Origin: Acidobacteriota bacterium
Lineage (GTDB): Bacteria; Acidobacteriota; Terriglobia; UBA7540
NCBI GenBank assembly: GCA_004298155.1
Contig: SCRD01000007.1
Coordinates: 248,001 to 312,000 of the forward strand
Direction: 5' to 3'
DNA: 64,000 nucleotides
Of the stretch, positions 1 to 64,000 are shown piece after piece; position 1 is the first letter of the stretch, and each line of letters starts with the position of its first letter. The notes below the pieces were generated by a model, which saw only the letters and a list, made by a program, of their open reading frames with translations, ran no database searches and had not been told where the DNA came from. The translations under genes and the position numbers were made by a program.

Positions 1-453
1 GGAAGTTACTTTGACCAGGTGTCCGGTCCAGGATGTCATCTCCTGCTCGTTGGAGAGCAAGTCCTTCAGCGTGGTCTTGCTCAGGACCTGGTCAATCACC
101 AACTGTACGGCCCGCCACAGCGAGCGCACGGAGCAGTCCACAGAATTCGCGCAGGAAATCTCGCTCCCGGAATGTTCCTGGCAGAATGTTGGGTCGTAAA
201 GCCTGCCGCCCAGAATTGCCAGCGCCTCTCCCACTACGATGTTGTCTGGAGGGCGCGCCAATTCGTAGCCTCCGGCCTGTCCACGGGAGCTTTTCACCAG
301 GCCGCCGCGCCGCAGGATGCGCATCAGCTTGGCGACGTAAAAATTGGAGATGCCTTCCTTTTGGCTGATCTTGGGAATCGTCAGGCTCTCGCCTTCCCTC
401 GCCAGCCTCAACAGGCACCGCAATCCATATTCTTCCTGGGATGTCAGTTTCAT
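1..453 (-). CDS. Rrf2/IscR-family transcriptional regulator (3' end cut by window edge)
   Basis: The reading frame from the ATG at 453 runs off the left edge after 151 codons without a stop. It starts MKLTSQEEYGLRCLLRLA and continues with a winged-helix region (about residues 1-80) typical of Rrf2 proteins. Three cysteines (residues 93, 103 and 109, within FCQEH...SCANSVDC) follow, spaced CX9CX5C, so it can probably bind an iron-sulfur cluster as IscR and SufR do. A GGGAG ribosome site lies about 7 bases upstream. It is the last visible gene of the suf operon, 42 bases after sufT, and is the natural candidate to sense cluster status and repress the operon. The exact subfamily (IscR or another) is not settled. 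Confidence 0.88.
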   Translation of the reverse strand, partial: MKLTSQEEYGLRCLLRLAREGESLTIPKISQKEGISNFYVAKLMRILRRGGLVKSSRGQAGGYELARPPDNIVVGEALAILGGRLYDPTFCQEHSGSEISCANSVDCSVRSLWRAVQLVIDQVLSKTTLKDLLSNEQEMTSWTGHLVKVTS

Positions 454-495
454 GATGATTCTCCCGGCTGGGCACCCGGGCTCCCTGACTGGAAT

Positions 496-915
496 CTACA
501 TCATGCCAAGCTGCAGCTTGGCTGCCTCCGTCATCATGTCCGGGGTCCACGGAGGGTCCCACACGACTTCCACTTTCACATCTTTAGGTTTGGCCATTAA
601 GCGAATCGCGTCTTCTACTTCGCCGGGCAAGGACTGGGCAGCGGGGCATGCCGGGCTGGTCAGCGTCATCTTCACCGTGACTTCTGAGGCGGGGTTGACG
701 CTGATGTCATAGATCAATCCCAATTCGTAGATGTTGACAGGGATCTCCGGGTCGTAGCAGGTGCTGACTGCGTCTACAACCTTTTCTTTCAGCGCATCCG
801 CTCCCATGCCTTCGCCAGCCGTTTTCTGTTCGGCTTGCGCCTTCGCTTCAGGTCCCACAGTTGAGGTCAGGCTTTCTGCAGCCTGTTGTTCGCCGTGCTT
901 CTGGTTTTCTTCCAT
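496..915 (-). CDS. sufT: SufT-like MIP18/DUF59 iron-sulfur assembly protein
   Basis: 139 residues. The first 40 residues are polar and low in complexity. Residues 42-139 form a DUF59/MIP18 domain with the typical DPEIPVNIYELGLIYDI stretch, a TSPACPAAQ segment carrying the conserved cysteine, and the terminal WDPPWTPDMM motif. The family helps mature iron-sulfur proteins, acting after or beside the SUF scaffold. It lies 13 bases after sufU and 42 bases before the Rrf2 regulator, so it is almost surely co-transcribed. A PaaD-like phenylacetate role is unlikely because no paa genes are near. Confidence 0.88.
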   Translation of the reverse strand: MEENQKHGEQQAAESLTSTVGPEAKAQAEQKTAGEGMGADALKEKVVDAVSTCYDPEIPVNIYELGLIYDISVNPASEVTVKMTLTSPACPAAQSLPGEVEDAIRLMAKPKDVKVEVVWDPPWTPDMMTEAAKLQLGMM

Positions 916-928
916 CGCTAATCCACCC

Positions 929-1384
929 CTATTCAGTGGTTACAGTACTTTTTTCGCCTTTCAATGCCGACCGCAGCGTGTGCCAGGCGAGCGTCGCGCA
1001 TTTCACTCGCACCGGAAATTCCGCCACACCCGAAAAGACCGTCAACTTGCCCAATGACGCATCTCCCGTCTGGTCGCCATTTGCTTCACCGGTTACAAGA
1101 GCATGGAACTTTTCAAACAACGCATCAGCCTCATCGAGCGTTTTACCCTTTAGAGTTTCAGTCAGCAACGAGGCGGATGATGTGGAAATCGCGCACCCCG
1201 AGCCCTGGAAGCTGAGGTCGTTAATCCTGCCGTTTTCGATCTTTACGTATATTGTGATCCGGTCGCCGCACAGCGGATTGTAACCTTCCGCCTGATGACC
1301 GGCTCCCTCCAGGACGCGATAGTTCCGCGGCTTCTTGCTGTGGTCGAGGATTACCTCCTGGTATAGTCCGCGCAGATCCGGCAT
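929..1384 (-). CDS. sufU: SufU, SUF-associated sulfur acceptor/scaffold
   Basis: 151 residues of the IscU-like SufU family. Conserved ligands are visible: Cys39 and Asp41 in NPLCGD, Cys64 in GSGCAIS and Cys129 in RVKCATLAW. In Firmicutes SufU uses this set to bind zinc and take persulfide sulfur from SufS. The region between Cys64 and Cys129 is long, as in SufU rather than IscU. The ATG shares one base with the sufS stop codon (TAATG), pointing to translational coupling. Its pairing with SufS, with no SufE seen, suggests a SufS-SufU sulfur transfer system. Confidence 0.93.
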   Translation of the reverse strand: MPDLRGLYQEVILDHSKKPRNYRVLEGAGHQAEGYNPLCGDRITIYVKIENGRINDLSFQGSGCAISTSSASLLTETLKGKTLDEADALFEKFHALVTGEANGDQTGDASLGKLTVFSGVAEFPVRVKCATLAWHTLRSALKGEKSTVTTE

Positions 1385-2733
1385 TAATCCAGCAGCTCCT
1401 TAACCTTTGAAATTCCTGCAATCAGCGCATCAATCTCTTTCCTTGTATTATAAAACGCGAGCGAGGCGCGGGTCGTGGCAGGAATCCTGAAGCGTTCCAT
1501 CAGCGGCTGCGCGCAGTGGTGGCCCGTGCGCACTGCGATGCCTTCCTGGTCCAGAATGGTCCCAACGTCGTGCGGATGCATTCCTTCCATTACAAATGAA
1601 ATCACGCCGGTTTTTTTGTCCGCTGTGCCGATGATTTTCAGCCTTGGAATACGGCTGAATGCCTCCGTCGCGTAAGCCAGTAACTCGTCTTCATAGGCCG
1701 TGATGCTTTCCATCCCGATGCTTTTCAGATAGTCGATAGCCGCACCAAGTGCGATGCCAGCAGCGATGTTCGGAGTCCCGGCCTCAAATTTGTAGGGCAG
1801 GGAATTGTAAATCGTCTTTTCGAAAGTCACGGAACTGATCATGTCGCCGCCGCCCTGGTAAGGGGGCATGGCATCCAGCAGGTCGGCCCTGCCGTAAAGC
1901 ACACCGACACCCGTGGGGCCGTAAAGCTTGTGTCCCGAGAAGGTGTAAAAATCGCATTCGAGCTCCTGAACGTCTACTGCAACGTGCGGAGCAGCCTGAG
2001 CGCCGTCGAGCAGCACCGGGATGCCTTTGCGGTGGGCGGCCTCGATCATTTCCCGGACGGGGTTGACGGTGCCCAGTACGTTTGAAACGTGCACCGCGGC
2101 CACGAGGCGCGTCTTAGGCCCCAGCAGCTTTTCAAACTGGTCAAATAGAAGTTCGCCGCGATCGTTGATGGGCGCCACGCGCAACTTCGCACCCTTCTCC
2201 TCACAAAGAATCTGCCATGGAACAATGTTCGAGTGGTGCTCCATGGCGGTAATCAGGATTTCGTCGCCGGCGTTCACATTCTTCCGCCCAAAGCTGCTGG
2301 CCACCAGGTTGATGGCTTCCGTGGCGCCGCGAACAAAAATGATCTCTTTGCTCTCGCGTGCGTTCAGGAAACGCTGAATCTTCACGCGGGCGTCTTCGTA
2401 GGATCTGGTGGCGCGCTCACTGAGCTCGTGGACCCCGCGATGAATGTTGGAGCAATCATGGCGGTAAAAGTGCTCTTCTGCCTTTATTACTACCAGCGGC
2501 TTCTGGCTGGTGGCGGCGTTATCGAGATAGACCAGCGGCTTTCCGTGGACCTTCTGGTTGAGGACGGGGAAATCCTTCCGCACCCGCTCGACGTCGAAGG
2601 TCACGGTGGATTTCCGATCGGTGCTTTCGGTGACGTGATGATGAGTGGTTGCCATAATATTTTCGAGGTCGGGCGGTTGACCTTCGTGCAACGTGTTCGC
2701 AGCCTCGCCGGTTCCGGCTGGAGCGGATGCCAC
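1384..2733 (-). CDS. sufS: SufS cysteine desulfurase
   Basis: 449 residues, class V PLP enzyme that takes sulfur from cysteine as a persulfide. Visible residues are the PLP lysine Lys269 in FSGHKLYGP, His-rich EHHSN (about 165-169) and the catalytic Cys407 in RTGHHCAQP. The open frame starts at a GTG (2733) with AAAGGA about 5 bases upstream and 6 bases after the sufD stop. Residues 1-50 are a non-conserved extension, and an internal ATG at 2655 (residue 27) is an alternative start but has a poor ribosome site. The end overlaps the sufU start by one base. Confidence 0.95.
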   Translation of the reverse strand: MASAPAGTGEAANTLHEGQPPDLENIMATTHHHVTESTDRKSTVTFDVERVRKDFPVLNQKVHGKPLVYLDNAATSQKPLVVIKAEEHFYRHDCSNIHRGVHELSERATRSYEDARVKIQRFLNARESKEIIFVRGATEAINLVASSFGRKNVNAGDEILITAMEHHSNIVPWQILCEEKGAKLRVAPINDRGELLFDQFEKLLGPKTRLVAAVHVSNVLGTVNPVREMIEAAHRKGIPVLLDGAQAAPHVAVDVQELECDFYTFSGHKLYGPTGVGVLYGRADLLDAMPPYQGGGDMISSVTFEKTIYNSLPYKFEAGTPNIAAGIALGAAIDYLKSIGMESITAYEDELLAYATEAFSRIPRLKIIGTADKKTGVISFVMEGMHPHDVGTILDQEGIAVRTGHHCAQPLMERFRIPATTRASLAFYNTRKEIDALIAGISKVKELLD

Positions 2734-2739
2734 GTCCTT

Positions 2740-4059
2740 TCAGCCTTTCAACTTGGCCAGCAGCGCCGCCTTGAGCCGTTCCCGAAGTGGCTCGACTTTC
2801 ACGTGGCCGATAATTTCGGCGGCAAACGCTTCAACCAGCAGGCTGCGGGCTTCTTCCAGCCCAATGCCACGCGAACGAAGATAAAATATCGATTCAGGAT
2901 CGATCTGGCCAATGGTCGCACCGTGCGTGCATTTCACGTCGTCGGCAAAGATTTCAAGCTGCGGCTTGGTGTTGATGCTGGCGGATTCTGACAGCAACAG
3001 ATTCTTGTCGCTTTGCTTCGAGTCTGTCTTTTGCGCGTCTTTCCGCACCATAATTTTGCCGTTGAAGACCGCAGTCGATTTTCCGTCCAGAATGCCTTTG
3101 TAAAACTCGCGGCTGGAGCAGTGCGGCTGGGCGTGGTCGATGGTTGTATGGTTGTCAATCAGTTGCTGGCCGTCGGTTACGTATAAGCCATAGAGATATG
3201 CCTCCGCCCCATTTCCATCAAGGACCGCAGTCAGTTCCTCGCGGCCCAGACGCGCACCAAACTGGATGGAATTAGTAGCCACTGCCGCGCTGCGCGCTGC
3301 ATAAGCCGCTACAGTGGCTACGTGGAAGGCCTCTTCGCTTTCTTTCTGGAGCTTGGTGTAATCAACATGGGCGTTATCCTCTGCGACGATTTCAGTGACC
3401 GCGTTGTTGAAATAGACGCCGTTGTCGAGTCCCACGTAGGTTTCCACAAGCACCAACTGGCTGCCCTGGGCCGCGATCACCAGGTTACGCGGATGCGCCA
3501 CCCAGGGCGCCTCGCCGCCCATTGAGAAATAGAGGATCTCAACCGGCTGTTTCAGCGCAACTCCTTTGGGGACCTCGATGAACGCGCCGTCCTGAACAAA
3601 AGCCGTGTTGAGCGCCACAAACGGGTGCGTATTAAATGCGGCGTAGCGGCTCATGTGCGCCGCAACGGCATCTTCATGTTTCAGCGCATTCCGCAGGCTT
3701 GTGACTGTGGCGCCTTTCGGAAGGTTTCTGACGGAGGAAAGCTCCTCCAGGTAATGTCCATTCAGGAAAACCAGTCGCGCGCAGTCCGTGCCGGCGTGGG
3801 AGGCCTCATTGACCTTCTTCCGGATGCCGTCACTCAATTCGCAAGTGGGCCGCTGGAAGCGAATCCCCGCGATAGGTGCAACGTTGCAGTATTTCCAGTC
3901 TTCAAGCCGCGTTGTCGGGAAACCCATTTCGGCAAAAGCCTGCATGCATTCGCTGCGCAGATTTTTCAGCCACACAGGGGCCGTCGAGGACTGCCGCTCC
4001 TCCAATTCCCGAAAATCTTTCAGGTAAAGCTCTTCGCTTTCTTTCAGTGCAATCGCCAT
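2740..4059 (-). CDS. sufD: SufD, SufBC2D scaffold subunit
   Basis: About 439 residues. It has the SufD layout: an N-terminal helical part with RLEDWKYCN, a beta-helix core and a C-terminal segment with CTHGATIGQIDPESIFYLRSRGI, the signature shared by SufB and SufD. It pairs with SufB and the SufC ATPase to build clusters. ATG at 4059 is preceded directly by an in-frame TTG at 4062; AAGGA lies 8 bases from the TTG and 11 from the ATG, so either could be used. It lies about 30 bases after sufC and 6 bases before sufS. Confidence 0.95.
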   Translation of the reverse strand: MAIALKESEELYLKDFRELEERQSSTAPVWLKNLRSECMQAFAEMGFPTTRLEDWKYCNVAPIAGIRFQRPTCELSDGIRKKVNEASHAGTDCARLVFLNGHYLEELSSVRNLPKGATVTSLRNALKHEDAVAAHMSRYAAFNTHPFVALNTAFVQDGAFIEVPKGVALKQPVEILYFSMGGEAPWVAHPRNLVIAAQGSQLVLVETYVGLDNGVYFNNAVTEIVAEDNAHVDYTKLQKESEEAFHVATVAAYAARSAAVATNSIQFGARLGREELTAVLDGNGAEAYLYGLYVTDGQQLIDNHTTIDHAQPHCSSREFYKGILDGKSTAVFNGKIMVRKDAQKTDSKQSDKNLLLSESASINTKPQLEIFADDVKCTHGATIGQIDPESIFYLRSRGIGLEEARSLLVEAFAAEIIGHVKVEPLRERLKAALLAKLKG

Positions 4060-4089
4060 CAATCTCTGGTTCCTTTTCCGCTTGCCTGC

Positions 4090-4857
4090 TTACGCTCTCT
4101 CGCTCGCCGAGACTGTCTCATCCAGCCAGCTATATCCTCTTTCTTCCAGTTCCAGTGCCAGCTCTTTGCCGCCGGACTTCACAATCCGCCCGTTGGAGAG
4201 CACGTGCACGAAATCCGGAACGATGTAATTCAGCAGCCTTTGGTAGTGGGTCACCACAATGATGGAGCGCTCCTGGCTGCGTAAGGAGTTCACTCCATTC
4301 GCCACAATTTTCAGCGCGTCAATGTCCAGCCCGGAATCCGTCTCGTCCATGATGGCCAGCTTCGGCTGCAGCACCGCCATCTGGAAAATTTCGTTCCGCT
4401 TCTTCTCACCGCCGGAAAAACCTTCGTTCACCGGGCGGTTCAGCAGTGTGTCGTCCATCTCCAGCAGCTTGATCTTTCCCTTGATGAAGGTGAGGAAGTC
4501 CATGGCATCCAGTTCTTCCTCGCCGCGGTATTTGCGCCCGGCATTCAGCGCAGCCCGCAGAAAATAGGTATTGTTTACGCCAGGAATTTCCACCGGATAC
4601 TGAAAAGCCAGAAAAATGCCCTCCCTCGCGCGCGTCTCAGGGTCCATGTCCAGCAGGTCCTTGCCGCCGTAATGCACTTCGCCATCAGTCACCTTATACA
4701 AATCACGGCCGGCCAACACCTGGGCCAGTGTTGATTTCCCAGACCCGTTCGGACCCATGATGGCATGCACTTCACCCAGGCCGACTTCCAGGTTGATCCC
4801 CTTAAGAATTTCACTGCCGCCCACGCTGGCGTGCAGATTCTTGATCTCAAGTAACAT
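4090..4857 (-). CDS. sufC: SufC, ATPase of the SufBCD complex
   Basis: 255 residues, ABC-type ATPase without membrane partners. Walker A is GPNGSGKST (35-43), the signature is GFSGGEKKRNE and Walker B is LAIMDETDSGLDID, all in the SufC-specific form. It energises the SufBCD scaffold in the cytoplasm. The gene is separated from sufB by 361 noncoding bases, unusual for this operon, but only about 30 bases from sufD. Confidence 0.96.
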   Translation of the reverse strand: MLLEIKNLHASVGGSEILKGINLEVGLGEVHAIMGPNGSGKSTLAQVLAGRDLYKVTDGEVHYGGKDLLDMDPETRAREGIFLAFQYPVEIPGVNNTYFLRAALNAGRKYRGEEELDAMDFLTFIKGKIKLLEMDDTLLNRPVNEGFSGGEKKRNEIFQMAVLQPKLAIMDETDSGLDIDALKIVANGVNSLRSQERSIIVVTHYQRLLNYIVPDFVHVLSNGRIVKSGGKELALELEERGYSWLDETVSASERA

Positions 4858-5218
4858 TCGTTTTTATCCTTTGTCAGTTCCCCGGTTTCCGTGATTCATC
4901 CAACCCTGCCGGTCGTCATTCTGAGTGAAGCGAAGAATCTGCTTCTCAATTTTGGCCGCTAAACTGCCGCAGACTTGAAGGACAAGTCCGCGTTACCCGG
5001 TCCCGTTCTTAAATCCCCTAAAGCTTCTCGTGCAGAGCTTTGTTCCTGAAGATCTCGGCGTGCTTTACCCGAATCAAAGAAAAGCCGCAGACCTGCCGAT
5101 CAAGCCTGCATAACCTTACTTCTGCAATCTTGCGCATGAAGCGAAGGACCCCCAGGCGAATCCTTGCGACCTGTATTCCCGGCGCCGCAAAATCCGGAAT
5201 TGATAAGCGAACTCAGAA
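4858..5218. other. Noncoding spacer between sufB and sufC
   Basis: 361 bases with no convincing gene in any frame. It holds one copy of a dispersed repeat (4915-4946). The stretch interrupts an otherwise tight operon. No terminator with a T tract or clear promoter was found, so transcription may read through. Confidence 0.6.
4915..4946 (+). repeat. Dispersed GTCATTCTGAG...AAGAATCTGCTT repeat
   Basis: The stretch begins GTCATTCTGAGTGAAGCG and ends AGAATCTGCTTCT. The same words in slightly changed form (GTCATTCCGAG, GAGGAATCTGCTTT) occur as an inverted pair at 31248-31350, so this is one arm of a mobile or multiplied intergenic element. Confidence 0.6.
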
Positions 5219-6667
5219 CTAACCAACGCTGCCTTCAAGGCTGATGCCGAGCAGTTTCTGGGCTTCAACGGCGAATTCCATGGGCAGTTCGCGAAAGACT
5301 TCTTTGCAGAAGCCGTTGACGATCATGCCGATGGCGTCCTCTGTCGAAAGGCCGCGCTGGCGGCAATAAAAGATTTGGTCTTCACCGATCTTGGATGTCG
5401 AGGCCTCATGCTCGACCTGCGCCGTCGGGTTCTTCACTTCCAGATAAGGGAACGTGTGCGCTCCGCACTTGTCTCCCATCAGCAACGAGTCGCATTGCGA
5501 GTAGTTGCGCGCCCCCGTTGCATTCTTCAGAATCTTGACCATACCGCGATAGCTGTTCTGGCCGTGCCCGGCGCTGATGCCCTTGGAAACGATGGTGCTA
5601 CGGGTGTTTTTGCCCAGATGGATCATCTTGGTCCCGGTGTCGGCCTGCTGATAGTTGTTGGTGACGGCGACGGAATAAAACTCGCCCACTGAATTGTCGC
5701 CCTGCAGGATGCAACTGGGATACTTCCAGGTGATGGCCGATCCCGTTTCAACCTGGGTCCAGGAAATCTTGGAATTTACGCCCAGGCATTTGCCGCGCTT
5801 CGTCACAAAATTGTAAATACCGCCCTTGCCTTCCTTATCGCCTGGATACCAGTTCTGGACGGTGGAATACTTGACCGTGGCTTTGTCGAGCGCCACCAGC
5901 TCCACCACTGCGGCGTGCAACTGATTTTCATCGCGCATCGGGGCCGTACAGCCTTCCAGGTAGCTGACGTAAGCGCCCTCCTCGGCCACAATCAACGTCC
6001 GCTCAAACTGGCCGGTCTCTTTGGCATTAATGCGAAAGTAGGTAGAGAGCTCCATCGGGCAGCGAACGCCCTTCGGGATGTAGGCGAATGAACCGTCGCT
6101 GAATACCGCTGAGTTAAGCGTGGCAAAGAAGTTGTCGGTGTAGGGGACCACAGAACCCAGCCACTTGCGTACCAGTTCGGGGTGCTCCTGCACGGCTTCC
6201 GAAAACGAGCAGAAGATGATGCCCAGTTTGCCCAGTTTTTCCTTAAAAGTTGTTGCCACCGAGACGCTGTCAAATACCGCGTCGACCGCCACGCCAGAAA
6301 GCACTTCCTGTTCTCGCAGCGGAATCCCCAGCTTTTCGTAGGTCCTGACAATCTCAGGGTCAACTTCATCCAGGTTCTTGGGCTTGTTGGCCGCGGCCTT
6401 AGGAGCGGCATAGTAGTAGATCGCCTGGTAGTCGATGGGGTCATGCTTAATGTTGGCCCACGTCGGCTCTGTCATGGTCAGCCAGTGCCGATAGGCCTTC
6501 AAGCGCCACTCCAGGAGCCATTCCGGCTCATTCTTCTTGGCGGAAATCATGCGCACCACTTCCTCGTTCAATCCACGCGGAACGGTCTCCTGCTCGATCT
6601 CCGTTACAAAGCCATACTTGTACTCTTGCGTGGCCAGCTCTTCAATGTTGTTTACAGGCATGCCCAT
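5219..6667 (-). CDS. sufB: SufB, SufBC2D scaffold subunit
   Basis: 482 residues, first gene of the operon. It carries the SufB core: [39 protein letters not shown]-like [25 protein letters not shown] and the C-terminal [23 protein letters not shown] with the conserved cysteine. SufB is the platform where the nascent cluster forms. The ATG at 6667 follows AGGAG by 8 bases, and an in-frame ATG follows two codons later. A promoter with an inverted repeat sits about 100 bases upstream. Confidence 0.96.
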
Positions 6668-6762
6668 TAGCTTTACTCCTGACTCAATACTTGAAACCTA
6701 TAAGGTCTTGGGGGTTGTCTCGAACCACTTAGCGCGCCCCTGGCTGTCCTCTGTTCACTTCA

Positions 6763-6791
6763 ATGCTACCGAATCTATACACGGCAGTCAA
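6763..6791 (-). promoter_or_regulatory. Candidate suf operon promoter
   Basis: On the minus strand a -35 box TTGACT (6786-6791), a 17-base spacer and a -10 box TAGCAT (6763-6768) stand about 100 bases upstream of sufB. Spacing is optimal and the boxes match the sigma70 consensus at 5 and 4 of 6 positions. Confidence 0.6.
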
Positions 6792-6803
6792 GATTATTGC
6801 CGT
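6781..6803. promoter_or_regulatory. Inverted repeat over the suf -35 box (candidate Rrf2 operator)
   Basis: ACGGCA (6781-6786) and TGCCGT (6798-6803) form a perfect 6-base inverted repeat around an 11-base centre, 23 bases in all. It overlaps the -35 box of the suf promoter, where repressor binding would block RNA polymerase. The regulator is inferred to be the Rrf2 protein at the operon end. Confidence 0.45.
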
Positions 6804-6955
6804 ACATTTTTGTCAAGATTGAGTCTGGGCGGGATATTTACGCTCGAGGGGAACTCGAAATTTGTTAAGTCTATTTGTTGCAATCGCCTATGGCACAATG
6901 CTTTCTGGATGCCGAGAAACCTCTGGGATGATTGCCCCGGTTTTGGCGGGCAACT

Positions 6956-9313
6956 CTACCGATTCCCGAAGCTCATCCTGAAGCCGACGCGAAATAGCAC
7001 GGGGTAACCAAGCTGCGGGACCGGGGTGCGCTGGACAGCATAACGCTCATCAAAGATGTTCTCGACGGCCACGTAGGCTTCCGTATCGCGCCAAATACGG
7101 CGAGAGAGCGAGGCATCCAGTGTGAAGAAATTGCCCAGCGGGAGCAGGTTCTGATCGTCATCGAACTGGTTCCCCACATATCGTCCTTGCAGCCCCAGCG
7201 TCACGCGCTTCCACTGGCTCGACGCCGTTGGGTTCGAATAGAGGGTCTGGAAGGTGAACACTTGACTCGGGACCTGCGGAATTTTAAGACCCACCAATGA
7301 CGGGTTGGCCGCGAAACTCTGGATTGTGGCATATACAAATTCGTACCCGCTGCTGAGCTCAAAGGTGGGGGTCACGTGCAGGGTTGCGTCCAGGTCAACG
7401 CCTCGCGAGCGTGTGCGGCCCAGGTTCTGCCTCTGGCGAGTGATAAGTCTGGGGGTGACGTTCAACGTGACGTTTGCAATCGGATCGGTCAGATCGCTCC
7501 AGAAAAACGTGCCGCGGCCTGTCAGCTTGCGGCGAAAAGCGTCAAATTGCGCTCCAGCTTCCGCTCCAGTCAGCCGTTCGGCCTTCAGGTTAGAATTAGC
7601 GTTGGTCACAACGTTGCCTACGCGAAAACCGCGATAGAGTTCATTCAGCGTTGGCGCTCGAAAAGCCCGATATGCAGAGCCGACCAGTGAAATATTGCCT
7701 GTCAGGCGGTAAAGCATTCCAAGTCGCGGGCTGATAGCAGACTCGGTGCGTTCCGGGAAATTTGTAACCGTCGCGGGCCTGGCTGAGGTGAGCGATTTGC
7801 TTGTCGAGAGCGCATCGTAATTGCGCCAGTGGTCGAAGCGGAGGGCGGCGGTCACCTGCCAGCGCGCCGTCAACCGGATTACGTCTTCCCCGTAAACTCC
7901 GGTCGTTCGCTGGCGTCCGCCGGCGCCGACTGCTGACGTCATTCGCCCGGCGGTAAACCCCAGTTCATTGCTTGCTCCCCGGACTTCCCGCCCGTCAAAG
8001 CCGGCCGCCAGGGTTTGTTTCGTCCCTACCGGCCGGTACCACTGGATGCCGATGCCCGTCTGCTGTGCGGGAACGCGCTGGGACCGGATCAGCGTCTCGC
8101 TGCTACGGTCGCCAACGACGGACGAGAAGGTCTGATCAAACACCTCCGGCCCGCCGTAGCCGCGGAAACTGAATGCCCCGGCGCGCTCCGAAACCCAGTC
8201 TGCGCCAACGGCCAACTGTCGCGTGTGGGTGCGGTTGTAGGTAAGCGGCGTCCCGTTAGCCCGTATCTCGCGGAAATAAGTGGCGGTGGCAAACACTCTT
8301 CCGTTTTCGCCAAGCTTTCTTTCAAGCGTGGCGTCGCCAACTTCATGTTCGGAGTTGGCCGGAGTGTCAACCGCGCCACGGTCCTGCTGATTGACGAGAA
8401 CGTAGCCGTCGGTGTTGAATGCCTCGCCGTCGAAATCCATGGCCCAGGGGCCGTGGCGAATGGTCGACCAGAATGACCCGTCGGGCGTGTTCTCGTTTCC
8501 GTACGAAGTATCGAGCGAAAACTCGGAAGTGGTTGCCTTGCGCGTCAGAATATTGATAACGCCCCCCATCGCCGGCGAGCCATAAAGGTCTGAGACGCCA
8601 CCCCGCACGACTTCCAGCCGGCCCACAGCCTCGCGTGGGACGCGGTCCCAGTAGACCCAGCCGCCAAAAGGATCGTTCAGCGGGATACCGTCCTCGAGGA
8701 CCAAAGCCCGGCTGGCGCCGCTTGCCCCCACGCCGCGCAACGACACGCCTTGCGCCGTTGGATTGGCTACGCGGCTACCTGTGCGTCGGAAGAGCGTGAA
8801 GCCCGGAACCTGCTGCAGTACACTGTCAAGCGTAAGAGCTGGCGTAGCCGCGACCTCGCGTTGCGTCAGGACACGAACGTCGGGGGTGGCCTGGTTTAAG
8901 GGAGTCTGCATCCTTGTTGCTGTCACGGTAATCTGTTCCACTGCCGCCGCGGGATGGAGCGTCGCCTTGAGTATTACAGTTTCATCCGTCCCCGCCTTCC
9001 ACTGAGCTTCAAACGGGGCAAATCCCGTTGCGCTCACACTGACGGTCCCGCGGGACGAGGGAACCTGGAAAAAAATGAAATGGCCATCGGGCCCCGTCGT
9101 TTGTGTTGCCTCGTAATCGGCTGCGCGCAGAGTAACCTGTGCTCCCATGAGGACCGCGCCGCTCGGGTCCTTAACGACACCTTCCACCTGGTAGCGCTGG
9201 TTCGCGGATTGAGGGCGGGGAGACGGCCTTGCGGCAAGCAGACCGCTGAATGCAACCAATCCAACCAGCGTGGCAACATAATTTAGGACAGCCCACTTGA
9301 TATTCTTATTCAT
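6956..9313 (-). CDS. TonB-dependent outer membrane receptor with carboxypeptidase-regulatory-like domain
   Basis: 785 residues. A signal peptide (about 1-28) is followed by a carboxypeptidase-regulatory-like beta-sandwich (about 42-118), a TonB-box-like EQITVTA (126-132), a plug domain (about 135-260, with SLRGVGASGASRALVL, DGIPLNDPFGGW and LYGSPAMGGVINI) and a long beta-barrel ending VGFRMSFGNR. Such receptors import siderophores, cobalamin, sugars or other ligands using TonB energy. The ligand cannot be read from sequence. It lies 200 bases after egtD on the same strand and its leader holds a palindrome (9408-9439) but no cobalamin riboswitch core. Confidence 0.9.
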   Translation of the reverse strand: MNKNIKWAVLNYVATLVGLVAFSGLLAARPSPRPQSANQRYQVEGVVKDPSGAVLMGAQVTLRAADYEATQTTGPDGHFIFFQVPSSRGTVSVSATGFAPFEAQWKAGTDETVILKATLHPAAAVEQITVTATRMQTPLNQATPDVRVLTQREVAATPALTLDSVLQQVPGFTLFRRTGSRVANPTAQGVSLRGVGASGASRALVLEDGIPLNDPFGGWVYWDRVPREAVGRLEVVRGGVSDLYGSPAMGGVINILTRKATTSEFSLDTSYGNENTPDGSFWSTIRHGPWAMDFDGEAFNTDGYVLVNQQDRGAVDTPANSEHEVGDATLERKLGENGRVFATATYFREIRANGTPLTYNRTHTRQLAVGADWVSERAGAFSFRGYGGPEVFDQTFSSVVGDRSSETLIRSQRVPAQQTGIGIQWYRPVGTKQTLAAGFDGREVRGASNELGFTAGRMTSAVGAGGRQRTTGVYGEDVIRLTARWQVTAALRFDHWRNYDALSTSKSLTSARPATVTNFPERTESAISPRLGMLYRLTGNISLVGSAYRAFRAPTLNELYRGFRVGNVVTNANSNLKAERLTGAEAGAQFDAFRRKLTGRGTFFWSDLTDPIANVTLNVTPRLITRQRQNLGRTRSRGVDLDATLHVTPTFELSSGYEFVYATIQSFAANPSLVGLKIPQVPSQVFTFQTLYSNPTASSQWKRVTLGLQGRYVGNQFDDDQNLLPLGNFFTLDASLSRRIWRDTEAYVAVENIFDERYAVQRTPVPQLGYPVLFRVGFRMSFGNR

Positions 9314-9407
9314 ATGTCATTTCCATCAACCCACGGCCAAAGGTCAGGCGTCTGCAGGATGGACAATCCCTGCCAGAAAGCAAAGCCCCGGTCTTCGTTC
9401 CGCAGAA

Positions 9408-9439
9408 GCTCAAACCAATTAGACTAATTCGGCTTGAGC
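9408..9439. promoter_or_regulatory. Palindrome in the TonB receptor leader
   Basis: The outer arms GCTCAA and TTGAGC enclose a perfect 13-base palindrome AATTAGACTAATT (9417-9429). It lies about 95 bases upstream of the receptor start. TTAG/CTAA half-sites recall DtxR/IdeR-type metal regulators, but this is only a resemblance. A weak promoter (TTGTCC, 17 bases, TAGTCT) on the minus strand would overlap it. Confidence 0.4.
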
Positions 9440-9513
9440 ACAGGGACAAACCATTATTGCAAGGTTGTAGAAAGCGAACAAGCGAAGGTGGGACAGGAAA
9501 AGTCCTGATGACC

Positions 9514-10491
9514 TCAGGCGGGCACGAGCAGGCTCTCGGCATATGGCCACTCGCGGTCAAACCACTGCTCGGTACAGCGGAAACCTATTCGGCGGCCCAT
9601 CTCGACAACTTCTTCAGCTGCGTATTTGTGCGAACTTTCCGTCCAGATCGTTTCGTCCTTTTCAATTGTTAAGGCAATACCAACTCTGCCGATGGTTGCC
9701 CTCTGTCGGGTCGTGGAACGGAGATGCATTTCAATGCGACGTTCCTGCTGATTCCAGCGGGCAGCGTGGCGAAACTTCGTGAGGTCAAAATCACCATCAA
9801 GCTCCCGGTTGATTCGTGCCAGCAAATTGAGGTTGAAGGCAGCGGTGACCCCGAGCGGGTCATCGTACGCCCGGAGCAACTGCTCAACAGGTTTTTCCAG
9901 GTCAGTAGCCAGCAGGAGAGCATCGTCTACTGTGAGGATTTCGCGGATGTTCCGGAGGAATTGCTCACCCGGCTTGCGATCGAAATTGCCGATGGAGCTT
10001 CCCAGGAAAAGCACCAGCAGGTGCTGCCCGGGTTCGCGCCGGGCGGCAGCCTGGCGGAGTCCATCCAGATAACCGGCTTCAAATCCCAGAACGCTGACCG
10101 AATCCAGTTGATTCATTTCCCGCTCGCACATTGAGAGAGCTGTGCGGGAGATCTCAATGGGATGGTAGAGAGTAGGCTGGCGGCGCGCGAGGGCTTCCAG
10201 AATCAGGCGGGTCTTCCTGCCGCTGCCACTGCCTAACTCCGCCACTACGACCGGGGCAGGAACTCGGGCCGTGATCTCTTCCGCATGCCTCCGCAGGATA
10301 CGCTCCCCTGCCCTCGTGAGGCCGTACTCGGGCAGCAGGCTGATGACTTCAAATAAGGCGGAACCGATGGCATCGTAAAAATATTTGGAAGGCAGTTCCT
10401 TCTGCCCCTGTTTTTCCAGACCTGCCCGCACATCCTCGGCAAACTGGCAGGTGAAGTCGGAAATGGGCTGGGCCATCGCGGCCTGTGGCAT
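9514..10491 (-). CDS. egtD: EgtD, L-histidine N-alpha-methyltransferase (ergothioneine synthesis)
   Basis: 325 residues from the ATG at 10491, close to the usual 320. It trimethylates histidine to hercynine with S-adenosylmethionine. Visible features are the substrate loop KYFYDAIGSALFE, the AdoMet site AELGSGSGRKTR, the FLGSSIGNF motif and the C-terminal ERRIEMHLRS and ETIWTESSHKY blocks. The frame is open to a GTG at 10527 that would overlap egtB, but AGGAGAG lies 5 bases before the ATG at 10491, so I chose that. It follows egtB by 22 bases. Confidence 0.94.
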   Translation of the reverse strand: MPQAAMAQPISDFTCQFAEDVRAGLEKQGQKELPSKYFYDAIGSALFEVISLLPEYGLTRAGERILRRHAEEITARVPAPVVVAELGSGSGRKTRLILEALARRQPTLYHPIEISRTALSMCEREMNQLDSVSVLGFEAGYLDGLRQAAARREPGQHLLVLFLGSSIGNFDRKPGEQFLRNIREILTVDDALLLATDLEKPVEQLLRAYDDPLGVTAAFNLNLLARINRELDGDFDLTKFRHAARWNQQERRIEMHLRSTTRQRATIGRVGIALTIEKDETIWTESSHKYAAEEVVEMGRRIGFRCTEQWFDREWPYAESLLVPA

Positions 10492-10513
10492 GTTGACTCT
10501 CCTGATGCAGACG

Positions 10514-11842
10514 TTACGAGCTGACACAGCGAAACCCGGAATAAGCGTATTGGTAATGCGGCTGAAACCAGTTGCGGAACGAACGGCGAAGCATGCAGAC
10601 GGCCGTCCGGGGCGAGCCGCCCTTCATCACATAATGTTTGCCGTCAAAGAAGTTGGCGGAATAACCCCGATAAAAAGGAAAAGGTTCAAAGCCTCCGAAC
10701 GGCGTAAAGACCGTCGAAGTCCATTCCCATCCATTACCGACCAGCCCCGCGACGCCAAACGAACTTCGGCCTGCTGGATGCGCCTGCACCGGCGCCGGGT
10801 CCCAGTTCCAGAAACCAAAATTCCCGTGGTTTTTTTCGGGAGCGCTCGATCCCCAAGGGTAGTCCGTCTCCTCCCCGTGCCGGGTGCCGTATGCTGCGCG
10901 GTGGAACTCGGCCTCAGTAGGCAACCGTTTGCCAGCCCACCGGGCATAAGCTGCCGCTTCCGCATGGCTCACATAGACCGGCCAGTCGAGCGGGAGGGGG
11001 ACTTCGTCGAACATGGTGCGATAGTTCCACGAGCCGTTATAAGGAACCCAGAAACAGGGATGGCGTATGCCCTCATGCCTGATCCATTCCCAGCCGGGAC
11101 CGCTCCACAGGCTTTCCGTTTCGTAACCGCCGGCGCGAAGGAACCTCAAAAATTGTCCGTTCGTTACTTTGTATTCATCAATCGCAAACGTGGGAACCTC
11201 GACAATATTCAATTCGAATTCGTTGTCCCATCCAAAAACGCGGCCTGATTTGAGCAGCCCCATCGTCGCTGTTCCTGCGGGGATTTCGATCATCCTATGG
11301 ATATCGATCGGCGCTCCGGTGGCGTTTGCCGCCGGCTGCTTCACTTTGCGGCGGAGAGGCAGCTGGTGAAGCATGTAAGCAAGCGTTTCCGCATGCATCA
11401 GGCGATGCTCGACCGCGACATGCACATATACGCCGAATTGCGAGAGATCGCCGCCGTCCTCTGTGAGCGGTTCATATCTGAGCCGGGAGTCCAGTTCCTG
11501 GCGAACGCGTCTGTTGTATTGATGGACTTCTTCGAGCATGGGCCAGTCAGATGGCTGGTCAGACGGCAGGCCGCCCTCAACAGGGTCAATGCCGAAGGCG
11601 AATAACTTGTCGAGCTCAGGCTGAAAGGGCTTCAGTCCAAACCCATAAATTCCCAGAAGGTTCCAATCGAAGGCTTCGAGATGGCCGATGTAAAACACGA
11701 TACGATGCCGCTCCGGAATGGGGCGGTCGTAGAGCGCATCACGCAACGGAATCTCGAAGAGTTTGTCGGTTGCAGATCGGGCATCAGCAAGCCTGGTGAG
11801 AAAGCCCGAAGCCGAATAAACCTTCTGCCGGGTTATGGCCAT
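10514..11842 (-). CDS. egtB: EgtB, hercynine oxygenase / sulfoxide synthase
   Basis: 442 residues. A DinB-like N-terminal domain carries the iron ligands His54 (YIGHLEAFDW), His146 and His150 in the HX3HXE motif HRLMHAE. A formylglycine-generating-enzyme-like (FGE-sulfatase) domain fills residues 185-442, with KVTNGQF, KRLPTEAEFHRAA, NGWEWTS and a terminal GFRCV. It joins hercynine to a thiol with oxygen. No egtA, egtC or lyase (egtE) is in the window. The ATG at 11842 has GAGGGG 8 bases upstream; the frame extends to a GTG at 11866 without support. Confidence 0.93.
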   Translation of the reverse strand: MAITRQKVYSASGFLTRLADARSATDKLFEIPLRDALYDRPIPERHRIVFYIGHLEAFDWNLLGIYGFGLKPFQPELDKLFAFGIDPVEGGLPSDQPSDWPMLEEVHQYNRRVRQELDSRLRYEPLTEDGGDLSQFGVYVHVAVEHRLMHAETLAYMLHQLPLRRKVKQPAANATGAPIDIHRMIEIPAGTATMGLLKSGRVFGWDNEFELNIVEVPTFAIDEYKVTNGQFLRFLRAGGYETESLWSGPGWEWIRHEGIRHPCFWVPYNGSWNYRTMFDEVPLPLDWPVYVSHAEAAAYARWAGKRLPTEAEFHRAAYGTRHGEETDYPWGSSAPEKNHGNFGFWNWDPAPVQAHPAGRSSFGVAGLVGNGWEWTSTVFTPFGGFEPFPFYRGYSANFFDGKHYVMKGGSPRTAVCMLRRSFRNWFQPHYQYAYSGFRCVSS

Positions 11843-12022
11843 ATCATACGCCCCCTCATTTTTCACTTCGATTAGATGAAACTACACCCGTGAGGTTGCA
11901 AATTTTATTATTTTTGGGAAACCAGTCCGACACTGCTGTGATAATAACAGAATGAAATTGTTACTTTAAGTATTTTGCAAAATCGGCAGATCGACATTCA
12001 ATACTATTTGGAGTACTCTTCA

Positions 12023-12796
12023 ATGCCTCTGCAGACGCAAAGATCACCCATGATCGAATTCCGCAACGTGCGCTATGGGCCTGACGGGCAACGCGACATA
12101 CTCTCCAATCTGAATCTGAAAGTTGAAGCCGGAGAGACGCTGATACTGCTGGGCCGCAGCGGATGCGGCAAGACGACCACCCTGAAGATGATCAACCGCC
12201 TGCTCGATGCTTCCGGAGGCGAGGTCCTGGTTGAAGGCAAGTCCGTTCTCGAGTGGGACCCCATCCGGCTGAGACGGAGAATCGGGTACGTCATACAGGA
12301 AGTCGGGCTGCTTCCCCATTTCACCGTCGAACGCAACATCGGCCTGATACCGCAGTTGGAAGGCTGGCCGCAGGAACGAACGCAGCGGCGCGTAGAAGAG
12401 CTTCTCGAAATGGTTGCGCTTGATCCCGGGACATTCCGGCATCGCTATCCGCGCGAACTATCCGGGGGCCAGCGCCAACGCGTGGGAGTGGCAAGAGCGC
12501 TGGCCGCGGACCCGCCCATTCTTCTGATGGATGAGCCGTTCGGAGCACTCGACCCGCTCACACGTGCCGAGATTCAGCGGGAGTTTCTTGTTTTGCAGCA
12601 ACGCCTGCGAAAAACCATTATCTTTGTCACTCACGACATCCGGGAAGCCCTCATCCTGGGCACGCGCATCGCGCTGCTTGAGGCCGGGAAGCTGGTGGGG
12701 ACCTATTCGCGAGGAGATTTCCTGAACTCTGACGATTCCACAGTCACCACTTACCTCAGCGTCTTGCGTGCTGGAGAACAGGCGGCGGGCGCATGA
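12023..12796 (+). CDS. OpuC/EgtV-type ABC transporter ATP-binding protein
   Basis: 257 residues. Walker A GRSGCGKTTT (from 44), Q-loop IQEVGLLPHFTV, signature LSGGQRQRVGVARAL, Walker B ILLMDEPFGALD and switch FVTHD are all intact. It belongs to the quaternary-amine (ProV/OpuCA) group but lacks the C-terminal CBS domains of OpuCA. The ATG at 12023 follows GGAG by about 9 bases; the frame reaches a TTG at 11975. It heads a three-gene operon with permease and binding protein and is divergent from egtB, which suggests ergothioneine or a related betaine as cargo. Confidence 0.88.
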   Translation: MPLQTQRSPMIEFRNVRYGPDGQRDILSNLNLKVEAGETLILLGRSGCGKTTTLKMINRLLDASGGEVLVEGKSVLEWDPIRLRRRIGYVIQEVGLLPHFTVERNIGLIPQLEGWPQERTQRRVEELLEMVALDPGTFRHRYPRELSGGQRQRVGVARALAADPPILLMDEPFGALDPLTRAEIQREFLVLQQRLRKTIIFVTHDIREALILGTRIALLEAGKLVGTYSRGDFLNSDDSTVTTYLSVLRAGEQAAGA

Positions 12797-12828
12797 AAGC
12801 AAACCAGACGGAACGAAGGGAACTCTAG

Positions 12829-13467
12829 ATGAGCTTACTGGATTTTTTCTATAGAAGCCGCGTGGAAATCTGGACGCTGGGGCTGGAACACTGTTGGCTG
12901 GTCGGTATGTCCATGCTGCTGGCGGTTGCGATTGGCGTACCGCTGGGAGTCCTCATTACCCGCCGGGCATCCTTCAACAGGCCCATACTTGGGGGCGCCA
13001 ACATTATCCAGACGATCCCCAGCCTGGCGCTGTTCGGGTTTCTGTTGCCGGTCCCCTGGCTGGGCGCGCGCGCTGACCGTCTGGCCATCGCTGCCCTTAC
13101 CGGATACGCGCTTTTGCCGGTCATTCGCAACACATACACCGGCATCATGGGGGTTGATCCAGCAGTGCGCGAAGCTGCGCGCGGCATGGGCTTGACGGAC
13201 TGGCAACTGCTGTGGCACGTTGAACTTCCCCTCTCCCTCGGCGTAACACTCGCCGGCATCCGCGTGGCCACAGTAATTACTGTGGGTGTTGCGACCATTG
13301 CCGCGGCGATTGGCGCCGGCGGCCTGGGTGAGTTTATCTTTCGGGGTCTGGCGATGGTGGACAACCGCGTGATCCTGGCCGGGGCCATTCCGGCGGCGCT
13401 GATGGCCCTCGCAGCGGATTTCCTTCTGGGCTGGGCCGGACGTCATCTCGTTCCTATGGCGAAATGA
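12829..13467 (+). CDS. OpuC-type ABC transporter permease
   Basis: 212 residues with about five or six membrane segments and the binding-protein-dependent transport signature around AVREAARGMGLTDWQLLWHVELP, the loop that docks on the ATPase. NIIQTIPSLALFGFLLPV is typical of the OpuCB/YehY/ProW group. It lies 32 bases after the ATPase gene and its stop overlaps the next start by four bases (ATGA). In ergothioneine importers of Helicobacter and Streptococcus (EgtU) the permease and binding domain are fused; here they are separate. Confidence 0.9.
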   Translation: MSLLDFFYRSRVEIWTLGLEHCWLVGMSMLLAVAIGVPLGVLITRRASFNRPILGGANIIQTIPSLALFGFLLPVPWLGARADRLAIAALTGYALLPVIRNTYTGIMGVDPAVREAARGMGLTDWQLLWHVELPLSLGVTLAGIRVATVITVGVATIAAAIGAGGLGEFIFRGLAMVDNRVILAGAIPAALMALAADFLLGWAGRHLVPMAK

Positions 13468-14354
13468 TGAAGAACGCATGGTGGGCAATCTTATTGGCGT
13501 TGGCCCTCTGCTCCTGCGGGCCGCGGCGTGGTAGCGTCATTGTGGTGGGCTCCAAGGACTTCACGGAGCAAGCCATCCTGGGCGAGATGCTGGCGCAATA
13601 CCTGCAACAGCAAACCGGGCTCCAGGTGGAACGCCGGTTCTACCTGGGTGGGACCTACATCTGCCAGCAGGCGCTGCTCGCCGGGCGCATTGACGTGTAT
13701 GTGGAATACACTGGCACAGCGCTGACTGCCATCCTCAAACAGCCTGTCGAGCACAACGCCGAGGACGTTTACAGCAAAGTCAAAGAGCTGTACGCCTCGC
13801 GTTTTAATCTGAGTGTGACGCCACCGCTGGGATTTGACGACACTTTCGTCCTTGTGGTCAGGGGCGACACGGCGAGAAACGATCATATCCGGACCATTTC
13901 AGGGGCCGTGCCGTATGCGGCTCATTGGCGGCCGGGATTCGGCTATGAATTCATGGAAAGAGAGGATGGTTATAAAGGTCTGGTCAAAACCTACGGCCTG
14001 AAGTTCGGAGCGCCGCCAAGAATTATGGACCTGGGATTACTCTACCGCGCGCTTCTCGACCAGCAAGTGGATGTGGTGGCAGGGAATTCCACCGATGCGC
14101 AACTCGAGGCCCGTGACTTCACCGTGCTCGAGGACAACAAGCATTATTTTCCGCCCTATCAGGCTGTCCCCATTGTTCGCACCCGGACGCTCACCGAGCA
14201 TCCTGCCGTATATGCTGCTCTCGAGCAGTTGGCTGGGAAAATTTCTGGCGCCGATATGCGGCGCTTGAACTACGAAGTCACCGCCGAACACCGGGACGCC
14301 AGGGAGGTGGTGCGGGAGTTTTTGCGCGCCAGCCATCTTGTCCCTGGAACTTGA
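13464..14354 (+). CDS. OpuC/ProX-type substrate-binding lipoprotein
   Basis: 296 residues. An N-terminal lipoprotein signal ends at LALCSCG (Cys16 or Cys18 is the likely lipidated residue). The mature protein has the quaternary-amine-binding fold signatures VVGSKDFTEQAILGEM, LGGTYICQQAL and IDVYVEYTGTALT. Such proteins bind glycine betaine, choline or, in EgtU, ergothioneine. The ligand here is inferred from the divergent egtBD genes. The gene overlaps the permease gene by four bases and converges with sucB six bases away. Confidence 0.88.
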   Translation: MMKNAWWAILLALALCSCGPRRGSVIVVGSKDFTEQAILGEMLAQYLQQQTGLQVERRFYLGGTYICQQALLAGRIDVYVEYTGTALTAILKQPVEHNAEDVYSKVKELYASRFNLSVTPPLGFDDTFVLVVRGDTARNDHIRTISGAVPYAAHWRPGFGYEFMEREDGYKGLVKTYGLKFGAPPRIMDLGLLYRALLDQQVDVVAGNSTDAQLEARDFTVLEDNKHYFPPYQAVPIVRTRTLTEHPAVYAALEQLAGKISGADMRRLNYEVTAEHRDAREVVREFLRASHLVPGT

Positions 14355-14360
14355 TGCTTT

Positions 14361-15650
14361 TCAAAGCGCGAATAGCAGGCTGGCCGGGTCTTCAACCAGC
14401 CCCTTGACGCGGACAAGAAACTGCACCGCCTCCATGCCGTCAACGATGCGGTGGTCATAGCTGAGCGCGAGGTACATCATAGGACGGATTTCAACCTTGC
14501 CTTCGACGGGCACGGCCCGGTCCTCAATCTTGTGGAGCCCCAGAATGCCCACCTGCGGCGGGTTCAAAATCGGCGTGCTGAGCAGCGAGCCATAAACGCC
14601 GCCGTTTGAAATGGTGAAGGTCCCGCCGCGAAGTTCTTCCAGCGTCAGTTCTCCGGCAGAAGCTTTTCGGGCGAATTCCTTGATGCTGGTTTCGATTTCC
14701 GCAAAGCTCATCTGGCCCGCATCGCGGAGCACCGGGACCACGAGCCCTTCCGGGGCGCCGACAGCCACGCCAATATCGAAGTAATGCTTCAGCACCATCT
14801 CGTTTCCCTGAACTTCGGCATTCAGGCGCGGAAACTGCCGCAATGCGCCGACACAGGCTTTGACGAAGAAAGAAGCGACTCCCAGGCTGACGCCGTGCTG
14901 TTTTTTAAAGTTCTCTTTCCAGCGTGACCGCAATTGCATCACCTGCGTCATATCTACTTCATTAAACGTCGTCAGCATGGCGGCATCATGCTGCGCCTCC
15001 ACCAGCCGGCGCGCAATCGTCTGCCTGCGTCGCGACATTCGGACGCGCTCTTCCAGCCGCGGGCGTCCTGTCGGCGCTTGAGGAACAAGCTGGGGCACCG
15101 GCTGTCTGGCCGGCGCAGACGTTTCCACAGCCTGCGGCGCTTCTGCTGTTTCGACGTGGTGGGCCTGAAGGAAATTTTCAACATCACGCTGCCGGATGCG
15201 GCCTGCGGAGTCGCTGGGCTGCACTCGCGACAGATCAACGCCGTGCTCCTCGGCGACACGCCTGGCCAGCGGCGTCACCATCCGCTTCGGCGCCGCTTCT
15301 TCCGCTTCCGCAGCCACTCCAATCTCAACCTCTCCCTTTGTCTTACTCTCCACCGGCGCTTCCTTTTCAGCAGGTTCAGCGTCACCGCCTTTTGCTGCAG
15401 TTGCTCCGTCGGGCGCTTCCTCAATCACCCCAAGCACATCTCCGATCTTCACGTCCTCACCTTCTTTTCTCTCGATGCGAGCCAGGACACCGCTGCGCTC
15501 GGCGCCAACCTCCAGGTCAACTTTCTCCGTCTCGAGTTCGACAAGGACGTCGCCCACGGCCACGCGGTCACCCTGCTGCTTTCTCCAATGCCCAACCGTG
15601 GCTTCGACAACGGATTCACCCAATTCGGGCACGACGATTTTGGTCGGCAC
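14361..15650 (-). CDS. sucB: 2-oxoglutarate dehydrogenase E2, dihydrolipoyl succinyltransferase
   Basis: 429 residues. A lipoyl domain (1-77) carries Lys43 in ETEKVDLE, then a Glu/Ala-rich linker, a peripheral-subunit-binding domain (about 120-160: [17 protein letters not shown]), a Pro-rich linker and the acyltransferase core with His400 in SYDHRIVDG. It passes succinyl groups to CoA in the TCA cycle. The start is GTG with GGGAGGA 7 bases upstream. The first 35 bases lie inside the sucA end. E3 (lpd) is not in the window. Confidence 0.94.
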
Positions 15651-18477
15651 GGTCGTTCCTCCCTGAACCTTCCGCGATATTTTCCACCAGAACCATGTCT
15701 TCTTCCTGTTCGGCCAGTTGAATGCTGAAGGCTTTCTTCACAATGGCATCCTGGTTCACCGCATGCCGGGCAGTGGAGCCTTCTGCCGGGCTGGAACTCC
15801 GTGAGCGGCCGATATAGCGCAGTGCCCACCGGTTACGGACCAGTTCACTGAGCATGGGCCGCACGAATTCCCATGCGCCCATGTTTTCGGGCTCTTCCTG
15901 GACCCACACAGCTTCCTGAAGTTTCGGATAGCGTTCGAGCACCTGCCGGACTTCATTCACGCGGAACGGGTAGAGCTGTTCAATCCGGCAGATCGCGATG
16001 TCAGCCCGCTTCTCCCGGTACTCGCTGGTCACGAGGTCCACGTAGACCTTGCCGCTGCAAAGCACCAGGCGCCGGATTTCGTCCAGCCGCCCGCCGGCAT
16101 CAGCATCATCAATCACCGCATGCCAGCTCCCTTCAGCCAGTTCGCGCGGTGATGAAGCAACCAGCGGATGGCGCAGCAGGCTCTTGGGCGTCAAGATAAT
16201 CAGCGGCAGGGGATCGACCTTCAGCAGGGACGCCTGCCGCCTCAGCAGATGAAAATACTGGGCTGCCGTCGTGCAATTGGCGACCCGAAGGTTGGTGCCT
16301 GCCGCGAGCTGCAGGAAGCGTTCGGGGCGGCCGCTCGAATGGTCGGGTCCCTGGCCTTCAAATCCATGGGGCAGCAGCATGACGAGAGAAGGCGTCAGCC
16401 CCCACTTTGCCCTGGCGGAAATCAGGAACTCGTCAATCATTACCTGCGCGCCGTTAATGAAATCGCCGTATTGCGCCTCCCAGATGACGAGCCGGCTGGG
16501 TTCCTGCAGGCTGTAGCCATATTCGAACCCCACCACGGCGTTCTCGGTGAGCGGGCTGTTATGGATTTCGAATGCCGCCTGGGCCTGCGCCAGAGCCTGC
16601 AAAGGAATATGTTTCTGTCCGGTTTTAACATCGTGAAGGACGGCATGCCGCTGGCTGAATGTACCTCGCTCAACGTCTTCGCCGGTCACGCGGATGGCGG
16701 TGCCGTCTGCGAGGACAGATGCCAGCGCCAGTTCCTCCGCGGTTGCCCAGTCGATCGTTTTTGCATCAGGATCATCGAGGATTTTTGCCCGGCGGCTGCG
16801 CGCGCGTTCCAGTTTGCGGTGAACGTTGAAACCTTCCGGCAATTGCAGAAGACCCTTGTTGAGCTCTTGCAGTGTGTCGAAAGGTACGGAAGTCTTTGCA
16901 TGAAGCGCCGCGCCCGGTGGAGGCGGCTCAGGCGGCTCTCCCGTCAGTTCTTCCGTGGGCTTCAGCGATTCCAGCACCTGCTGGAGCTTTTCCATGTAAT
17001 GGTGGACAAGTTCTTCCGGCCGGCCTTCACTTACAACTCCGCGTTTGACGAGAGCGACAGCCCACCGCTCCCGTACCGTCGGCGTCGTGGCAATCTTTTC
17101 GTAGAGCAGCGGCTGGGTAAAGCCGGGCTCATCACCCTCGTTGTGCCCGAAGCGCCGGTACCCTACCAGGTCAATCACGAAGTCCTTGCCGAACTTTGCG
17201 CGATAGGCGAAGGCCAGCCGCGCAACCTCAATGCAAGCCAGGGGGTCATCTGCATTCACATGCACCAGAGGGATTTTAAAGCCGCGAGCGAGGCCGCTGG
17301 CGTAATACGAGCTGCGATAATCTTCCATCGTGGTGGTGTATCCCAACTGGTTGTCCGCAATAATGTGGATGGTGCCGCCGGTGTTGTATCCCGGCAATCG
17401 GTAGAAGTTGAGCGTTTCGGCCACTACACCCTGGCCGGAAAACGCCGCGTCGCCATGGATCAGGACCGGCAGGGTCCGCGTGGAATCGAACTGAGGAGGG
17501 CCTTTTCTGTCAACCACGGTGCCCGCCGCCCGAGCCATCCCCTCAACAACGGGATTCACCGCCTCCAGGTGGCTGGGATTGGGCGACATGGTGATGACGA
17601 GGCCCACTTCCTGCCCGCCCTTGACGGCTCGCTGCGCCCCAAGATGATATTTCACGTCGCCAGTCCAGCCAAGATCTTCGCGGAAGTTTCGCGCCTGTAC
17701 GGGGTCTCTGAAAATGGCCAGGATTTCCGCGTAGGGTTTTTGTAGGATGTGAGCCAGCACATTCAGCCGCGCGCGGTGGGCCATGCCAATAAGAACGTTG
17801 TGCACGTTGGACTCACCTGCGCCGCATACCAGCTCATCCAGGATCGGAATCAGCATGTCCAGGCCTTCAACCGAAAAGCGTGTTTTGCCCGGAAACGTGC
17901 GGTGCAGGAAATGCTCGAAGGTTTCCACCTGCGTCAGCCGATCCAACAGCGCCTCGAGGTCTACAGGATCGTTGGGATCGCGAAAACGGCGCGACTCAGC
18001 AGCCTCGTGGAGCCAATGCCTCTCTTCCGGGTTGCGCAGATGGCCGTAATCGTATCCGGTTGAGGAACTGTACACCTCACGCAGCGCCTTGATCACTTCA
18101 AACGCGCTGCCTTTGCCCACGGCGATAGGGCCCACAATCAGGCTGGCGGGAAGGTATCGCAGGTCATCTTCACTGATGCCATGCGACTGCGGGAGCAAGG
18201 AATAATCTCCCCGTGGTTCGCTGCCCAGCGGGTCAAGGCGCGCATCCATGTGCCCGAACTTCCTGATGGATTCCGCCAGGTTGACCGTGCCGACAATCTT
18301 GTCAATCTGCCCCGCCGGAACCGCTTCTGAAGAAGGACGAGCCTCTTCAGGAGGAGTCCAATGTTCAAAGAATGCCCGTGTGTCTAAATCAACGGATTTG
18401 GGATCGGTGAGGTACTTTTCGTATAGTTCCAGAACGTAGCCGAGATTAACTCCCTGAAAATCGTTCCGTGTATTCAT
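15616..18477 (-). CDS. sucA: 2-oxoglutarate dehydrogenase E1 component
   Basis: 953 residues, near the usual 930-940. It begins with the small E2-binding helix ([16 protein letters not shown]) and has the E1o core: [12 protein letters not shown], the thiamine diphosphate motif from [14 protein letters not shown] to [22 protein letters not shown], and the C-terminal pyrimidine-binding half with [14 protein letters not shown] and [11 protein letters not shown]. It decarboxylates 2-oxoglutarate. ATG at 18477 has AGGA 7 bases upstream. The C-terminal tail after about residue 925 overlaps sucB and looks non-conserved. Confidence 0.96.
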
Positions 18478-18697
18478 AATGATGTCCTGAACTGCTGCCA
18501 GCCGGGCAGGATTTCCCCTGGATGTTTAAAGGTTCCGGAGAATTGCGGGCGTGTGCCGCCGGAAATCCGTTCTTGAAGCGCCCTTGATTCTTGCCGGCCG
18601 GCCAACCAATAATGTATCACTCCAGAATCGGCCTCCACACATCGTGCCACAGTTAACAGCCTATGGTGCAAAAATTCCAGGCCTGAGTAATCTTGCG

Positions 18698-18726
18698 TTG
18701 CACTTGCGGGCGGGAAGGTTTACATT
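18698..18726 (+). promoter_or_regulatory. Candidate promoter of the L-fuconate dehydratase gene
   Basis: TTGCAC (18698-18703), a 17-base spacer and TACATT (18721-18726) lie about 50 bases before the start. The match is moderate; spacing is optimal. Confidence 0.35.
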
Positions 18727-18777
18727 CCTTGAACTGGACTCCTGATTTCCAGCCATACAAAACGAGGTGATTTTTTG

Positions 18778-20073
18778 ATGACCATTACCGACGTTGTTGC
18801 CCGCGACATCCGCTTTCCGACCTCGCGCAGCCTGGACGGATCAGACGCCATGCACAAGGCGCCGGACTATTCTGCCGCATACGTGGTGCTCAAAACCGAC
18901 AGCCCTGGCGGGCTCGCGGGCCATGGCCTGACCTTTACTTGCGGGAGCGGAACGGAAGTTGTGGTGGCGGCGGTCAATGCGCTCAAGTCATTTGTCGAGG
19001 GCAGGGCGCTCGGATCGATTACTTCCGACATGAAGACTTTCTGGCGGCAGGTTACCAGTGATGGGCAACTGCGATGGATTGGGCCGGAGAAAGGCGCCAT
19101 CCATCTGGCTACGGGAGCTCTGGTCAACGCCGTGTGGGACCTCTACGCCAAAGCCGAACGGAAGCCTGTGTGGAAATTGCTGCTCGACATGACGCCGGAG
19201 CAGCTTATCTCCACCATCGATTTCCGCTACATCACCGACGCCCTCACGCCGGAAGAAGCGCTCGAAATTCTTCGAAAGAACCTGCCCACGCGGGCGGCGC
19301 GCGAAGCCGAAATGCTGAAGTATGGTTTCCCGGCTTACACCACCTCTGCCGCCTGGCTTGGATATACGGACGACAAGCTGCGGCGGCTCTGCCGCGAAGC
19401 CATCGCGCAGGGGTGGACGCACTTCAAGATGAAGGTGGGCGCCAACCTCGATGACGATGTGCGCCGCGCGACGCTCATCCGCGAGGAAATCGGCTGGGAC
19501 CGCACGCTGATGATGGACGCCAACCAGGTGTGGGGCGTGGATGAAGCCATTGCCAACATGAAGGTGCTGGCAAAGTTCAATCCCTGGTGGATTGAAGAGC
19601 CCACCAGTCCTGACGACGTGCTGGGCCACGCCAGCATCGCCCTCGCGGTTGCTCCCATTGGCGTGGCCACCGGCGAGCAGTGCCAGAACCGCGTGATCTT
19701 CAAGCAGCTCTTCCAGAGCAAGGCGATCAGCTTCTGCCAGATTGACAGTTGCCGCGTGGGCAGCATCAATGAAATCCTTGCCATCCTTCTGATGGCGGCA
19801 AAATTCGGAGTGCCGGTGTGCCCGCACGCGGGCGGCGTTGGCCTTTGCGAGTACGTGCAGCACCTGGCGATCTTCGACTACATCGCCATCGGAGCGTCAC
19901 TCGAGAACCGCATTCTGGAATACACCGATCACCTGCACGAACACTTCCTCGATCCGGTGGTGATCAGGAACGGGCGTTACATGCCGCCGGCCAATCCAGG
20001 CTACAGCATCACCATGAAGACCGAATCGCTCGACCAGTATGAGTTCCCGACCGGCGCTGCCTGGCGGTCCTGA
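18778..20073 (+). CDS. fucD: L-fuconate dehydratase, enolase superfamily
   Basis: 431 residues. The active-site set of characterised fuconate dehydratases is present in order: Lys217 and Lys219 in FKMKVG, metal ligands Asp247 (MMDANQ), Glu273 (WIEEP) and Glu300 (GEQCQN), and His350 in CPHAGG. If counted from the TTG one codon earlier (18775) the numbers equal those I recall for the Xanthomonas enzyme. It dehydrates L-fuconate to 2-keto-3-deoxy-L-fuconate in non-phosphorylative fucose use. ATG is chosen with GAGGTGA about 8 bases upstream. Neighbours give no pathway; related enzymes lie at 61641-63635. Confidence 0.9.
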   Translation: MTITDVVARDIRFPTSRSLDGSDAMHKAPDYSAAYVVLKTDSPGGLAGHGLTFTCGSGTEVVVAAVNALKSFVEGRALGSITSDMKTFWRQVTSDGQLRWIGPEKGAIHLATGALVNAVWDLYAKAERKPVWKLLLDMTPEQLISTIDFRYITDALTPEEALEILRKNLPTRAAREAEMLKYGFPAYTTSAAWLGYTDDKLRRLCREAIAQGWTHFKMKVGANLDDDVRRATLIREEIGWDRTLMMDANQVWGVDEAIANMKVLAKFNPWWIEEPTSPDDVLGHASIALAVAPIGVATGEQCQNRVIFKQLFQSKAISFCQIDSCRVGSINEILAILLMAAKFGVPVCPHAGGVGLCEYVQHLAIFDYIAIGASLENRILEYTDHLHEHFLDPVVIRNGRYMPPANPGYSITMKTESLDQYEFPTGAAWRS

Positions 20074-20213
20074 AAAGGCGAACGGAGCGGTGTTTTATTC
20101 CCACAAGTAAAGCGGCGCAATTTTTACACGCTGTTCGGGAATTGAACACAAATTTGCAAAGGCACATTTTCGAGAAAGAAAATCTTTTGTAAGTTACAGT
20201 AGATATTGGACTT

Positions 20214-20242
20214 GTAAAATTTCAAGATTTTACTGTAAAATC
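20214..20242. promoter_or_regulatory. Palindrome cluster GTAAAAT / GATTTTAC-T-GTAAAATC
   Basis: GATTTTAC and GTAAAATC (20226-20242) form a perfect 8-1-8 inverted repeat, and a further GTAAAAT (20214-20220) pairs with the ATTTTAC at 20227-20233. Three evenly placed half-sites suit a dimeric regulator, yet no gene starts downstream. It could also be a relic or a weak terminator for fucD. Confidence 0.35.
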
Positions 20243-20323
20243 CCAAACGTCCCATTTGAGGGCGAAATATACCGAATCTAGCCTAGTTAATGAGGCCTAG
20301 TATCGCGCGGCGGACAGCAGCCA

Positions 20324-20351
20324 AATCATGAATCATGAATCCTGAATCCTG
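20324..20351 (+). repeat. Four 7-base tandem repeats (AATCATG x2, AATCCTG x2)
   Basis: Directly visible perfect phase of seven bases. A similar tract, TTATGAA x3, lies at 27553-27573. Confidence 0.75.
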
Positions 20352-20490
20352 AAAGATCAAGGGTGAAATCGACTTGCTGCCTGACTTGGCCTATCCGGGA
20401 GCCCGTCGACATCCATAATTTAGAACTCATAATTCATAATTGCTTCTCATTCACCCAATCGCCAAATCACTCAATCGCTTAATGATTCAA

Positions 20491-20581
20491 TGGCACGGTC
20501 AACGCGCCGCTACAGGACCAATCGGAGGGCAGTGCCCTCACCTACGAAGCAAGAGCCGCAGGCCGCAAGGGCCTGCGCTAC
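20491..20581. repeat. Composite hairpin repeat, copy 1
   Basis: Three modules in a row, the first and last closed by CGCTAC and the middle one by CCTACGA: a GCGCCGCTAC arm, a GAGGGC-AGT-GCCCTC hairpin, then GCAGGCC-GCAAG-GGCCTGC. Copies with the same module order occur at 23621-23714 and, lacking the middle module, at 27656-27718. This one ends just inside the permease stop. Confidence 0.75.
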
Positions 20582-23268
20582 TCATATCGCAGCGCGACCA
20601 TGGGATCGACCTTGGCGGCGCGGCGGGCGGGGATGTAACAGGCTGCGAGCGCGGCCAGCGAGAGGACCCCTGCAGCCGCCGCCATGGTCATGACGTCGCG
20701 CGTTCCCACGCCGAAAAGCATCTGGTGGAGCAAATGCGTCGAGCCCAGCGAAAGCGCCACTCCGCCGGCAAGCCCCACTAACAGCACGGCGATCACGTCG
20801 CCCATCACCAGTCTCAAAATGGAATTGGGCTGGGCGCCTAACGCCATCCGGATGCCAAACTCGGCCTGACGTTGAGCGACCAGATAGCTGAATGTCCCGT
20901 AAAGGCCGACCATAGCCAGAAGGACGGCCAGCGCTCCGAAGAAACCGGACAGCAGCGCCAGTGTCCGTTCCGGGACAATCGAATCATTCACCATCTGGGC
21001 AAGCGTATTGAATTCCAGAGGGACCTCACCGTTTACTTCTGCAACAGCAGCCTCAACGCTCCGGACAAGCGCCGAGGGCGGTACTGCCGTGCGTATTTCA
21101 AACTGCCCTGCGTTTTCCCGTTCCTGCGTGATTGGAAAGAAGACCGTGGGCGGAGTTTCCTCACGCAAAGAACCATACTTGGAGTCCCGAACCACGCCAA
21201 CGACTTCAATGGGGGGACCGGGCTGGCCGGAAATCTGGTCGCCCCGGAAGGTCTTTCCGAGCGGATTCAGGTGTGGAAAAAACCGCCGAGCAAGGGTCTG
21301 GTTGATAATCGCAACCGCAGGGCCGCCCTTCTTATCGCCGTCGTTGAAGTTTCGGCCGGCCACCAGTTGCATTCGCAGGGTTTCGAAGAACCCCGGCGAG
21401 ACTGAGTTTAAGTCGGCCACCGCATTATCTCCAGTCAGGCCTTTCGACCACTCGGTGCTGATCACGTTGTTCCATTCGAAGCCGCTGATGGGAGTGAACG
21501 CGGACCTGCCGACGGAGGTCACCCCGGGCAAAGCCCGTAGCCGACGCTCAATTGCCTCGTACATCCCAGGCTGTTGGTCTGTGGGCACTTTAGCAACCGA
21601 GAGATTGGCGCTTGCCAGCAGGACGTTGTTACGATCGAAGCCGATATTGAGCGTAGCGAGCTTGACGAAGCTCCTAAGCAGCAGTCCCGCTGCCACCAGC
21701 AAAAGCAGCGAAAGCGCAACCTGAGATGCCACAATCCACTTGCGGGTGCGGAAGCGCACGGGACCTTCTTTCTCTACGGCCTTGCCCCCCTTCATCGCCG
21801 TGGTCAGTGATAAGCGCGTGGATCGGAACGCCGGCAAGACCCCAAACAGAAGGGCGGTGAGCACCGCAGTGGCCGCCGTAAAACCAAGGACGTGACCATC
21901 GAGAGACAGGTCCAGGAACACTGCATTCTGAGCGGTCGAAATGTAGCGGACCAGCAAGTTACTGCACCACCTCGCGAAGAGTATGCCCAATAGTGCGCCT
22001 GCCGTAGAAAGCAAAAAGCACTCCGTCAACAATTGACGAACCAACCGCCGGGGAGTGGCCCCCAGTGCCCGCCGGACTGCGATCTCTTTGTGGCGGGCAG
22101 CCGCACGGGCCAGCAGCAGGCTGGCAATGTTGGCGCAGGCAATCAAGAGTATCAGGCCGACAACGGCCATCAGGATGCCGAGCGGTTGCTCGAAATTCCG
22201 CCGCAGAGCAGAGGTGCCCGTGGCGGCCGGGGCAGCCAGCAGGCCCATCTTCGTAAAGCCTTTTTGCATGTTCGGAGACCAGTCTTGCGGTACGGCGGCA
22301 GCAAAGATCTGGGGCGAAAGCACCGCGAGCCGCGCTGATATCTGGTTTTGGCTGATGCCTGGTTTGATGCGGCCGGCGATCTTCAACCACCACCAGCTAC
22401 GCTGGTCCAGCCGGGATTTCATCCCGCGGTCCCTGTCGAAGATTGCCACGGCGCAGATCGGTACAGCCACATCGAATTTCTCACCCACATCCATGCCAAA
22501 AAAGCCGGGTGGGGCTACGCCAATGACATCGGCGGGATGGCCATAGAGCGAAAGGGTGCTGCCGATGGCATTGCTGCTTCCGCCGTAATGGTCCTGCCAG
22601 AAACCATAGCCCAGCACGGCGACGGCCGGGCAACCGCGCCGGTCATCGGAAGCGGTGATCAGGCGCCCCGCGGCAGGGTGAAGCCCCAGCGAATTGAAAA
22701 ACCCGCCGCTCACCCAGATTCCATTCACCATGTGAACTGCGCCTCCGCCTGCCAGGTCAAACCGGGTCTGGCTCCATGCGAAGACGCCTGAAAAGACGTC
22801 CTGCTGGTCGCGCACTTGCTCCCACAGGGAGTTCGTAAAGTTACCGCCCTGACCAGACCACCGGGGGTCGTGGTATTGCACTTGCATCAATTCGTCGGGT
22901 TTGGTTACGGGTAAAGTCCGAAGCATCACGGCATCAATCAGGCTGAAGATGGCGGTGTTCGCACCAATGCCCAGCGCCAGGGTTAGCACGGCGACAGCCG
23001 TGAAGCCCGGGTTGCGGCGGAGCTGGCGGAGGCCGTAGCGTAAATCCTGAAGCAGGGTTTCGAGCCACTGGAAGCCCCAGGCCGTGCGCACGTCTTCTTT
23101 GATCTGCGTTGTGTTGCCGAGGGCGCGACGAGCGGCGTAGGCGGCTTCTTCCGCAGACACGCCCGCGTCCTGCTGCTCTTCGGCTTCCAGTTCCAGATGG
23201 CCGCGCAGTTCGCGCTCGAGGTCTGACTCGCGCTGCTGCCGCCGTGTTCTCCATCGCCAGAATTTCAT
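20578..23268 (-). CDS. ADOP-family ABC permease with N-terminal prefix domain
   Basis: 896 residues from the ATG at 23268, which has GAGGTG 5 bases upstream; the frame is open 321 bases further but only over repeat DNA. Residues 1-80 are the charged permease prefix domain (LERELRGHLELEAEEQQDAGVS). After the helix QDLRYGLRQLRRNPGFTAVAVLTLALGIGANTAIFS comes a MacB-type periplasmic domain, an FtsX core, then a second periplasmic domain and FtsX core: the duplicated architecture found mainly in Acidobacteria. The C-terminus PARRAAKVDPMVALRYE is typical. No ATPase gene is adjacent. The function is unknown; export or mechanotransmission is possible. Confidence 0.9.
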   Translation of the reverse strand: MKFWRWRTRRQQRESDLERELRGHLELEAEEQQDAGVSAEEAAYAARRALGNTTQIKEDVRTAWGFQWLETLLQDLRYGLRQLRRNPGFTAVAVLTLALGIGANTAIFSLIDAVMLRTLPVTKPDELMQVQYHDPRWSGQGGNFTNSLWEQVRDQQDVFSGVFAWSQTRFDLAGGGAVHMVNGIWVSGGFFNSLGLHPAAGRLITASDDRRGCPAVAVLGYGFWQDHYGGSSNAIGSTLSLYGHPADVIGVAPPGFFGMDVGEKFDVAVPICAVAIFDRDRGMKSRLDQRSWWWLKIAGRIKPGISQNQISARLAVLSPQIFAAAVPQDWSPNMQKGFTKMGLLAAPAATGTSALRRNFEQPLGILMAVVGLILLIACANIASLLLARAAARHKEIAVRRALGATPRRLVRQLLTECFLLSTAGALLGILFARWCSNLLVRYISTAQNAVFLDLSLDGHVLGFTAATAVLTALLFGVLPAFRSTRLSLTTAMKGGKAVEKEGPVRFRTRKWIVASQVALSLLLLVAAGLLLRSFVKLATLNIGFDRNNVLLASANLSVAKVPTDQQPGMYEAIERRLRALPGVTSVGRSAFTPISGFEWNNVISTEWSKGLTGDNAVADLNSVSPGFFETLRMQLVAGRNFNDGDKKGGPAVAIINQTLARRFFPHLNPLGKTFRGDQISGQPGPPIEVVGVVRDSKYGSLREETPPTVFFPITQERENAGQFEIRTAVPPSALVRSVEAAVAEVNGEVPLEFNTLAQMVNDSIVPERTLALLSGFFGALAVLLAMVGLYGTFSYLVAQRQAEFGIRMALGAQPNSILRLVMGDVIAVLLVGLAGGVALSLGSTHLLHQMLFGVGTRDVMTMAAAAGVLSLAALAACYIPARRAAKVDPMVALRYE

Positions 23269-23423
23269 TGCGCACCTCGTTGACCGCCGCTTCCGGAGGA
23301 GGGAGGACCTCCGATTCTGAGGTCCTCGGTTTCTCTCCGAAGGCCCGGAGGGCCGTGAGACTGTAGCCCACGGCGCGAGCCGCGGGAACAAAGCCCTCAC
23401 CCACCCCGCCCAGGCGGGGTCCC

Positions 23424-23446
23424 CCCTCTCCCCGGCGGGGAGAGGG
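23424..23446. repeat. GC-rich hairpin with 10-base stem
   Basis: CCCTCTCCCC, a GGC loop, then GGGGAGAGGG. A relative (GCCCTCTCC/GGAGAGGGC) stands at 23748-23769. Confidence 0.7.
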
Positions 23447-23620
23447 CTGGGGTGTGGGGCGCGACAATTCACCCATGGCTTGCGCCATGGGCTAAATTCT
23501 GCCGCTCCTCCGGAGCTGCTCGGTCGCGTGCCCTTGTAGCGGCGGCTTCTATCCCGCTTTCCAGGACATTTAGTGTCCGCATACATCACAAGAAGCGCGA
23601 AATCAAACTGAGCCGCTACC

Positions 23621-23714
23621 CGATGGCGGGATAAACGTGCCGCTACAAAGGCTACGGGAGGGCGGAGCCCTCCCTACGAAATCAAGAACCGCAGGCCGCA
23701 AGGGCCTGCGCTAC
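23621..23714. repeat. Composite hairpin repeat, copy 2
   Basis: Same three-module order as 20491-20581: a GTGCCGCTAC arm, then GAGGGC-GGA-GCCCTC, then GCAGGCC-GCAAG-GGCCTGC ending CGCTAC. The last module matches copy 1 base for base over about 22 bases. Confidence 0.75.
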
Positions 23715-23798
23715 AAAATGCGCCCTCACCCGGCCGCGTGCGCGGCCGCCCTCTCCCAGAGGAGAGGGCTTTGAATTGCTTTGGGGGCGCTGGCGGGC

Positions 23799-23818
23799 GG
23801 CACGAGTGAACTCGTGCC
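23799..23818. repeat. GGCACGAG-TGAA-CTCGTGCC hairpin, copy 1
   Basis: Perfect 8-base stem. A second copy with one arm mismatch lies at 27610-27629. Both are followed by CCCTAA-like words. Confidence 0.7.
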
Positions 23819-23844
23819 CTTTCGCAAACCCTAACCCCTGATCC

Positions 23845-24204
23845 CTAATCCCCCAACGCGGTTTCCATCACCCGCCCGATGGACGCCACGAGCAGCCTCC
23901 ACTTCGAGTGCTCGGTGGCAAGCTGCTTTTTGCCCGCGGGCGTGAGCCGGTAATACTTGAACTCGCGTTTGCGGCCTGTGGGCATCTCCCACCTTGCCGC
24001 AACCCAGCCTTTGCGCTCGAGGCGATGGAGCGCGGGATAAAGCGATCCATGCTCAACCTGCAGCACGTCATCGGTGGTGCGCTGGATGTGTTTGGCGATC
24101 TCGTGTCCGTGCGCGGGACCCGGCACCAGGGTGCGCAGGATCAGCATGTCCAGCGTCCCTTGCATAAGTTCCAGCCTGCCGGAGGGTCCCTTATTTTCTC
24201 GCAT
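23845..24204 (-). CDS. PadR-family transcriptional repressor
   Basis: 119 residues with a PadR winged helix: QGTLDMLILRTLVPGPAHGHEIAKHI, then [24 protein letters not shown] and the KYYRLTPAGKKQL wing, and a short C-terminal helix for dimers. PadR genes of this type are often placed beside ADOP permeases in Acidobacteria, as here (ADOP starts 576 bases downstream). Palindromes at 24205-24232, directly at the start codon, suggest self-repression. Ligand unknown. Confidence 0.9.
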   Translation of the reverse strand: MRENKGPSGRLELMQGTLDMLILRTLVPGPAHGHEIAKHIQRTTDDVLQVEHGSLYPALHRLERKGWVAARWEMPTGRKREFKYYRLTPAGKKQLATEHSKWRLLVASIGRVMETALGD

Positions 24205-24232
24205 GGTAGATATCCTACCCTATTCAGGGTAG
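24205..24232. promoter_or_regulatory. Candidate PadR operator at its own start
   Basis: Two overlapping inverted repeats touch the start codon: GGTAG-ATATC-CTACC (24205-24219) and CTACCCT-ATTC-AGGGTAG (24215-24232). The position fits autoregulation. Confidence 0.55.
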
Positions 24233-24288
24233 ACGTTCAACCATTAGTTTTAGGGGGATGGGTTTCAGGATCGATCGGCCTGGAATAT

Positions 24289-24343
24289 CTGTGGCACGGC
24301 CGGGATGGCCCTGAGCGAAGCGAACGGGAGGGCCATGCCACAG
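24289..24343. repeat. Hairpin element with CTGTGGCA/TGCCACAG arms
   Basis: Perfect 8-base outer arms; an inner GGCC pair strengthens the stem. It could act as a terminator for the htrA-like gene, though no T tract follows. Confidence 0.5.
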
Positions 24344-24464
24344 GGGTAAATGTTCATGGAGAGGGTGCCTATGCCACGAACGCCTCACCCGGCGCGGCGG
24401 GGCTGGCATTACAAAGACAATCGCACTCCAGTAGCGGCGGCTTTACGCTGCCAGTTCCATCTGT

Positions 24465-24486
24465 GGCGAGGTAAACTCGCCGCTAC
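24465..24486. repeat. Single-module copy of the CGCTAC repeat family
   Basis: GGCGAG-GTAAA-CTCGCC followed by GCTAC, matching the first module of the composite repeats. Confidence 0.55.
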
Positions 24487-24554
24487 CCGGCAATTACTGG
24501 ATGGCGGTATGGACCCGCCGCAGGTCCCGGATCAAATCGCAGACAGAGGTGCGA

Positions 24555-26084
24555 TCACTGGCTGCCGTCGGCAGAGATCACGAGAAACATCCCCACTCCC
24601 TGGCGATTGACGCGCAGAAGGACTTGCCCCTTCAGGCCTCCTGCCAGGCGGTTGAAGTCCTCGACGTTGCGCACGGGCTGCCGGTTGATGCTCTCAATAA
24701 CGTCGCCCTGTTGCAGGTCTCCGGCCGCGGGGCTATCCTGCGCCACATCTGAAACCACGACGCCGTTCACATTGCCGGGCACGCCCAGTTGATTGCGAAG
24801 GGAAGCCGTCAGGTTTTGAACTGACACGCCGGAGAGAACGCCGCCCGATGGCGCCTGAGTGTTTCCGGAAGCGTTGCTGATTTTTGCCGGGCGCTCGCCC
24901 AGGGTCACTTTCACGCTGAGGGGTTTCCCGTTGCGAAGCAGGTCCAGCGTCACGGTGGTTCCGGGATTGGTTTCCGTCACCATGGAGGTCAGGGCGCCCG
25001 CGCCGTCCACGGCCTGCCCGTTGAATTTGCGGACCACGTCGCCGTTCTGGATTCCGGCCTTCTTCGCCGGCCCGCCGGGTTCCACGTTCTGCACCAGCGC
25101 TCCGGAGGTGTCCGGGACGTTAAATTCTTTGGCCATCGCGGGGTTCAGGCTCTGGACATAAGCGCCCAGGTAACCTCTCGAGACTTTTCCGGTGCTCACC
25201 AGGTCTTCCATCACGTGCTTCACGATATTCGAAGGAATGGCGAAGCCGATGCCCAGAAAGCCGCCCTGGCCTCCGGGACCCGTGTCGCCGCTCAGGATTG
25301 CGGTGTTGATTCCCACCACCTGGCCCTTGACGTTCACAAGCGGGCCGCCGGAATTTCCCGGGTTGATGGCGGCGTCGGTCTGGATGTAATTGTCGAAATT
25401 GTTCTGCTCGACCCCGGAGCGGCCCATGGCGCTGACGGCGCCGCGAGTCACCGTAAAATTCAGGCCGAAGGGATTGCCAAACGCCATCACAATGTCGCCC
25501 ACGTGCAGGTCGCTGGAATTTCCCCATCTGGCCACGGGCAGGTTGCCGGCGTCAATCTTCAGCACGGCAACGTCGCTTGATTTGTCCGACCCCACGATCG
25601 TGGCCTTGAATGTTCTCTTGTCTGAGAGCATTACCTCAATGTCTTTGGCTTTGCCCCAGAAGACCACGTGGTCGTTCGTCACAATGTACCCATCTGGAGA
25701 AACGATGACGCCCGTACCCAGGGCGTGTTCGCTCTGCCGCTGCGGGGCTTCGGGGCCCTGAAAGCCCGGAAGGTTGCCGAAGAACTGCTGCCACATGGGA
25801 TTTGAAAAGAAGGGCGACTGGCTTGCCCGGACCACCTGCGTGGTTCGAATATTCACCACCGCGGGCAGGACCGCGCTGGCAATCTGTTCATAGGCTTTGT
25901 TCAGTTGTTCCAGCCGGTTGATGCCGGGCCCGTCCACGGCCTGCCCCGCGGCAAGCACCAGCCTGGGACGCGTCCGCTGGCTGAAACAGACCACGGAAGT
26001 CAGAGCCAGGCACGCCAGGCAGACGGCGGCCAGGCCCATTCCCAAAAGATGATTGCGAAAGAACTGCTTTTTAAAAAGTTGCAT
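24555..26084 (-). CDS. HtrA/DegP-type periplasmic serine protease
   Basis: 509 residues. An N-terminal membrane segment (about 12-34) acts as signal or anchor. The trypsin-like domain has the full triad: His139 in TNDHVV, Asp171 in SSDVAVLK and Ser245 in GNSGGPL. Two PDZ domains follow (about 285-370 and 410-500). It degrades or refolds damaged envelope proteins. It lies 110 bases after the prefix-domain membrane protein and two genes after a PadR regulator, so stress control through that PadR is possible. ATG follows AGGAG by 10 bases. Confidence 0.93.
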   Translation of the reverse strand: MQLFKKQFFRNHLLGMGLAAVCLACLALTSVVCFSQRTRPRLVLAAGQAVDGPGINRLEQLNKAYEQIASAVLPAVVNIRTTQVVRASQSPFFSNPMWQQFFGNLPGFQGPEAPQRQSEHALGTGVIVSPDGYIVTNDHVVFWGKAKDIEVMLSDKRTFKATIVGSDKSSDVAVLKIDAGNLPVARWGNSSDLHVGDIVMAFGNPFGLNFTVTRGAVSAMGRSGVEQNNFDNYIQTDAAINPGNSGGPLVNVKGQVVGINTAILSGDTGPGGQGGFLGIGFAIPSNIVKHVMEDLVSTGKVSRGYLGAYVQSLNPAMAKEFNVPDTSGALVQNVEPGGPAKKAGIQNGDVVRKFNGQAVDGAGALTSMVTETNPGTTVTLDLLRNGKPLSVKVTLGERPAKISNASGNTQAPSGGVLSGVSVQNLTASLRNQLGVPGNVNGVVVSDVAQDSPAAGDLQQGDVIESINRQPVRNVEDFNRLAGGLKGQVLLRVNRQGVGMFLVISADGSQ

Positions 26085-26194
26085 TGTTCACTTACTCCTT
26101 TCATTCTGTTGTCGGTGCGGCATTCGCCGCGTTTACGCACACTTCACCCCGAGCGTGTCACGCCCTGTTTTCCCGTTGGCGGGCTGAGTTTGGG

Positions 26195-27061
26195 TTACAG
26201 GTTCGGCATGCTTTCAACAAACGAGGCGTACTGGCCGGACTGCTCCATCACCGCCATGCCGCCCCACTGCGTTGAAATGGACGTTGCCGTTCGGGTGTTA
26301 AGGATTAAGGGTCTCCAACCCTCCTCCTGCAAGGTTTCAAGATTTTCACGGACGCTCCTCGCCGCCGCGCCGGTGGCGCTGCCGGGAATGACGATCACAA
26401 CCACCGTCTCCTGGAAGGCCCCTGGCCGCACCTGCCGCCAGGTTTCGCGGACCAGCACCAGATGGTTGCTGCTCACTTCCTCATATTGGGATATCAACAT
26501 TGCCGGGCGAATGCGTAGCGCGCCGGGCGTGGGAGAAAACCCGGCGGTCATCATCCTCACCTTGTTGCGGGCCGGCGCCGGGGCCGGAACTTTCCGCGCC
26601 ACCGCTTCTGGATGGACTTCCATCTGCCTGGCGGGGCGGGGCACGGCATTTTGGGCCGATAGCGCCGGCTGCGCCGTACCCGGCTGGGGCCAAACCTTCT
26701 GCGCCACAGTTGCCAGGCCGCCCAGCATCATCGTGTTGGCCAGAATGCCCAGCGCCAGGGCCAGGGCGGAGGCCGTTGCCAGCGCCGGGTGGCGGGATGC
26801 GCCGCGCAACCCGCAGCGGACTCCGGCGGCCAGCTCATAGGCAAGCTGCACGCCCCAGCTCCGGCGGCATTCCTCTTTCACCTGGTCCAGATCGCCAAAT
26901 TCAAATCGCGCCAGCCTTTCCGCCGCTTCAGGAGAGAGGCCCGCGCTGATGTGCTTCTCCACCTGGTGTTCCAGATGGGCGCGAAGCTCTTCGTCGAGCT
27001 CCGCTTCCATGGCTCCTCGCCGGAACACGGCCCGCATGCGAAATAGGAGATCGCTGAACAT
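26195..27061 (-). CDS. Orphan membrane protein with ADOP permease prefix domain
   Basis: 288 residues. Residues 1-75 match the ADOP prefix domain (MEAELDEELRAHLEHQVEKHISAGLSPEAAERLARFEFGD is a close analogue of the N-terminus of the 20578-23268 permease). One hydrophobic segment follows (about 92-120), then an Ala/Pro-rich linker and a C-terminal region (about 165-288) that I do not recognise. No permease domain is present. It starts 11 bases after a padR gene, so the two are coupled. It may be a decayed permease or a signalling protein in its own right; the intact frame favours the latter. Confidence 0.75.
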   Translation of the reverse strand: MFSDLLFRMRAVFRRGAMEAELDEELRAHLEHQVEKHISAGLSPEAAERLARFEFGDLDQVKEECRRSWGVQLAYELAAGVRCGLRGASRHPALATASALALALGILANTMMLGGLATVAQKVWPQPGTAQPALSAQNAVPRPARQMEVHPEAVARKVPAPAPARNKVRMMTAGFSPTPGALRIRPAMLISQYEEVSSNHLVLVRETWRQVRPGAFQETVVVIVIPGSATGAAARSVRENLETLQEEGWRPLILNTRTATSISTQWGGMAVMEQSGQYASFVESMPNL

Positions 27062-27072
27062 GCTGCACCCCG

Positions 27073-27405
27073 CTACGCCGTTTCAAGAATCTGGCTGACG
27101 GCGGTGGTGAGTTGCCGCCAGGCGCTTTCTTCATCCTCGAGCTGCTTCCTACCGCTTTTGGTGAGCTCGTAGTATTTGGCGCGCCTGTTATTTTTAGATG
27201 CGCCCCAGGTGGCTTTAATCCACCCGCGGCGCTCCAGCCGGTGAAGCGCCGGATAGAGAGATCCCTGCTTGACGCACAGAACTTCTTTTGAAACCTGCCC
27301 GATGCGGTCGGAAACGGCCCAGCCGTGCTGGGGCCCCGGCGCCAGGGTCTTGAGGATCAACAGGTCGAGAGTTCCTTGCGGCAGATCGATGGTTCGGTTG
27401 GCCAT
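27073..27405 (-). CDS. PadR-family transcriptional repressor
   Basis: 110 residues with the PadR fold: [50 protein letters not shown] and the wing [16 protein letters not shown]. It resembles the PadR at 23845-24204 over the winged helix. It heads the unit padR - prefix-domain protein - htrA-like gene. A palindrome at 27421-27458 precedes the start, so self-control is likely. Confidence 0.9.
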
Positions 27406-27420
27406 ATCTTCCCCCTTTGG

Positions 27421-27458
27421 CTTCTACAAGAACGATCTTACACCCGTCGTTGTAGAAG
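27421..27458. promoter_or_regulatory. Candidate PadR operator upstream of the second padR
   Basis: CTTCTACAA (27421-27429) and TTGTAGAAG (27450-27458) are perfect 9-base arms, with an inner AACGA/TCGTT pair. The start codon is 16 bases away. The sequence differs from the other PadR site, so the two repressors would have separate targets. Confidence 0.55.
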
Positions 27459-27552
27459 CGCAAGGGGGAAAATTATGCAGGAGAATTTCTAGATAGTGCG
27501 TCTTGAGTGCGGGTAATAAGCCTGCGAAGGTAAGCGAAGGATGGAGGATCAG

Positions 27553-27573
27553 TTATGAATTATGAATTATGAA
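27553..27573 (+). repeat. 7-base tandem repeat TTATGAA x3
   Basis: Three perfect units; compare the heptamer tract at 20324-20351. Confidence 0.7.
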
Positions 27574-27609
27574 GGACGGACCGTGGAACAGACCGCACGC
27601 GGTGCGGGC

Positions 27610-27629
27610 GGCACGAGTGAACTCATGCC
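27610..27629. repeat. GGCACGAG hairpin, copy 2
   Basis: GGCACGAG-TGAA-CTCATGCC, one mismatch from copy 1 at 23799-23818. Confidence 0.65.
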
Positions 27630-27655
27630 CTTTCCCTAACAAATCCCTAATCAGC

Positions 27656-27718
27656 GATGGCGCGGTAAACGCGCCGCTACGGCAAGCAAGAACCGCAGGC
27701 CACAAGGGCCTGCGCTAC
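27656..27718. repeat. Composite hairpin repeat, copy 3 (middle module missing)
   Basis: GGCGCG-GTAAA-CGCGCC-GCTAC followed by GCAGGCC-ACAAG-GGCCTGC and CGCTAC. It sits just beyond the end of the second ADOP gene, as copy 1 does for the first. Confidence 0.75.
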
Positions 27719-27736
27719 TTACCACTAACACTATCC

Positions 27737-30262
27737 TTACTCATAGCGCAACGCCACCATGGGGTCCACATTGGCGGCGCGGCGGGCGGGGAAGTAACAC
27801 GCCAGCAGAGCCACGACGATCAGAATCAGCGATACCGCCACGAACGTGAGCGGATCAGTTGACTTCACGCCATAAAGCAGACCCGCAAGGAACCGCGTAA
27901 GCGCGAGCCCTCCGGCGATGCCGAGTGCAACGCCGACCAGCGCCAGCCTGAGCCCCTGGCCAACGACCATGCTTAGGACGTCCCGTTTCTCCGCACCCAA
28001 CGCCATACGGATACCAACTTCGCGAGTTCGCTGCGACACCGAATAGGACATCACCGCGTAAAGGCCGATAATGCCGAGCAGCAGGGCCATGACGCCTGCC
28101 AGCCCCAACATCACGAGCGTAAAGGAAGTGCGCGCTATTGACCTTCGGCAATAGTATTCAAGCGTATGGACCTCGGCCAATGGAAGATTGGAGTCCACTG
28201 ACCACACGGCCCTCTGGACCTCGTTCATCAAAGCTTGCGAGCCCGCGCGTGGGCTGCGAACGGAGAAGGATACATAGCGGCGCACATTGACCTTATCGCC
28301 CTCGAAGCGGTCCATCAGCAAGGGCCAGTATACCAACTCAGTTGCGTCCTTATCGATGCCGTCGTCGCGTACGTCCCCAACAACTCCGACCACCTCGCGC
28401 CAATCTTCCTTCGTGCTCACCCGGATCTGTTTGCCAAGGGCGCTCAAGGGGTCGTGCCAGTATTCGCGCGCTAATTTCTCAGAAACGATGGCCACTGGAT
28501 GCATGTCGTAAAGGTCGCTCCAGGTGAAATCGCGTCCGGCGACAAACGGAGTACCCAAAGTCTTGAAATAGCCCGGCGCGACGAACTCAAAAACGCGGAG
28601 TGGGAGCTTGCCAGGTGAGTAGGCGTGGTCTTTTGCGAAGACCGGATCGCTCCAATGATTCCCGTCCATGGGGACTGACTTGGAAACGGCGGCCGAGGAG
28701 ACGCCCGGAATGGCTTCGATTTTATGCAGGATCCCCTCTTGCATGTGAACGACCCGCTCCGGCTCCTTAACCTCGTTTTCGGAGATGTCGATGCGAAACG
28801 TCTGGAGCCCGGAAGGCGCGACGAATCCAGGGTCCACGCGGGACAGGGCGAGGAAGGTGCGAATCATGAGTCCCGAGCTGATCAGTAGAACGAGCGCCAG
28901 CCCCACCTGTGCAATCACAAGCGTGCTGCGCGCGCGATGCCGCTCACGACTCTCGCTCACGGAGCGACCGCCCTCACGGAGGACTGTCCCAAGACGCGCG
29001 CCCGTATATTTCAGGACAGGGACAGAACCGAATAGAAGACTCGCAAGCACCGATGTTCCCAGTGCGAACAGGACGACGGTCCTATCAATGCCGATTTCAC
29101 TGAGCCGAGGCAGGCCAGCCGGCGCCATGGCTACAAGGACCCGCAAGGCCCCATAGGCCAATCCGAGGCCGATCAAGCTGCCGGCCAGGGCCAGAATCAG
29201 ACTCTCAAACAGCAGTTCGGCAGCAATGCGGCCCCGGCTTGCGCCCAGCGCGGCGCGGATGCCGAACTCCTGCTCGCGGCCTTCGGCCCGAACAAGTAAC
29301 AAGTTCGCCACGTTGGCGCAGGCAATGAGCAGCACCAGGCCGATACTGCTCATCAGGACCCACAAGACCTTGCCAACGTCACCCACCACGTCCTGCTTCA
29401 GCGGCCGAACGTTGGGCCCGATGCGGGCGTCTTCAAACAACTTCAGGCTGAAGCCCGGCGGCGGTGGAAAACTTCTCAGCATGATTGGGATCATGCGCGC
29501 CACGTCTGCGTTGGCCTGGGCCAGCGTGACACCCGGCTTGAGCCTGGCGATGGCCTCATAACTGAATTGTCCAAGGAACGTTTTGGCGCGGTCGAACTTC
29601 AAGGGCAGGATCATGGCAATGCCGGACCAATCGAGGAAATGAAATTGCTGCGGCAGCACTCCGATGATCTGCCGCGGCTTTCCGTCCAAAGTAATACTTT
29701 TTCCGACTACTGAGCGGTCGCCGCCCCATTTGCGAATCCAGTAGCCGTAGGTCAGCATGACTGTTTCCGGACTGCCAGATAAATCGTCCGCGCGCGTGAA
29801 TGACCGTCCGAGCATGGGCGTTACGCCGAGGATGGGAAACAATCCGTCGGTCACGGCCAGGGCCTGCACGTGCTCTGGTTGAGCCACGCCGGTAACATTT
29901 ACCGAATCGCCCTGGTAGATACCGATGTCCTCAAACGTGCGACTCTGCTCGCGATAAATAAAGTAGGTCCCTGGCGACGCATCGAGGTCCGTAATATTGA
30001 TCCCAGGGGCCGTTTGCCAGACACCGACAAGCCGGTCCGGATGCGGATACGGCAGAGGTTTGAGGAGGACCCCGTCGACCACGCTAAAAATCGCCGTGCT
30101 TGCACCAATCCCCACCGCGAGTGTAAGTACGGCAACCACTGTGAATCCGGGGTTGCGGCAAAGCTGCCTCAAACCGTAGCGGAGGTCCTGCCCCAGCGTT
30201 TCGAGGAAGAGAAACGTCCGCAGGTTGCGGTTGGATTCGCTGGTTCGAGGTTGGCTGGGCAT
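27737..30262 (-). CDS. ADOP-family ABC permease without prefix domain
   Basis: 841 residues from the ATG at 30262. It begins almost at once with GQDLRYGLRQLCRNPGFTVVAVLTLAVGIGASTAIFS, so it lacks the roughly 80-residue prefix domain of the other ADOP. Then come two MacB-like periplasmic domains and two FtsX cores, ending PARRAANVDPMVALRYE. The start lies 7 bases after the DUF4097-type gene stop, a coupled pair. The open frame extends 198 bases upstream into that gene without a good start. Role unknown. Confidence 0.88.
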   Translation of the reverse strand: MPSQPRTSESNRNLRTFLFLETLGQDLRYGLRQLCRNPGFTVVAVLTLAVGIGASTAIFSVVDGVLLKPLPYPHPDRLVGVWQTAPGINITDLDASPGTYFIYREQSRTFEDIGIYQGDSVNVTGVAQPEHVQALAVTDGLFPILGVTPMLGRSFTRADDLSGSPETVMLTYGYWIRKWGGDRSVVGKSITLDGKPRQIIGVLPQQFHFLDWSGIAMILPLKFDRAKTFLGQFSYEAIARLKPGVTLAQANADVARMIPIMLRSFPPPPGFSLKLFEDARIGPNVRPLKQDVVGDVGKVLWVLMSSIGLVLLIACANVANLLLVRAEGREQEFGIRAALGASRGRIAAELLFESLILALAGSLIGLGLAYGALRVLVAMAPAGLPRLSEIGIDRTVVLFALGTSVLASLLFGSVPVLKYTGARLGTVLREGGRSVSESRERHRARSTLVIAQVGLALVLLISSGLMIRTFLALSRVDPGFVAPSGLQTFRIDISENEVKEPERVVHMQEGILHKIEAIPGVSSAAVSKSVPMDGNHWSDPVFAKDHAYSPGKLPLRVFEFVAPGYFKTLGTPFVAGRDFTWSDLYDMHPVAIVSEKLAREYWHDPLSALGKQIRVSTKEDWREVVGVVGDVRDDGIDKDATELVYWPLLMDRFEGDKVNVRRYVSFSVRSPRAGSQALMNEVQRAVWSVDSNLPLAEVHTLEYYCRRSIARTSFTLVMLGLAGVMALLLGIIGLYAVMSYSVSQRTREVGIRMALGAEKRDVLSMVVGQGLRLALVGVALGIAGGLALTRFLAGLLYGVKSTDPLTFVAVSLILIVVALLACYFPARRAANVDPMVALRYE

Positions 30263-30269
30263 ATACCAC

Positions 30270-31157
30270 TCAGTTCGATGCAATGCGGATGGAGCCGCCG
30301 CTGGTGTGAAGAAGAAGCGTTTGCCCGCCCGAGCCGAGCGTGCCGTGCACCTTTGAATGCGATATCGTGCCCTGCACGCGCAAGGGCATATCGGTCGAGA
30401 CAGAGCCTCCTGAAGTCGAAGCGTCGATGTCGAGGTTCGCTGCGGGATCGAGGCTGGCATGGATCGAACCGCCGGATGTTGTGAGTTCGCCTCCCTGGTT
30501 GTTGCCGCGCGCGAACGCTGCCTGAATTGAGCCTCCCGAGGTGTGGGCGATCGCGCGTCCCGTTACGCCGTCAACATGGATCGGCCCCCCGCTGGTCCCC
30601 GCCTGCAACGACCCGTTCAAAGAATTCACGGTGATACCGCCGCCCGAGGTCCCCAGGTCGGCGTTGCCCGTCACATCCCGGACGTTGATCGAACCGCCTG
30701 AAGTATGGGCCACGAGATTGCCTCGAACCTCCGAAGCGTCGATCGAGCCTCCCGAAGTGCGCAGGTCCTGTTCGCCTTGAAGCGATGTAACCTTGACCGA
30801 CCCGCCGCTGGTTTTGATGCTGAGGCCCGTCTGCGACGGCACCGTTACATCAAAGTGCAGATTCACATTCGAGAACCATTGGAGCGTCTTCTTCCTCGCG
30901 GTGACCTGCGCCAGGCCATTACTTGAATTGAAATCGAAGTTGAACAATGACTGTAAATCGTCACGGTTCGACGTGATGACGATTCTGGCGTCCGAAGCGT
31001 TCGACCCCGTCACGGTAACGCTGCCCGAGTCCGTTTGCAGGACAAATTTTCCTCCCGGAGCCAAGGTCAATGTCTTTTCAATCCGCGAATCGGCGAACGC
31101 CGCAACGCTGATTACCATGAGGGCAACCATCAGCAAGCCCATTCTTCTAGTTTTCAT
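30270..31157 (-). CDS. Exported TSGGS-repeat protein (DUF4097-like)
   Basis: 295 residues. A signal peptide ends near AAFA (about residue 22). From residue 112 on, the motif TSGGS/TSGGG recurs about nine times at roughly 18-25-residue steps, each followed by short beta strands, which predicts a right-handed beta-helix or stacked sheet. The family (DUF4097, putative adhesin) has no firm function. The ATG at 31157 is chosen because GGAGG lies 5 bases upstream; the frame also opens at a GTG inside that ribosome site. It is coupled to the downstream ADOP permease. Confidence 0.8.
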   Translation of the reverse strand: MKTRRMGLLMVALMVISVAAFADSRIEKTLTLAPGGKFVLQTDSGSVTVTGSNASDARIVITSNRDDLQSLFNFDFNSSNGLAQVTARKKTLQWFSNVNLHFDVTVPSQTGLSIKTSGGSVKVTSLQGEQDLRTSGGSIDASEVRGNLVAHTSGGSINVRDVTGNADLGTSGGGITVNSLNGSLQAGTSGGPIHVDGVTGRAIAHTSGGSIQAAFARGNNQGGELTTSGGSIHASLDPAANLDIDASTSGGSVSTDMPLRVQGTISHSKVHGTLGSGGQTLLLHTSGGSIRIASN

Positions 31158-31247
31158 AATTTCCTCCACGCCGGCTAAACCTTATTACCTTATTACGGAA
31201 CGGCGGCGGCAAATGTTCTAGAAGATTTTTGAAAAAAAACCTCGCCC

Positions 31248-31350
31248 GTCATTCCGAGGGCGTATATCTTAATCGCCCGAGGAATCTGCTTTGCCTTCTG
31301 TACACACATCAAAAGCAGATTCCTCTCCCGCTTTGCGGGATCGGAATGAC
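31248..31350. repeat. Inverted-repeat intergenic element (103 bases)
   Basis: Outer arms GTCATTCCGA and TCGGAATGAC, inner arms GAGGAATCTGCTTT and AAAGCAGATTCCTC, with a small hairpin in each half (GGGCG...CGCCC and TCCCGC-TTT-GCGGGA). It resembles a miniature element. A diverged single arm lies at 4915-4946. Confidence 0.7.
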
Positions 31351-31397
31351 ATGGATGCAGAGTATTCGCAGGCGGCGCGGAGGCGAACGACACCGGC

Positions 31398-31931
31398 CTA
31401 CGTTTCGTCTTTGCGGGCGGGAGGAGAGGAATGGGCGACCACTTCGACCAGGCCGGCAACGTCGCCCAGGCTGTCGTAGACTGGGGCGAGGATGGAAATC
31501 ACGCCGGGCCTCTGCTTCACCGTAACCCTCTGGCCGGTTTCAAGCACCGTTTTCATGGGCGGAAACAGGTCCTGGCTAATGGCTCCGAATACCCAGAACT
31601 GGCTCAGCTCGCGGGCATTCCGAATCACTACCTGGATTTTATCCGGGTGGCCCGGAATGGGCATCCAGAGGTCCACATCACAGGCAAATGGAGCCAGGCG
31701 TGCCAGGCGGATGAGTGTTTTCTTGATGGCGTTGAACTCGAAGTCGTTTACGTCGTAGTTGTCGCCGGCCAGAAAGCGGTCATGCGGGTCGGTTTTGAAC
31801 ATGTACTCGATGGCGCGCGGGGTGACAATCCGCCGGCAGGCGTCGCCGTCCAGCATCACGCCGGCGACGCGGGCGATGTGGTCGAGCTCCTGCTCGATCT
31901 GCTCCGGGCTGTTGCCTGGATTTTCTGTCAT
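31398..31931 (-). CDS. Cache/PDC-like small protein, function unknown
   Basis: 177 residues from the ATG at 31931, which forms ATGA with the stop of the upstream gene. The first half is charged helix (EQIEQELDHIARVAGVMLDGDACRRIVTPRAIEYMF). The C-terminal half (VTVKQRPGVISILAPVYDSLGDVAGLVEVVAH) has the look of the end of a Cache sensor domain. No membrane segment or output domain is visible. Tight coupling to the Tat-exported hydrolase-like protein suggests a shared job. Confidence 0.6.
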   Translation of the reverse strand: MTENPGNSPEQIEQELDHIARVAGVMLDGDACRRIVTPRAIEYMFKTDPHDRFLAGDNYDVNDFEFNAIKKTLIRLARLAPFACDVDLWMPIPGHPDKIQVVIRNARELSQFWVFGAISQDLFPPMKTVLETGQRVTVKQRPGVISILAPVYDSLGDVAGLVEVVAHSSPPARKDET

Positions 31932-33838
31932 GTGTTTTCCCGCGCAAGCTGCATGATGTATTGCCGTACGCGACTCCATGCCGCAGGATCCAGGTTGGCG
32001 GAAAGCTTGCGCGTGTGTTCGCCCGCGGCTTCCATTTCCGAATCCGTCCATTCATAGGGAGGCTTTTCGGCAAGCGCCGGACGCGGGTCCCACCATGCGT
32101 CCGGCGTTGAGCTGTTGAACCGTTGCGTTGCTTGCGATTTCAGCTTTTCCAGGCTGTGCCGCGACTTGTAGCTGTCAAGCAGCGTCAGTTCCTGCACGGC
32201 GTTACGCTGGATTTTAAGCCGGATGCTCGGGATGGGGTCCTGGAGGCCGAAGCGTTCGCCCGGGTAAACCAGCGTGGTGCCGCCGCCCGTAAAGTTGAAC
32301 CATGGGTCCTTGCCGGGGCTCACAGCCAGCCAGTGCACAAAACCCGTGGCGTCCCACACCCAGGCGCGCAGGGCCAGCTCCGTGATGGCGGATGACGGCT
32401 GGGTCACGAGAGGCGGACCACCGTAATACCACGCAATGTCGCCCCGCTCGCGCAGCATCTTCGGCGCGCCCTTGTACCAGCTCAGGACCCCGCCACTGCA
32501 CGTCCACATGTTGACCACGCCGTTGAGCTCGCGGAACTCCTGCTCCATGTCCCAGCTGACGTCGGCGCGAAAAACGAAACGAACGGGAGTGCCTTCGGGC
32601 AGCGCCTTCTTCAGCAGTCGCCCGTATTCGTGGAAGTAGCTGAGGTCTTTGGGAAAGCGCACCTCATCGCCATCCCACGAGAAGCCCATGTAGCGCTTCT
32701 TATGGTTGAAGAACATTTCAAAATTCGTCCTGGTCCAGCCCTTCTCGCGGAAATGCCTTTCCATTTCACTGACGACATTGACGAATTCGGCCTCATAGCC
32801 CGGCTCGCCCCACCATAGCCAGGAAGCAGGCCATTCAGGGTTGATGGGCAAATAGGCAAACGGGATGGGACTGGGACCGCGGCGCGCTTGCGCAAAGGCG
32901 GAGCCGTCCAGCAACGGCCCGTAGTGCCGGTCGTACAGGTCCCAACTAGCGATGCGCTTCCTGCGCCCTTCGCCTTCAAGTGCCGGCGCGAACTCCGGAG
33001 TGACGCGGCCAGCGTGCCCGTAACCGAGCTGGTGGAAAACGCCGTGGTGCTCGTAAAAAATCCGGTGGTAGGAGTGGACCAGGCGGAAGAGTTCGCCGCT
33101 CTCAAAAAAGTTTCCGCTCGTGGCCCGAACGCGGGCGGGGAATTGCGCCGCGATCCACGAGTCGTCATAAGAGTTGTGGTCCATTGCCACCACATCTTCG
33201 GCGGGAATGACCGCAGGATGCACGCGCAGGCGCAGCCCAAGCGCGTGGCTTTTGCCACCGGCTTCAAGCGTAGCCCGGCCTGTGTATTCGCCCGGCTCGG
33301 CATCTGGCGGGACCCAGACGTCAACCCAGAAGGCCTGCGCGGTCTGGTCGGGGACCTTGTTGTCGGGGTCGGGAAGCTGCGACCGATAAGGCAGAGGCGC
33401 TGGAACAAGGGCGTCCGGGTAGTAGTCGCCGGAGCGTAGAGGGTGGAACCACTCGCGGAACAAGTCAATCTGGATTTTGCCGGCGCGATCGCTCAGATGC
33501 AGGTCGACCTTGTAATCGCCAGGCCGGGCGGTTTGAACAACCAGATGAAACGAGGCATAACCACCCCGCGCGCACTCGAGTGAAAGGCTGGCGCTCTTGT
33601 GGAAGCCATCGGCGGCGGGAGCGGCGCTCCTGTCAGCTCGAACGATGCCTCCAAACGGGTCGGGCCGGATAAACTCCGGCAGGGCCAGGAGGCGCGTCTC
33701 GCCGGCTGGCGAAACATCTTGCGGCTTCGGAGCTTTACCCCAGGCGGGAGCGGCCCTCTCGGTTGCCAAAGCTCCCAAGGCGGTTTGCAGGAACGTCCTG
33801 CGCGTAGGATTTCCGGTTTTTTCCATCGAAGGTTTCAT
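31928..33838 (-). CDS. Tat-exported glycoside-hydrolase-like protein (DUF4091-like)
   Basis: About 636 residues. The N-terminus carries a twin-arginine motif, PTRRTFLQTALGALA, so it is probably exported folded. An N-terminal beta-sandwich (about 70-230) is followed by a barrel-like region rich in aromatic residues (NPEWPASWLWWGEPGYEAEF, FNHKKRYMGFSWDGDE, NVWTCSGG-like NMWTCSGG) and a C-terminal part (WDATGFVHWLAVSPGKDPWF, YPGERFGLQDPIPSIRLK) typical of DUF4091 proteins, which are suspected sugar-cleaving enzymes. The start (33838 or 33826) is uncertain as neither has a clear ribosome site. Confidence 0.7.
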   Translation of the reverse strand: MKPSMEKTGNPTRRTFLQTALGALATERAAPAWGKAPKPQDVSPAGETRLLALPEFIRPDPFGGIVRADRSAAPAADGFHKSASLSLECARGGYASFHLVVQTARPGDYKVDLHLSDRAGKIQIDLFREWFHPLRSGDYYPDALVPAPLPYRSQLPDPDNKVPDQTAQAFWVDVWVPPDAEPGEYTGRATLEAGGKSHALGLRLRVHPAVIPAEDVVAMDHNSYDDSWIAAQFPARVRATSGNFFESGELFRLVHSYHRIFYEHHGVFHQLGYGHAGRVTPEFAPALEGEGRRKRIASWDLYDRHYGPLLDGSAFAQARRGPSPIPFAYLPINPEWPASWLWWGEPGYEAEFVNVVSEMERHFREKGWTRTNFEMFFNHKKRYMGFSWDGDEVRFPKDLSYFHEYGRLLKKALPEGTPVRFVFRADVSWDMEQEFRELNGVVNMWTCSGGVLSWYKGAPKMLRERGDIAWYYGGPPLVTQPSSAITELALRAWVWDATGFVHWLAVSPGKDPWFNFTGGGTTLVYPGERFGLQDPIPSIRLKIQRNAVQELTLLDSYKSRHSLEKLKSQATQRFNSSTPDAWWDPRPALAEKPPYEWTDSEMEAAGEHTRKLSANLDPAAWSRVRQYIMQLARENT

Positions 33839-34165
33839 GCCCGAAGGCTGCGCGCGAATGCAAGTTCCAGAGCGCGGCAGTGGGAAATCATCTCCGAACT
33901 GCAAAATTAAGTCAACTGCTGGAAGCTTCCTCCAGACTCAGGCAGAGCTTCCATCGGTGTTTCAACTTGCCGGAACTCTTATGACGGGGCTCAACCCGAG
34001 CGCTAAACAGTTTGAAATTGGCTCACGCTGCGCGAGGGGTTTTGGATCGAGTCAGCACGGGGCGAACGATCAAACGCCTATGACCGTAGGAGCCTTGCAC
34101 GCGCAGGTATTTTTGCCCCTTCACTCCGAGTGCCTTCCTGCGTTGAAGGGCGAATCACTTCCTCT
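33839..34165. other. Divergent intergenic region
   Basis: No gene or RNA is recognised. The right end leads into the CRP/FNR-like site at 34166. Confidence 0.5.
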
Positions 34166-34181
34166 TGTGATTTAAGTCACA
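34166..34181. promoter_or_regulatory. CRP/FNR-family binding site
   Basis: TGTGA-TTTAAG-TCACA: perfect 5-base arms with the 6-base spacer of the CRP consensus. The centre is about 41 bases upstream of a start point predicted from TAATAG (34203-34208), the class II activator position. Confidence 0.6.
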
Positions 34182-34202
34182 GCGGCCGGCGACCAGCTTC
34201 AA

Positions 34203-34208
34203 TAATAG
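34203..34208 (+). promoter_or_regulatory. Candidate -10 box of the radical SAM gene
   Basis: TAATAG, with no recognisable -35, as expected when an activator covers that position. Confidence 0.35.
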
Positions 34209-34255
34209 TGGGAAGCGCAGGACCAGGTCCGCTCACGCTTGAACAGGGGGCCGCG

Positions 34256-35578
34256 ATGGCGACGAACGTCAAATCCAGGGAATATCATCGAGAGCCGATA
34301 CCTTACGTTGAAAACCCCGCGCCCAGGCAGGATACTTTTGTGCCCACCGGTCCGCTCAACCCCTGCGAGCTGGAAATAGACCTGTTTTGTAAAGGTATTC
34401 GAGTGGATGACTCCTGCACGCTGGGCGAGGTGGGGCGTCCGCTGGTGCGAACGCGGGCAGGGCTGGGAAGCGGGCTGGAAGTGATCATCCCCGGTCCGCT
34501 TAAAGACATCTGGGCCAATATTCCTGTCGAGGAAGAGTTTGCGCAGAAGTCCTGCTACCGGATTGTTCGGGACGGCGACGACTTTGAAATCATCGACAAT
34601 CGACAGGGCATCAGCTATCCGGTGAGGCTTTCGCCGGAAGTGCCCTGGTACGCCCGCAAAACGTCACGCGGCATCCAGATGCAGCGTATCGGCGTCTTGC
34701 AGGGGACCTATCTCGGAATCTATATTTCGAATTCCTGCGGCTTCTGGTATCACTCGCCGGCTCTCAACTGCAAGTTCTGCACCACGGGACTGAACGTGGG
34801 CGTGAACGAGGTGGAGCTGAAAGACGTGGAGGACGTTGTCGAGGTAGCGAGGGCGGCGAAAGAGGAGTCGGGCGTCACGTTCTTCCATTTCAACTCCGGC
34901 TACCAGACCAATCGTGACCTCGACCGGGCCGCGCCCTACGTGAAGGCCGTGAAGTCGCGCGTAGGCGGATTGATTGGCGTACAGTTGACGCCCACCCGCG
35001 ACCTTTGGAAGTACGATCGGCTAATCGACCTGGGCGCTGACCACTTCAGTTTCTGTTATGAGTTCCAGAATCCGGAGTTCTTTGCAAAGCTCTGCCCGGG
35101 CAAAGAGAAACTGATCGGCCAGAAGACGTTCTTCCAGGCGCTCGAATACACCTCGAAGAAACTCGGGAAAGGCGCCTGCTCCGGAGAAATCATCGCCGGC
35201 ATCGAGCCCATCGAAGACACGATGGCCGGGATTGACATGATCGCTGGAATGGGGGCGTTCCCCACGGTCTGCATTTTCCGCCCCACCATCGGGTCTGACA
35301 TGGAAAGCTGGTCATCGCCCCGTTACGAAGACATGATTGTGGTCTATCGCCACCTCTATGAGGCGTGCAGGAAGCACGGTATTCCCATGGATGTGACGCC
35401 CAACATCGAGGTCAGCCTGGTTGTCCAGCCCGGTGATACTCGTTACCTGGCAGACTCAGGCCTCGCGACGACGCTCTACGACATCAAGCTGAGCCTGCTG
35501 AAGAAAGCGGCGCGCCCGTACTTCTGGTGGGCCATGCGTCCAAAGAACATCAAAGCTTCTGAAATCCTGAGCGCGTGA
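34256..35578 (+). CDS. Radical SAM-like protein with CX10CX2C motif, function unknown
   Basis: 440 residues. Residues 1-155 form an N-terminal region I do not recognise. Then YISNSCGFWYHSPALNCKFC gives Cys161, Cys172 and Cys175, a CX10CX2C cluster motif instead of the usual CX3CX2C. The rest reads like a radical SAM barrel: THFFHFNSG-like FFHFNSGYQTN, VGGLIGVQLTPT, LGADHFSFCYEF, EIIAGIEPIEDTMAGIDMIAGMG. Such enzymes cleave S-adenosylmethionine to make radicals. ATG follows AGGGGG by 6 bases. The gene stands alone behind a CRP-like site, so induction by starvation, low oxygen or nitrosative signals is possible. Confidence 0.75.
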   Translation: MATNVKSREYHREPIPYVENPAPRQDTFVPTGPLNPCELEIDLFCKGIRVDDSCTLGEVGRPLVRTRAGLGSGLEVIIPGPLKDIWANIPVEEEFAQKSCYRIVRDGDDFEIIDNRQGISYPVRLSPEVPWYARKTSRGIQMQRIGVLQGTYLGIYISNSCGFWYHSPALNCKFCTTGLNVGVNEVELKDVEDVVEVARAAKEESGVTFFHFNSGYQTNRDLDRAAPYVKAVKSRVGGLIGVQLTPTRDLWKYDRLIDLGADHFSFCYEFQNPEFFAKLCPGKEKLIGQKTFFQALEYTSKKLGKGACSGEIIAGIEPIEDTMAGIDMIAGMGAFPTVCIFRPTIGSDMESWSSPRYEDMIVVYRHLYEACRKHGIPMDVTPNIEVSLVVQPGDTRYLADSGLATTLYDIKLSLLKKAARPYFWWAMRPKNIKASEILSA

Positions 35579-35643
35579 TTGGCGTTCGGCCATACGCCAG
35601 CCGATTTCTTGAACCCGTTAATGCACGGGTGGCGCTGTGCTGG

Positions 35644-35727
35644 GCTCGGCGTGCCGAGCGGAAACTCATGCGGACCTTCTGGTGGGCCGCCATAACAATC
35701 GGCGATGGCTGGCCAGGGCCATCGCCG
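35644..35727. repeat. Two strong hairpins between convergent genes
   Basis: GCTCGGC-GT-GCCGAGC (35644-35659) and CGGCGATGGC-(8)-GCCATCGCCG (35700-35727, 10-base stem). They lie between the ends of the radical SAM and NarL-type genes and may stop transcription from both sides, though no T tract follows. Confidence 0.5.
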
Positions 35728-35855
35728 GTATCCGGAAAGGTAGCGTAAGGATGGAAAGGAAGATGCCTTTAGCCTGTACGGATAGACACAGCTTCCGCAC
35801 AGGGGATTGATTTGTCTATGGTGATGGCTGGCTGATCGTGCAGCCGGGTCTCATA

Positions 35856-36590
35856 TCAGGCATGCAGTGTGCTCTGTTGCTGAGACACCGCACCCAGTGC
35901 CGTCCCGCTGAAGGACATAACAATCAGGTCCGCGCGGCGCTGAACACCAAACTTTGCCAGAAGGTTCGAGACGTGGAACTTTGCTGTGCGTTCGGAAATG
36001 TTCAACTGGCCCGCGATTTCCTTGTTGGAGAGGTTATCCAGCACGGCCTGAAGCACCTCCCGTTCGCGCCGGCTCAGCCCCACCGAGCTGCTGATCATCG
36101 TCCGGTTTCGCGAGCTCGGCAGAATCGATTCGACAAAGCGGGAAAGCAGAACGTGAGGCACCGCATAGCTCCCTTCAATTAATGCTTCGAGAGCGACGCC
36201 CAGTTCTGTGGATGCCTCGGAATAGGTCAACAACCCTTTGGTTCCCAGGCGCAGCAGCGGAAAAGCGCTTGCCTCGTCAAATTTTTCGGAAATCGCAACC
36301 ACCTTCGACGCCGGGTAGCGGTCCATTATCTCCGACACCAAGAGGGCCGCGACCGTTGGCACGCACGCGTCAACGATATAAAGAGGGCACTTTGGAAAAG
36401 CTAAACGGTGGAAATCAGTTGTTAAACGTGAATCAATGTGCTTGGCTTTCACCCGATAGGATAAGTTGGCCAGTGTTTTCGAGAACTCACTTAGAACCAG
36501 CGGATGGGGGGACAGGAGGCAAACTTTCAAACACGGCTTGCCGTGTTTTCGCAACCTACGAGAGAAGCCAGCGAGTGTTTGCTCGATCAT
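35856..36590 (-). CDS. NarL/LuxR-type response regulator
   Basis: 244 residues. The N-terminal receiver-like domain (about 20-140) has Asp74 in YIVDACVP as a possible phosphate acceptor. The C-terminal LuxR helix-turn-helix (about 170-228) reads LSRREREVLQAVLDNLSNKEIAGQLNISERTAKFHVSNLLAKF. ATG at 36590 follows AGGAGA by 9 bases. No sensor kinase is adjacent, so it is an orphan. A possible promoter (TTGACT, 16 bases, TAACAA) lies about 200 bases upstream. Targets unknown; the flippase and glycosyltransferase genes further upstream are candidates. Confidence 0.87.
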   Translation of the reverse strand: MIEQTLAGFSRRLRKHGKPCLKVCLLSPHPLVLSEFSKTLANLSYRVKAKHIDSRLTTDFHRLAFPKCPLYIVDACVPTVAALLVSEIMDRYPASKVVAISEKFDEASAFPLLRLGTKGLLTYSEASTELGVALEALIEGSYAVPHVLLSRFVESILPSSRNRTMISSSVGLSRREREVLQAVLDNLSNKEIAGQLNISERTAKFHVSNLLAKFGVQRRADLIVMSFSGTALGAVSQQQSTLHA

Positions 36591-37119
36591 CTAGTGCTTC
36601 TCCTTGCTTACTTGAGTTTCATCATTTGTCATACCGGGTGTTTTCAGCGTGAACCCCGGTGATCCACCCACCTTCAAGACGAGAAGACAAAAAACGCCTT
36701 AAGGTGGAAACCCGACTGGCCTAATGGGCCCTCCCCACCCAATCATCCAATCTTTACTCCGAACTCCCTACTTCAAATTCGTCATTGTTACAAATGAAAT
36801 CCCCTGAGTCAAGTTATAAATTATAGAAGATTGCCCCAATCATGCTTCATTAGATCTTGGACATATATCGTATCTAATTTATTATAAAGGAATTGCCTGA
36901 AAGCTCAAAACTCGATTATAAGACAGTCCAGACGGTCTATAAACAAAATCTTGCAGGTTTAGGCTAAGCTACTCAGCCTAATAATCTCGCTGGCCTCTCG
37001 GGCAGTCTTGGGACGGCATTTTCAGTACAGGCTTAAGGCTGATTTGGCCGAAAACCGTTCTATTTCCCAATTTGGTTTGAAGTCGGATTAAGATAAGTGA
37101 GGAACCGGCCATCTCAAAC
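36591..37119. other. AT-rich 529-base intergenic region
   Basis: No gene is visible. It is clearly richer in A and T than the flanks around 36780-36960. It contains a possible minus-strand promoter for the regulator (TTGACT 36807-36812, TAACAA 36785-36790) and an inverted repeat at 36959-36981. Confidence 0.55.
36959..36981. promoter_or_regulatory. Inverted repeat TTAGGCT-(9)-AGCCTAA
   Basis: Perfect 7-base arms. The end of the flippase gene is about 140 bases away. Operator or structural role cannot be told. Confidence 0.35.
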
Positions 37120-38406
37120 TTACTCAATTTGCGCAGGCGCCAGAGGGCCCATCTTCATGTGGCGCAGCGTGAAATAAAGGGCGAGTACCACGAAAACTTC
37201 GGTCGCGACCACCGCCGCTGCCATGCCAAGCTGCGCAAACCGGGGCGCAAAAACCACTGCCAAAACCAGATTGAGCGCGCCTCCTGCCAGGACCACCCGA
37301 TTGAATTGCCGATCCAGCCCGAGCGGCACCATCCACAGTACGCCAAACATGGTTCCGATAGCATCGAGTAACGGCAACGCAGCCATGATTTCGAGTACCG
37401 GGACCGTGGGCCTGAAACTCCTGCCCAGAATGAGCGGCACAGCCCATGGAGCACCTAGAAAGGCGGCGAGACTCAAGACGGCCCCCGCTGAGCTCATCAG
37501 GAACCTGCTTGAGCGTGCCAGGCGCTTTGCCGCAGGAAGGTTGTGCTGCACCAGGTTGCCGAGCCGTGGATAAAGGCTCTGGTGGATGGGAACCAGCAGC
37601 CCCATCAGCGCCCGGGCAAGTCTTTCGGCTCCGGCGTAAAATCCCACGGCTGTTGGCGACGCGAACAGGCCCAGGATAAATGCATTGCCGGCGCCATAAA
37701 GGCTCATGGAGCTGCGGAACAGGAACATGCTCCAACCCATGCGCAGCGTATCGCGGACCAGTTGCCAGGTGGGAAGTTTGATGGGAATTTCCCTGTACAC
37801 CATCACCGTGGCCGCAATAACGGACAGCAGCGAACCGCCCGCCTGCAGCGCCAGCACCTTCCACCCGTCTTCGGGATGATGGACGAGGGTGAAAATTCCC
37901 ACTGTGGCCGCAGCTTTACCCGCAACATCCAACACCGCGACCAGCCGCATCCCCTCGAAGCCCTGGTAATACCACAGCATGCTGAACGATTGCGCAACGG
38001 CGAGGAATAATGCCGCCCAGAGGAAAACGGGGTTCGCACGGAACAAGGGGACCCATGACTCAAGGGCGAGTGCGATGACAACGGCACCGGCCGCCAGCAG
38101 CAGCTTTGCTCCTGCCACGCCTGCCACCAGGTTTGCGAGTTCGCTTGCGGAATCGCGGTTCTTTGCCACCATGCGCGTGGCGGAAAGATTAAATCCGTAT
38201 TCGATGCCGATGCTTGCGTATGCCCCGAATGCCTGCGCGAAGGCCAGGAGCCCCCAGGTTGCCGGCCCCAGCACACGCGTCAAATAAGGAATGGTAACGA
38301 GCGGCAGAAGGTAGCTGGCAAACTGCACCCCGTACAGCGAGGCCACATTCCGCGCCAGTACTCGGTCAAGCGACCATTCGCGAAATTTCGTGCGGATATC
38401 CATCAT
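37120..38406 (-). CDS. Polysaccharide flippase (Wzx/MATE-like)
   Basis: 428 residues with about 12 predicted membrane segments and the oligosaccharide-flippase N-terminus (NVASLYGVQFASYLLPLVTIPYLTRVLGPATWGLLAFAQAFGAY). The family turns lipid-linked sugar units to the outer face of the inner membrane for O-antigen or capsule. Two GT39-like glycosyltransferase genes follow upstream on the same strand. ATG is preceded by GAGGA about 10 bases away. Confidence 0.88.
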   Translation of the reverse strand: MMDIRTKFREWSLDRVLARNVASLYGVQFASYLLPLVTIPYLTRVLGPATWGLLAFAQAFGAYASIGIEYGFNLSATRMVAKNRDSASELANLVAGVAGAKLLLAAGAVVIALALESWVPLFRANPVFLWAALFLAVAQSFSMLWYYQGFEGMRLVAVLDVAGKAAATVGIFTLVHHPEDGWKVLALQAGGSLLSVIAATVMVYREIPIKLPTWQLVRDTLRMGWSMFLFRSSMSLYGAGNAFILGLFASPTAVGFYAGAERLARALMGLLVPIHQSLYPRLGNLVQHNLPAAKRLARSSRFLMSSAGAVLSLAAFLGAPWAVPLILGRSFRPTVPVLEIMAALPLLDAIGTMFGVLWMVPLGLDRQFNRVVLAGGALNLVLAVVFAPRFAQLGMAAAVVATEVFVVLALYFTLRHMKMGPLAPAQIE

Positions 38407-38534
38407 GCCGCATCGTCCTCACGGTGCGCACGGGCGCTTAGCGCACCGGTTTGATCAACCTGTGTAGCGGAACCGGGGCAGGAACGCAAAGGATTTCTTC
38501 ACCCCCTTCAACCGCGGAGCCGGAAGCGCGGGGG

Positions 38535-40157
38535 TCAATTATTGAAACCGGGAGAATTTTCCTGCCCGGCGCGCTCGGCGGAAGGCCCGGCATTATGCCG
38601 CAGGTCAAAGATCAGGTACCGCTTTTCGCCGGCCAGAAGTGGAAAATGCTTTATCAGAAAATCTCCAAGCTGAGGTTGCGCCTGGTACTCGCCCATTTCT
38701 GTTACGATGAAGAAATCTGAAGGATATTTGTCGATGATTTCTTTGTATCGTTCGTCCACCGTAAGGTCCGGACGGCCCCATCCTTGTTGAGCATGCATTT
38801 CGCTGCGCCATGGCCAGGGAATTCCAATCAATTCACCATGATATTCAAGTAATTCTCCATTTGAATAACTCAAGAAAATGGCCTTTCGAGTGTGCGCTGT
38901 CTTCTCTCCTATTCTCTCCGCAATCGTAACTTGATCGTGGTCCTCATAGTAGATCGGTTCCCAGTTGGTCCGAACCCAGGCCATGATCGTCGCCAACCAA
39001 ACTGAAAGCAATAAGACCGGGAGGGCGTGGCGCGCCCGGCCGCCACACCACCGTGTCCTTTCCGCGAATTCGACGAGGTATGCCGCTCCCGCCGCCAATG
39101 TGAAGGCCACAATGGGAATGAACTGCAACTGATAATAGCTGTGAGTATAGATATGGTAGTTGAACACAAGCCCAAAAACGAAGTATCCGGCCCAGAGCCC
39201 GCAACCAAGCGAGCGGGTGAGCCCCTTGCGGAATAGAGGGATACTTAAAAGCGCCAGGCCGAAAGCAGGAATCCCCACGACCGTCCCAATCATGTGAAGC
39301 CAGCCCCGCCAGTAGGCAGGTTCAAAGTAGAGTCGAGTGCGGAAAGTAGTTCCAGCTAGATACAGATTGTAGTTGCGAGTGAATGCTCCGTAACCGTAAA
39401 ACGCCAAGCTTGGGAGGAGAGCGGCCAGGCCAAAGGCCCACATCCGGAGATTCCTAATCGTGGCGCGAAGGCCCTGCCCGGCGAGGGGCACTGAAATAAA
39501 AGCTGCGAGGATTGCAAACAAGCAGACGGGTTTGATTAAAATAGCCAGGGTCGACAACGCGGCGGCGATCACAAACCTTTTGGTGGACGGTTCCTCGTAA
39601 TAAACTAAAACCGCGTAGATACTGGCAATAAACATCATTACCATCAGCGGATCAGGTTGAAAACTGCGGCTTGCCATCACGCTGAAAGGAGCCAACAGGT
39701 AGAAAGCAACAGAAAACAGCGCCGCGTCTGCTGACACCGCTTTTTTAGAAAGCAGGTAGAGAAACACGCCACCGGCCAGCCAGAAAATCGAGGAAAACAA
39801 CCTGGGGACCCAAACACGTTCTCTCCCGGTGATGCGATAGGCCCACGATGCAAGGTATTCGAGAAGCGGAGGCTCCAACGTGCCGGCTCTTTGGCGCTGC
39901 AAGAACGCCAGGTTTTTTTTCCACGCGGGAACAGACTTGAGATGCTGGTAGTAAAAATATCTGGCGATAAAGGCCGAACGGTATTGCCGCACTGGATGAA
40001 ACTGCAGCGGGAGTCCTTTGATGCCATGGATTCGTAAACTAAATGCTGCGAGGAACAGCAGGGCTAGAATTGCCGCTCGCATCGAGGCTGGATAACTTGG
40101 TGAAGGGATTTGCCCCTGAAGATATTTGTTGGAATCAGATTCCATGGGTGCTGCCAT
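38535..40157 (-). CDS. Membrane glycosyltransferase, GT39/ArnT-like
   Basis: 540 residues with about 10-12 membrane segments and a soluble C-terminal periplasmic tail (from about 415). The arrangement and the SFQPDPLMVMMF segment match the dolichyl-phosphate-mannosyltransferase-like GT39 family, which uses polyprenyl-phosphate sugars outside the membrane. The first outer loop (GLPLQFHPVRQYRSAF) lacks an evident Asp-Glu catalytic pair, so activity is not certain. It lies 128 bases upstream of the flippase gene. Confidence 0.75.
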   Translation of the reverse strand: MAAPMESDSNKYLQGQIPSPSYPASMRAAILALLFLAAFSLRIHGIKGLPLQFHPVRQYRSAFIARYFYYQHLKSVPAWKKNLAFLQRQRAGTLEPPLLEYLASWAYRITGRERVWVPRLFSSIFWLAGGVFLYLLSKKAVSADAALFSVAFYLLAPFSVMASRSFQPDPLMVMMFIASIYAVLVYYEEPSTKRFVIAAALSTLAILIKPVCLFAILAAFISVPLAGQGLRATIRNLRMWAFGLAALLPSLAFYGYGAFTRNYNLYLAGTTFRTRLYFEPAYWRGWLHMIGTVVGIPAFGLALLSIPLFRKGLTRSLGCGLWAGYFVFGLVFNYHIYTHSYYQLQFIPIVAFTLAAGAAYLVEFAERTRWCGGRARHALPVLLLSVWLATIMAWVRTNWEPIYYEDHDQVTIAERIGEKTAHTRKAIFLSYSNGELLEYHGELIGIPWPWRSEMHAQQGWGRPDLTVDERYKEIIDKYPSDFFIVTEMGEYQAQPQLGDFLIKHFPLLAGEKRYLIFDLRHNAGPSAERAGQENSPGFNN

Positions 40158-40294
40158 CTTTCAGAGCAAAATTCCGCTCTCTCCAGGACCTTCGTCGCAC
40201 AAGTCTATTTTTGGCATTCATGGAAATAAAGCGACATGTTTGCGGACTCGCTCCAAATCCGTCGCGCGGCCTGGCTTCACACCTACATCAGCGT

Positions 40295-41680
40295 TCAGCC
40301 ACGAAGCCGGAAATAGTTCACGTAGATCCACTCGACTTGAATATACGCAAAAGCCGCAAGAACCAGCAGCATCACATTCCTTCGGCGCACAGATTCCCTG
40401 ATGGGGAGCAGCGCCTCGGATGCGCGCCCTTGAAGAAGTAAATCCAAAAGAACCACTGCAAAAACCGCCAGAAGTGGAACGACAGGAAAATTGTAGCGTG
40501 GCTGTGATATCGATGCCCAGTAGGGCAGAGCATAGGCCAACGCTGCACCAAGGAGAGAAAGCCGATAATCGAAAACCAGAGATGTCTTGTCGGCGTTGAA
40601 CAAGAAAACGATCGCCAGGGCGATTAACGTCCAGTAGAAAAAGACGTCTGCCAGGGTAACCAGGATGGCCGCCCTTATCCTTGTTTTCTTCCCCAGGATA
40701 TTTTTCAGTGGTTCCGCGTAGTGAACTGGAAAGCCGAAATAAGCTCGTGCCCGGTTGAAAGTTCTCAACACAAATAGACCGGGCCTTAATTTGATGTAGT
40801 TCAAAGCAAGTTCTGTATAAAGGCGGTCTCGAACTTGCGGAGGTTCACGATCGATTCCGGCCAGCAGGGAACGATATCCCGCAGGGATGCCCAATTCCCC
40901 TTGAGCTTCTCCCCAGGTCGCGTAGAGCGGGGTGTAGGGGTTGTTTCCCCAGAAGAAGTTTTGGGAATTTGAGTCATTGATCGCCACGAATCGCCCTGTT
41001 AGTCTATAGGCTTCCCACAGCCACGCAGACACGAGAATGGCTGCAATCGCGAGCGGGGCGATCGCGATTCGCACATTCCTCGACCGCCTGAAGAGGTAAT
41101 AAGACGCGAACGCGACTAACAGCAGACTGCTCGGCCTGACTAAAATAAGCGCGCCCATGGCAAGGCCCGTCAGCACAATGGGAGCGAAAGAGGGCTTTTT
41201 CTCAGTCAGGGTCATGAAGAGCACAATCCCCATCACGCAAGCTGCGGCGGGATATTCCGTCGAAGGGTTGAAGGAATCTCGAACATACGGCGGATAGAAA
41301 GCAAAAATGAGGGCCGCCAGATTCGCTGCTCTAAGGGTCGCAACCTGTCTTACGAAGAGAAACAGGAAAACTGTAAACACCATGTAAATTGGAAGGATCG
41401 AAGCTCTCGCCACCAGAATACTTTCCCCGAAGAGCTTTTGAACGAAGTAAAGGTAGCAAGGGACGCCAGGCGGCCAATAGGGATCAAAATTCTGGTGATG
41501 CAAGAGCTGCGCCGCCATCCTCATGTAACCAGGAGCTTCGTTCTGCAAGGGGATATGGGCAACGAGGCTTAAAGCGAGGACCCTGAGGGCCAGGCCTGTC
41601 GCCAGGATGACGTAAAAGGCGCGATTCCATTCGAGGAATTCAAGGAAAGATCGCCGGGCGCTATTTGGCACGACGGACAT
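40295..41680 (-). CDS. Membrane glycosyltransferase, GT39-like
   Basis: 461 residues, about 10-12 membrane segments. The first outer loop contains NEAPGYMRMAAQLL with an acidic residue in the usual place, then DPYWPPGVPCYLYFVQKLFG. It probably transfers a lipid-linked sugar to a glycan or lipid. ATG at 41680 has GAGGTG 5 bases upstream and the gene opens the glycan unit; a promoter lies at 41733-41759. Confidence 0.78.
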   Translation of the reverse strand: MSVVPNSARRSFLEFLEWNRAFYVILATGLALRVLALSLVAHIPLQNEAPGYMRMAAQLLHHQNFDPYWPPGVPCYLYFVQKLFGESILVARASILPIYMVFTVFLFLFVRQVATLRAANLAALIFAFYPPYVRDSFNPSTEYPAAACVMGIVLFMTLTEKKPSFAPIVLTGLAMGALILVRPSSLLLVAFASYYLFRRSRNVRIAIAPLAIAAILVSAWLWEAYRLTGRFVAINDSNSQNFFWGNNPYTPLYATWGEAQGELGIPAGYRSLLAGIDREPPQVRDRLYTELALNYIKLRPGLFVLRTFNRARAYFGFPVHYAEPLKNILGKKTRIRAAILVTLADVFFYWTLIALAIVFLFNADKTSLVFDYRLSLLGAALAYALPYWASISQPRYNFPVVPLLAVFAVVLLDLLLQGRASEALLPIRESVRRRNVMLLVLAAFAYIQVEWIYVNYFRLRG

Positions 41681-41732
41681 CCCAACACCTCGGCAAAAAT
41701 CGACATCTTCAACAGTTTTTCGAGAGGCTAAG

Positions 41733-41759
41733 ATTATATTTGCTGGTTAACGACGTCAA
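41733..41759 (-). promoter_or_regulatory. Candidate promoter of the glycan unit
   Basis: Minus strand: TTGACG (41754-41759), a 15-base spacer and a perfect TATAAT (41733-41738), about 55 bases upstream of the start. The spacer is shorter than ideal. Confidence 0.45.
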
Positions 41760-41878
41760 GCACCTTTCCTGAATCATCAGCCCGAAGGCACTTACCTGAT
41801 TCGGGCATTGCGAAAATTGTTTTTGTGTCGAATAAAGTGTTGAAAATTATATTCGGCACAATATGATGAGCGTTGTCG

Positions 41879-42862
41879 CTACCAGCGCTGGTGCACCAGC
41901 GCCCGCAGCCGCGTGTCATAGATCTCCCGCACTTTGCGCATCACGTCGTCGCGGAGGGGCGGCAGGTCAGAGGCGCGGGCATTTTCTTCCACCTGGGAGG
42001 GGCGCTTGCCGCCGGGAATGGCGCAGGTGACGGCGTCAAACATCAGGATCCAACGCAAGGCAAACTGTGCCATGGTGGCTCCCGGGGGGACCAGCGGGCG
42101 CAACTCGTCGATGATTTCGAGACCTGATTCGTAATCCACTCCCGAGAATGTTTCACCTTTGTCGAACTTCGCGCCCTCGCGATTGAAGCTGCGGTGGTCG
42201 TCCTTGGTGAAGAGGGTATCTCGCGCCATGCGCCCGGTCAGCATTCCGCTGGCCAGCGGCACCCGCGCCAGGATGCCCACGCGGCGGCGTTTAGCTTCAG
42301 GGAAAAAGAGCTCTGCCGGACGGTGCCGGAACATGTTGAAGATGATCTGAACGCTCTGGATGCCCGGATATTCCAGCGCTTTAAGCCCTTCTTCGCAGGT
42401 GCGGACACTGACGCCGTAGTGGCGGATTTTTCCCGCCTTCACAAGCCCATCCAGCGCTTCAAATGTCTCGGGAGTATAGTAAACCCTGTTCGGTGGACAG
42501 TGGAGTTGAACGATGTCTACGCAATCCATCTGCAGATTGCGCAGGCTGTCTTCCACAAAACGGGTCAGATTTTCCTGGTTGTAGCCTTCAGAGGTATGCG
42601 GGTTCAGACGGCGGCCGGCTTTGGTGGCGATGTAAAAAGTTTCCTTCCGTTCTTTGCGAAGCTTGCCGAGCAACCGCTCGCTGCGGCCGTCGCCGTAAAC
42701 GTCGGCGGTATCGAAAAAGTTGATGCCGACATCCAGCGCCTTGTGGAGCGCCGCCATCGATTCGTTTTCATCCACGCTTCCCCACATCGATCCGATGGCC
42801 CACGCGCCAAAGCTGATTTCTGAAACCTTCCATCCCGTTCTGCCCAGTTCCCGGTACTTCAT
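41879..42862 (-). CDS. Aldo/keto reductase
   Basis: 327 residues. The NADPH-dependent barrel has the usual tetrad: Asp in FFDTADVYGDG with its Tyr, Lys in IATKAG and His in VQLHCPP, plus the cofactor region near ALRWILMFDAVTCAIPGGKRPSQVEEN. Substrate unknown. ATG at 42862 has GGGAG about 7 bases upstream; the frame runs to 42904 without a better start. It lies 86 bases after the class III aminotransferase gene on the same strand. Confidence 0.9.
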   Translation of the reverse strand: MKYRELGRTGWKVSEISFGAWAIGSMWGSVDENESMAALHKALDVGINFFDTADVYGDGRSERLLGKLRKERKETFYIATKAGRRLNPHTSEGYNQENLTRFVEDSLRNLQMDCVDIVQLHCPPNRVYYTPETFEALDGLVKAGKIRHYGVSVRTCEEGLKALEYPGIQSVQIIFNMFRHRPAELFFPEAKRRRVGILARVPLASGMLTGRMARDTLFTKDDHRSFNREGAKFDKGETFSGVDYESGLEIIDELRPLVPPGATMAQFALRWILMFDAVTCAIPGGKRPSQVEENARASDLPPLRDDVMRKVREIYDTRLRALVHQRW

Positions 42863-42948
42863 CCTTTGCTCCCTATGAATGCGATTTTGTACGCCGTGCG
42901 ACACCTCCAGCGCGACGCCAGTCCATTCCTGGCCAACTGTGGCTCCTC

Positions 42949-44241
42949 TTACCCCTTCGCCGCTTCTTCCAGGCTTTTGTCCAGAATGGCGACGGCCTGG
43001 TCGACGTCAGCCACAGAGATATTGAGCGGCGGCGACATCCGCAGGACGTTGGCGTAGAGGCCGCCCTTGCCGATCACAAGCCCGTTGGCCCGTGCACGTT
43101 CCAGGACTTTAGTAGCGAGGTCTCCGGCAGGCTCCTTGGTCTTGTGGTCTTTCACCAGCTCGACGCCCATCATCAAACCCATGCCGCGGACGTCGCCGAT
43201 GGAGGCATGCTTCTCCTTCAGACCATCGAGACCCTGGCGGAAGCGTTTGCCGGTGGTCTCGGCGTTGTCCATCAGCCGGTCTTCTTCAATCAGGTCGATG
43301 GTTGCCTTGGCCGCCACGCAGGTGACGGGGTTTCCGCCAAAAGTTGAGATGGTCAGGCCCTTAAAGCTGTCGGCAATTTCCTGCCGCGTAATCGTGCAGC
43401 CAATGGGAACGCCATTGGCCATGCCTTTCGCGCAGGTCATGATGTCTGGCTCAACTTCCCAGTGCTCGATTCCGAACCAGCGCTTCCCGGTGCGCCCGAA
43501 ACCCGCCTGAACTTCATCGGAAATGAAAAGCCCGCCGTAGTTGCGCACGATGTTAGCAACAATCTTGAAGTATCCCGGCGGAGGCACGACCACGCCGCCC
43601 AGACCCTGGATGGTTTCCGCCAGCAGACCGGCAACTGCCCCGCCTGTAGAAGTCTTGATGACCTCTTCTACATCCTTCGCGCAGTGCAATTCGCAGCTTG
43701 GGTAACTAAGGCCGTAGGGGCAGCGGTAGCAGTACGGTCCGGGAGCGTGAATGATGCCAAAGGGAACAATGCCCGCTTTGCGCCAGGTGGCAATTCCCGT
43801 CAGGGATTTCGTCAGTTGCGTGTGGCCGCTGTAACCGTGGCGCAATGCAAGAACGTCGTAATTGCCCGTGTGCATGCGCGCCGTCAACACGGCAACTTCA
43901 TTGGCTTCAGAGCCGCTGTTGGTGAAGTAACTCTTCTGGAGTTTGCCCGGCGCGATCTGGGCCATCTTTTCGGCCAGCGCCACGATGGGTTCGGATGGGA
44001 AAAGGGTCGAGGCATGCTGCAGGCGGTCGATCTGCGCCTTGATTTTTAAAGTCACCCTCTCATTGGCGTGGCCAACGCTGATGGTCACAATGCCGCCCAG
44101 AAAGTCGAGATACTTTTTCCCATCCACGTCGCAAAGATACTGCCCTTTGCCATGGTCAAGGACCAGCGGGTCCTTGTAATACGTTGCGACGCATTTGAAG
44201 AGATACTCTTTGTGCTTGCTAACAATTTCGTCTTTGGTCAT
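42949..44241 (-). CDS. Class III aminotransferase (AGXT2/beta-alanine type)
   Basis: 430 residues from the second ATG, which has AAGGA 7 bases upstream (the first is at 44256). PLP lysine is Lys272 in MTCAKGMANG; GSEANE and ISDEVQAGFGRTG are typical. A Cys-rich loop, YCYRCPYGLSYPSCELHCA, is a hallmark of one bacterial branch. With methylmalonate-semialdehyde dehydrogenase next door, the likely substrate is beta-alanine or beta-aminoisobutyrate with pyruvate or glyoxylate as acceptor. GABA cannot be excluded. Confidence 0.82.
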   Translation of the reverse strand: MTKDEIVSKHKEYLFKCVATYYKDPLVLDHGKGQYLCDVDGKKYLDFLGGIVTISVGHANERVTLKIKAQIDRLQHASTLFPSEPIVALAEKMAQIAPGKLQKSYFTNSGSEANEVAVLTARMHTGNYDVLALRHGYSGHTQLTKSLTGIATWRKAGIVPFGIIHAPGPYCYRCPYGLSYPSCELHCAKDVEEVIKTSTGGAVAGLLAETIQGLGGVVVPPPGYFKIVANIVRNYGGLFISDEVQAGFGRTGKRWFGIEHWEVEPDIMTCAKGMANGVPIGCTITRQEIADSFKGLTISTFGGNPVTCVAAKATIDLIEEDRLMDNAETTGKRFRQGLDGLKEKHASIGDVRGMGLMMGVELVKDHKTKEPAGDLATKVLERARANGLVIGKGGLYANVLRMSPPLNISVADVDQAVAILDKSLEEAAKG

Positions 44242-44582
44242 TGGTCCGTCCTTCATGGGATGGTGTGAAAGAAGAGTTTACAGGTGAAATCTGAAAGTTG
44301 GAAGGGCTCGATGCGTCGCAGGATGGAAACCAACTGGCGCTTGGGGGCCAGCTACTATCTGCCACCCGCCACCCGGCGACGGTCGGGATGGACTTATGAT
44401 ATGAAAAGCAGCGTGTCTGCATTGGCGGTCCATGCGATGCCGCCAGCCTCCGTGGCGATATGAGTCAGTTGGCGCGTTTCACCTCAATCGGCGGGTATTA
44501 CCCAAACCTGTGATTCCCCGTTCCTCGACGAGATGAACGCGACGGGCCTCAGATCCCGGGCTTAAGGCAGCCGCTGACGAGG
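44242..44582. other. Spacer between aminotransferase and mmsA
   Basis: No gene, strong hairpin or promoter is recognised in these 341 bases. Confidence 0.5.
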
Positions 44583-46082
44583 TTAGAATTTGCGCGACCA
44601 CTCTTTTGGCCAGCGTTCGATGACCACTTTTTCCTGTGTATAGAACTGCACGGCGTCCCGGCCCTGTGCGTGAAGTGCGCCAAAAAAACTGTCTTTCCAG
44701 CCGCTGAAAGGGAAATAGGCCATGGGCGCGGCCACGCCGATGTTGATCCCAACATTGCCGACTGGAGCTTCATAACGGAACCGGCGTGCGGCCGCGCCGC
44801 TGGTTGTGAAAATTGACGCCTGGTTGCCATAAGGATTGCGCGCAAGGAATTCGAGCCCTTCATCCAGGGTCTTGACGTGGCTCAGGCTAAGGACGGGACC
44901 AAAAATCTCATTCTGGGCCACCACGCTGTCGGGCGGCACATTTTCCAACAGAGTAGGCCGGAGAAAATTGCCTTTGCCTCTCGCGATGGCGTCATCGCGG
45001 CCGTCCAGCAGCACTTTGGCGCCATCGTCCATGCCTCTGGCGATGAAGCTCTCTATCCGCGCTTTGCTCTCCTGAGAGATGACCGGCCCCATCTGCACGT
45101 CCTCCAGCAATCCGTTGCCGACGCGAATCGAGCTCGCGGCTTCGGCGATGCTTTGCGTAAACTTTTCCCGCGCATCGCCTACTGTGACTGCCACGGAAAC
45201 CGCCAGGCATCGCTGGCCGGCACACCCGAACGCGCTGTCGCAGGTTATTCGTGTTGCGGCATCCATGTCTGCGTCCGGCAGGACCAGCACAGGATTCTTT
45301 GCCCCGCCCTGGCATTGCACACGCTTGCCGTGAGCCGCCGCATGGGCGTAAACGTGCTTTGCCACGGGCGTTGAGCCCACAAAGCTGATAGCACGAACGT
45401 CAGGATGTTCGAGCAGTGCATCAACCGCCGCTTTGGAGCCATGGACCAGTGTCAGGACGCCGGGCGGAAGCCTTAACTGCTCCATCAATTCAAACAGGAA
45501 GGCGCTTGAAAACGGGACTCGCTCGGACGGCTTCAGAATGAAGGTGTTTCCGCACGCCAGAGCATAAGGCAGGAACCAGAAGGGAATCATCGCTGGAAAA
45601 TTGAAGGGTGTGATTGCGGCCACCACGCCCAGGGGCTGGCGAACCATAGTTTCATCGATTCCCTGCGCCACATCTTCCAGGTTGTAGCCCTGCATCAGCG
45701 AGGGAATTCCGCAAGCCACTTCCACGTTTTCGACTGCGCGCCGTAATTCTCCCCGCGATTCCGCCACCGTCTTTCCGTTTTCCGTGGTAATGGTTCGAGC
45801 GATTTCTTCAAAGTGGTCTTCCAGAATCTGTTTCAGCTTGAAGAGATACTGGATGCGGTCTTGCGGCGGTGTACGGCGCCAATCGGGAAATGCCCGGCTG
45901 GCGGCGCGCACGGCACGGCCGACGTCATCGCCAGTGACAAGCGGGACCTGCCCGAGAACGTCTCCGGTTGCCGGGTTCCTTACTTCCTGAAACTGGCCGG
46001 TTCGCGGCCGCTGCCACTGGCCGTTGATGTAAAGTTGCAGGTCGCGCGGAGCTTTGCTGTCCGTCACTCCGGAGGTGCTCAT
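44583..46082 (-). CDS. mmsA: CoA-acylating methylmalonate-semialdehyde dehydrogenase
   Basis: 499 residues of the aldehyde dehydrogenase superfamily. The catalytic cysteine is Cys292 in GCAGQRCLA. The usual general-base glutamate block is replaced by [13 protein letters not shown], a mark of the CoA-dependent methylmalonate/malonate-semialdehyde branch; [21 protein letters not shown] is also typical. It makes acetyl-CoA or propionyl-CoA from malonate or methylmalonate semialdehyde in valine, inositol or pyrimidine breakdown. The aminotransferase downstream suggests the beta-amino-acid route. Confidence 0.92.
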
Positions 46083-46273
46083 CTTCTTTGTTCCTTCCCT
46101 TCCTTAAGTTATATCAGCCGGTGCATTGCAACCTGAACGTCGGATATTCTGCCGAGGGGTGGGGCGATGTTGAAAGATTTTGAGACTGCCCGGCAAAGCC
46201 AGCAGCGGTTCCGGATCATTTCCAGAGCCGCGCTGGAGAAATTCAGGATTGCCTGTATTTCGGGTGCGCGGTC

Positions 46274-46549
46274 CTAGCGCGATTTCGATGGCCTCTTTGG
46301 AAACCACACACCACGGAAAAAAGGTATATCCATGTTGGGCCGTACCTGTTTTTCATCCAGAGTTGAAATGTCAACGTCTTCGATGACATTGCGGATAGGG
46401 GGCAATTCACCGCCTTCAAACACGCGGTCTTTCATCAAAGTTATGGCATCCTCATAATCGAACGCGGTGACTCCGCAACCCAGCCCGTCTGGGACCTGCC
46501 GGGCCTGGGAGTGTGAAAGATCGAACTCAAACCAATATCTGCAGAGCAT
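46274..46549 (-). CDS. Small conserved-looking hypothetical protein
   Basis: 91 residues: it starts MLCRYWFEFDLS and continues through LGCGVTAFDYEDAITLMKDR, IEDVDISTLDEKQV and RGVWFP. The composition is protein-like and it resembles a small cytoplasmic family I recall without function. It stands alone between mmsA and gnd. Coding is judged from composition only. Confidence 0.55.
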   Translation of the reverse strand: MLCRYWFEFDLSHSQARQVPDGLGCGVTAFDYEDAITLMKDRVFEGGELPPIRNVIEDVDISTLDEKQVRPNMDIPFFRGVWFPKRPSKSR

Positions 46550-46664
46550 CGTCCGAGCCTCTGGGATTGTTATTTGCAGAAGGGTCCCTCAGCCGATAAG
46601 ACCAAGATTCAAACCCTTTGCTTCCCGCAGGCGCAAAATGCCGGGTCTCAATCAGTATTCATTC

Positions 46665-48071
46665 TCACTTTGTCCACTCAGTGTGGAACACGCCTTCCTT
46701 GTCGATGCGGTGATAAGTGTGCGCTCCGAAGCAATCGCGCAGCGCCTGCAGCAGATTTGCCGGGAGTCGCGCCTGACGGTAGCTATCGATGTATCCGAGC
46801 GACGTGGAAAATGCCACGCATGGCGTGCCGACGTGGGTTGCTGTTTTCACAACATCGCGCAGGGCGGCCGAATGCTTGTTGATGGTTGAGCTGATCGTCG
46901 GAGCCAGCATCAGGTTTGGCAGGGCCGAGTCCATGACGAAGGATTGCTGAATGTGGTCGAGCATCCTGGCGCGGATGATGCATCCACCCTTCCAGATGCG
47001 GGCGATCTCCGCGTAGTTCAGATTGTAATGATATTCTTCAGACGCTACCCGGAGCTGCTCGAAGCCCTGCGCATAGCAGACCATCACGGCAACGCGGTAC
47101 GCTTCGCGCATGTGATTCAGGAATGAGGTGAGGTCGCCTGAAAAGACTTCCTTGGGGCCGCTCAGGATCTCCGCCGCTGCGACGCGCTCTTTTTTCTGCC
47201 CGGAAAGGATACGTGCTTCCACCGCGTAAGAAAGGGTCGGGACCGCCACGCCCAGGTCCATGGCATCCTGCGCCGTCCACTTCCCCGTGCCTTTCTGCTG
47301 GGCCTCATCAACGATCAGGTCGATCAGCGGCTGGCCGGTTTCGTCATCCTTCTTGCCCAGAACGAGCGTGGTGATTTCCAGCAGGTAGGAATTGAGGTCT
47401 GAGGCGTTCCATTCAGCGAAAATGTCGTGAATTTCCGGGGTCGTAAGCCGGAGCACATTTTTGAAGATGTCATACGTTTCGCAGATGACTTGCAGGATGC
47501 CATATTCAATTCCGTTGTGGACCATCTTGACGTAATGGCCGGCGCCGCGGGGCCCGAGATAGGTGACACAGGGCCCGTCCTTGGTCTGCGCGGCCATTTT
47601 GGTGAGCAGGGGCTCGAGGTGCCGGTAGGAATCTTCATGGCCGCCTGGCATCAGGGACGGCCCGTGGAGTGCGCCTTCCTCGCCCCCGCTCACCCCCATT
47701 CCGAAAAACCTCAGACCTGATTTTTCCGACTCCTGCACGCGACGCTCCGTGTCTTTAAAGTAGGAGTTGCCGCCGTCGATGACAATGTCTTCCTTCTCAA
47801 GATGGGGCTTGAGGTCATTGAGGGCGGCATCAACGGCCTTGCCGGCCGGAACCATCATCAGAATGCGCCGCGGCTTTTCGAGCACCGCTACAAAATCCTT
47901 AAGGGAATTTGTCACAGTGATTTCCTTGCCTGCCACCGCTTCCGCAACTTTCTTGACCTTTTCCGAATCGATATCAAAACCGGCTGCGGAGAAACCTTTG
48001 CTCTCTGCGTTGAGGGCAAGGTTTTTGCCCATCACTCCCATTCCCATAACTCCAAGATGCCTCTTGGCCAT
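46665..48071 (-). CDS. gnd: 6-phosphogluconate dehydrogenase (decarboxylating)
   Basis: 468 residues, the usual length of the NADP-type enzyme. It has the Rossmann motif VMGMGVMGKNLA, DGGNSYFKDTERR, GVSGGEEGALHGPSLMPGG, the catalytic Lys in GAGHYVKMVHNGIEYG, and a C-terminal helical domain with NLLQALRDCFGAHTYHR. It turns 6-phosphogluconate into ribulose 5-phosphate. ATG at 48071 has GGAGG 6 bases upstream. It is divergent from the tkt operon and shares its regulatory region. Confidence 0.96.
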   Translation of the reverse strand: MAKRHLGVMGMGVMGKNLALNAESKGFSAAGFDIDSEKVKKVAEAVAGKEITVTNSLKDFVAVLEKPRRILMMVPAGKAVDAALNDLKPHLEKEDIVIDGGNSYFKDTERRVQESEKSGLRFFGMGVSGGEEGALHGPSLMPGGHEDSYRHLEPLLTKMAAQTKDGPCVTYLGPRGAGHYVKMVHNGIEYGILQVICETYDIFKNVLRLTTPEIHDIFAEWNASDLNSYLLEITTLVLGKKDDETGQPLIDLIVDEAQQKGTGKWTAQDAMDLGVAVPTLSYAVEARILSGQKKERVAAAEILSGPKEVFSGDLTSFLNHMREAYRVAVMVCYAQGFEQLRVASEEYHYNLNYAEIARIWKGGCIIRARMLDHIQQSFVMDSALPNLMLAPTISSTINKHSAALRDVVKTATHVGTPCVAFSTSLGYIDSYRQARLPANLLQALRDCFGAHTYHRIDKEGVFHTEWTK

Positions 48072-48148
48072 CTTCGCCTCCTTCGTTCGAGTTCCGCCAA
48101 TCAACGGGGTCCTTCACGACATCTGCGGGCCCAGGCCGCAGTTTGGGT

Positions 48149-48207
48149 GATGTGACATGCGCTTTCATCCTGCAAAAGGAATATAATACACCCCTTGGAT
48201 GTTACAT
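48149..48207. promoter_or_regulatory. Two GATGTkACAT boxes in the gnd/tkt divergent region
   Basis: GATGTGACAT (48149-48158) and GATGTTACAT (48198-48207) stand 49 bases apart and flank the tkt -10 box. The second is part of the perfect palindrome GGATGT-T-ACATCC (48197-48209). Both suit a dimeric regulator acting on the pathway. Confidence 0.5.
48182..48187 (+). promoter_or_regulatory. Perfect -10 box TATAAT of the tkt operon
   Basis: TATAAT about 140 bases before tkt. No good -35 is seen 16-18 bases upstream, so an activator may be needed. Confidence 0.5.
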
Positions 48208-48324
48208 CCCGGTTCCGCGTGCATCTAAAAAACAGATGCAAGCTTGAGCGAATCGCGTACGGCGCTCGGAAGGGGCTTCAATTCATTTCATTGGTGCGCA
48301 AATCCAAAACAGGAGCATATCGCT

Positions 48325-50370
48325 TTGGACGGACAAACAGTGGCTCAAACTTCAAAAGACATCCGGACCGGGTCAGAGCTTGACTGGCTATGCATCAACA
48401 CCATTCGCGGCCTGGCGATGGATGCTGTCCAGAAGGCGAATTCCGGTCATCCGGGCATGCCGATGGGAGCTGCGTCCATGGCCTACGTGCTTTGGACCCG
48501 GTACCTGCGTTACGACCCCTTGAAACCTCGCTGGCCCAACCGCGACCGCTTTGTTCTTTCAGCAGGGCACGGCTGCATGCTGCTTTACAGCCTGCTCCAT
48601 TTAACTGGCTATGATATGCCGCTGGAAGAGCTCAAACACTTCCGCCAGTGGGGAAGCCGAGCACCCGGCCATCCGGAATATCACCCTGACGAAGGAATCG
48701 AGACCACCACAGGCCCGCTTGGACAAGGATTCGGCAACGGCGTGGGAATGGCGATAGCCGAAAAATACCTGGCGGCGCACTTCAACCGTCCCGGTCACGA
48801 ACTGGTGAAATACAAGATTTACGCCATTGTCAGCGACGGCGACCTGATGGAAGGTGTCTCGTCAGAGGCGGCTTCGCTGGCGGGCCACCTGGGTCTGAGC
48901 AACCTGATCTACCTTTACGACGACAACCACATCTCCATCGAAGGTAGCACGGCACTGGCCTTTACCGAAAACCGCGCGCAGCGCTTTGAGGCTTACGGAT
49001 GGTTTGTGCAGACGCTTGAAGACAGTAATGACCTGGAAGCCATCGACCAGGCCTTGAGAGCTGCAGAGGAGGAAGCGGTGCGCCCGTCGATCATTATGGT
49101 GAGGACGCACATTGCCGACGGCAGCCCAAACAAACACGATACTGCAGGGGCCCACGGCGCGCCTCTCGGCAATGAAGAAGTAAAGCTTTCCAAGGAAAAC
49201 CTCGGGCTACCGCTCGAGCCGGCATTCTATATACCTGATAATGTTCTTGCTCATTTCCGCAAAGCCATCGACCGTGGCGAGGGGGCTGAAACCGAATGGC
49301 AGGAACGCCTGAACCTCTATCGCAAGGCATTCCCCGACCTTGCCGTGGAGTGGGACCGCTATGTACGCGGGGAACTGCCTGATGGCTGGGCATCGAACCT
49401 CCCCAAGTTCAAGGCGTCGGACGGCCCAATTGCCACGCGGCAGGCATCGGGCGCCGTGCTTAATGCCATCTCTCCCGGCCTTCCCACGTTGCTGGGCGGA
49501 TCGGCCGATCTTTCACCATCTACCGACACGCTGATCAAAAGTTCCAGATACTTCCAGAAAGGCAGCTACGGCGAACGTAATTTTACCTTCGGAGTGCGGG
49601 AGCACGCGATGGGCTCTACGCTGAACGGAATGGCCGTGAGCGGCTTGATCCCATATGGCGCCACGTTCTTGATTTTTTCCGATTACATGCGGCCGACCAT
49701 ACGGCTTGCAGCCATGATGAAAATCCGCCCCATCTATGTTTTTACGCATGACAGTATTTTCCTGGGAGAAGATGGCCCAACCCACCAGCCCATTGAACAC
49801 CTTGCCTCGCTGCGGGCGATCCCGAACCTTTCGCTGATCCGCCCGGCAGACGCGAATGAGACCGTGGTGGCGTGGCGAGTGGCCATTGAAAGGAAGGATG
49901 GGCCAGTAGCCCTGGCGTTGACCCGGCAAAAGATTCCGGTGATTGACCGCGAAAAGTACGCATCCGCTGAGGGGCTTACGCGGGGTGCTTACATTCTCGC
50001 GGATGCAAAGGGTAAAAGTCCGCAGGTGATCCTGATCGCGTCGGGCTCGGAGGTTTCCGTGGCGCTTGACGCTTACGAGAAACTGATTGCAGAAGGTGTG
50101 GTTGCGCGCGTGGTCAGCATGCCGTCCTGGGACTTGTTCGAGAAACAGACCCTGGTATACAAGGACGAGGTTTTTCCGCCTGAGACAACCGCCCGCCTGG
50201 CCGTTGAGGCGGCTTATCCTTTTGGATGGGAGAAGTACATCGGCCCCAAGGGAGTTGTAATCGGTATGACGCGCTTTGGAGCATCAGCGCCTTACAAGGT
50301 GCTGGCAGAAAAGTTTGGCTTTACGGCGGACAACGTTGTTCAGCGCGCCCACGAACTGCTGGGACTTTGA
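48325..50370 (+). CDS. tkt: Transketolase
   Basis: 681 residues from the TTG at 48325, which has AGGAG 9 bases upstream; a GTG at 48340 and the open frame to 48244 are alternatives. Thiamine-diphosphate motifs are present: [31 protein letters not shown], the catalytic glutamate in FGVREHAMG and the sugar-binding [16 protein letters not shown]. It exchanges two-carbon units in the pentose phosphate pathway. First gene of a six-gene operon and divergent from gnd. Confidence 0.95.
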
Positions 50371-50564
50371 GTGGCAAGTTCGGAAGCTGTTTCATGATCG
50401 GTCTATTTTGTTTTCCTGCTGTCAGGTGCGGGGCGACCGGCAGTGCTTATGGGGTTCAAGATCACTGCTGACCAGCGGCATCAGATTGGGCGGTGCTCCT
50501 GCGGAACGGCAGACGTTCGACGCACGGCCCGCCGGGTGGAATTACAAAGAGGAGGAATTTATCA

Positions 50565-51713
50565 ATGAGTGGGAATAGTTTGAAAGAATTGGGAAAATAC
50601 GGCCAGAGTGTCTGGCACGATTACATCAGCCGCAGAGAAGTCCTCAGCGGCGAACTGAAGAGACGGATCGACGAAGATGGCCTCCTGGGCGTTACTTCGA
50701 ACCCCAGTATTTTTGAGAAGGCCATCGCCGGCAGCGACGATTACGATGAAAGCATCCGCCAGTATTTGACCGAGGGGCTCGACGCCCCGAAGATTTTCGA
50801 GAAGTTGGCAATCGAAGACATCCAGAAAGCCACGGATGTGTTCCGCGGCGTATTTGAGCAGACCGGCGGGCGCGACGGCTATGTGAGCCTGGAGGTTTCA
50901 CCGCTGTTGGCGCATGATACCAAAGGGAGCCTCGAGGAAGCCCGGCACCTGTTTGCTGCCGTGAACCGGCCGAATCTGATGATCAAGATTCCGGCGACCA
51001 AGGAGGGCCTGCCGGCTATCGAACAGGCGCTGGCTGAGGGGATCAACATCAATATCACGCTGATTTTCGGGATTGAGCGTTACGCGGAAATTGGCAAAGC
51101 CTACCTGAGGGCCCTTGAAAGGAGAGTGGCCGAGGGCAAGCCGGTTAACAAGGTAGTGTCCGTCGCCAGCGTGTTTGTGAGCCGGATTGATACGTTAGTG
51201 GATAAACAACTGGGAGCAAAGTTGGTTTCTGCTAAGACGCCCGAAGAGCGCAAGAGAATCGAAGGGCTCATCGGCAAGGTTGCTGTATCCAACACCAAGC
51301 TGATCTACCAGAAATACAAAGAAATCTTTTTGACGCCCCGCTTTGAGGCGCTGGCGAAAAAAGGCGTGCGCGTCCAGCGGCCACTGTGGGGTTCGACCAG
51401 CACCAAAAATCCTCATTACAGTGACATCCTTTATGTTCAGGACCTGATTGGCCGCGATACCGTGAATACCATGCCCACTCAGACCATCGAAGCCTATCTC
51501 GACCACGGCAAGCCTGAAGCTGACACCATTGAGCAAGGGTTGGACGAAGCCCGTAACGTTATTGCCCAGTTGCCAGGCGTCGGAATTGACCTGCTCGCGG
51601 TGACTCAGCAACTTGAAGACGATGGCGTGGGGGCCTTCGCAAACGACTACAAGAAATTGATTGCGAGTATTGAAGAGAAGAAAAAGATAGTCATGAGGGC
51701 AGCCGGCCGTTAG
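50565..51713 (+). CDS. tal: Transaldolase
   Basis: 382 residues, the long form also used by actinobacteria and cyanobacteria (GLLGVTSNPSIFEKAIAGS). The Schiff-base lysine is in LMIKIPATKEG. It moves a dihydroxyacetone unit between sugar phosphates. The ATG at 50565 has an AGAGGAGGA ribosome site. It lies 194 bases after tkt and 190 before zwf. Confidence 0.95.
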   Translation: MSGNSLKELGKYGQSVWHDYISRREVLSGELKRRIDEDGLLGVTSNPSIFEKAIAGSDDYDESIRQYLTEGLDAPKIFEKLAIEDIQKATDVFRGVFEQTGGRDGYVSLEVSPLLAHDTKGSLEEARHLFAAVNRPNLMIKIPATKEGLPAIEQALAEGININITLIFGIERYAEIGKAYLRALERRVAEGKPVNKVVSVASVFVSRIDTLVDKQLGAKLVSAKTPEERKRIEGLIGKVAVSNTKLIYQKYKEIFLTPRFEALAKKGVRVQRPLWGSTSTKNPHYSDILYVQDLIGRDTVNTMPTQTIEAYLDHGKPEADTIEQGLDEARNVIAQLPGVGIDLLAVTQQLEDDGVGAFANDYKKLIASIEEKKKIVMRAAGR

Positions 51714-51903
51714 CCAGATAACTCTGGGCAGGGATCTCGAGGCCAACCTTCGGCAAGGCTGTTGGCTGACTCGGCCAAACGGGAAGATTAACACCGATTA
51801 CAATCGTTTTGCCGGAGATGCCGAACCCACCGGCTGACCTCGACAAGCGCGCAATAGTCACGGTGGACTATGGAAGCAAGGTTCGGAAAGGACGAGGTTA
51901 CCT

Positions 51904-53457
51904 ATGGCGGACATATCGGTCGCCGCAAACCCCTTGCGCGAAGGCATGCGCATACGGAGAACGCCGAGCCCCTGCTCCCTGGTGATTTTTGGGGCGTCTG
52001 GCGACCTCACAGCGCGAAAGCTGATCCCTGCGTTGTACTACCTGCACCGCGAGCGTCTCTTGCCGCAGGGCTTCTCGGTGATCGGATGCGCGAAGACGCC
52101 TTATGACAATGCAAGATTCCGGGAGGCTATGGCGGATGCCGTCCGCAAATTTTCCGAACAACCGTCCTCTGTTGATGAAGTTTCGCTAAAAAGCTTTACG
52201 GAATCGCTCTACTACCTGACGGACAATTTTGGCGACAGTAAAGCTTACAAGCAGCTTGGCAGCCTGCTTTCTGAACTGGACGAAGTGAGGGGAACGGGGG
52301 GGAATCGACTCTATTACCTGGCAACGCCGCCCAGTTCTTTCCCTGTCATCATCGGCCATCTCGGTTCCGTTGGCCTGGCTGCCCCGAAGAATCCGGAGAA
52401 GAGCTGGACGCGTGTTGTAATCGAAAAGCCTTTCGGTCAAGACCTTGAGAGCGCGCGCCGACTCACTACCGTAGTGAATTCTGCTTTCAAGGAAGAGCAG
52501 GTCTACCGCATCGACCACTATCTCGGCAAAGAAACCGTCCAAAATCTCCTGGTGTTTCGCTTTGCCAACGGCATCTTTGAGCCTATCTGGAACAGGCGCT
52601 ATATTGACCACATTGAAATCACGGTGGCCGAGGATCTGGGGGTGGAGGGCCGGGGGCGGTATTACGAAGAAGCCGGGTTGCTTCGTGATATGATCCAGAA
52701 TCATGTGATTTCGGTGCTGAGCCTGGTAGCCATGGAAGCGCCGTCGACCTTCAACGCCGTTGAAGTGCGCGACGAAAAAGCCAAGGTGATGCGCTCGGTC
52801 CGTCCCATTGATCTGGATCGCCTGGACGATTTTGTGGTGCGCGGACAATACGGCGAAGGCTGGATCAGAGGCGAAAAGGTCCCGGCCTACCGCGCGGAGC
52901 CGAACGTTTCCCCCAAATCAACGACCGAAACCTTTGCCGCGCTCAAGCTGTTTATCGACAACTGGCGATGGGCCGACGTACCCTTCTACGTCCGTTCGGG
53001 CAAACGGCTTGCGAAGCGAGTGTCGGAAATAGTGGTCCAATTCAGGCGCGTTCCGCACATGGTTTTCGGGCGGAAAACGCAGAGCCCGGTGGAGCAAAAT
53101 GTACTTGCCATGCGGATCCAGCCCAACGAAGGCATATCCGTCAACTTCAATGCCAAGTTCCCGGCGCCTATGATGGAAATCCGTCCGGTCAAAATGGAAT
53201 TTCGTTATGCTGAGTCGTTTGGGAGCGAGCCACCCAGCGCCTACGAGACACTGCTGCTCGATAGCATGTTGGGTGACCAGACCCTTTTCAATCGGGAGGA
53301 CGCTGTAGAGCTGGCCTGGCAGTTGTTGACGCCCCTTTTGGAGCGCTGGCAGGAAGACGGAGAGAGAGGAATGCAGTTATACGAGGCGGGAAGCTGGGGC
53401 CCGGACGCCTCGGACAGACTGCTCGCACGGGACGGCCGTCGCTGGCATCGGCTTTAG
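51904..53457 (+). CDS. zwf: Glucose-6-phosphate 1-dehydrogenase
   Basis: 517 residues. The NADP site is VIFGASGDLTARKL, and the substrate motif RIDHYLGKETVQN carries the conserved Asp-His and Lys. It makes 6-phosphogluconolactone, the entry to the oxidative branch. The next gene encodes an OpcA-like partner known to activate or assemble this enzyme in cyanobacteria. ATG at 51904 has GGACGAGG upstream. Confidence 0.96.
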   Translation: MADISVAANPLREGMRIRRTPSPCSLVIFGASGDLTARKLIPALYYLHRERLLPQGFSVIGCAKTPYDNARFREAMADAVRKFSEQPSSVDEVSLKSFTESLYYLTDNFGDSKAYKQLGSLLSELDEVRGTGGNRLYYLATPPSSFPVIIGHLGSVGLAAPKNPEKSWTRVVIEKPFGQDLESARRLTTVVNSAFKEEQVYRIDHYLGKETVQNLLVFRFANGIFEPIWNRRYIDHIEITVAEDLGVEGRGRYYEEAGLLRDMIQNHVISVLSLVAMEAPSTFNAVEVRDEKAKVMRSVRPIDLDRLDDFVVRGQYGEGWIRGEKVPAYRAEPNVSPKSTTETFAALKLFIDNWRWADVPFYVRSGKRLAKRVSEIVVQFRRVPHMVFGRKTQSPVEQNVLAMRIQPNEGISVNFNAKFPAPMMEIRPVKMEFRYAESFGSEPPSAYETLLLDSMLGDQTLFNREDAVELAWQLLTPLLERWQEDGERGMQLYEAGSWGPDASDRLLARDGRRWHRL

Positions 53458-53508
53458 TTTCCCGAAAGGTCGGCAGTACGTTGCAATTACCACCGGGAGG
53501 AAGGACTG

Positions 53509-54666
53509 TTGCCTCTATTTAAGAAGTTCAAGTCGCTCACATCTGGTGAGCTCCAGCCGTCCAATGTTAGTACGCTGGAAGCGGACTTATCTGCCCTATG
53601 GCGGGCTGCTGCGGAGGACCCCGGAACAGAGCATCCTGTGATGCGGGCGTCCGTATTGACCCTTCTTGCATTCGTTGAGAGCGAAGAAGAAGGGCGCGAG
53701 ACGTTCGACTTGATCAGCCGCGTCATCGCGCAGAATCCGTGCCGTGCGATCCTGATGGTTGCCGAGCCCAAGGACCAGCCGGAAGGCCTCTCGGCATGGA
53801 TTTCCGCCCAGTGTCATCTTCCTCCTTCGGGCGCAAGACAGGTCTGCTGTGAGCAGATTTACATTCGAGCCCGTGGTGAATCGGTGAGTGGGCTTGAGAA
53901 TATCGTCCTTCCCCTAATTGTTCCTGAGCTTCCCGTCTACCTCTGGTGGCGGGCCGGACGGTTTGTGCCTCCGCCATTTCTCGACCAGGTGCTTCGCGTT
54001 ACAAACCGGGTGCTGGTGGATTCGGGGCGGTTTGAAGAACCGGAACTCGATCTCGCCGCATTGGCGCGACTGGTGGAGCGGTCCCAGACTAGTGACGGAA
54101 TGGCATTCAGTGATCTTAATTGGGCCCGGCTTACGCCGTGCCGCGAACTGATCGCCCAGAATTTTGATTCTGATGAAGCTCGTTCGTGTTTGCGGGACCT
54201 GTCTGAAGTCTCGTTCGAATGGCAAGCACGCCCCGATGAAATGGGAAGCCGCATCGCGCACGCGTTGCTTCTTACGGCGTGGCTGGCCAGTCGCCTTGCC
54301 TGGCGGCCCGTGGGACGAATTGCGCCAGACACAGGCCCGGGCCGGGTGATCGAGTTCCGGCAGGGAGATAGGCCAATTCGGGTGGAATGGACGGTCGGCC
54401 AGCAAGAAATCCAGCCATCAACTCCGTTTAAGGTGAACTTGAAGACTCGCTCCGCGCCTCCTGCAATCTTCTCGGTGGCGGAATCGACTGAGAAAGGTAT
54501 TGCGCGGACAAGGGTGGAAATCCCAGGGCGCGCGCCGCTCGAAAGGACCACTCGGATAGCGGCGCTGGGTGAAGTCGAACTGGTCAATGAAGAGCTCAAA
54601 TTCCCGGAGCGGGACACAGTTTATGAAGAAGTCCTGGGGCTGATCGCCCGCATGGCGGAGTTGTAG
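53509..54666 (+). CDS. opcA: OpcA-like glucose-6-phosphate dehydrogenase assembly protein
   Basis: 385 residues. The N-terminal OpcA domain includes NPCRAILMVAEP, CCEQIYIRARGE and LPLIVPELPVYLWWRAGRF, features of this family. The C-terminal half is a binding-type domain of unknown detail. In cyanobacteria OpcA is needed for full Zwf activity. The start is TTG with GGAGGAAGG about 5 bases upstream. It is 51 bases after zwf and precedes pgl. Confidence 0.85.
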   Translation: MPLFKKFKSLTSGELQPSNVSTLEADLSALWRAAAEDPGTEHPVMRASVLTLLAFVESEEEGRETFDLISRVIAQNPCRAILMVAEPKDQPEGLSAWISAQCHLPPSGARQVCCEQIYIRARGESVSGLENIVLPLIVPELPVYLWWRAGRFVPPPFLDQVLRVTNRVLVDSGRFEEPELDLAALARLVERSQTSDGMAFSDLNWARLTPCRELIAQNFDSDEARSCLRDLSEVSFEWQARPDEMGSRIAHALLLTAWLASRLAWRPVGRIAPDTGPGRVIEFRQGDRPIRVEWTVGQQEIQPSTPFKVNLKTRSAPPAIFSVAESTEKGIARTRVEIPGRAPLERTTRIAALGEVELVNEELKFPERDTVYEEVLGLIARMAEL

Positions 54667-54709
54667 GCTTCGAGAGTTGTTGCTGCCAGTTCCGTTGCTG
54701 GTGTGCTGC

Positions 54710-55480
54710 ATGGCCGAGATGAAGGTTCAGATATTCGAAGACCTGGAGGCTTTGAGCCGGGCCGCTGCAGTTCGATTCACCTGGGTTGCACGGGAACGCG
54801 CGCAGCAGGGAAAGGCGTTTACAGCCGCTCTTTCGGGTGGTTCCACCCCGCGGATATTTCTGGAAACCCTGGCGAGCCCAGAATTTTCCCAGCGGATACA
54901 GTGGGAGAGTGTCCACCTTTTCCAGGTTGATGAGCGCTGTGTTCCACCGGACGATGTCCAAAGCAATTATCGGATGATTTATAGCAGTTTGCTGCGGCCT
55001 GTGCCCGGCGCGGCTGAAAACTTTCATCGCATGAAAGCCGAGCGGGACGATCTCGACTCGGCCAGTGCAGAATACGAAAGAGAAATCAGCGAAGTCCTAT
55101 GCCCTGTGGCGGGCCGCCTACCCCGATTCGATCTGGTTTTCCTGGGATTGGGACCGGATGGGCACACGGCTTCGCTCTTTCCAGGCTCGGCGGCGCTCCT
55201 TGAAGACCACAAATGGGTCTGCCCGAACTACGTGGAAAAGCTCAAGATGCACCGGCTGACACTGACCTACCCCGTCCTTAATGCTGCAGCCGAAATTGTT
55301 TTTTCGGCCGCAGGACCAGATAAGGCGGAAATTCTGCGGCAGGTTCTTGAGGGACCGCGCGACGCCAAGCGTCTTCCAGCCCAGGGTGTTCAACCGACGG
55401 AAGGCAGCGTGGACTGGTACCTGGACAAGCCTGCCGCCCGCCTTCTTCGCAAAAGTCACATTCAAAGGGAAAGCTCTTGA
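54710..55480 (+). CDS. pgl: 6-phosphogluconolactonase (DevB type)
   Basis: About 256 residues. Family motifs are ALSGGSTPRIFLETL, VHLFQVDERCVPPDD, SNYRM and GLGPDGHTASLFPGS. It opens 6-phosphogluconolactone to 6-phosphogluconate. ATG at 54710 or 54719 is possible, neither with a clean ribosome site; the frame also reaches a TTG at 54677. Its stop overlaps the rpe start by four bases (TTGA). Confidence 0.92.
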   Translation: MAEMKVQIFEDLEALSRAAAVRFTWVARERAQQGKAFTAALSGGSTPRIFLETLASPEFSQRIQWESVHLFQVDERCVPPDDVQSNYRMIYSSLLRPVPGAAENFHRMKAERDDLDSASAEYEREISEVLCPVAGRLPRFDLVFLGLGPDGHTASLFPGSAALLEDHKWVCPNYVEKLKMHRLTLTYPVLNAAAEIVFSAAGPDKAEILRQVLEGPRDAKRLPAQGVQPTEGSVDWYLDKPAARLLRKSHIQRESS

Positions 55481-56136
55481 CCAAAATTGCGCCCTCAATT
55501 CTTTCTGCGGACTTTACTCGCTTGGGTGAACAGGTTCTGGAAGTGCAAGCCGCTGGAGTAGATCGCATTCAGATCGACGTGATGGACGGACGGTTTGTTC
55601 CGAACATTACCTTTGGAACACAGGTTGTCGCTTCACTTCGCCCGCTTACTCACCTGACGCTCGAAGTCCACCTGATGGTTGAGCCGCCGGAAGACTTTAT
55701 CGGGCCATTTGCAGAGGTGGGTGCAGACACCATCATCGTCCATCAGGAAGCCACGCCCCATTTGCACCGCGCCATTCAGCATATCCACGCGCTGGGCAAG
55801 AAAGCTGGAGCGGCCATCAATCCTTCGACGCCTGTCGCCTTTCTTTCAGAGGTCATCGGGAACCTCGATCTGGTTCTCGTGATGACGGTCAATCCAGGTT
55901 TTGGCGGGCAGGAATTTATTATCGAGACGCTGCCGAAGATCCGTGAAGTCCGGCGCCAGATTGAAGAGAAAGGCCTGACCTGTGAAGTGGAAGTCGACGG
56001 CGGAATTAATCTCGAGACCGCGCCTCTGGTGGTCGAGGCTGGAGCTGATGTTCTGGTTGCCGGATCGTCTGTATACGGATGCAAAGAAGGCGTGGCATCT
56101 GCAATCCAATCTTTGCTATCGAGCGCCCCTCGATAA
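55477..56136 (+). CDS. rpe: Ribulose-phosphate 3-epimerase
   Basis: 219 residues, TIM barrel. Motifs: APSILSADFTRLG, QIDVMDGRFVPNITFG, LEVHLMVEPPEDFI, VMTVNPGFGGQEFI and EVDGGINLETAP. It interconverts ribulose and xylulose 5-phosphate. The start is TTG, supported by AAGGGA 7 bases upstream and the four-base overlap with pgl. Last gene of the pentose phosphate operon. Confidence 0.95.
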   Translation: MTKIAPSILSADFTRLGEQVLEVQAAGVDRIQIDVMDGRFVPNITFGTQVVASLRPLTHLTLEVHLMVEPPEDFIGPFAEVGADTIIVHQEATPHLHRAIQHIHALGKKAGAAINPSTPVAFLSEVIGNLDLVLVMTVNPGFGGQEFIIETLPKIREVRRQIEEKGLTCEVEVDGGINLETAPLVVEAGADVLVAGSSVYGCKEGVASAIQSLLSSAPR

Positions 56137-56330
56137 CGCCTGGAGTCATGTCGATTTTCTCCGCGTGACTGAGCAAGTGTGCGCCAACGGAGGGATGTTC
56201 TCTTTAGCGGCGGTCCTGTGCCGGAGCTTTTGACTTTGCATTGCGGCCTCAATTATATTCACTCATTAATCTCATGCTCTTGATGACAACCGACTTTCTC
56301 ATGGCCTTCCCGGAGAAATAAGACCCCATT

Positions 56331-57644
56331 ATGAAGATCGCGGTACTTGGACTTGGATATGTAGGTTGCGTGACGGGTGCGTGTCTTGCCCAGATGGGGC
56401 ACATCGTACTCGGCGTCGATGTCTCTGAGGCAAAAGTGCGTTTACTCAATTCCGGCCAACCGCCCGTGCTGGAGCAGGGACTGGACGTCCTGGTCGGGAA
56501 AATGGTGGCGGAAGGCAGGCTTCGAGCGACCCTCGACCCCTCAGAGGCGCTCGATCGGGCTGATCTTTCGCTGGTGGCTGTGGGTACGCCTTCACGTGGG
56601 GATGGCAGCGCCAATCTGGATCATGTTGTATCTGCGCTTGAAGATATCGGGCGCTCACTGCGTAGCGTAAAGAAGTTTCATGTGGTTGCAATCCGGAGCA
56701 CCGTGCCGCCCGGGACCACCGAAAACCTGGTGATCCCCACACTTGAGAAAGTGAGCAAAAGGCGCGCAGGGCTTGATTTCGGAGTCAGCTTCCATCCCGA
56801 ATTCCTTCGTGAAGGCTCCTCGATTTACGACTTTTTCAACCCGCCCAAAACGGTTCTTGGCACGAGTGATACCAGAACTGCCCGGCGCCTGGTCCGGATG
56901 TGGAAGCCTGTCAAAGCTCCCGTTTTTCTGACCTCATTCAAGGCTGCTGAAATTTTGAAATATGCTGACAACAGCTTTCACGCGCTGAAGGTCTCTTTTG
57001 CGAACGAAATCGGTTCGCTGTGCAGACGGCTTGATGTCGGGAGTGAAGAAGTCATGCGAATATTCGTCCAGGATACCAAGCTCAATATTTCGCCCTTATA
57101 TCTCAGGCCTGGTTTTGCATTTGGCGGTCCCTGCCTGCCCAAAGATGTCAGGGCGCTCGGAAGGCTTGCCCGCAAGAACGGATTAAACCTTCCCCTGATA
57201 GAAAACATCCTTCCAAGCAACGCCTGCCATTTAGACAGGGCCGTGGACCTGGTGCTTTCCACAAAGAGGCAAAGGATCGGAGTTCTTGGCCTGGTATTCA
57301 AATCGGATACTGATGACCTTCGCGAGAGCCCAGCCTGTGAATTGGTGAAGAGGTTGATCGCCGCCCACAAACGGGTAAGAGTTTATGACCCGCGTGTAAG
57401 GCTTGACCGATTGTTGGGCGCCAACCAGGCCTTTATCGGCAAAGAACTTCCGTTGCTTCCGCGGCTGATGACGCCATCCTGCGCAGAACTCACAAAAGCC
57501 AGCGACGTCATCGTTCTTGCCGGGAGCCATCCCGAATTCGAACTTGCGGTTAAGGGCCTTAAAAAAGGCACAATTCTGATTGATCTCGTGGGGCTAAAGC
57601 TTGACCTGGGACGTTCCGGCATTGTCAGAAAGCGACTGACATAA
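56331..57644 (+). CDS. GDP-mannose 6-dehydrogenase / UDP-glucose dehydrogenase family (AlgD-like)
   Basis: 437 residues. The N-terminal NAD domain (VLGLGYVGCVTGACLA), central domain with Lys210 and Asn214 (AAEILKYADNSFHALK), catalytic Cys268 in PGFAFGGPCLPKDVRAL and a C-terminal nucleotide-sugar domain (LGLVFKSDTDDLRESP) are all present. Length and cysteine position equal those of AlgD of Pseudomonas, and QDTKLNISPLYLRPGFAFGG is AlgD-like, so GDP-mannose is the more likely substrate than UDP-glucose. It makes a uronic acid donor for polysaccharide. Confidence 0.85.
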   Translation: MKIAVLGLGYVGCVTGACLAQMGHIVLGVDVSEAKVRLLNSGQPPVLEQGLDVLVGKMVAEGRLRATLDPSEALDRADLSLVAVGTPSRGDGSANLDHVVSALEDIGRSLRSVKKFHVVAIRSTVPPGTTENLVIPTLEKVSKRRAGLDFGVSFHPEFLREGSSIYDFFNPPKTVLGTSDTRTARRLVRMWKPVKAPVFLTSFKAAEILKYADNSFHALKVSFANEIGSLCRRLDVGSEEVMRIFVQDTKLNISPLYLRPGFAFGGPCLPKDVRALGRLARKNGLNLPLIENILPSNACHLDRAVDLVLSTKRQRIGVLGLVFKSDTDDLRESPACELVKRLIAAHKRVRVYDPRVRLDRLLGANQAFIGKELPLLPRLMTPSCAELTKASDVIVLAGSHPEFELAVKGLKKGTILIDLVGLKLDLGRSGIVRKRLT

Positions 57645-57908
57645 AATTCACTTTGAGGGTGCAACATCTGCGCCTGGCGCGCCCTGGACATTCGGGACAA
57701 AGGTTATCCGTCCCGCCCTTGGTCCATTCCCGCTTGAAAATGCCACGCCAGCGGCAGGGTTGCATTCAAAGCAGTAACCGGAGCACAATACTTGTTCTTA
57801 GCATAAATCGGCAAGCGGCCCTGTGCACGCTGAGTTGCTGCCATGCGCGGCTGAGTGCGCAAACAATGGGAAGCTCCCCACGTGCACGAAAGGTAACCCG
57901 GAGAAAAG

Positions 57909-58748
57909 ATGGCAATGAAGTTGGGAATTGTTGGTTTCGGAGTTGTAGGGAAAGCTTTGGCGAAAGTTTTCCGCTTTGAGCGTGGAAATTCGAACCTGGT
58001 GATTTACGATAAATTTGTCAGAGGGATGAACACCCCCAGGCGGCGAGATGCATTACAGCAGTGCGACCTTGTTTTCATAGCCGTTCCCACTCCTGAAGGT
58101 GCGGATGGAAGGTGCGATCTGTCGGCGATCGAAGAAGTGGTTTCCTGGGTAGCGCCGGTCATGTGCGTCAAGTCCACAGTTCCACCTGGAACGGTCGACC
58201 GGCTCGCGGAGCAGACCGGAAAGGCGATCTGCTTCAGTCCGGAATATGTTGGTGAAACCACCTGGCATCCCCTGAAGGGAATCGAGAGCCACGGATTCAT
58301 CATTGTTGGAGGAGATCAGTCCGCCCGTCAGTTGGTTGTCCAGGCATACCAGCAATTCCTGGGGCCGCTGCCGCACTATTACATTACTGATGCCAAAACT
58401 GCCGAGCTCTGCAAATATATGGAAAATGCATTCCTCGCCACCAAGGTTGCCTTTGTCAACCAGTTCTACGATATCGCGCAGGGCCTGGGGGTGGATTTTA
58501 ATGAGTTGCGTGAGCTCTGGCTTGCCGATGATCGCATTGGAAGGTCACACACCGTTGTTACCGCAGAGCGAGGCTACCGGGGACGTTGTCTTCCCAAGGA
58601 CATGGCCTCCATCATCCAAGTCGCCCGGCAGGCCGGTGGTGCGCCGCTGCTTGAAGCCGTTGACCGTTTCAACGATGAGGTCTGTCGCAAAGCAGATGAA
58701 GCCGATAATGCCGCGAGGCGTATGGCCAAAAAGAAGAAAGCCCGCTGA
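57909..58748 (+). CDS. Short nucleotide-sugar dehydrogenase lacking the C-terminal domain
   Basis: 279 residues. It has the NAD-binding domain (GIVGFGVVGKALAKVF, AVPTPEG, VKSTVPPGTV) and the central domain with Lys169 and Asn173 (AELCKYMENAFLATKVAFVNQ) and Cys227 in GYRGRCLPKDM. The third domain that binds the nucleotide end of the sugar, about 120 residues, is absent, and the frame ends in a basic tail (MAKKKKAR). The clean start with GGAG 6 bases upstream argues against a random truncation. Reaction unknown; a subunit or a specialised dehydrogenase is possible. Confidence 0.75.
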   Translation: MAMKLGIVGFGVVGKALAKVFRFERGNSNLVIYDKFVRGMNTPRRRDALQQCDLVFIAVPTPEGADGRCDLSAIEEVVSWVAPVMCVKSTVPPGTVDRLAEQTGKAICFSPEYVGETTWHPLKGIESHGFIIVGGDQSARQLVVQAYQQFLGPLPHYYITDAKTAELCKYMENAFLATKVAFVNQFYDIAQGLGVDFNELRELWLADDRIGRSHTVVTAERGYRGRCLPKDMASIIQVARQAGGAPLLEAVDRFNDEVCRKADEADNAARRMAKKKKAR

Positions 58749-58756
58749 TAGCTGGT

Positions 58757-59860
58757 TCATGCCTTCAGAATTTCACGGGCCGAGTGAATGATGTAACGAA
58801 GGTCCCGTTCCTTCACACCCGGGTGGACTGGCAGGGATAGAACGGTTTTCGCCAGGCGCGAGGAAATAGGAAAGTCCCGGTCGAGTCCATAACCACGAAA
58901 TACAGGCTGGCCGTGCAGGGGGAGCGGATAGTGAACGGCTGTCTGGATGCCGCGAAGACTCAGCGCTTTTGCCAATTCATCTCTTGAGGTCCCTGCCTGC
59001 CTGGAATCGATGCAAATTGTAAACAAGCTGAATGCATGGCTTGTGCCAGAAACGAATTCCGGCATTTGGAGCCCTGGGATTCCGCTGAGCCCTTTCGCAA
59101 GGATCCTGGCATTTCTGTGCCGTGCTCGAACCGCTTTCGGGAGCCTGGCCAATTGGCGGAGGCCTATAGCGGAAGCGATGTCTGTGGTGCGGAAATTGAA
59201 ACCAAGCCGGACATGCCGGTAACGGCTCACCTCTCCGTGTGAACGGAGCAGGCGTAATTCAGAAGCAAGGGAGCTATTGGACGTCGTTATCATTCCGCCC
59301 TCCCCCGTGGTCATATTTTTTGTTGGATAGAACGAATAGCATACAGCATCCGGGAACGATCCCACATCCCGCCCGCCGAATTGTGCTCCGTGAGCCTGGG
59401 CGGCATCCCAGATGACTTTTAGCCGATGCCGGCGGGCCAGTCGCGCCAGTCCGCTGATGTCAGCAGGTTGGCCGTAAAGATGGACCGGAATCAATGCCCG
59501 CGTTCGCGGAGTGATCCGGCGTTCAACTTCGGCCGCATCAAGTGTAAAGGTTTTTGGGTTGACGTCGGCAAAAACCGGCTTTGCGCCCACCGCCGCTACC
59601 ATGGCTGCGGTTGCAACGAAAGTAAAATCCGGAACAATGACTTCGTCGCCCGGACGCAGGAGCGCGTAGCAGACGAGATAGAGCGCCGCTGTCCCGGATG
59701 CGACCGCGACGGCGTGGGGAGATCCAACGCTGGCGGCGAAAGAAGTTTCAAATTCTTTGGTGATTTTCCCCGCCCGGAGATTTCCGCTCTTCAGGACCTG
59801 CTCGACCGCCCGGATTTCACTTCGGTCGAGCGATACTTGCGCAATTGGAATAGTTCGAAT
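58757..59860 (-). CDS. DegT/DnrJ/EryC1-type sugar aminotransferase, probable ATT start
   Basis: About 367 residues if it starts at the ATT at 59860, the usual family length; the product would begin RTIPIAQVSLDRSE after the initiator. GAGGAGG lies 7 bases upstream of ATT, and no ATG, GTG or TTG with a ribosome site fits. The frame extends to 60082 only inside the upstream gene. PLP-lysine region is SFYPTKNMTTGEGGMI and SGTAALYL binds phosphate. It adds an amino group to a nucleotide keto-sugar for surface glycans. Confidence 0.85.
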   Translation of the reverse strand: MRTIPIAQVSLDRSEIRAVEQVLKSGNLRAGKITKEFETSFAASVGSPHAVAVASGTAALYLVCYALLRPGDEVIVPDFTFVATAAMVAAVGAKPVFADVNPKTFTLDAAEVERRITPRTRALIPVHLYGQPADISGLARLARRHRLKVIWDAAQAHGAQFGGRDVGSFPDAVCYSFYPTKNMTTGEGGMITTSNSSLASELRLLRSHGEVSRYRHVRLGFNFRTTDIASAIGLRQLARLPKAVRARHRNARILAKGLSGIPGLQMPEFVSGTSHAFSLFTICIDSRQAGTSRDELAKALSLRGIQTAVHYPLPLHGQPVFRGYGLDRDFPISSRLAKTVLSLPVHPGVKERDLRYIIHSAREILKA

Positions 59861-59882
59861 AGGGTTTCCTCCTCTTCCCGGT

Positions 59883-61205
59883 TCAAGAACTGGAGGCAAG
59901 GATTGCCGGTACAATATGGAATGCTTCCGTGATGGCATCGTCCATGCTGGAATAGTGCCAGGCGCCGAAGCGGCCGATCGACCAAATTCCCCGGGTTTGC
60001 AGATAATGCAGGAGTCGCCGAACCCGATCGCGCCGCTCCAAATCGTGCACGGGATAGGCATAAGGGAAAAAATTTCGCGCAACGCGCACTATGTCCGCTG
60101 GCTTTTCAATCCACCCAAGTTTCAACAGGCACGAACGAACCTGCTGCTCCAGGCCTTCCTCTTCGCCCGGTTTGGGATTAGAAATCTCGGCAGCAATCAA
60201 CCCAGTGCCCGGGGGCGCCAGTCCGGCGGAAATGTTGGAAGGAAAAACCAGGCGAAAAAACGGGAACTCGTCCTCTGGAAAGTAAACCCAATGGAAAGGT
60301 CGTGGGAGAGGCCGCCTGAGGCAGTACGTCAGGTTTAATAACGAAGTCCATCGTAGTCCCGAAACCTCCTGCTTCACCGGTTCCGGAATCCCTTTAGCTC
60401 TCTGGACGAGACTGGGCAGCGGAATTGTTGAAATCAGCCGGTCGTAGCTCACGCGGCCTCCGCTGTGGAACAGGACCGCGCGATTATCCAGGTCAATCTC
60501 AGCAGCCTCTTGATTCAGGTATACGTCTGTAAGCCGCGAATGGAAAGCCTCGCAGACGGTCTGGATACCTCCGCGCGCCGGATAAAAGAACCACGGGTTG
60601 TAGCCGACTTCGTGATGGTTACGACTCGAAAGCACGTTGCTGATGACCTGCCGCAATTGTGTTTGCGGCACGAACGGCTTAATCCAGTCCAGGCTCAACC
60701 TTGTCGGTTCGACCCCCCAGAGTTTCCGGTTATAAGGCCGCATGAATTGCCGCGCGATGCCGCCGCCAAAATTTTGCTCCACCCATTCGTCAAAGTTCGC
60801 TGGTTCATGGGCGCTGCCAAAAGTGCGCTTCGCCCACGTTTTGAGATAGCCGCTCAGACAGTCTATTTTGGCTCCGGATGGCAGGGCATTCAGGTGTGTC
60901 TGAAAGGGATAGGGCACATAGCTTCGCTGAAAGTATATCCAGGCGCTACGCTCCTGGCGGACAAGTTCCTCGCCCACGATGTTTTGGACCAGACTCTTTG
61001 TTTCTTCGGAACGGAAGTGCAGCACGTGCGAGACAGCGTCGAACTGATATCCATCAATCTTCTGTGTCCGACACAGACCGCCGACTGCAGGGGCCTGCTC
61101 GTAAAGGCTGTAGCTGCCCGGAGAGATCTGCTGCAAAGCATATGCAGCGCTGAGCCCGCTGATGCCCGCTCCCAAAATCACCGTGCGCAACCGCTGTTCC
61201 TCCAC
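59883..61205 (-). CDS. FAD-dependent amine-oxidase/UDP-galactopyranose-mutase-like flavoprotein
   Basis: 440 residues. The FAD site VILGAGISGLSAAYAL and EQAPAVGGLCRT at the N-terminus is clear, and the C-terminal GIWSIGRFGAWHYSSMDDAITEAF closes the FAD domain. Proteins of this kind often sit in polysaccharide clusters and are annotated protoporphyrinogen-oxidase-like; heme synthesis is unlikely here. It precedes the sugar aminotransferase by 22 bases. A promoter and palindrome lie at 61248-61277. Confidence 0.8.
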   Translation of the reverse strand: MEEQRLRTVILGAGISGLSAAYALQQISPGSYSLYEQAPAVGGLCRTQKIDGYQFDAVSHVLHFRSEETKSLVQNIVGEELVRQERSAWIYFQRSYVPYPFQTHLNALPSGAKIDCLSGYLKTWAKRTFGSAHEPANFDEWVEQNFGGGIARQFMRPYNRKLWGVEPTRLSLDWIKPFVPQTQLRQVISNVLSSRNHHEVGYNPWFFYPARGGIQTVCEAFHSRLTDVYLNQEAAEIDLDNRAVLFHSGGRVSYDRLISTIPLPSLVQRAKGIPEPVKQEVSGLRWTSLLNLTYCLRRPLPRPFHWVYFPEDEFPFFRLVFPSNISAGLAPPGTGLIAAEISNPKPGEEEGLEQQVRSCLLKLGWIEKPADIVRVARNFFPYAYPVHDLERRDRVRRLLHYLQTRGIWSIGRFGAWHYSSMDDAITEAFHIVPAILASSS

Positions 61206-61640
61206 AAATCCCGCTTCCGTTGGCCGACTGTGGCCTTATTCTCAAGTATGATAGCCGTTGGGAAACGTGTTTCCCAAGCGAGCTTCCTTGCCGGGCGTTT
61301 TTGTCCCGCAGGACCATCTGCCGGCAGCGTTGAAGCAACGTTATCTGCGGCAGGCTGTGAGAAGGCAAACCGAAAAGCATCCATTATCGCCTGTTTCCGG
61401 TTTCCAGCGCCAGCGCCGTGAGCGAATGCTCTGAGGGTTGAGACGCCCGCTCAGCATTTCATTGCGCTTGTGGGCAAAGGATTGGGAACGGACGTTGCGA
61501 AAAATTGATATTTTGATGTAGGTTAGCGTTCGGATTCAATGGCACTGAGCGGGGAACCAGGCGCCAACGCCTGAGATTGGCATGGGACGATCGGCGCTTC
61601 GGCCGTCATCGTCGGCCTCGCTGCGAAAAGAGAGGACATC
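61206..61640. other. Divergent intergenic region (435 bases)
   Basis: No gene. It contains the flavoprotein promoter and palindrome, and a small hairpin CAGGCG-CCAA-CGCCTG around 61559-61574 before the rhamnonate-dehydratase-like gene. Confidence 0.55.
61248..61277 (-). promoter_or_regulatory. Promoter and palindrome of the flavoprotein/aminotransferase unit
   Basis: Minus strand: TTGGGA (61272-61277), an 18-base spacer and TATCAT (61248-61253). The -35 lies in the perfect inverted repeat TTGGGAAAC-GT-GTTTCCCAA (61258-61277), a good place for a repressor. Confidence 0.45.
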
Positions 61641-62813
61641 GTGAAGATCACTGAAGTTCGAACCCGGGTTGTTGAATGGAGAGGCAAAACTGTGCCGCCG
61701 CAGCCGCACTTTTGCACGAATCCCATGGACCTGCTTGAACTGCAGTCGGATCCGATGGGCTCTTTCCGGTTTCACGGCTGGCTCATCGTGGAGGTATTTA
61801 CGGACAGCGGCCACGTTGGGATCGGGGATGCGGCGCTTGCTCCCCGCGTAACCAAATCTCTGATCGACCTTTATTTGAAGCCGATTCTGATTGGGGCCAA
61901 TCCGTTCGATTGCGAATTTCTCTGGCAGCACATGTACCGCCGCACCATGGCGTTTGGCAGGAAAGGAGTTGGCATGGTTGCCATCAGCGCGGTGGACATC
62001 GCGCTCTGGGACCTGCTGGGCCAGATCCTTAAACAGCCGGTCTTCCGCCTGCTGGGCGGGAAGACCAAGCAGAAGATTCCGGTGTATGCCAGCCGCCTTT
62101 ACAGCCAACCGCTCGACGATCTGGCCCGCGAAGCAAAGCAGTATAAGGACCAGGGGTACCGTGCTATGAAGCTGCGGTTCGGATGGGGCCCCGTGGATGG
62201 CGCCGCTGGAATGCAGAAGAACCTTGAACTGCTGCGGACCGCGCGGGAAGCAATCGGCGATGACATTGACCTGATGGCGGACGCTTACATGGGCTGGACG
62301 CTGGATTATGCGCGGCGAATGATTCCGTTGACGGCTAAATACAATCTGCGTTGGCTGGAAGAACCCGTGATTCCGGATGACATTGCCGGCTATGCCGCGC
62401 TGAAGGCGTTGAATGTGGTTCCCATCTCCGGAGGCGAGCACGAGTTTACGCTTTATGGCTTTCGGCAGCTTCTTGAGGCCAAGGCCATCGACTACATCCA
62501 GTTTGACACTAATCGAGTGGGCGGCATCACCCAGGCGCGGAAAATTCAAGCGATTGCTGAAGCGTTTGAAGTTCCGGTCATTCCGCACGCCGGCCAGATG
62601 CACAACTTCCATGTGGTGATGGCCAGCTACAACTCTCCGATGGCCGAATTCTTTCCTCCAGTGGACGTAGAAGTCGGCAATGAACTCTTCTGGTATATTT
62701 TTAAAGGCGAGCCAATGCCCGTTGACGGGTGCATCGAACTTAACGAGGACCTGCCAGGCCTTGGCCTGACCATAAACGAAGAGGGCCTCAAGCGGTTCGA
62801 TATCATCGAATAG
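61641..62813 (+). CDS. L-rhamnonate dehydratase-like enolase-superfamily enzyme
   Basis: 390 residues. Metal ligands Asp214 (LMADAYMGW), Glu240 (WLEEPV) and Glu266 (SGGEHEFT), and His316 in VIPHAGQMHNFH as base, are visible; RFGWGPVDGAAGMQKN resembles rhamnonate dehydratases. It would dehydrate a six-carbon acid sugar to a 2-keto-3-deoxy acid. The start is GTG with AGAGGA 6 bases upstream. The short-chain dehydrogenase 69 bases downstream may oxidise the product. D-galactonate or other acid sugars are alternatives. Confidence 0.8.
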   Translation: MKITEVRTRVVEWRGKTVPPQPHFCTNPMDLLELQSDPMGSFRFHGWLIVEVFTDSGHVGIGDAALAPRVTKSLIDLYLKPILIGANPFDCEFLWQHMYRRTMAFGRKGVGMVAISAVDIALWDLLGQILKQPVFRLLGGKTKQKIPVYASRLYSQPLDDLAREAKQYKDQGYRAMKLRFGWGPVDGAAGMQKNLELLRTAREAIGDDIDLMADAYMGWTLDYARRMIPLTAKYNLRWLEEPVIPDDIAGYAALKALNVVPISGGEHEFTLYGFRQLLEAKAIDYIQFDTNRVGGITQARKIQAIAEAFEVPVIPHAGQMHNFHVVMASYNSPMAEFFPPVDVEVGNELFWYIFKGEPMPVDGCIELNEDLPGLGLTINEEGLKRFDIIE

Positions 62814-62882
62814 GGCTGCTTCAGAAAATCAAGTTTATTGTTGATTCCAGGACGGCATGACAGCTAAGAGGACGAAGCGACT

Positions 62883-63635
62883 ATGAGTACACAGGACTTT
62901 TTCAGTTTGAAAAGCCAGAATGCTATTGTTACCGGCGGGGGACAGGGAATCGGTGAAGGAATTGCACGCCGGTTCGCCGCGGCAGGCGCGCGCGTCGCTG
63001 TGCTGGATTTGAAAGAAGATCTTGTACGCCCGGTCGCGGAATCTGTAGGCGGCATGGGGGTTGAATGTGACGTCTCATCAGCTTCGTCAGTCGAGAATGC
63101 CATTGGCAAAGTCCGCCGGCAGCTTGGACCCATTGATATTCTGGTGAATAACGCAGGGATTGCTGGCAGAACGCTGCCGCTCACGGAACTGGACGAACAG
63201 GACCTCGACCGTGTTTATGCTGTAAACCTTAAGGGCGTTTTCCTGACGTGCAAGGCGGTGATCGGCGAAATGCTTGAAAGGAAATTCGGACGCATTGTGA
63301 ACATTGCCTCCATCGCCGGAAAAGAAGGCAACCCGACGCTGATTCCTTACTCGGCCACCAAAGCGGCGGTGATTTGCCTGACCAAGGCGCTGGCCAAGGA
63401 AGTTGCGGGAAAAGGTGACATCACCGTCAACAGCATTTCGCCTGCGGTCGTTCACACCAAGATACTGGACAATATCTCGAAGACCACCTTGGATTACATG
63501 CTCAGCAAGATTCCGATGGGGCGCACGGGAAAGATTGAAGAGATTGCTGCCCTGGTGCATTTTCTCAGTTCGCGCGAAGCGTCTTTCACTACAGGACAGT
63601 GTTATGACATCTCCGGGGGCCGCGCTACATATTGA
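62883..63635 (+). CDS. Short-chain dehydrogenase/reductase, probably sugar-acid specific
   Basis: 250 residues. NAD site TGGGQGIGEGIA, NNAG at 89-92, catalytic Ser143, Tyr156 and Lys160 (PYSATK), and a C-terminal CYDISGGRATY that recurs in deoxy-sugar and deoxy-keto-acid dehydrogenases. After the dehydratase upstream it may act on 2-keto-3-deoxy-L-rhamnonate or the fuconate analogue. ATG follows GAGGACG by about 8 bases. Confidence 0.85.
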   Translation: MSTQDFFSLKSQNAIVTGGGQGIGEGIARRFAAAGARVAVLDLKEDLVRPVAESVGGMGVECDVSSASSVENAIGKVRRQLGPIDILVNNAGIAGRTLPLTELDEQDLDRVYAVNLKGVFLTCKAVIGEMLERKFGRIVNIASIAGKEGNPTLIPYSATKAAVICLTKALAKEVAGKGDITVNSISPAVVHTKILDNISKTTLDYMLSKIPMGRTGKIEEIAALVHFLSSREASFTTGQCYDISGGRATY

Positions 63636-64000
63636 AAGATTGCAGCGGGGAGGCTGGCTGTTCTCCGGCCTTCTGATTGTTTTCTTCGCCACTGCCGGGG
63701 TACTCCCTGCCTGTGCCCAAACGGGGCGGAGTTCACAGCAAGCGCAGGAATTGAGCGATGCCGCCCAGACTTCACGCCAAGTTTCCTGGAAGCTCCTGGG
63801 TAGCAACGTCCTGCACGACCAGAAGCGCATCTGGCTGTTTCCAAAGTCACTGGCGCAGGGAAACCACTGGTTGCCGACGCTTGGTATGGTTGGCGCGACA
63901 GTGGGGCTGATTGCGCTGGATCCTCATGACACCCCTTACTTCCGCCGCACTCAAGCTTTCGACACATTCAACAACGTAATGAGCAGCCGCAACACGATTC
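63604..64000 (+). CDS. PAP2-like membrane phosphatase or related exported protein, N-terminal part
   Basis: The frame from ATG 63604 runs off the right edge after 132 codons. Its start overlaps the dehydrogenase by 32 bases, with AGGACA about 7 bases upstream. A hydrophobic segment (about 17-38) serves as signal. SWKLLGSNVLHDQKRIWLFPKSL and LIALDPHDTPYFRRT recall the leader of acidobacterial PAP2-family proteins, but the phosphatase motifs lie outside the window. Confidence 0.55.
   Translation, partial: MTSPGAALHIERLQRGGWLFSGLLIVFFATAGVLPACAQTGRSSQQAQELSDAAQTSRQVSWKLLGSNVLHDQKRIWLFPKSLAQGNHWLPTLGMVGATVGLIALDPHDTPYFRRTQAFDTFNNVMSSRNTI

Follow-up and report, generated by a model that had tools for sequence, protein, structure and literature searches.

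The gene and its surroundings

The gene described here lies in a window of 64,000 nucleotides, the whole stretch of Acidobacteriota DNA that was analysed. It is read from ATG to TGA over 440 amino acids with no internal break, and it is preceded by a candidate regulatory site:

34,256-35,578, forward strand: noncanonical radical SAM coding sequence (NF045502 variant_rSAM), 440 amino acids
34,166-34,181, no strand: perfect CRP-type palindrome TGTGA-N6-TCACA, a putative regulatory site 74 bp before the ATG

The frames flanking the gene (31,928-33,904 and 35,856-36,590) are both on the reverse strand, and the second of them encodes a LuxR-type regulator. Elsewhere in the window, two large frames lie on the reverse strand (20,578-23,589 and 27,737-30,460), the latter resembling, by eye, a permease of the FtsX/MacB type.

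A similarity search identified relatives of the window enzyme encoded at 30 loci. L001, a relative from the same genus, is 90% identical to it over the whole length, and the two genes differ at 247 nucleotides, 192 of them in the third codon position, 34 in the first and 21 in the second; of the 440 codons, 175 carry a synonymous and 46 a non-synonymous change. The relatives at 30 loci and this third-position bias indicate that the frame is a real gene rather than a chance one; on the opposite strand, stops are present in that register. An alternative in-frame GTG start at 34,130 would give a longer frame, but the similarity with L001 begins at the window ATG and not at the upstream GTG. That the window gene is a decaying remnant is a reading to which we give almost no weight. 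Broken relatives do exist, namely L030:8004-9274 on the forward strand, which consists of two overlapping frames, and G339:C54:14778-15675, which has an internal stop, and the distribution in the class is patchy, with strong matches in seven of 399 genomes, its own counted. The window copy, however, is intact and retains the conserved residues, and its differences from L001 are strongly biased towards third positions. When the host genome was searched with the window protein, a single copy was found, the window gene itself; with a threshold of E 0.01, the Pfam radical SAM model matches the same genome 42 times, so that the gene coexists with many canonical radical SAM relatives.

Family, predicted fold and cluster motif

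Profile searches and the translated frame gave two features for the family assignment:

34,367-35,374, forward strand: match to NCBIfam NF045502, residues 38-373, 186.1 bits against a cut-off of 125
34,736-34,780, forward strand: cluster motif C161-X10-C172-X2-C175, with the cysteines invariant in 70 of 70 distinct family rows

NF045502 (variant_rSAM) matches all 39 aligned members at E 1e-3. The first-pass annotation had regarded the N-terminal region of 155 residues as unfamiliar; as NF045502 spans residues 38-373, most of this region lies within the named family, and the description fails from residue 38 on. The Pfam model PF04055 (Radical_SAM) gives 24.1 bits against a gathering cut-off of 29.5, and 26.2 bits in the whole-genome search. 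Because this score falls below the model's own cut-off, surveys resting on the Pfam radical SAM model or on CX3CX2C can miss such proteins, a kind detected by profile in 59 of 297 Acidobacteriota and 28 of 343 Planctomycetota genomes. Regarding a match to a characterised subgroup, the search named the group, NF045502, and found no characterised member in it; in the open-access literature, no report of a cluster or an activity was found for any member of NF045502 variant_rSAM. The earlier interpretation is half right: no characterised equivalent was found, but the protein falls in a named group for which such spacing is usual.

The AlphaFold model (pLDDT 86.7, pTM 0.88) is a radical SAM barrel. 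Foldseek matched it in the PDB with LipA, HydE, PylB, ThiH and BioB at E about 1e-6 to 2e-5, and the top VIA rows are LipA 5exj (Z 17.6, 238 aligned, 3.6 Å), HydE 7o1o (Z 17.0, 221 aligned, 3.0 Å) and BioB 8vcw (Z 16.8, 232 aligned, 3.7 Å), which are tied within 1 Z unit. A profile search of PDB sequences matched BioB, HydE, PylB and aminodeoxyfutalosine synthase. Structure prediction (LipA/HydE/BioB, Z 16-17.6) bears out the earlier call of a radical SAM-like enzyme. We would place the enzyme in the biotin synthase/lipoyl synthase/HydE branch of radical SAM proteins. With BioB, LipA, HydE and PylB it shares the barrel fold and the similarity near the second and third cluster cysteines; in the VIA rows, identity to the window enzyme is 9-18%. 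BioB, LipA, HydE and PylB carry CX3CX2C, and so do the BioB-like and LipA-like genes of the host, unlike the CX10CX2C of the window enzyme.

These likenesses raise the question of whether the enzyme substitutes for, or duplicates, the biotin synthase or lipoyl synthase of the host. LipA, BioB and HydE are among the nearest solved folds, there is a weak BioB match, and a LipS2 profile matches seven of the 39 family members at E 1e-3, the window enzyme not being one of them. A stand-in for BioB or LipA is nevertheless unlikely because the BioB-like and the LipA-like motif are each carried by a gene of their own in the host genome (L189 and L194, respectively). Furthermore, the BioB profile (TIGR00433) scores 18.2 bits, below its cut-off of 225, and Cys308, aligned with a cysteine of E. 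coli BioB that we take to be a cluster ligand, is not conserved. In view of all this, the probability of such a role is very small.

The motif claimed for Cys161, Cys172 and Cys175 is exact in the translated frame (codons at 34,736-34,738, 34,769-34,771 and 34,778-34,780), and CX10CX2C departs from CX3CX2C as had been noted. The impression that the motif is unfamiliar did not survive the comparison, since a long and variable first spacing is a feature of NF045502. The three cysteines are also invariant across 30 aligned sequences (the window enzyme and 29 relatives). Counted in aligned columns, the first spacing ranges from 8 to 14 over the 70 distinct family rows; in the query subfamily it is 8 (two rows), 9 (one), 10 (41), 11 (two) or 14 (one), and in the other family rows 8 (19 rows), 9 (two) or 14 (two). 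The rows with spacing 9 include an Agrobacterium protein of the MSMEG_0568/NitD type (L102), with CX9CX2C. A spacing of 17 for L065, obtained from a plain pattern count, was rejected, as the aligned columns give 8. Because the spacing varies in the family while the three cysteines are invariant, a long variable loop between ligands 1 and 2 fits the data better than a new cluster site.

There is precedent for a stretched first loop. The excerpts available of one paper describe QueE as CX14CX2C, with a site that is otherwise canonical and one extended loop, and HmdB as CX5CX2C (PMC4389238), and the available part of another states that HcgA (CX5CX2C) holds a [4Fe-4S] cluster and makes 5'-deoxyadenosine (PMC10100467). 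All three differ from the window enzyme in family: QueE belongs to another, as do HmdB and HcgA, and the HmdB profile weakly matches three of the 39 members, the window enzyme not among them. Nothing pairing CX10CX2C with radical SAM was found in the open-access literature. In our reading, C161, C172 and C175 would bind one [4Fe-4S] cluster, with X10 as the lengthened loop. The cluster would reduce SAM to yield a 5'-deoxyadenosyl radical, and this radical would abstract hydrogen from a substrate inside the barrel.

Two sister subfamilies with other spacings were also observed. One, with CX8CX2C (CQY-x6-C-x2-CD), occurs repeatedly in the same class (L032:1246-2550, forward, and L050:1417-2799, reverse), and the second has CX14CX2C (L054:1363-2721, forward, and L055:1333-2640, reverse).

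The window enzyme resembles the rest of NF045502 in its score above the cut-off, its three conserved cysteines and a first spacing within 8 to 14, but the family is broad, and the subfamily of the window enzyme has three cysteines of its own and, in part of its members, an adjacent partner gene. The NF045502 group with such spacing is already known; what is new are the private cysteines of the subfamily and the unnamed partner, both of which emerged only from comparison beyond the window. The cysteines are:

34,388-34,390, forward strand: Cys45, subfamily-specific, present in 47 of 47 rows of the subfamily and 0 of 23 outside it
35,054-35,056, forward strand: Cys267, subfamily-specific, in predicted strand 263-269, 47 of 47 and 0 of 23
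35,270-35,272, forward strand: Cys339, subfamily-specific, in predicted strand 335-340, 46 of 47 and 0 of 23

For these counts, a signature combining an LGIY-like stretch with a CxxW pattern was used to divide the family alignment, giving 47 distinct rows of the query kind and 23 others; the split is not blind to the motif region, and the cysteine positions named above were not used in it. An earlier subfamily set of 50 rows contained three near-copies, and the counts come from the 47 and 23 distinct rows. The two sets are also told apart by Ser265, Glu311 and Arg342 (each 47 of 47 in the subfamily) and, nearly, by Asn213 and His211; Glu269 is retained in 70 of 70 rows. On this alignment, the window enzyme is a member of a distinct subfamily with Cys45 and Cys267 as private invariant residues. 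Cys267 probably faces the same side as Glu269, because it is two positions away from it, and the strand positions alone suggest that Cys267 and Cys339 may face the active site. Because of the extra cysteines (45, 267 and nearly 339) and the changed barrel residues, the subfamily probably catalyses a different reaction from its MSMEG_0568/NitD cousins.

These cousins are the basis of another explanation, in which the window enzyme is a diverged MSMEG_0568/NitD enzyme that does the same nitrile/cyanide-assimilation job as in Nit1C, with the genes of the cluster scattered. The portions available of two papers link Nit1C to cyanide and nitrile assimilation and give NitD as its radical SAM member (PMC11049912, PMC1199592), and one of them relates the MSMEG_0568/NitD radical SAM protein to COG2516 (PMC1199592). 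TIGR04043 (MSMEG_0568) does match the window enzyme with 95.4 bits, and 27 of the best 30 of 59 plasmid relatives are annotated as MSMEG_0568 (25.6-28.6% identity). Three quarters of the query aligns with MSMEG_0568/NitD at about 28% identity, and the Agrobacterium example (L102) has, by eye, the same layout of N-terminal region plus barrel. However, the score is far below the TIGR04043 cut-off of 303.7, which no match exceeds in any of 297 Acidobacteriota genomes. The Nit1C-type genes of L102 are absent from the frames around the window gene (28-42 kb) and from the list of the 25 commonest neighbour families. The window enzyme also lacks the CxxCxxC found at the C terminus of the L102 protein, and the barrel residues differ. 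Cut-off, neighbours and missing cysteine motif led us to reject membership of the MSMEG_0568 family, and we consider the shared nitrile or cyanide role improbable.

A small partner gene among the relatives

In 19 of 65 distinct loci, the enzyme gene is adjoined on the same strand by a gene for a protein of about 140 amino acids. It lies 3' of the enzyme in 16 loci and 5' in three (L013, L119 and L139), the aligned parts being 5 to 151 bases apart, and the two genes touch or overlap in five loci (L007, L008, L108, L111 and L115). The loci with this partner span Acidobacteriota, Planctomycetota, Latescibacterota and Eiseniibacteriota. An example is L015:1806-2222 on the forward strand, whose family is also found at 18 other loci; at L139:4409-7309, also forward, an AhbD-like heme b synthase gene (473.5 bits, slightly below the cut-off of 500), the partner and the enzyme follow one another in a run of three. 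The first-pass annotation had seen no partner gene adjacent and had suggested a neighbourhood survey. For the window gene itself the survey agrees; the tree, however, places it in a set of 20 rows, and a partner lies adjacent at 14 of the 19 loci that make up the rest.

The partner came to light with a gene caller trained on the codon usage of the enzyme genes and applied to 60 loci (71 loci, less six in which this caller missed the enzyme, L021, L022, L110, L119, L123 and L140, and five merged duplicates); the tree set comprises 65 distinct loci. A survey of the neighbourhoods by longest non-overlapping open reading frames had not found the conserved partner, because the longest frames of these GC-rich genomes often run antisense; frames overlapping the enzyme gene made up several of that survey's largest groups.

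The partner family has no NCBIfam or Pfam match in four members tested (one Pfam hit, E 0.16) and no PHROGs match in two. Its invariant residues are R62, K81, S83, S88, D90, R91, Y94, G95 and G119, with a short invariant run S-x-D-R-(Y/F)-x-Y-G. The model (pLDDT 92.3) predicts a compact alpha-beta domain, for which the best Foldseek match has E 0.4. The best VIA row, the frataxin-type protein CyaY 4jpd (Z 5.5, 82 aligned, 3.5 Å), is tied with unrelated Mediator rows at Z 5.3 and 5.2. No VIA row has a Z of 8 or more, and we do not call a new fold. By sequence, the best PDB match has E 0.44; no encoded relative was found in a viral collection, and a plasmid search with one partner as query gave no match.

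The association was also examined across genomes. Of 297 Acidobacteriota genomes sampled, 59 carry the enzyme (TIGR04043 profile, E <= 1e-20; 40 of 59 loci retrieved and checked); the partner is present in 11 and both genes in 10 (hypergeometric p 4.6e-7), in a sample that overlaps the loci defining the partner profile. In three of the 10 pairs, the partner is on a different contig from the enzyme; taken alone, the unlinked cases (three of four with the enzyme) give p 0.02. In four of these genomes (G510, G446, G458 and G432; loci L155-L158), the partner lies directly behind genes for DAHP synthase and cysteinyl-tRNA synthetase, and in G510 (94% complete, 410 contigs) the partner is present and the enzyme was not found. 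The Planctomycetota draw is the cleaner test. Among its 343 genomes the enzyme (E <= 1e-30) is found in 28, the partner in eight and both in eight, with the partner immediately 3' of the enzyme in all eight. These eight carry the best-scoring enzymes, 58-62% identical to that of the window; in the remaining 20 genomes, whose enzymes are less similar to it, no partner match was found. Four of the eight pairs are new beyond the earlier loci, and these alone give p 2e-5.

The enzyme does not universally require the partner, as 46 of the 65 loci have none adjacent (three of these carry it elsewhere in the genome), and none was detected in 49 of the 59 enzyme-bearing Acidobacteriota genomes (at most 13 candidates scored per genome) or in five genomes searched individually. 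This bears on the possibility that the small protein is not a helper but the substrate that the enzyme modifies. The operon-like pairing, with genes touching or overlapping in five loci, and the short invariant run would suit a substrate, but the enzyme is kept in all these genomes where no partner was detected, and the model of the partner is that of a compact folded domain, with no Pfam, NCBIfam or PHROGs family in the members tested. A substrate role is thus unlikely, though we would allow it a small chance. We prefer the reading that, in a good part of the subfamily, the protein of about 140 amino acids cooperates with the enzyme, perhaps as an accessory subunit, a carrier or a protein that presents the substrate.

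In the maximum-likelihood tree, the window enzyme groups with L001, L005 and L002 (support 97/96). The enclosing set of 11 rows (100/99) holds the partner-bearing L015, L016, L006, L003 and L030, together with L028 and L004, also without partner (the contig of L004 ends just after the gene), and the next outward branches, L007 and L008, both have the partner. Searches for the partner in the genomes of the window, L001, L002 and L005 (G000, G002, G018 and G014, the last 88% complete), and in G030, which holds L028, did not find it, while the same search succeeded in G010 and G019. Since the window enzyme nests inside partner-bearing relatives, the simplest reading is that the partner was lost or replaced in this lineage and that the enzyme was retained under selection. 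The placement of L028 in the tree is weakly supported, and there may have been one loss or several. To look for partner sequence left downstream of the window gene, 25 partners were run in tblastn; the best hit (E 0.001, 26.9 bits) coincides with the LuxR-type gene and, coming from a tiny database and many queries, was not accepted as a remnant.

Possible regulation and proposed role

The palindrome before the window gene is kept at nine of 10 positions, in the same place, in L001, and L007, from another phylum, has a perfect TGTGA-N6-TCACA. Palindromes matching at 9/10 or better are found near the start in seven of 57 loci; among the other genes of these regions the figure is 11 of 479 (p 0.0013). 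As the test was conceived after seeing the window and L001, it was repeated without both, giving five of 55 (p 0.017). Genes of the CRP/FNR type are also concentrated around the enzyme, making up 10 of the 216 genes up to two places away and one of the 311 farther out (p 8e-4), and they occur within two genes of it in 10 of 60 loci; one example, beside the relative at L002, is L002:2203-2871, and no such gene lies beside the window gene. Hemerythrin/RIC (two near and three beyond), NnrS (one and two) and SPASM proteins (three and three) are not enriched. The response-regulator control gave p 0.63, and since a short-chain dehydrogenase used as control reached p 0.03 (four and zero), p values near 0.03 mean little here. 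We suggest that a regulator of the CRP/FNR type probably switches the gene on.

The reading we favour, with a probability of roughly 0.7, is that the window gene encodes a radical SAM enzyme of NF045502 with a single cluster and a lengthened loop, in a distinct subfamily that is found in part with a partner and would be under CRP/FNR-type control. More tentatively, and with the odds somewhat against it, the subfamily may constitute a two-part system, with a stretched loop, active-site cysteines of its own, a partner that has no known family and perhaps an unusual fold, CRP/FNR-type control and a reaction not yet assigned to a radical SAM enzyme, in which the window enzyme would have become independent of the partner. 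The conserved neighbour provides a concrete handle on function, as the pair can be co-expressed, and the lineages with and without the partner offer a natural contrast.

The surroundings of some loci, including the AhbD-like gene of L139, hint at an anaerobic or nitrosative physiology, which we take as background only. Genes found there encode RIC (L142), NnrS and hemerythrin (L113), hemerythrin (L133) and a molybdopterin oxidoreductase (L143). At L142, two genes from the enzyme and beside the RIC iron-sulfur repair gene, a regulator of the CRP/FNR type (2811-3539, forward) contains the cysteine-rich stretch ECRNCLVEVSC and is possibly a redox or NO sensor. Small proteins resembling HypC/HupF, a call based on Pfam and NCBIfam runs on the L109 protein, are encoded in one clade at a distance of one to three genes from the enzyme (L109:8573-8878 and L114:8806-9096, both forward, and L112:5901-6107, reverse).
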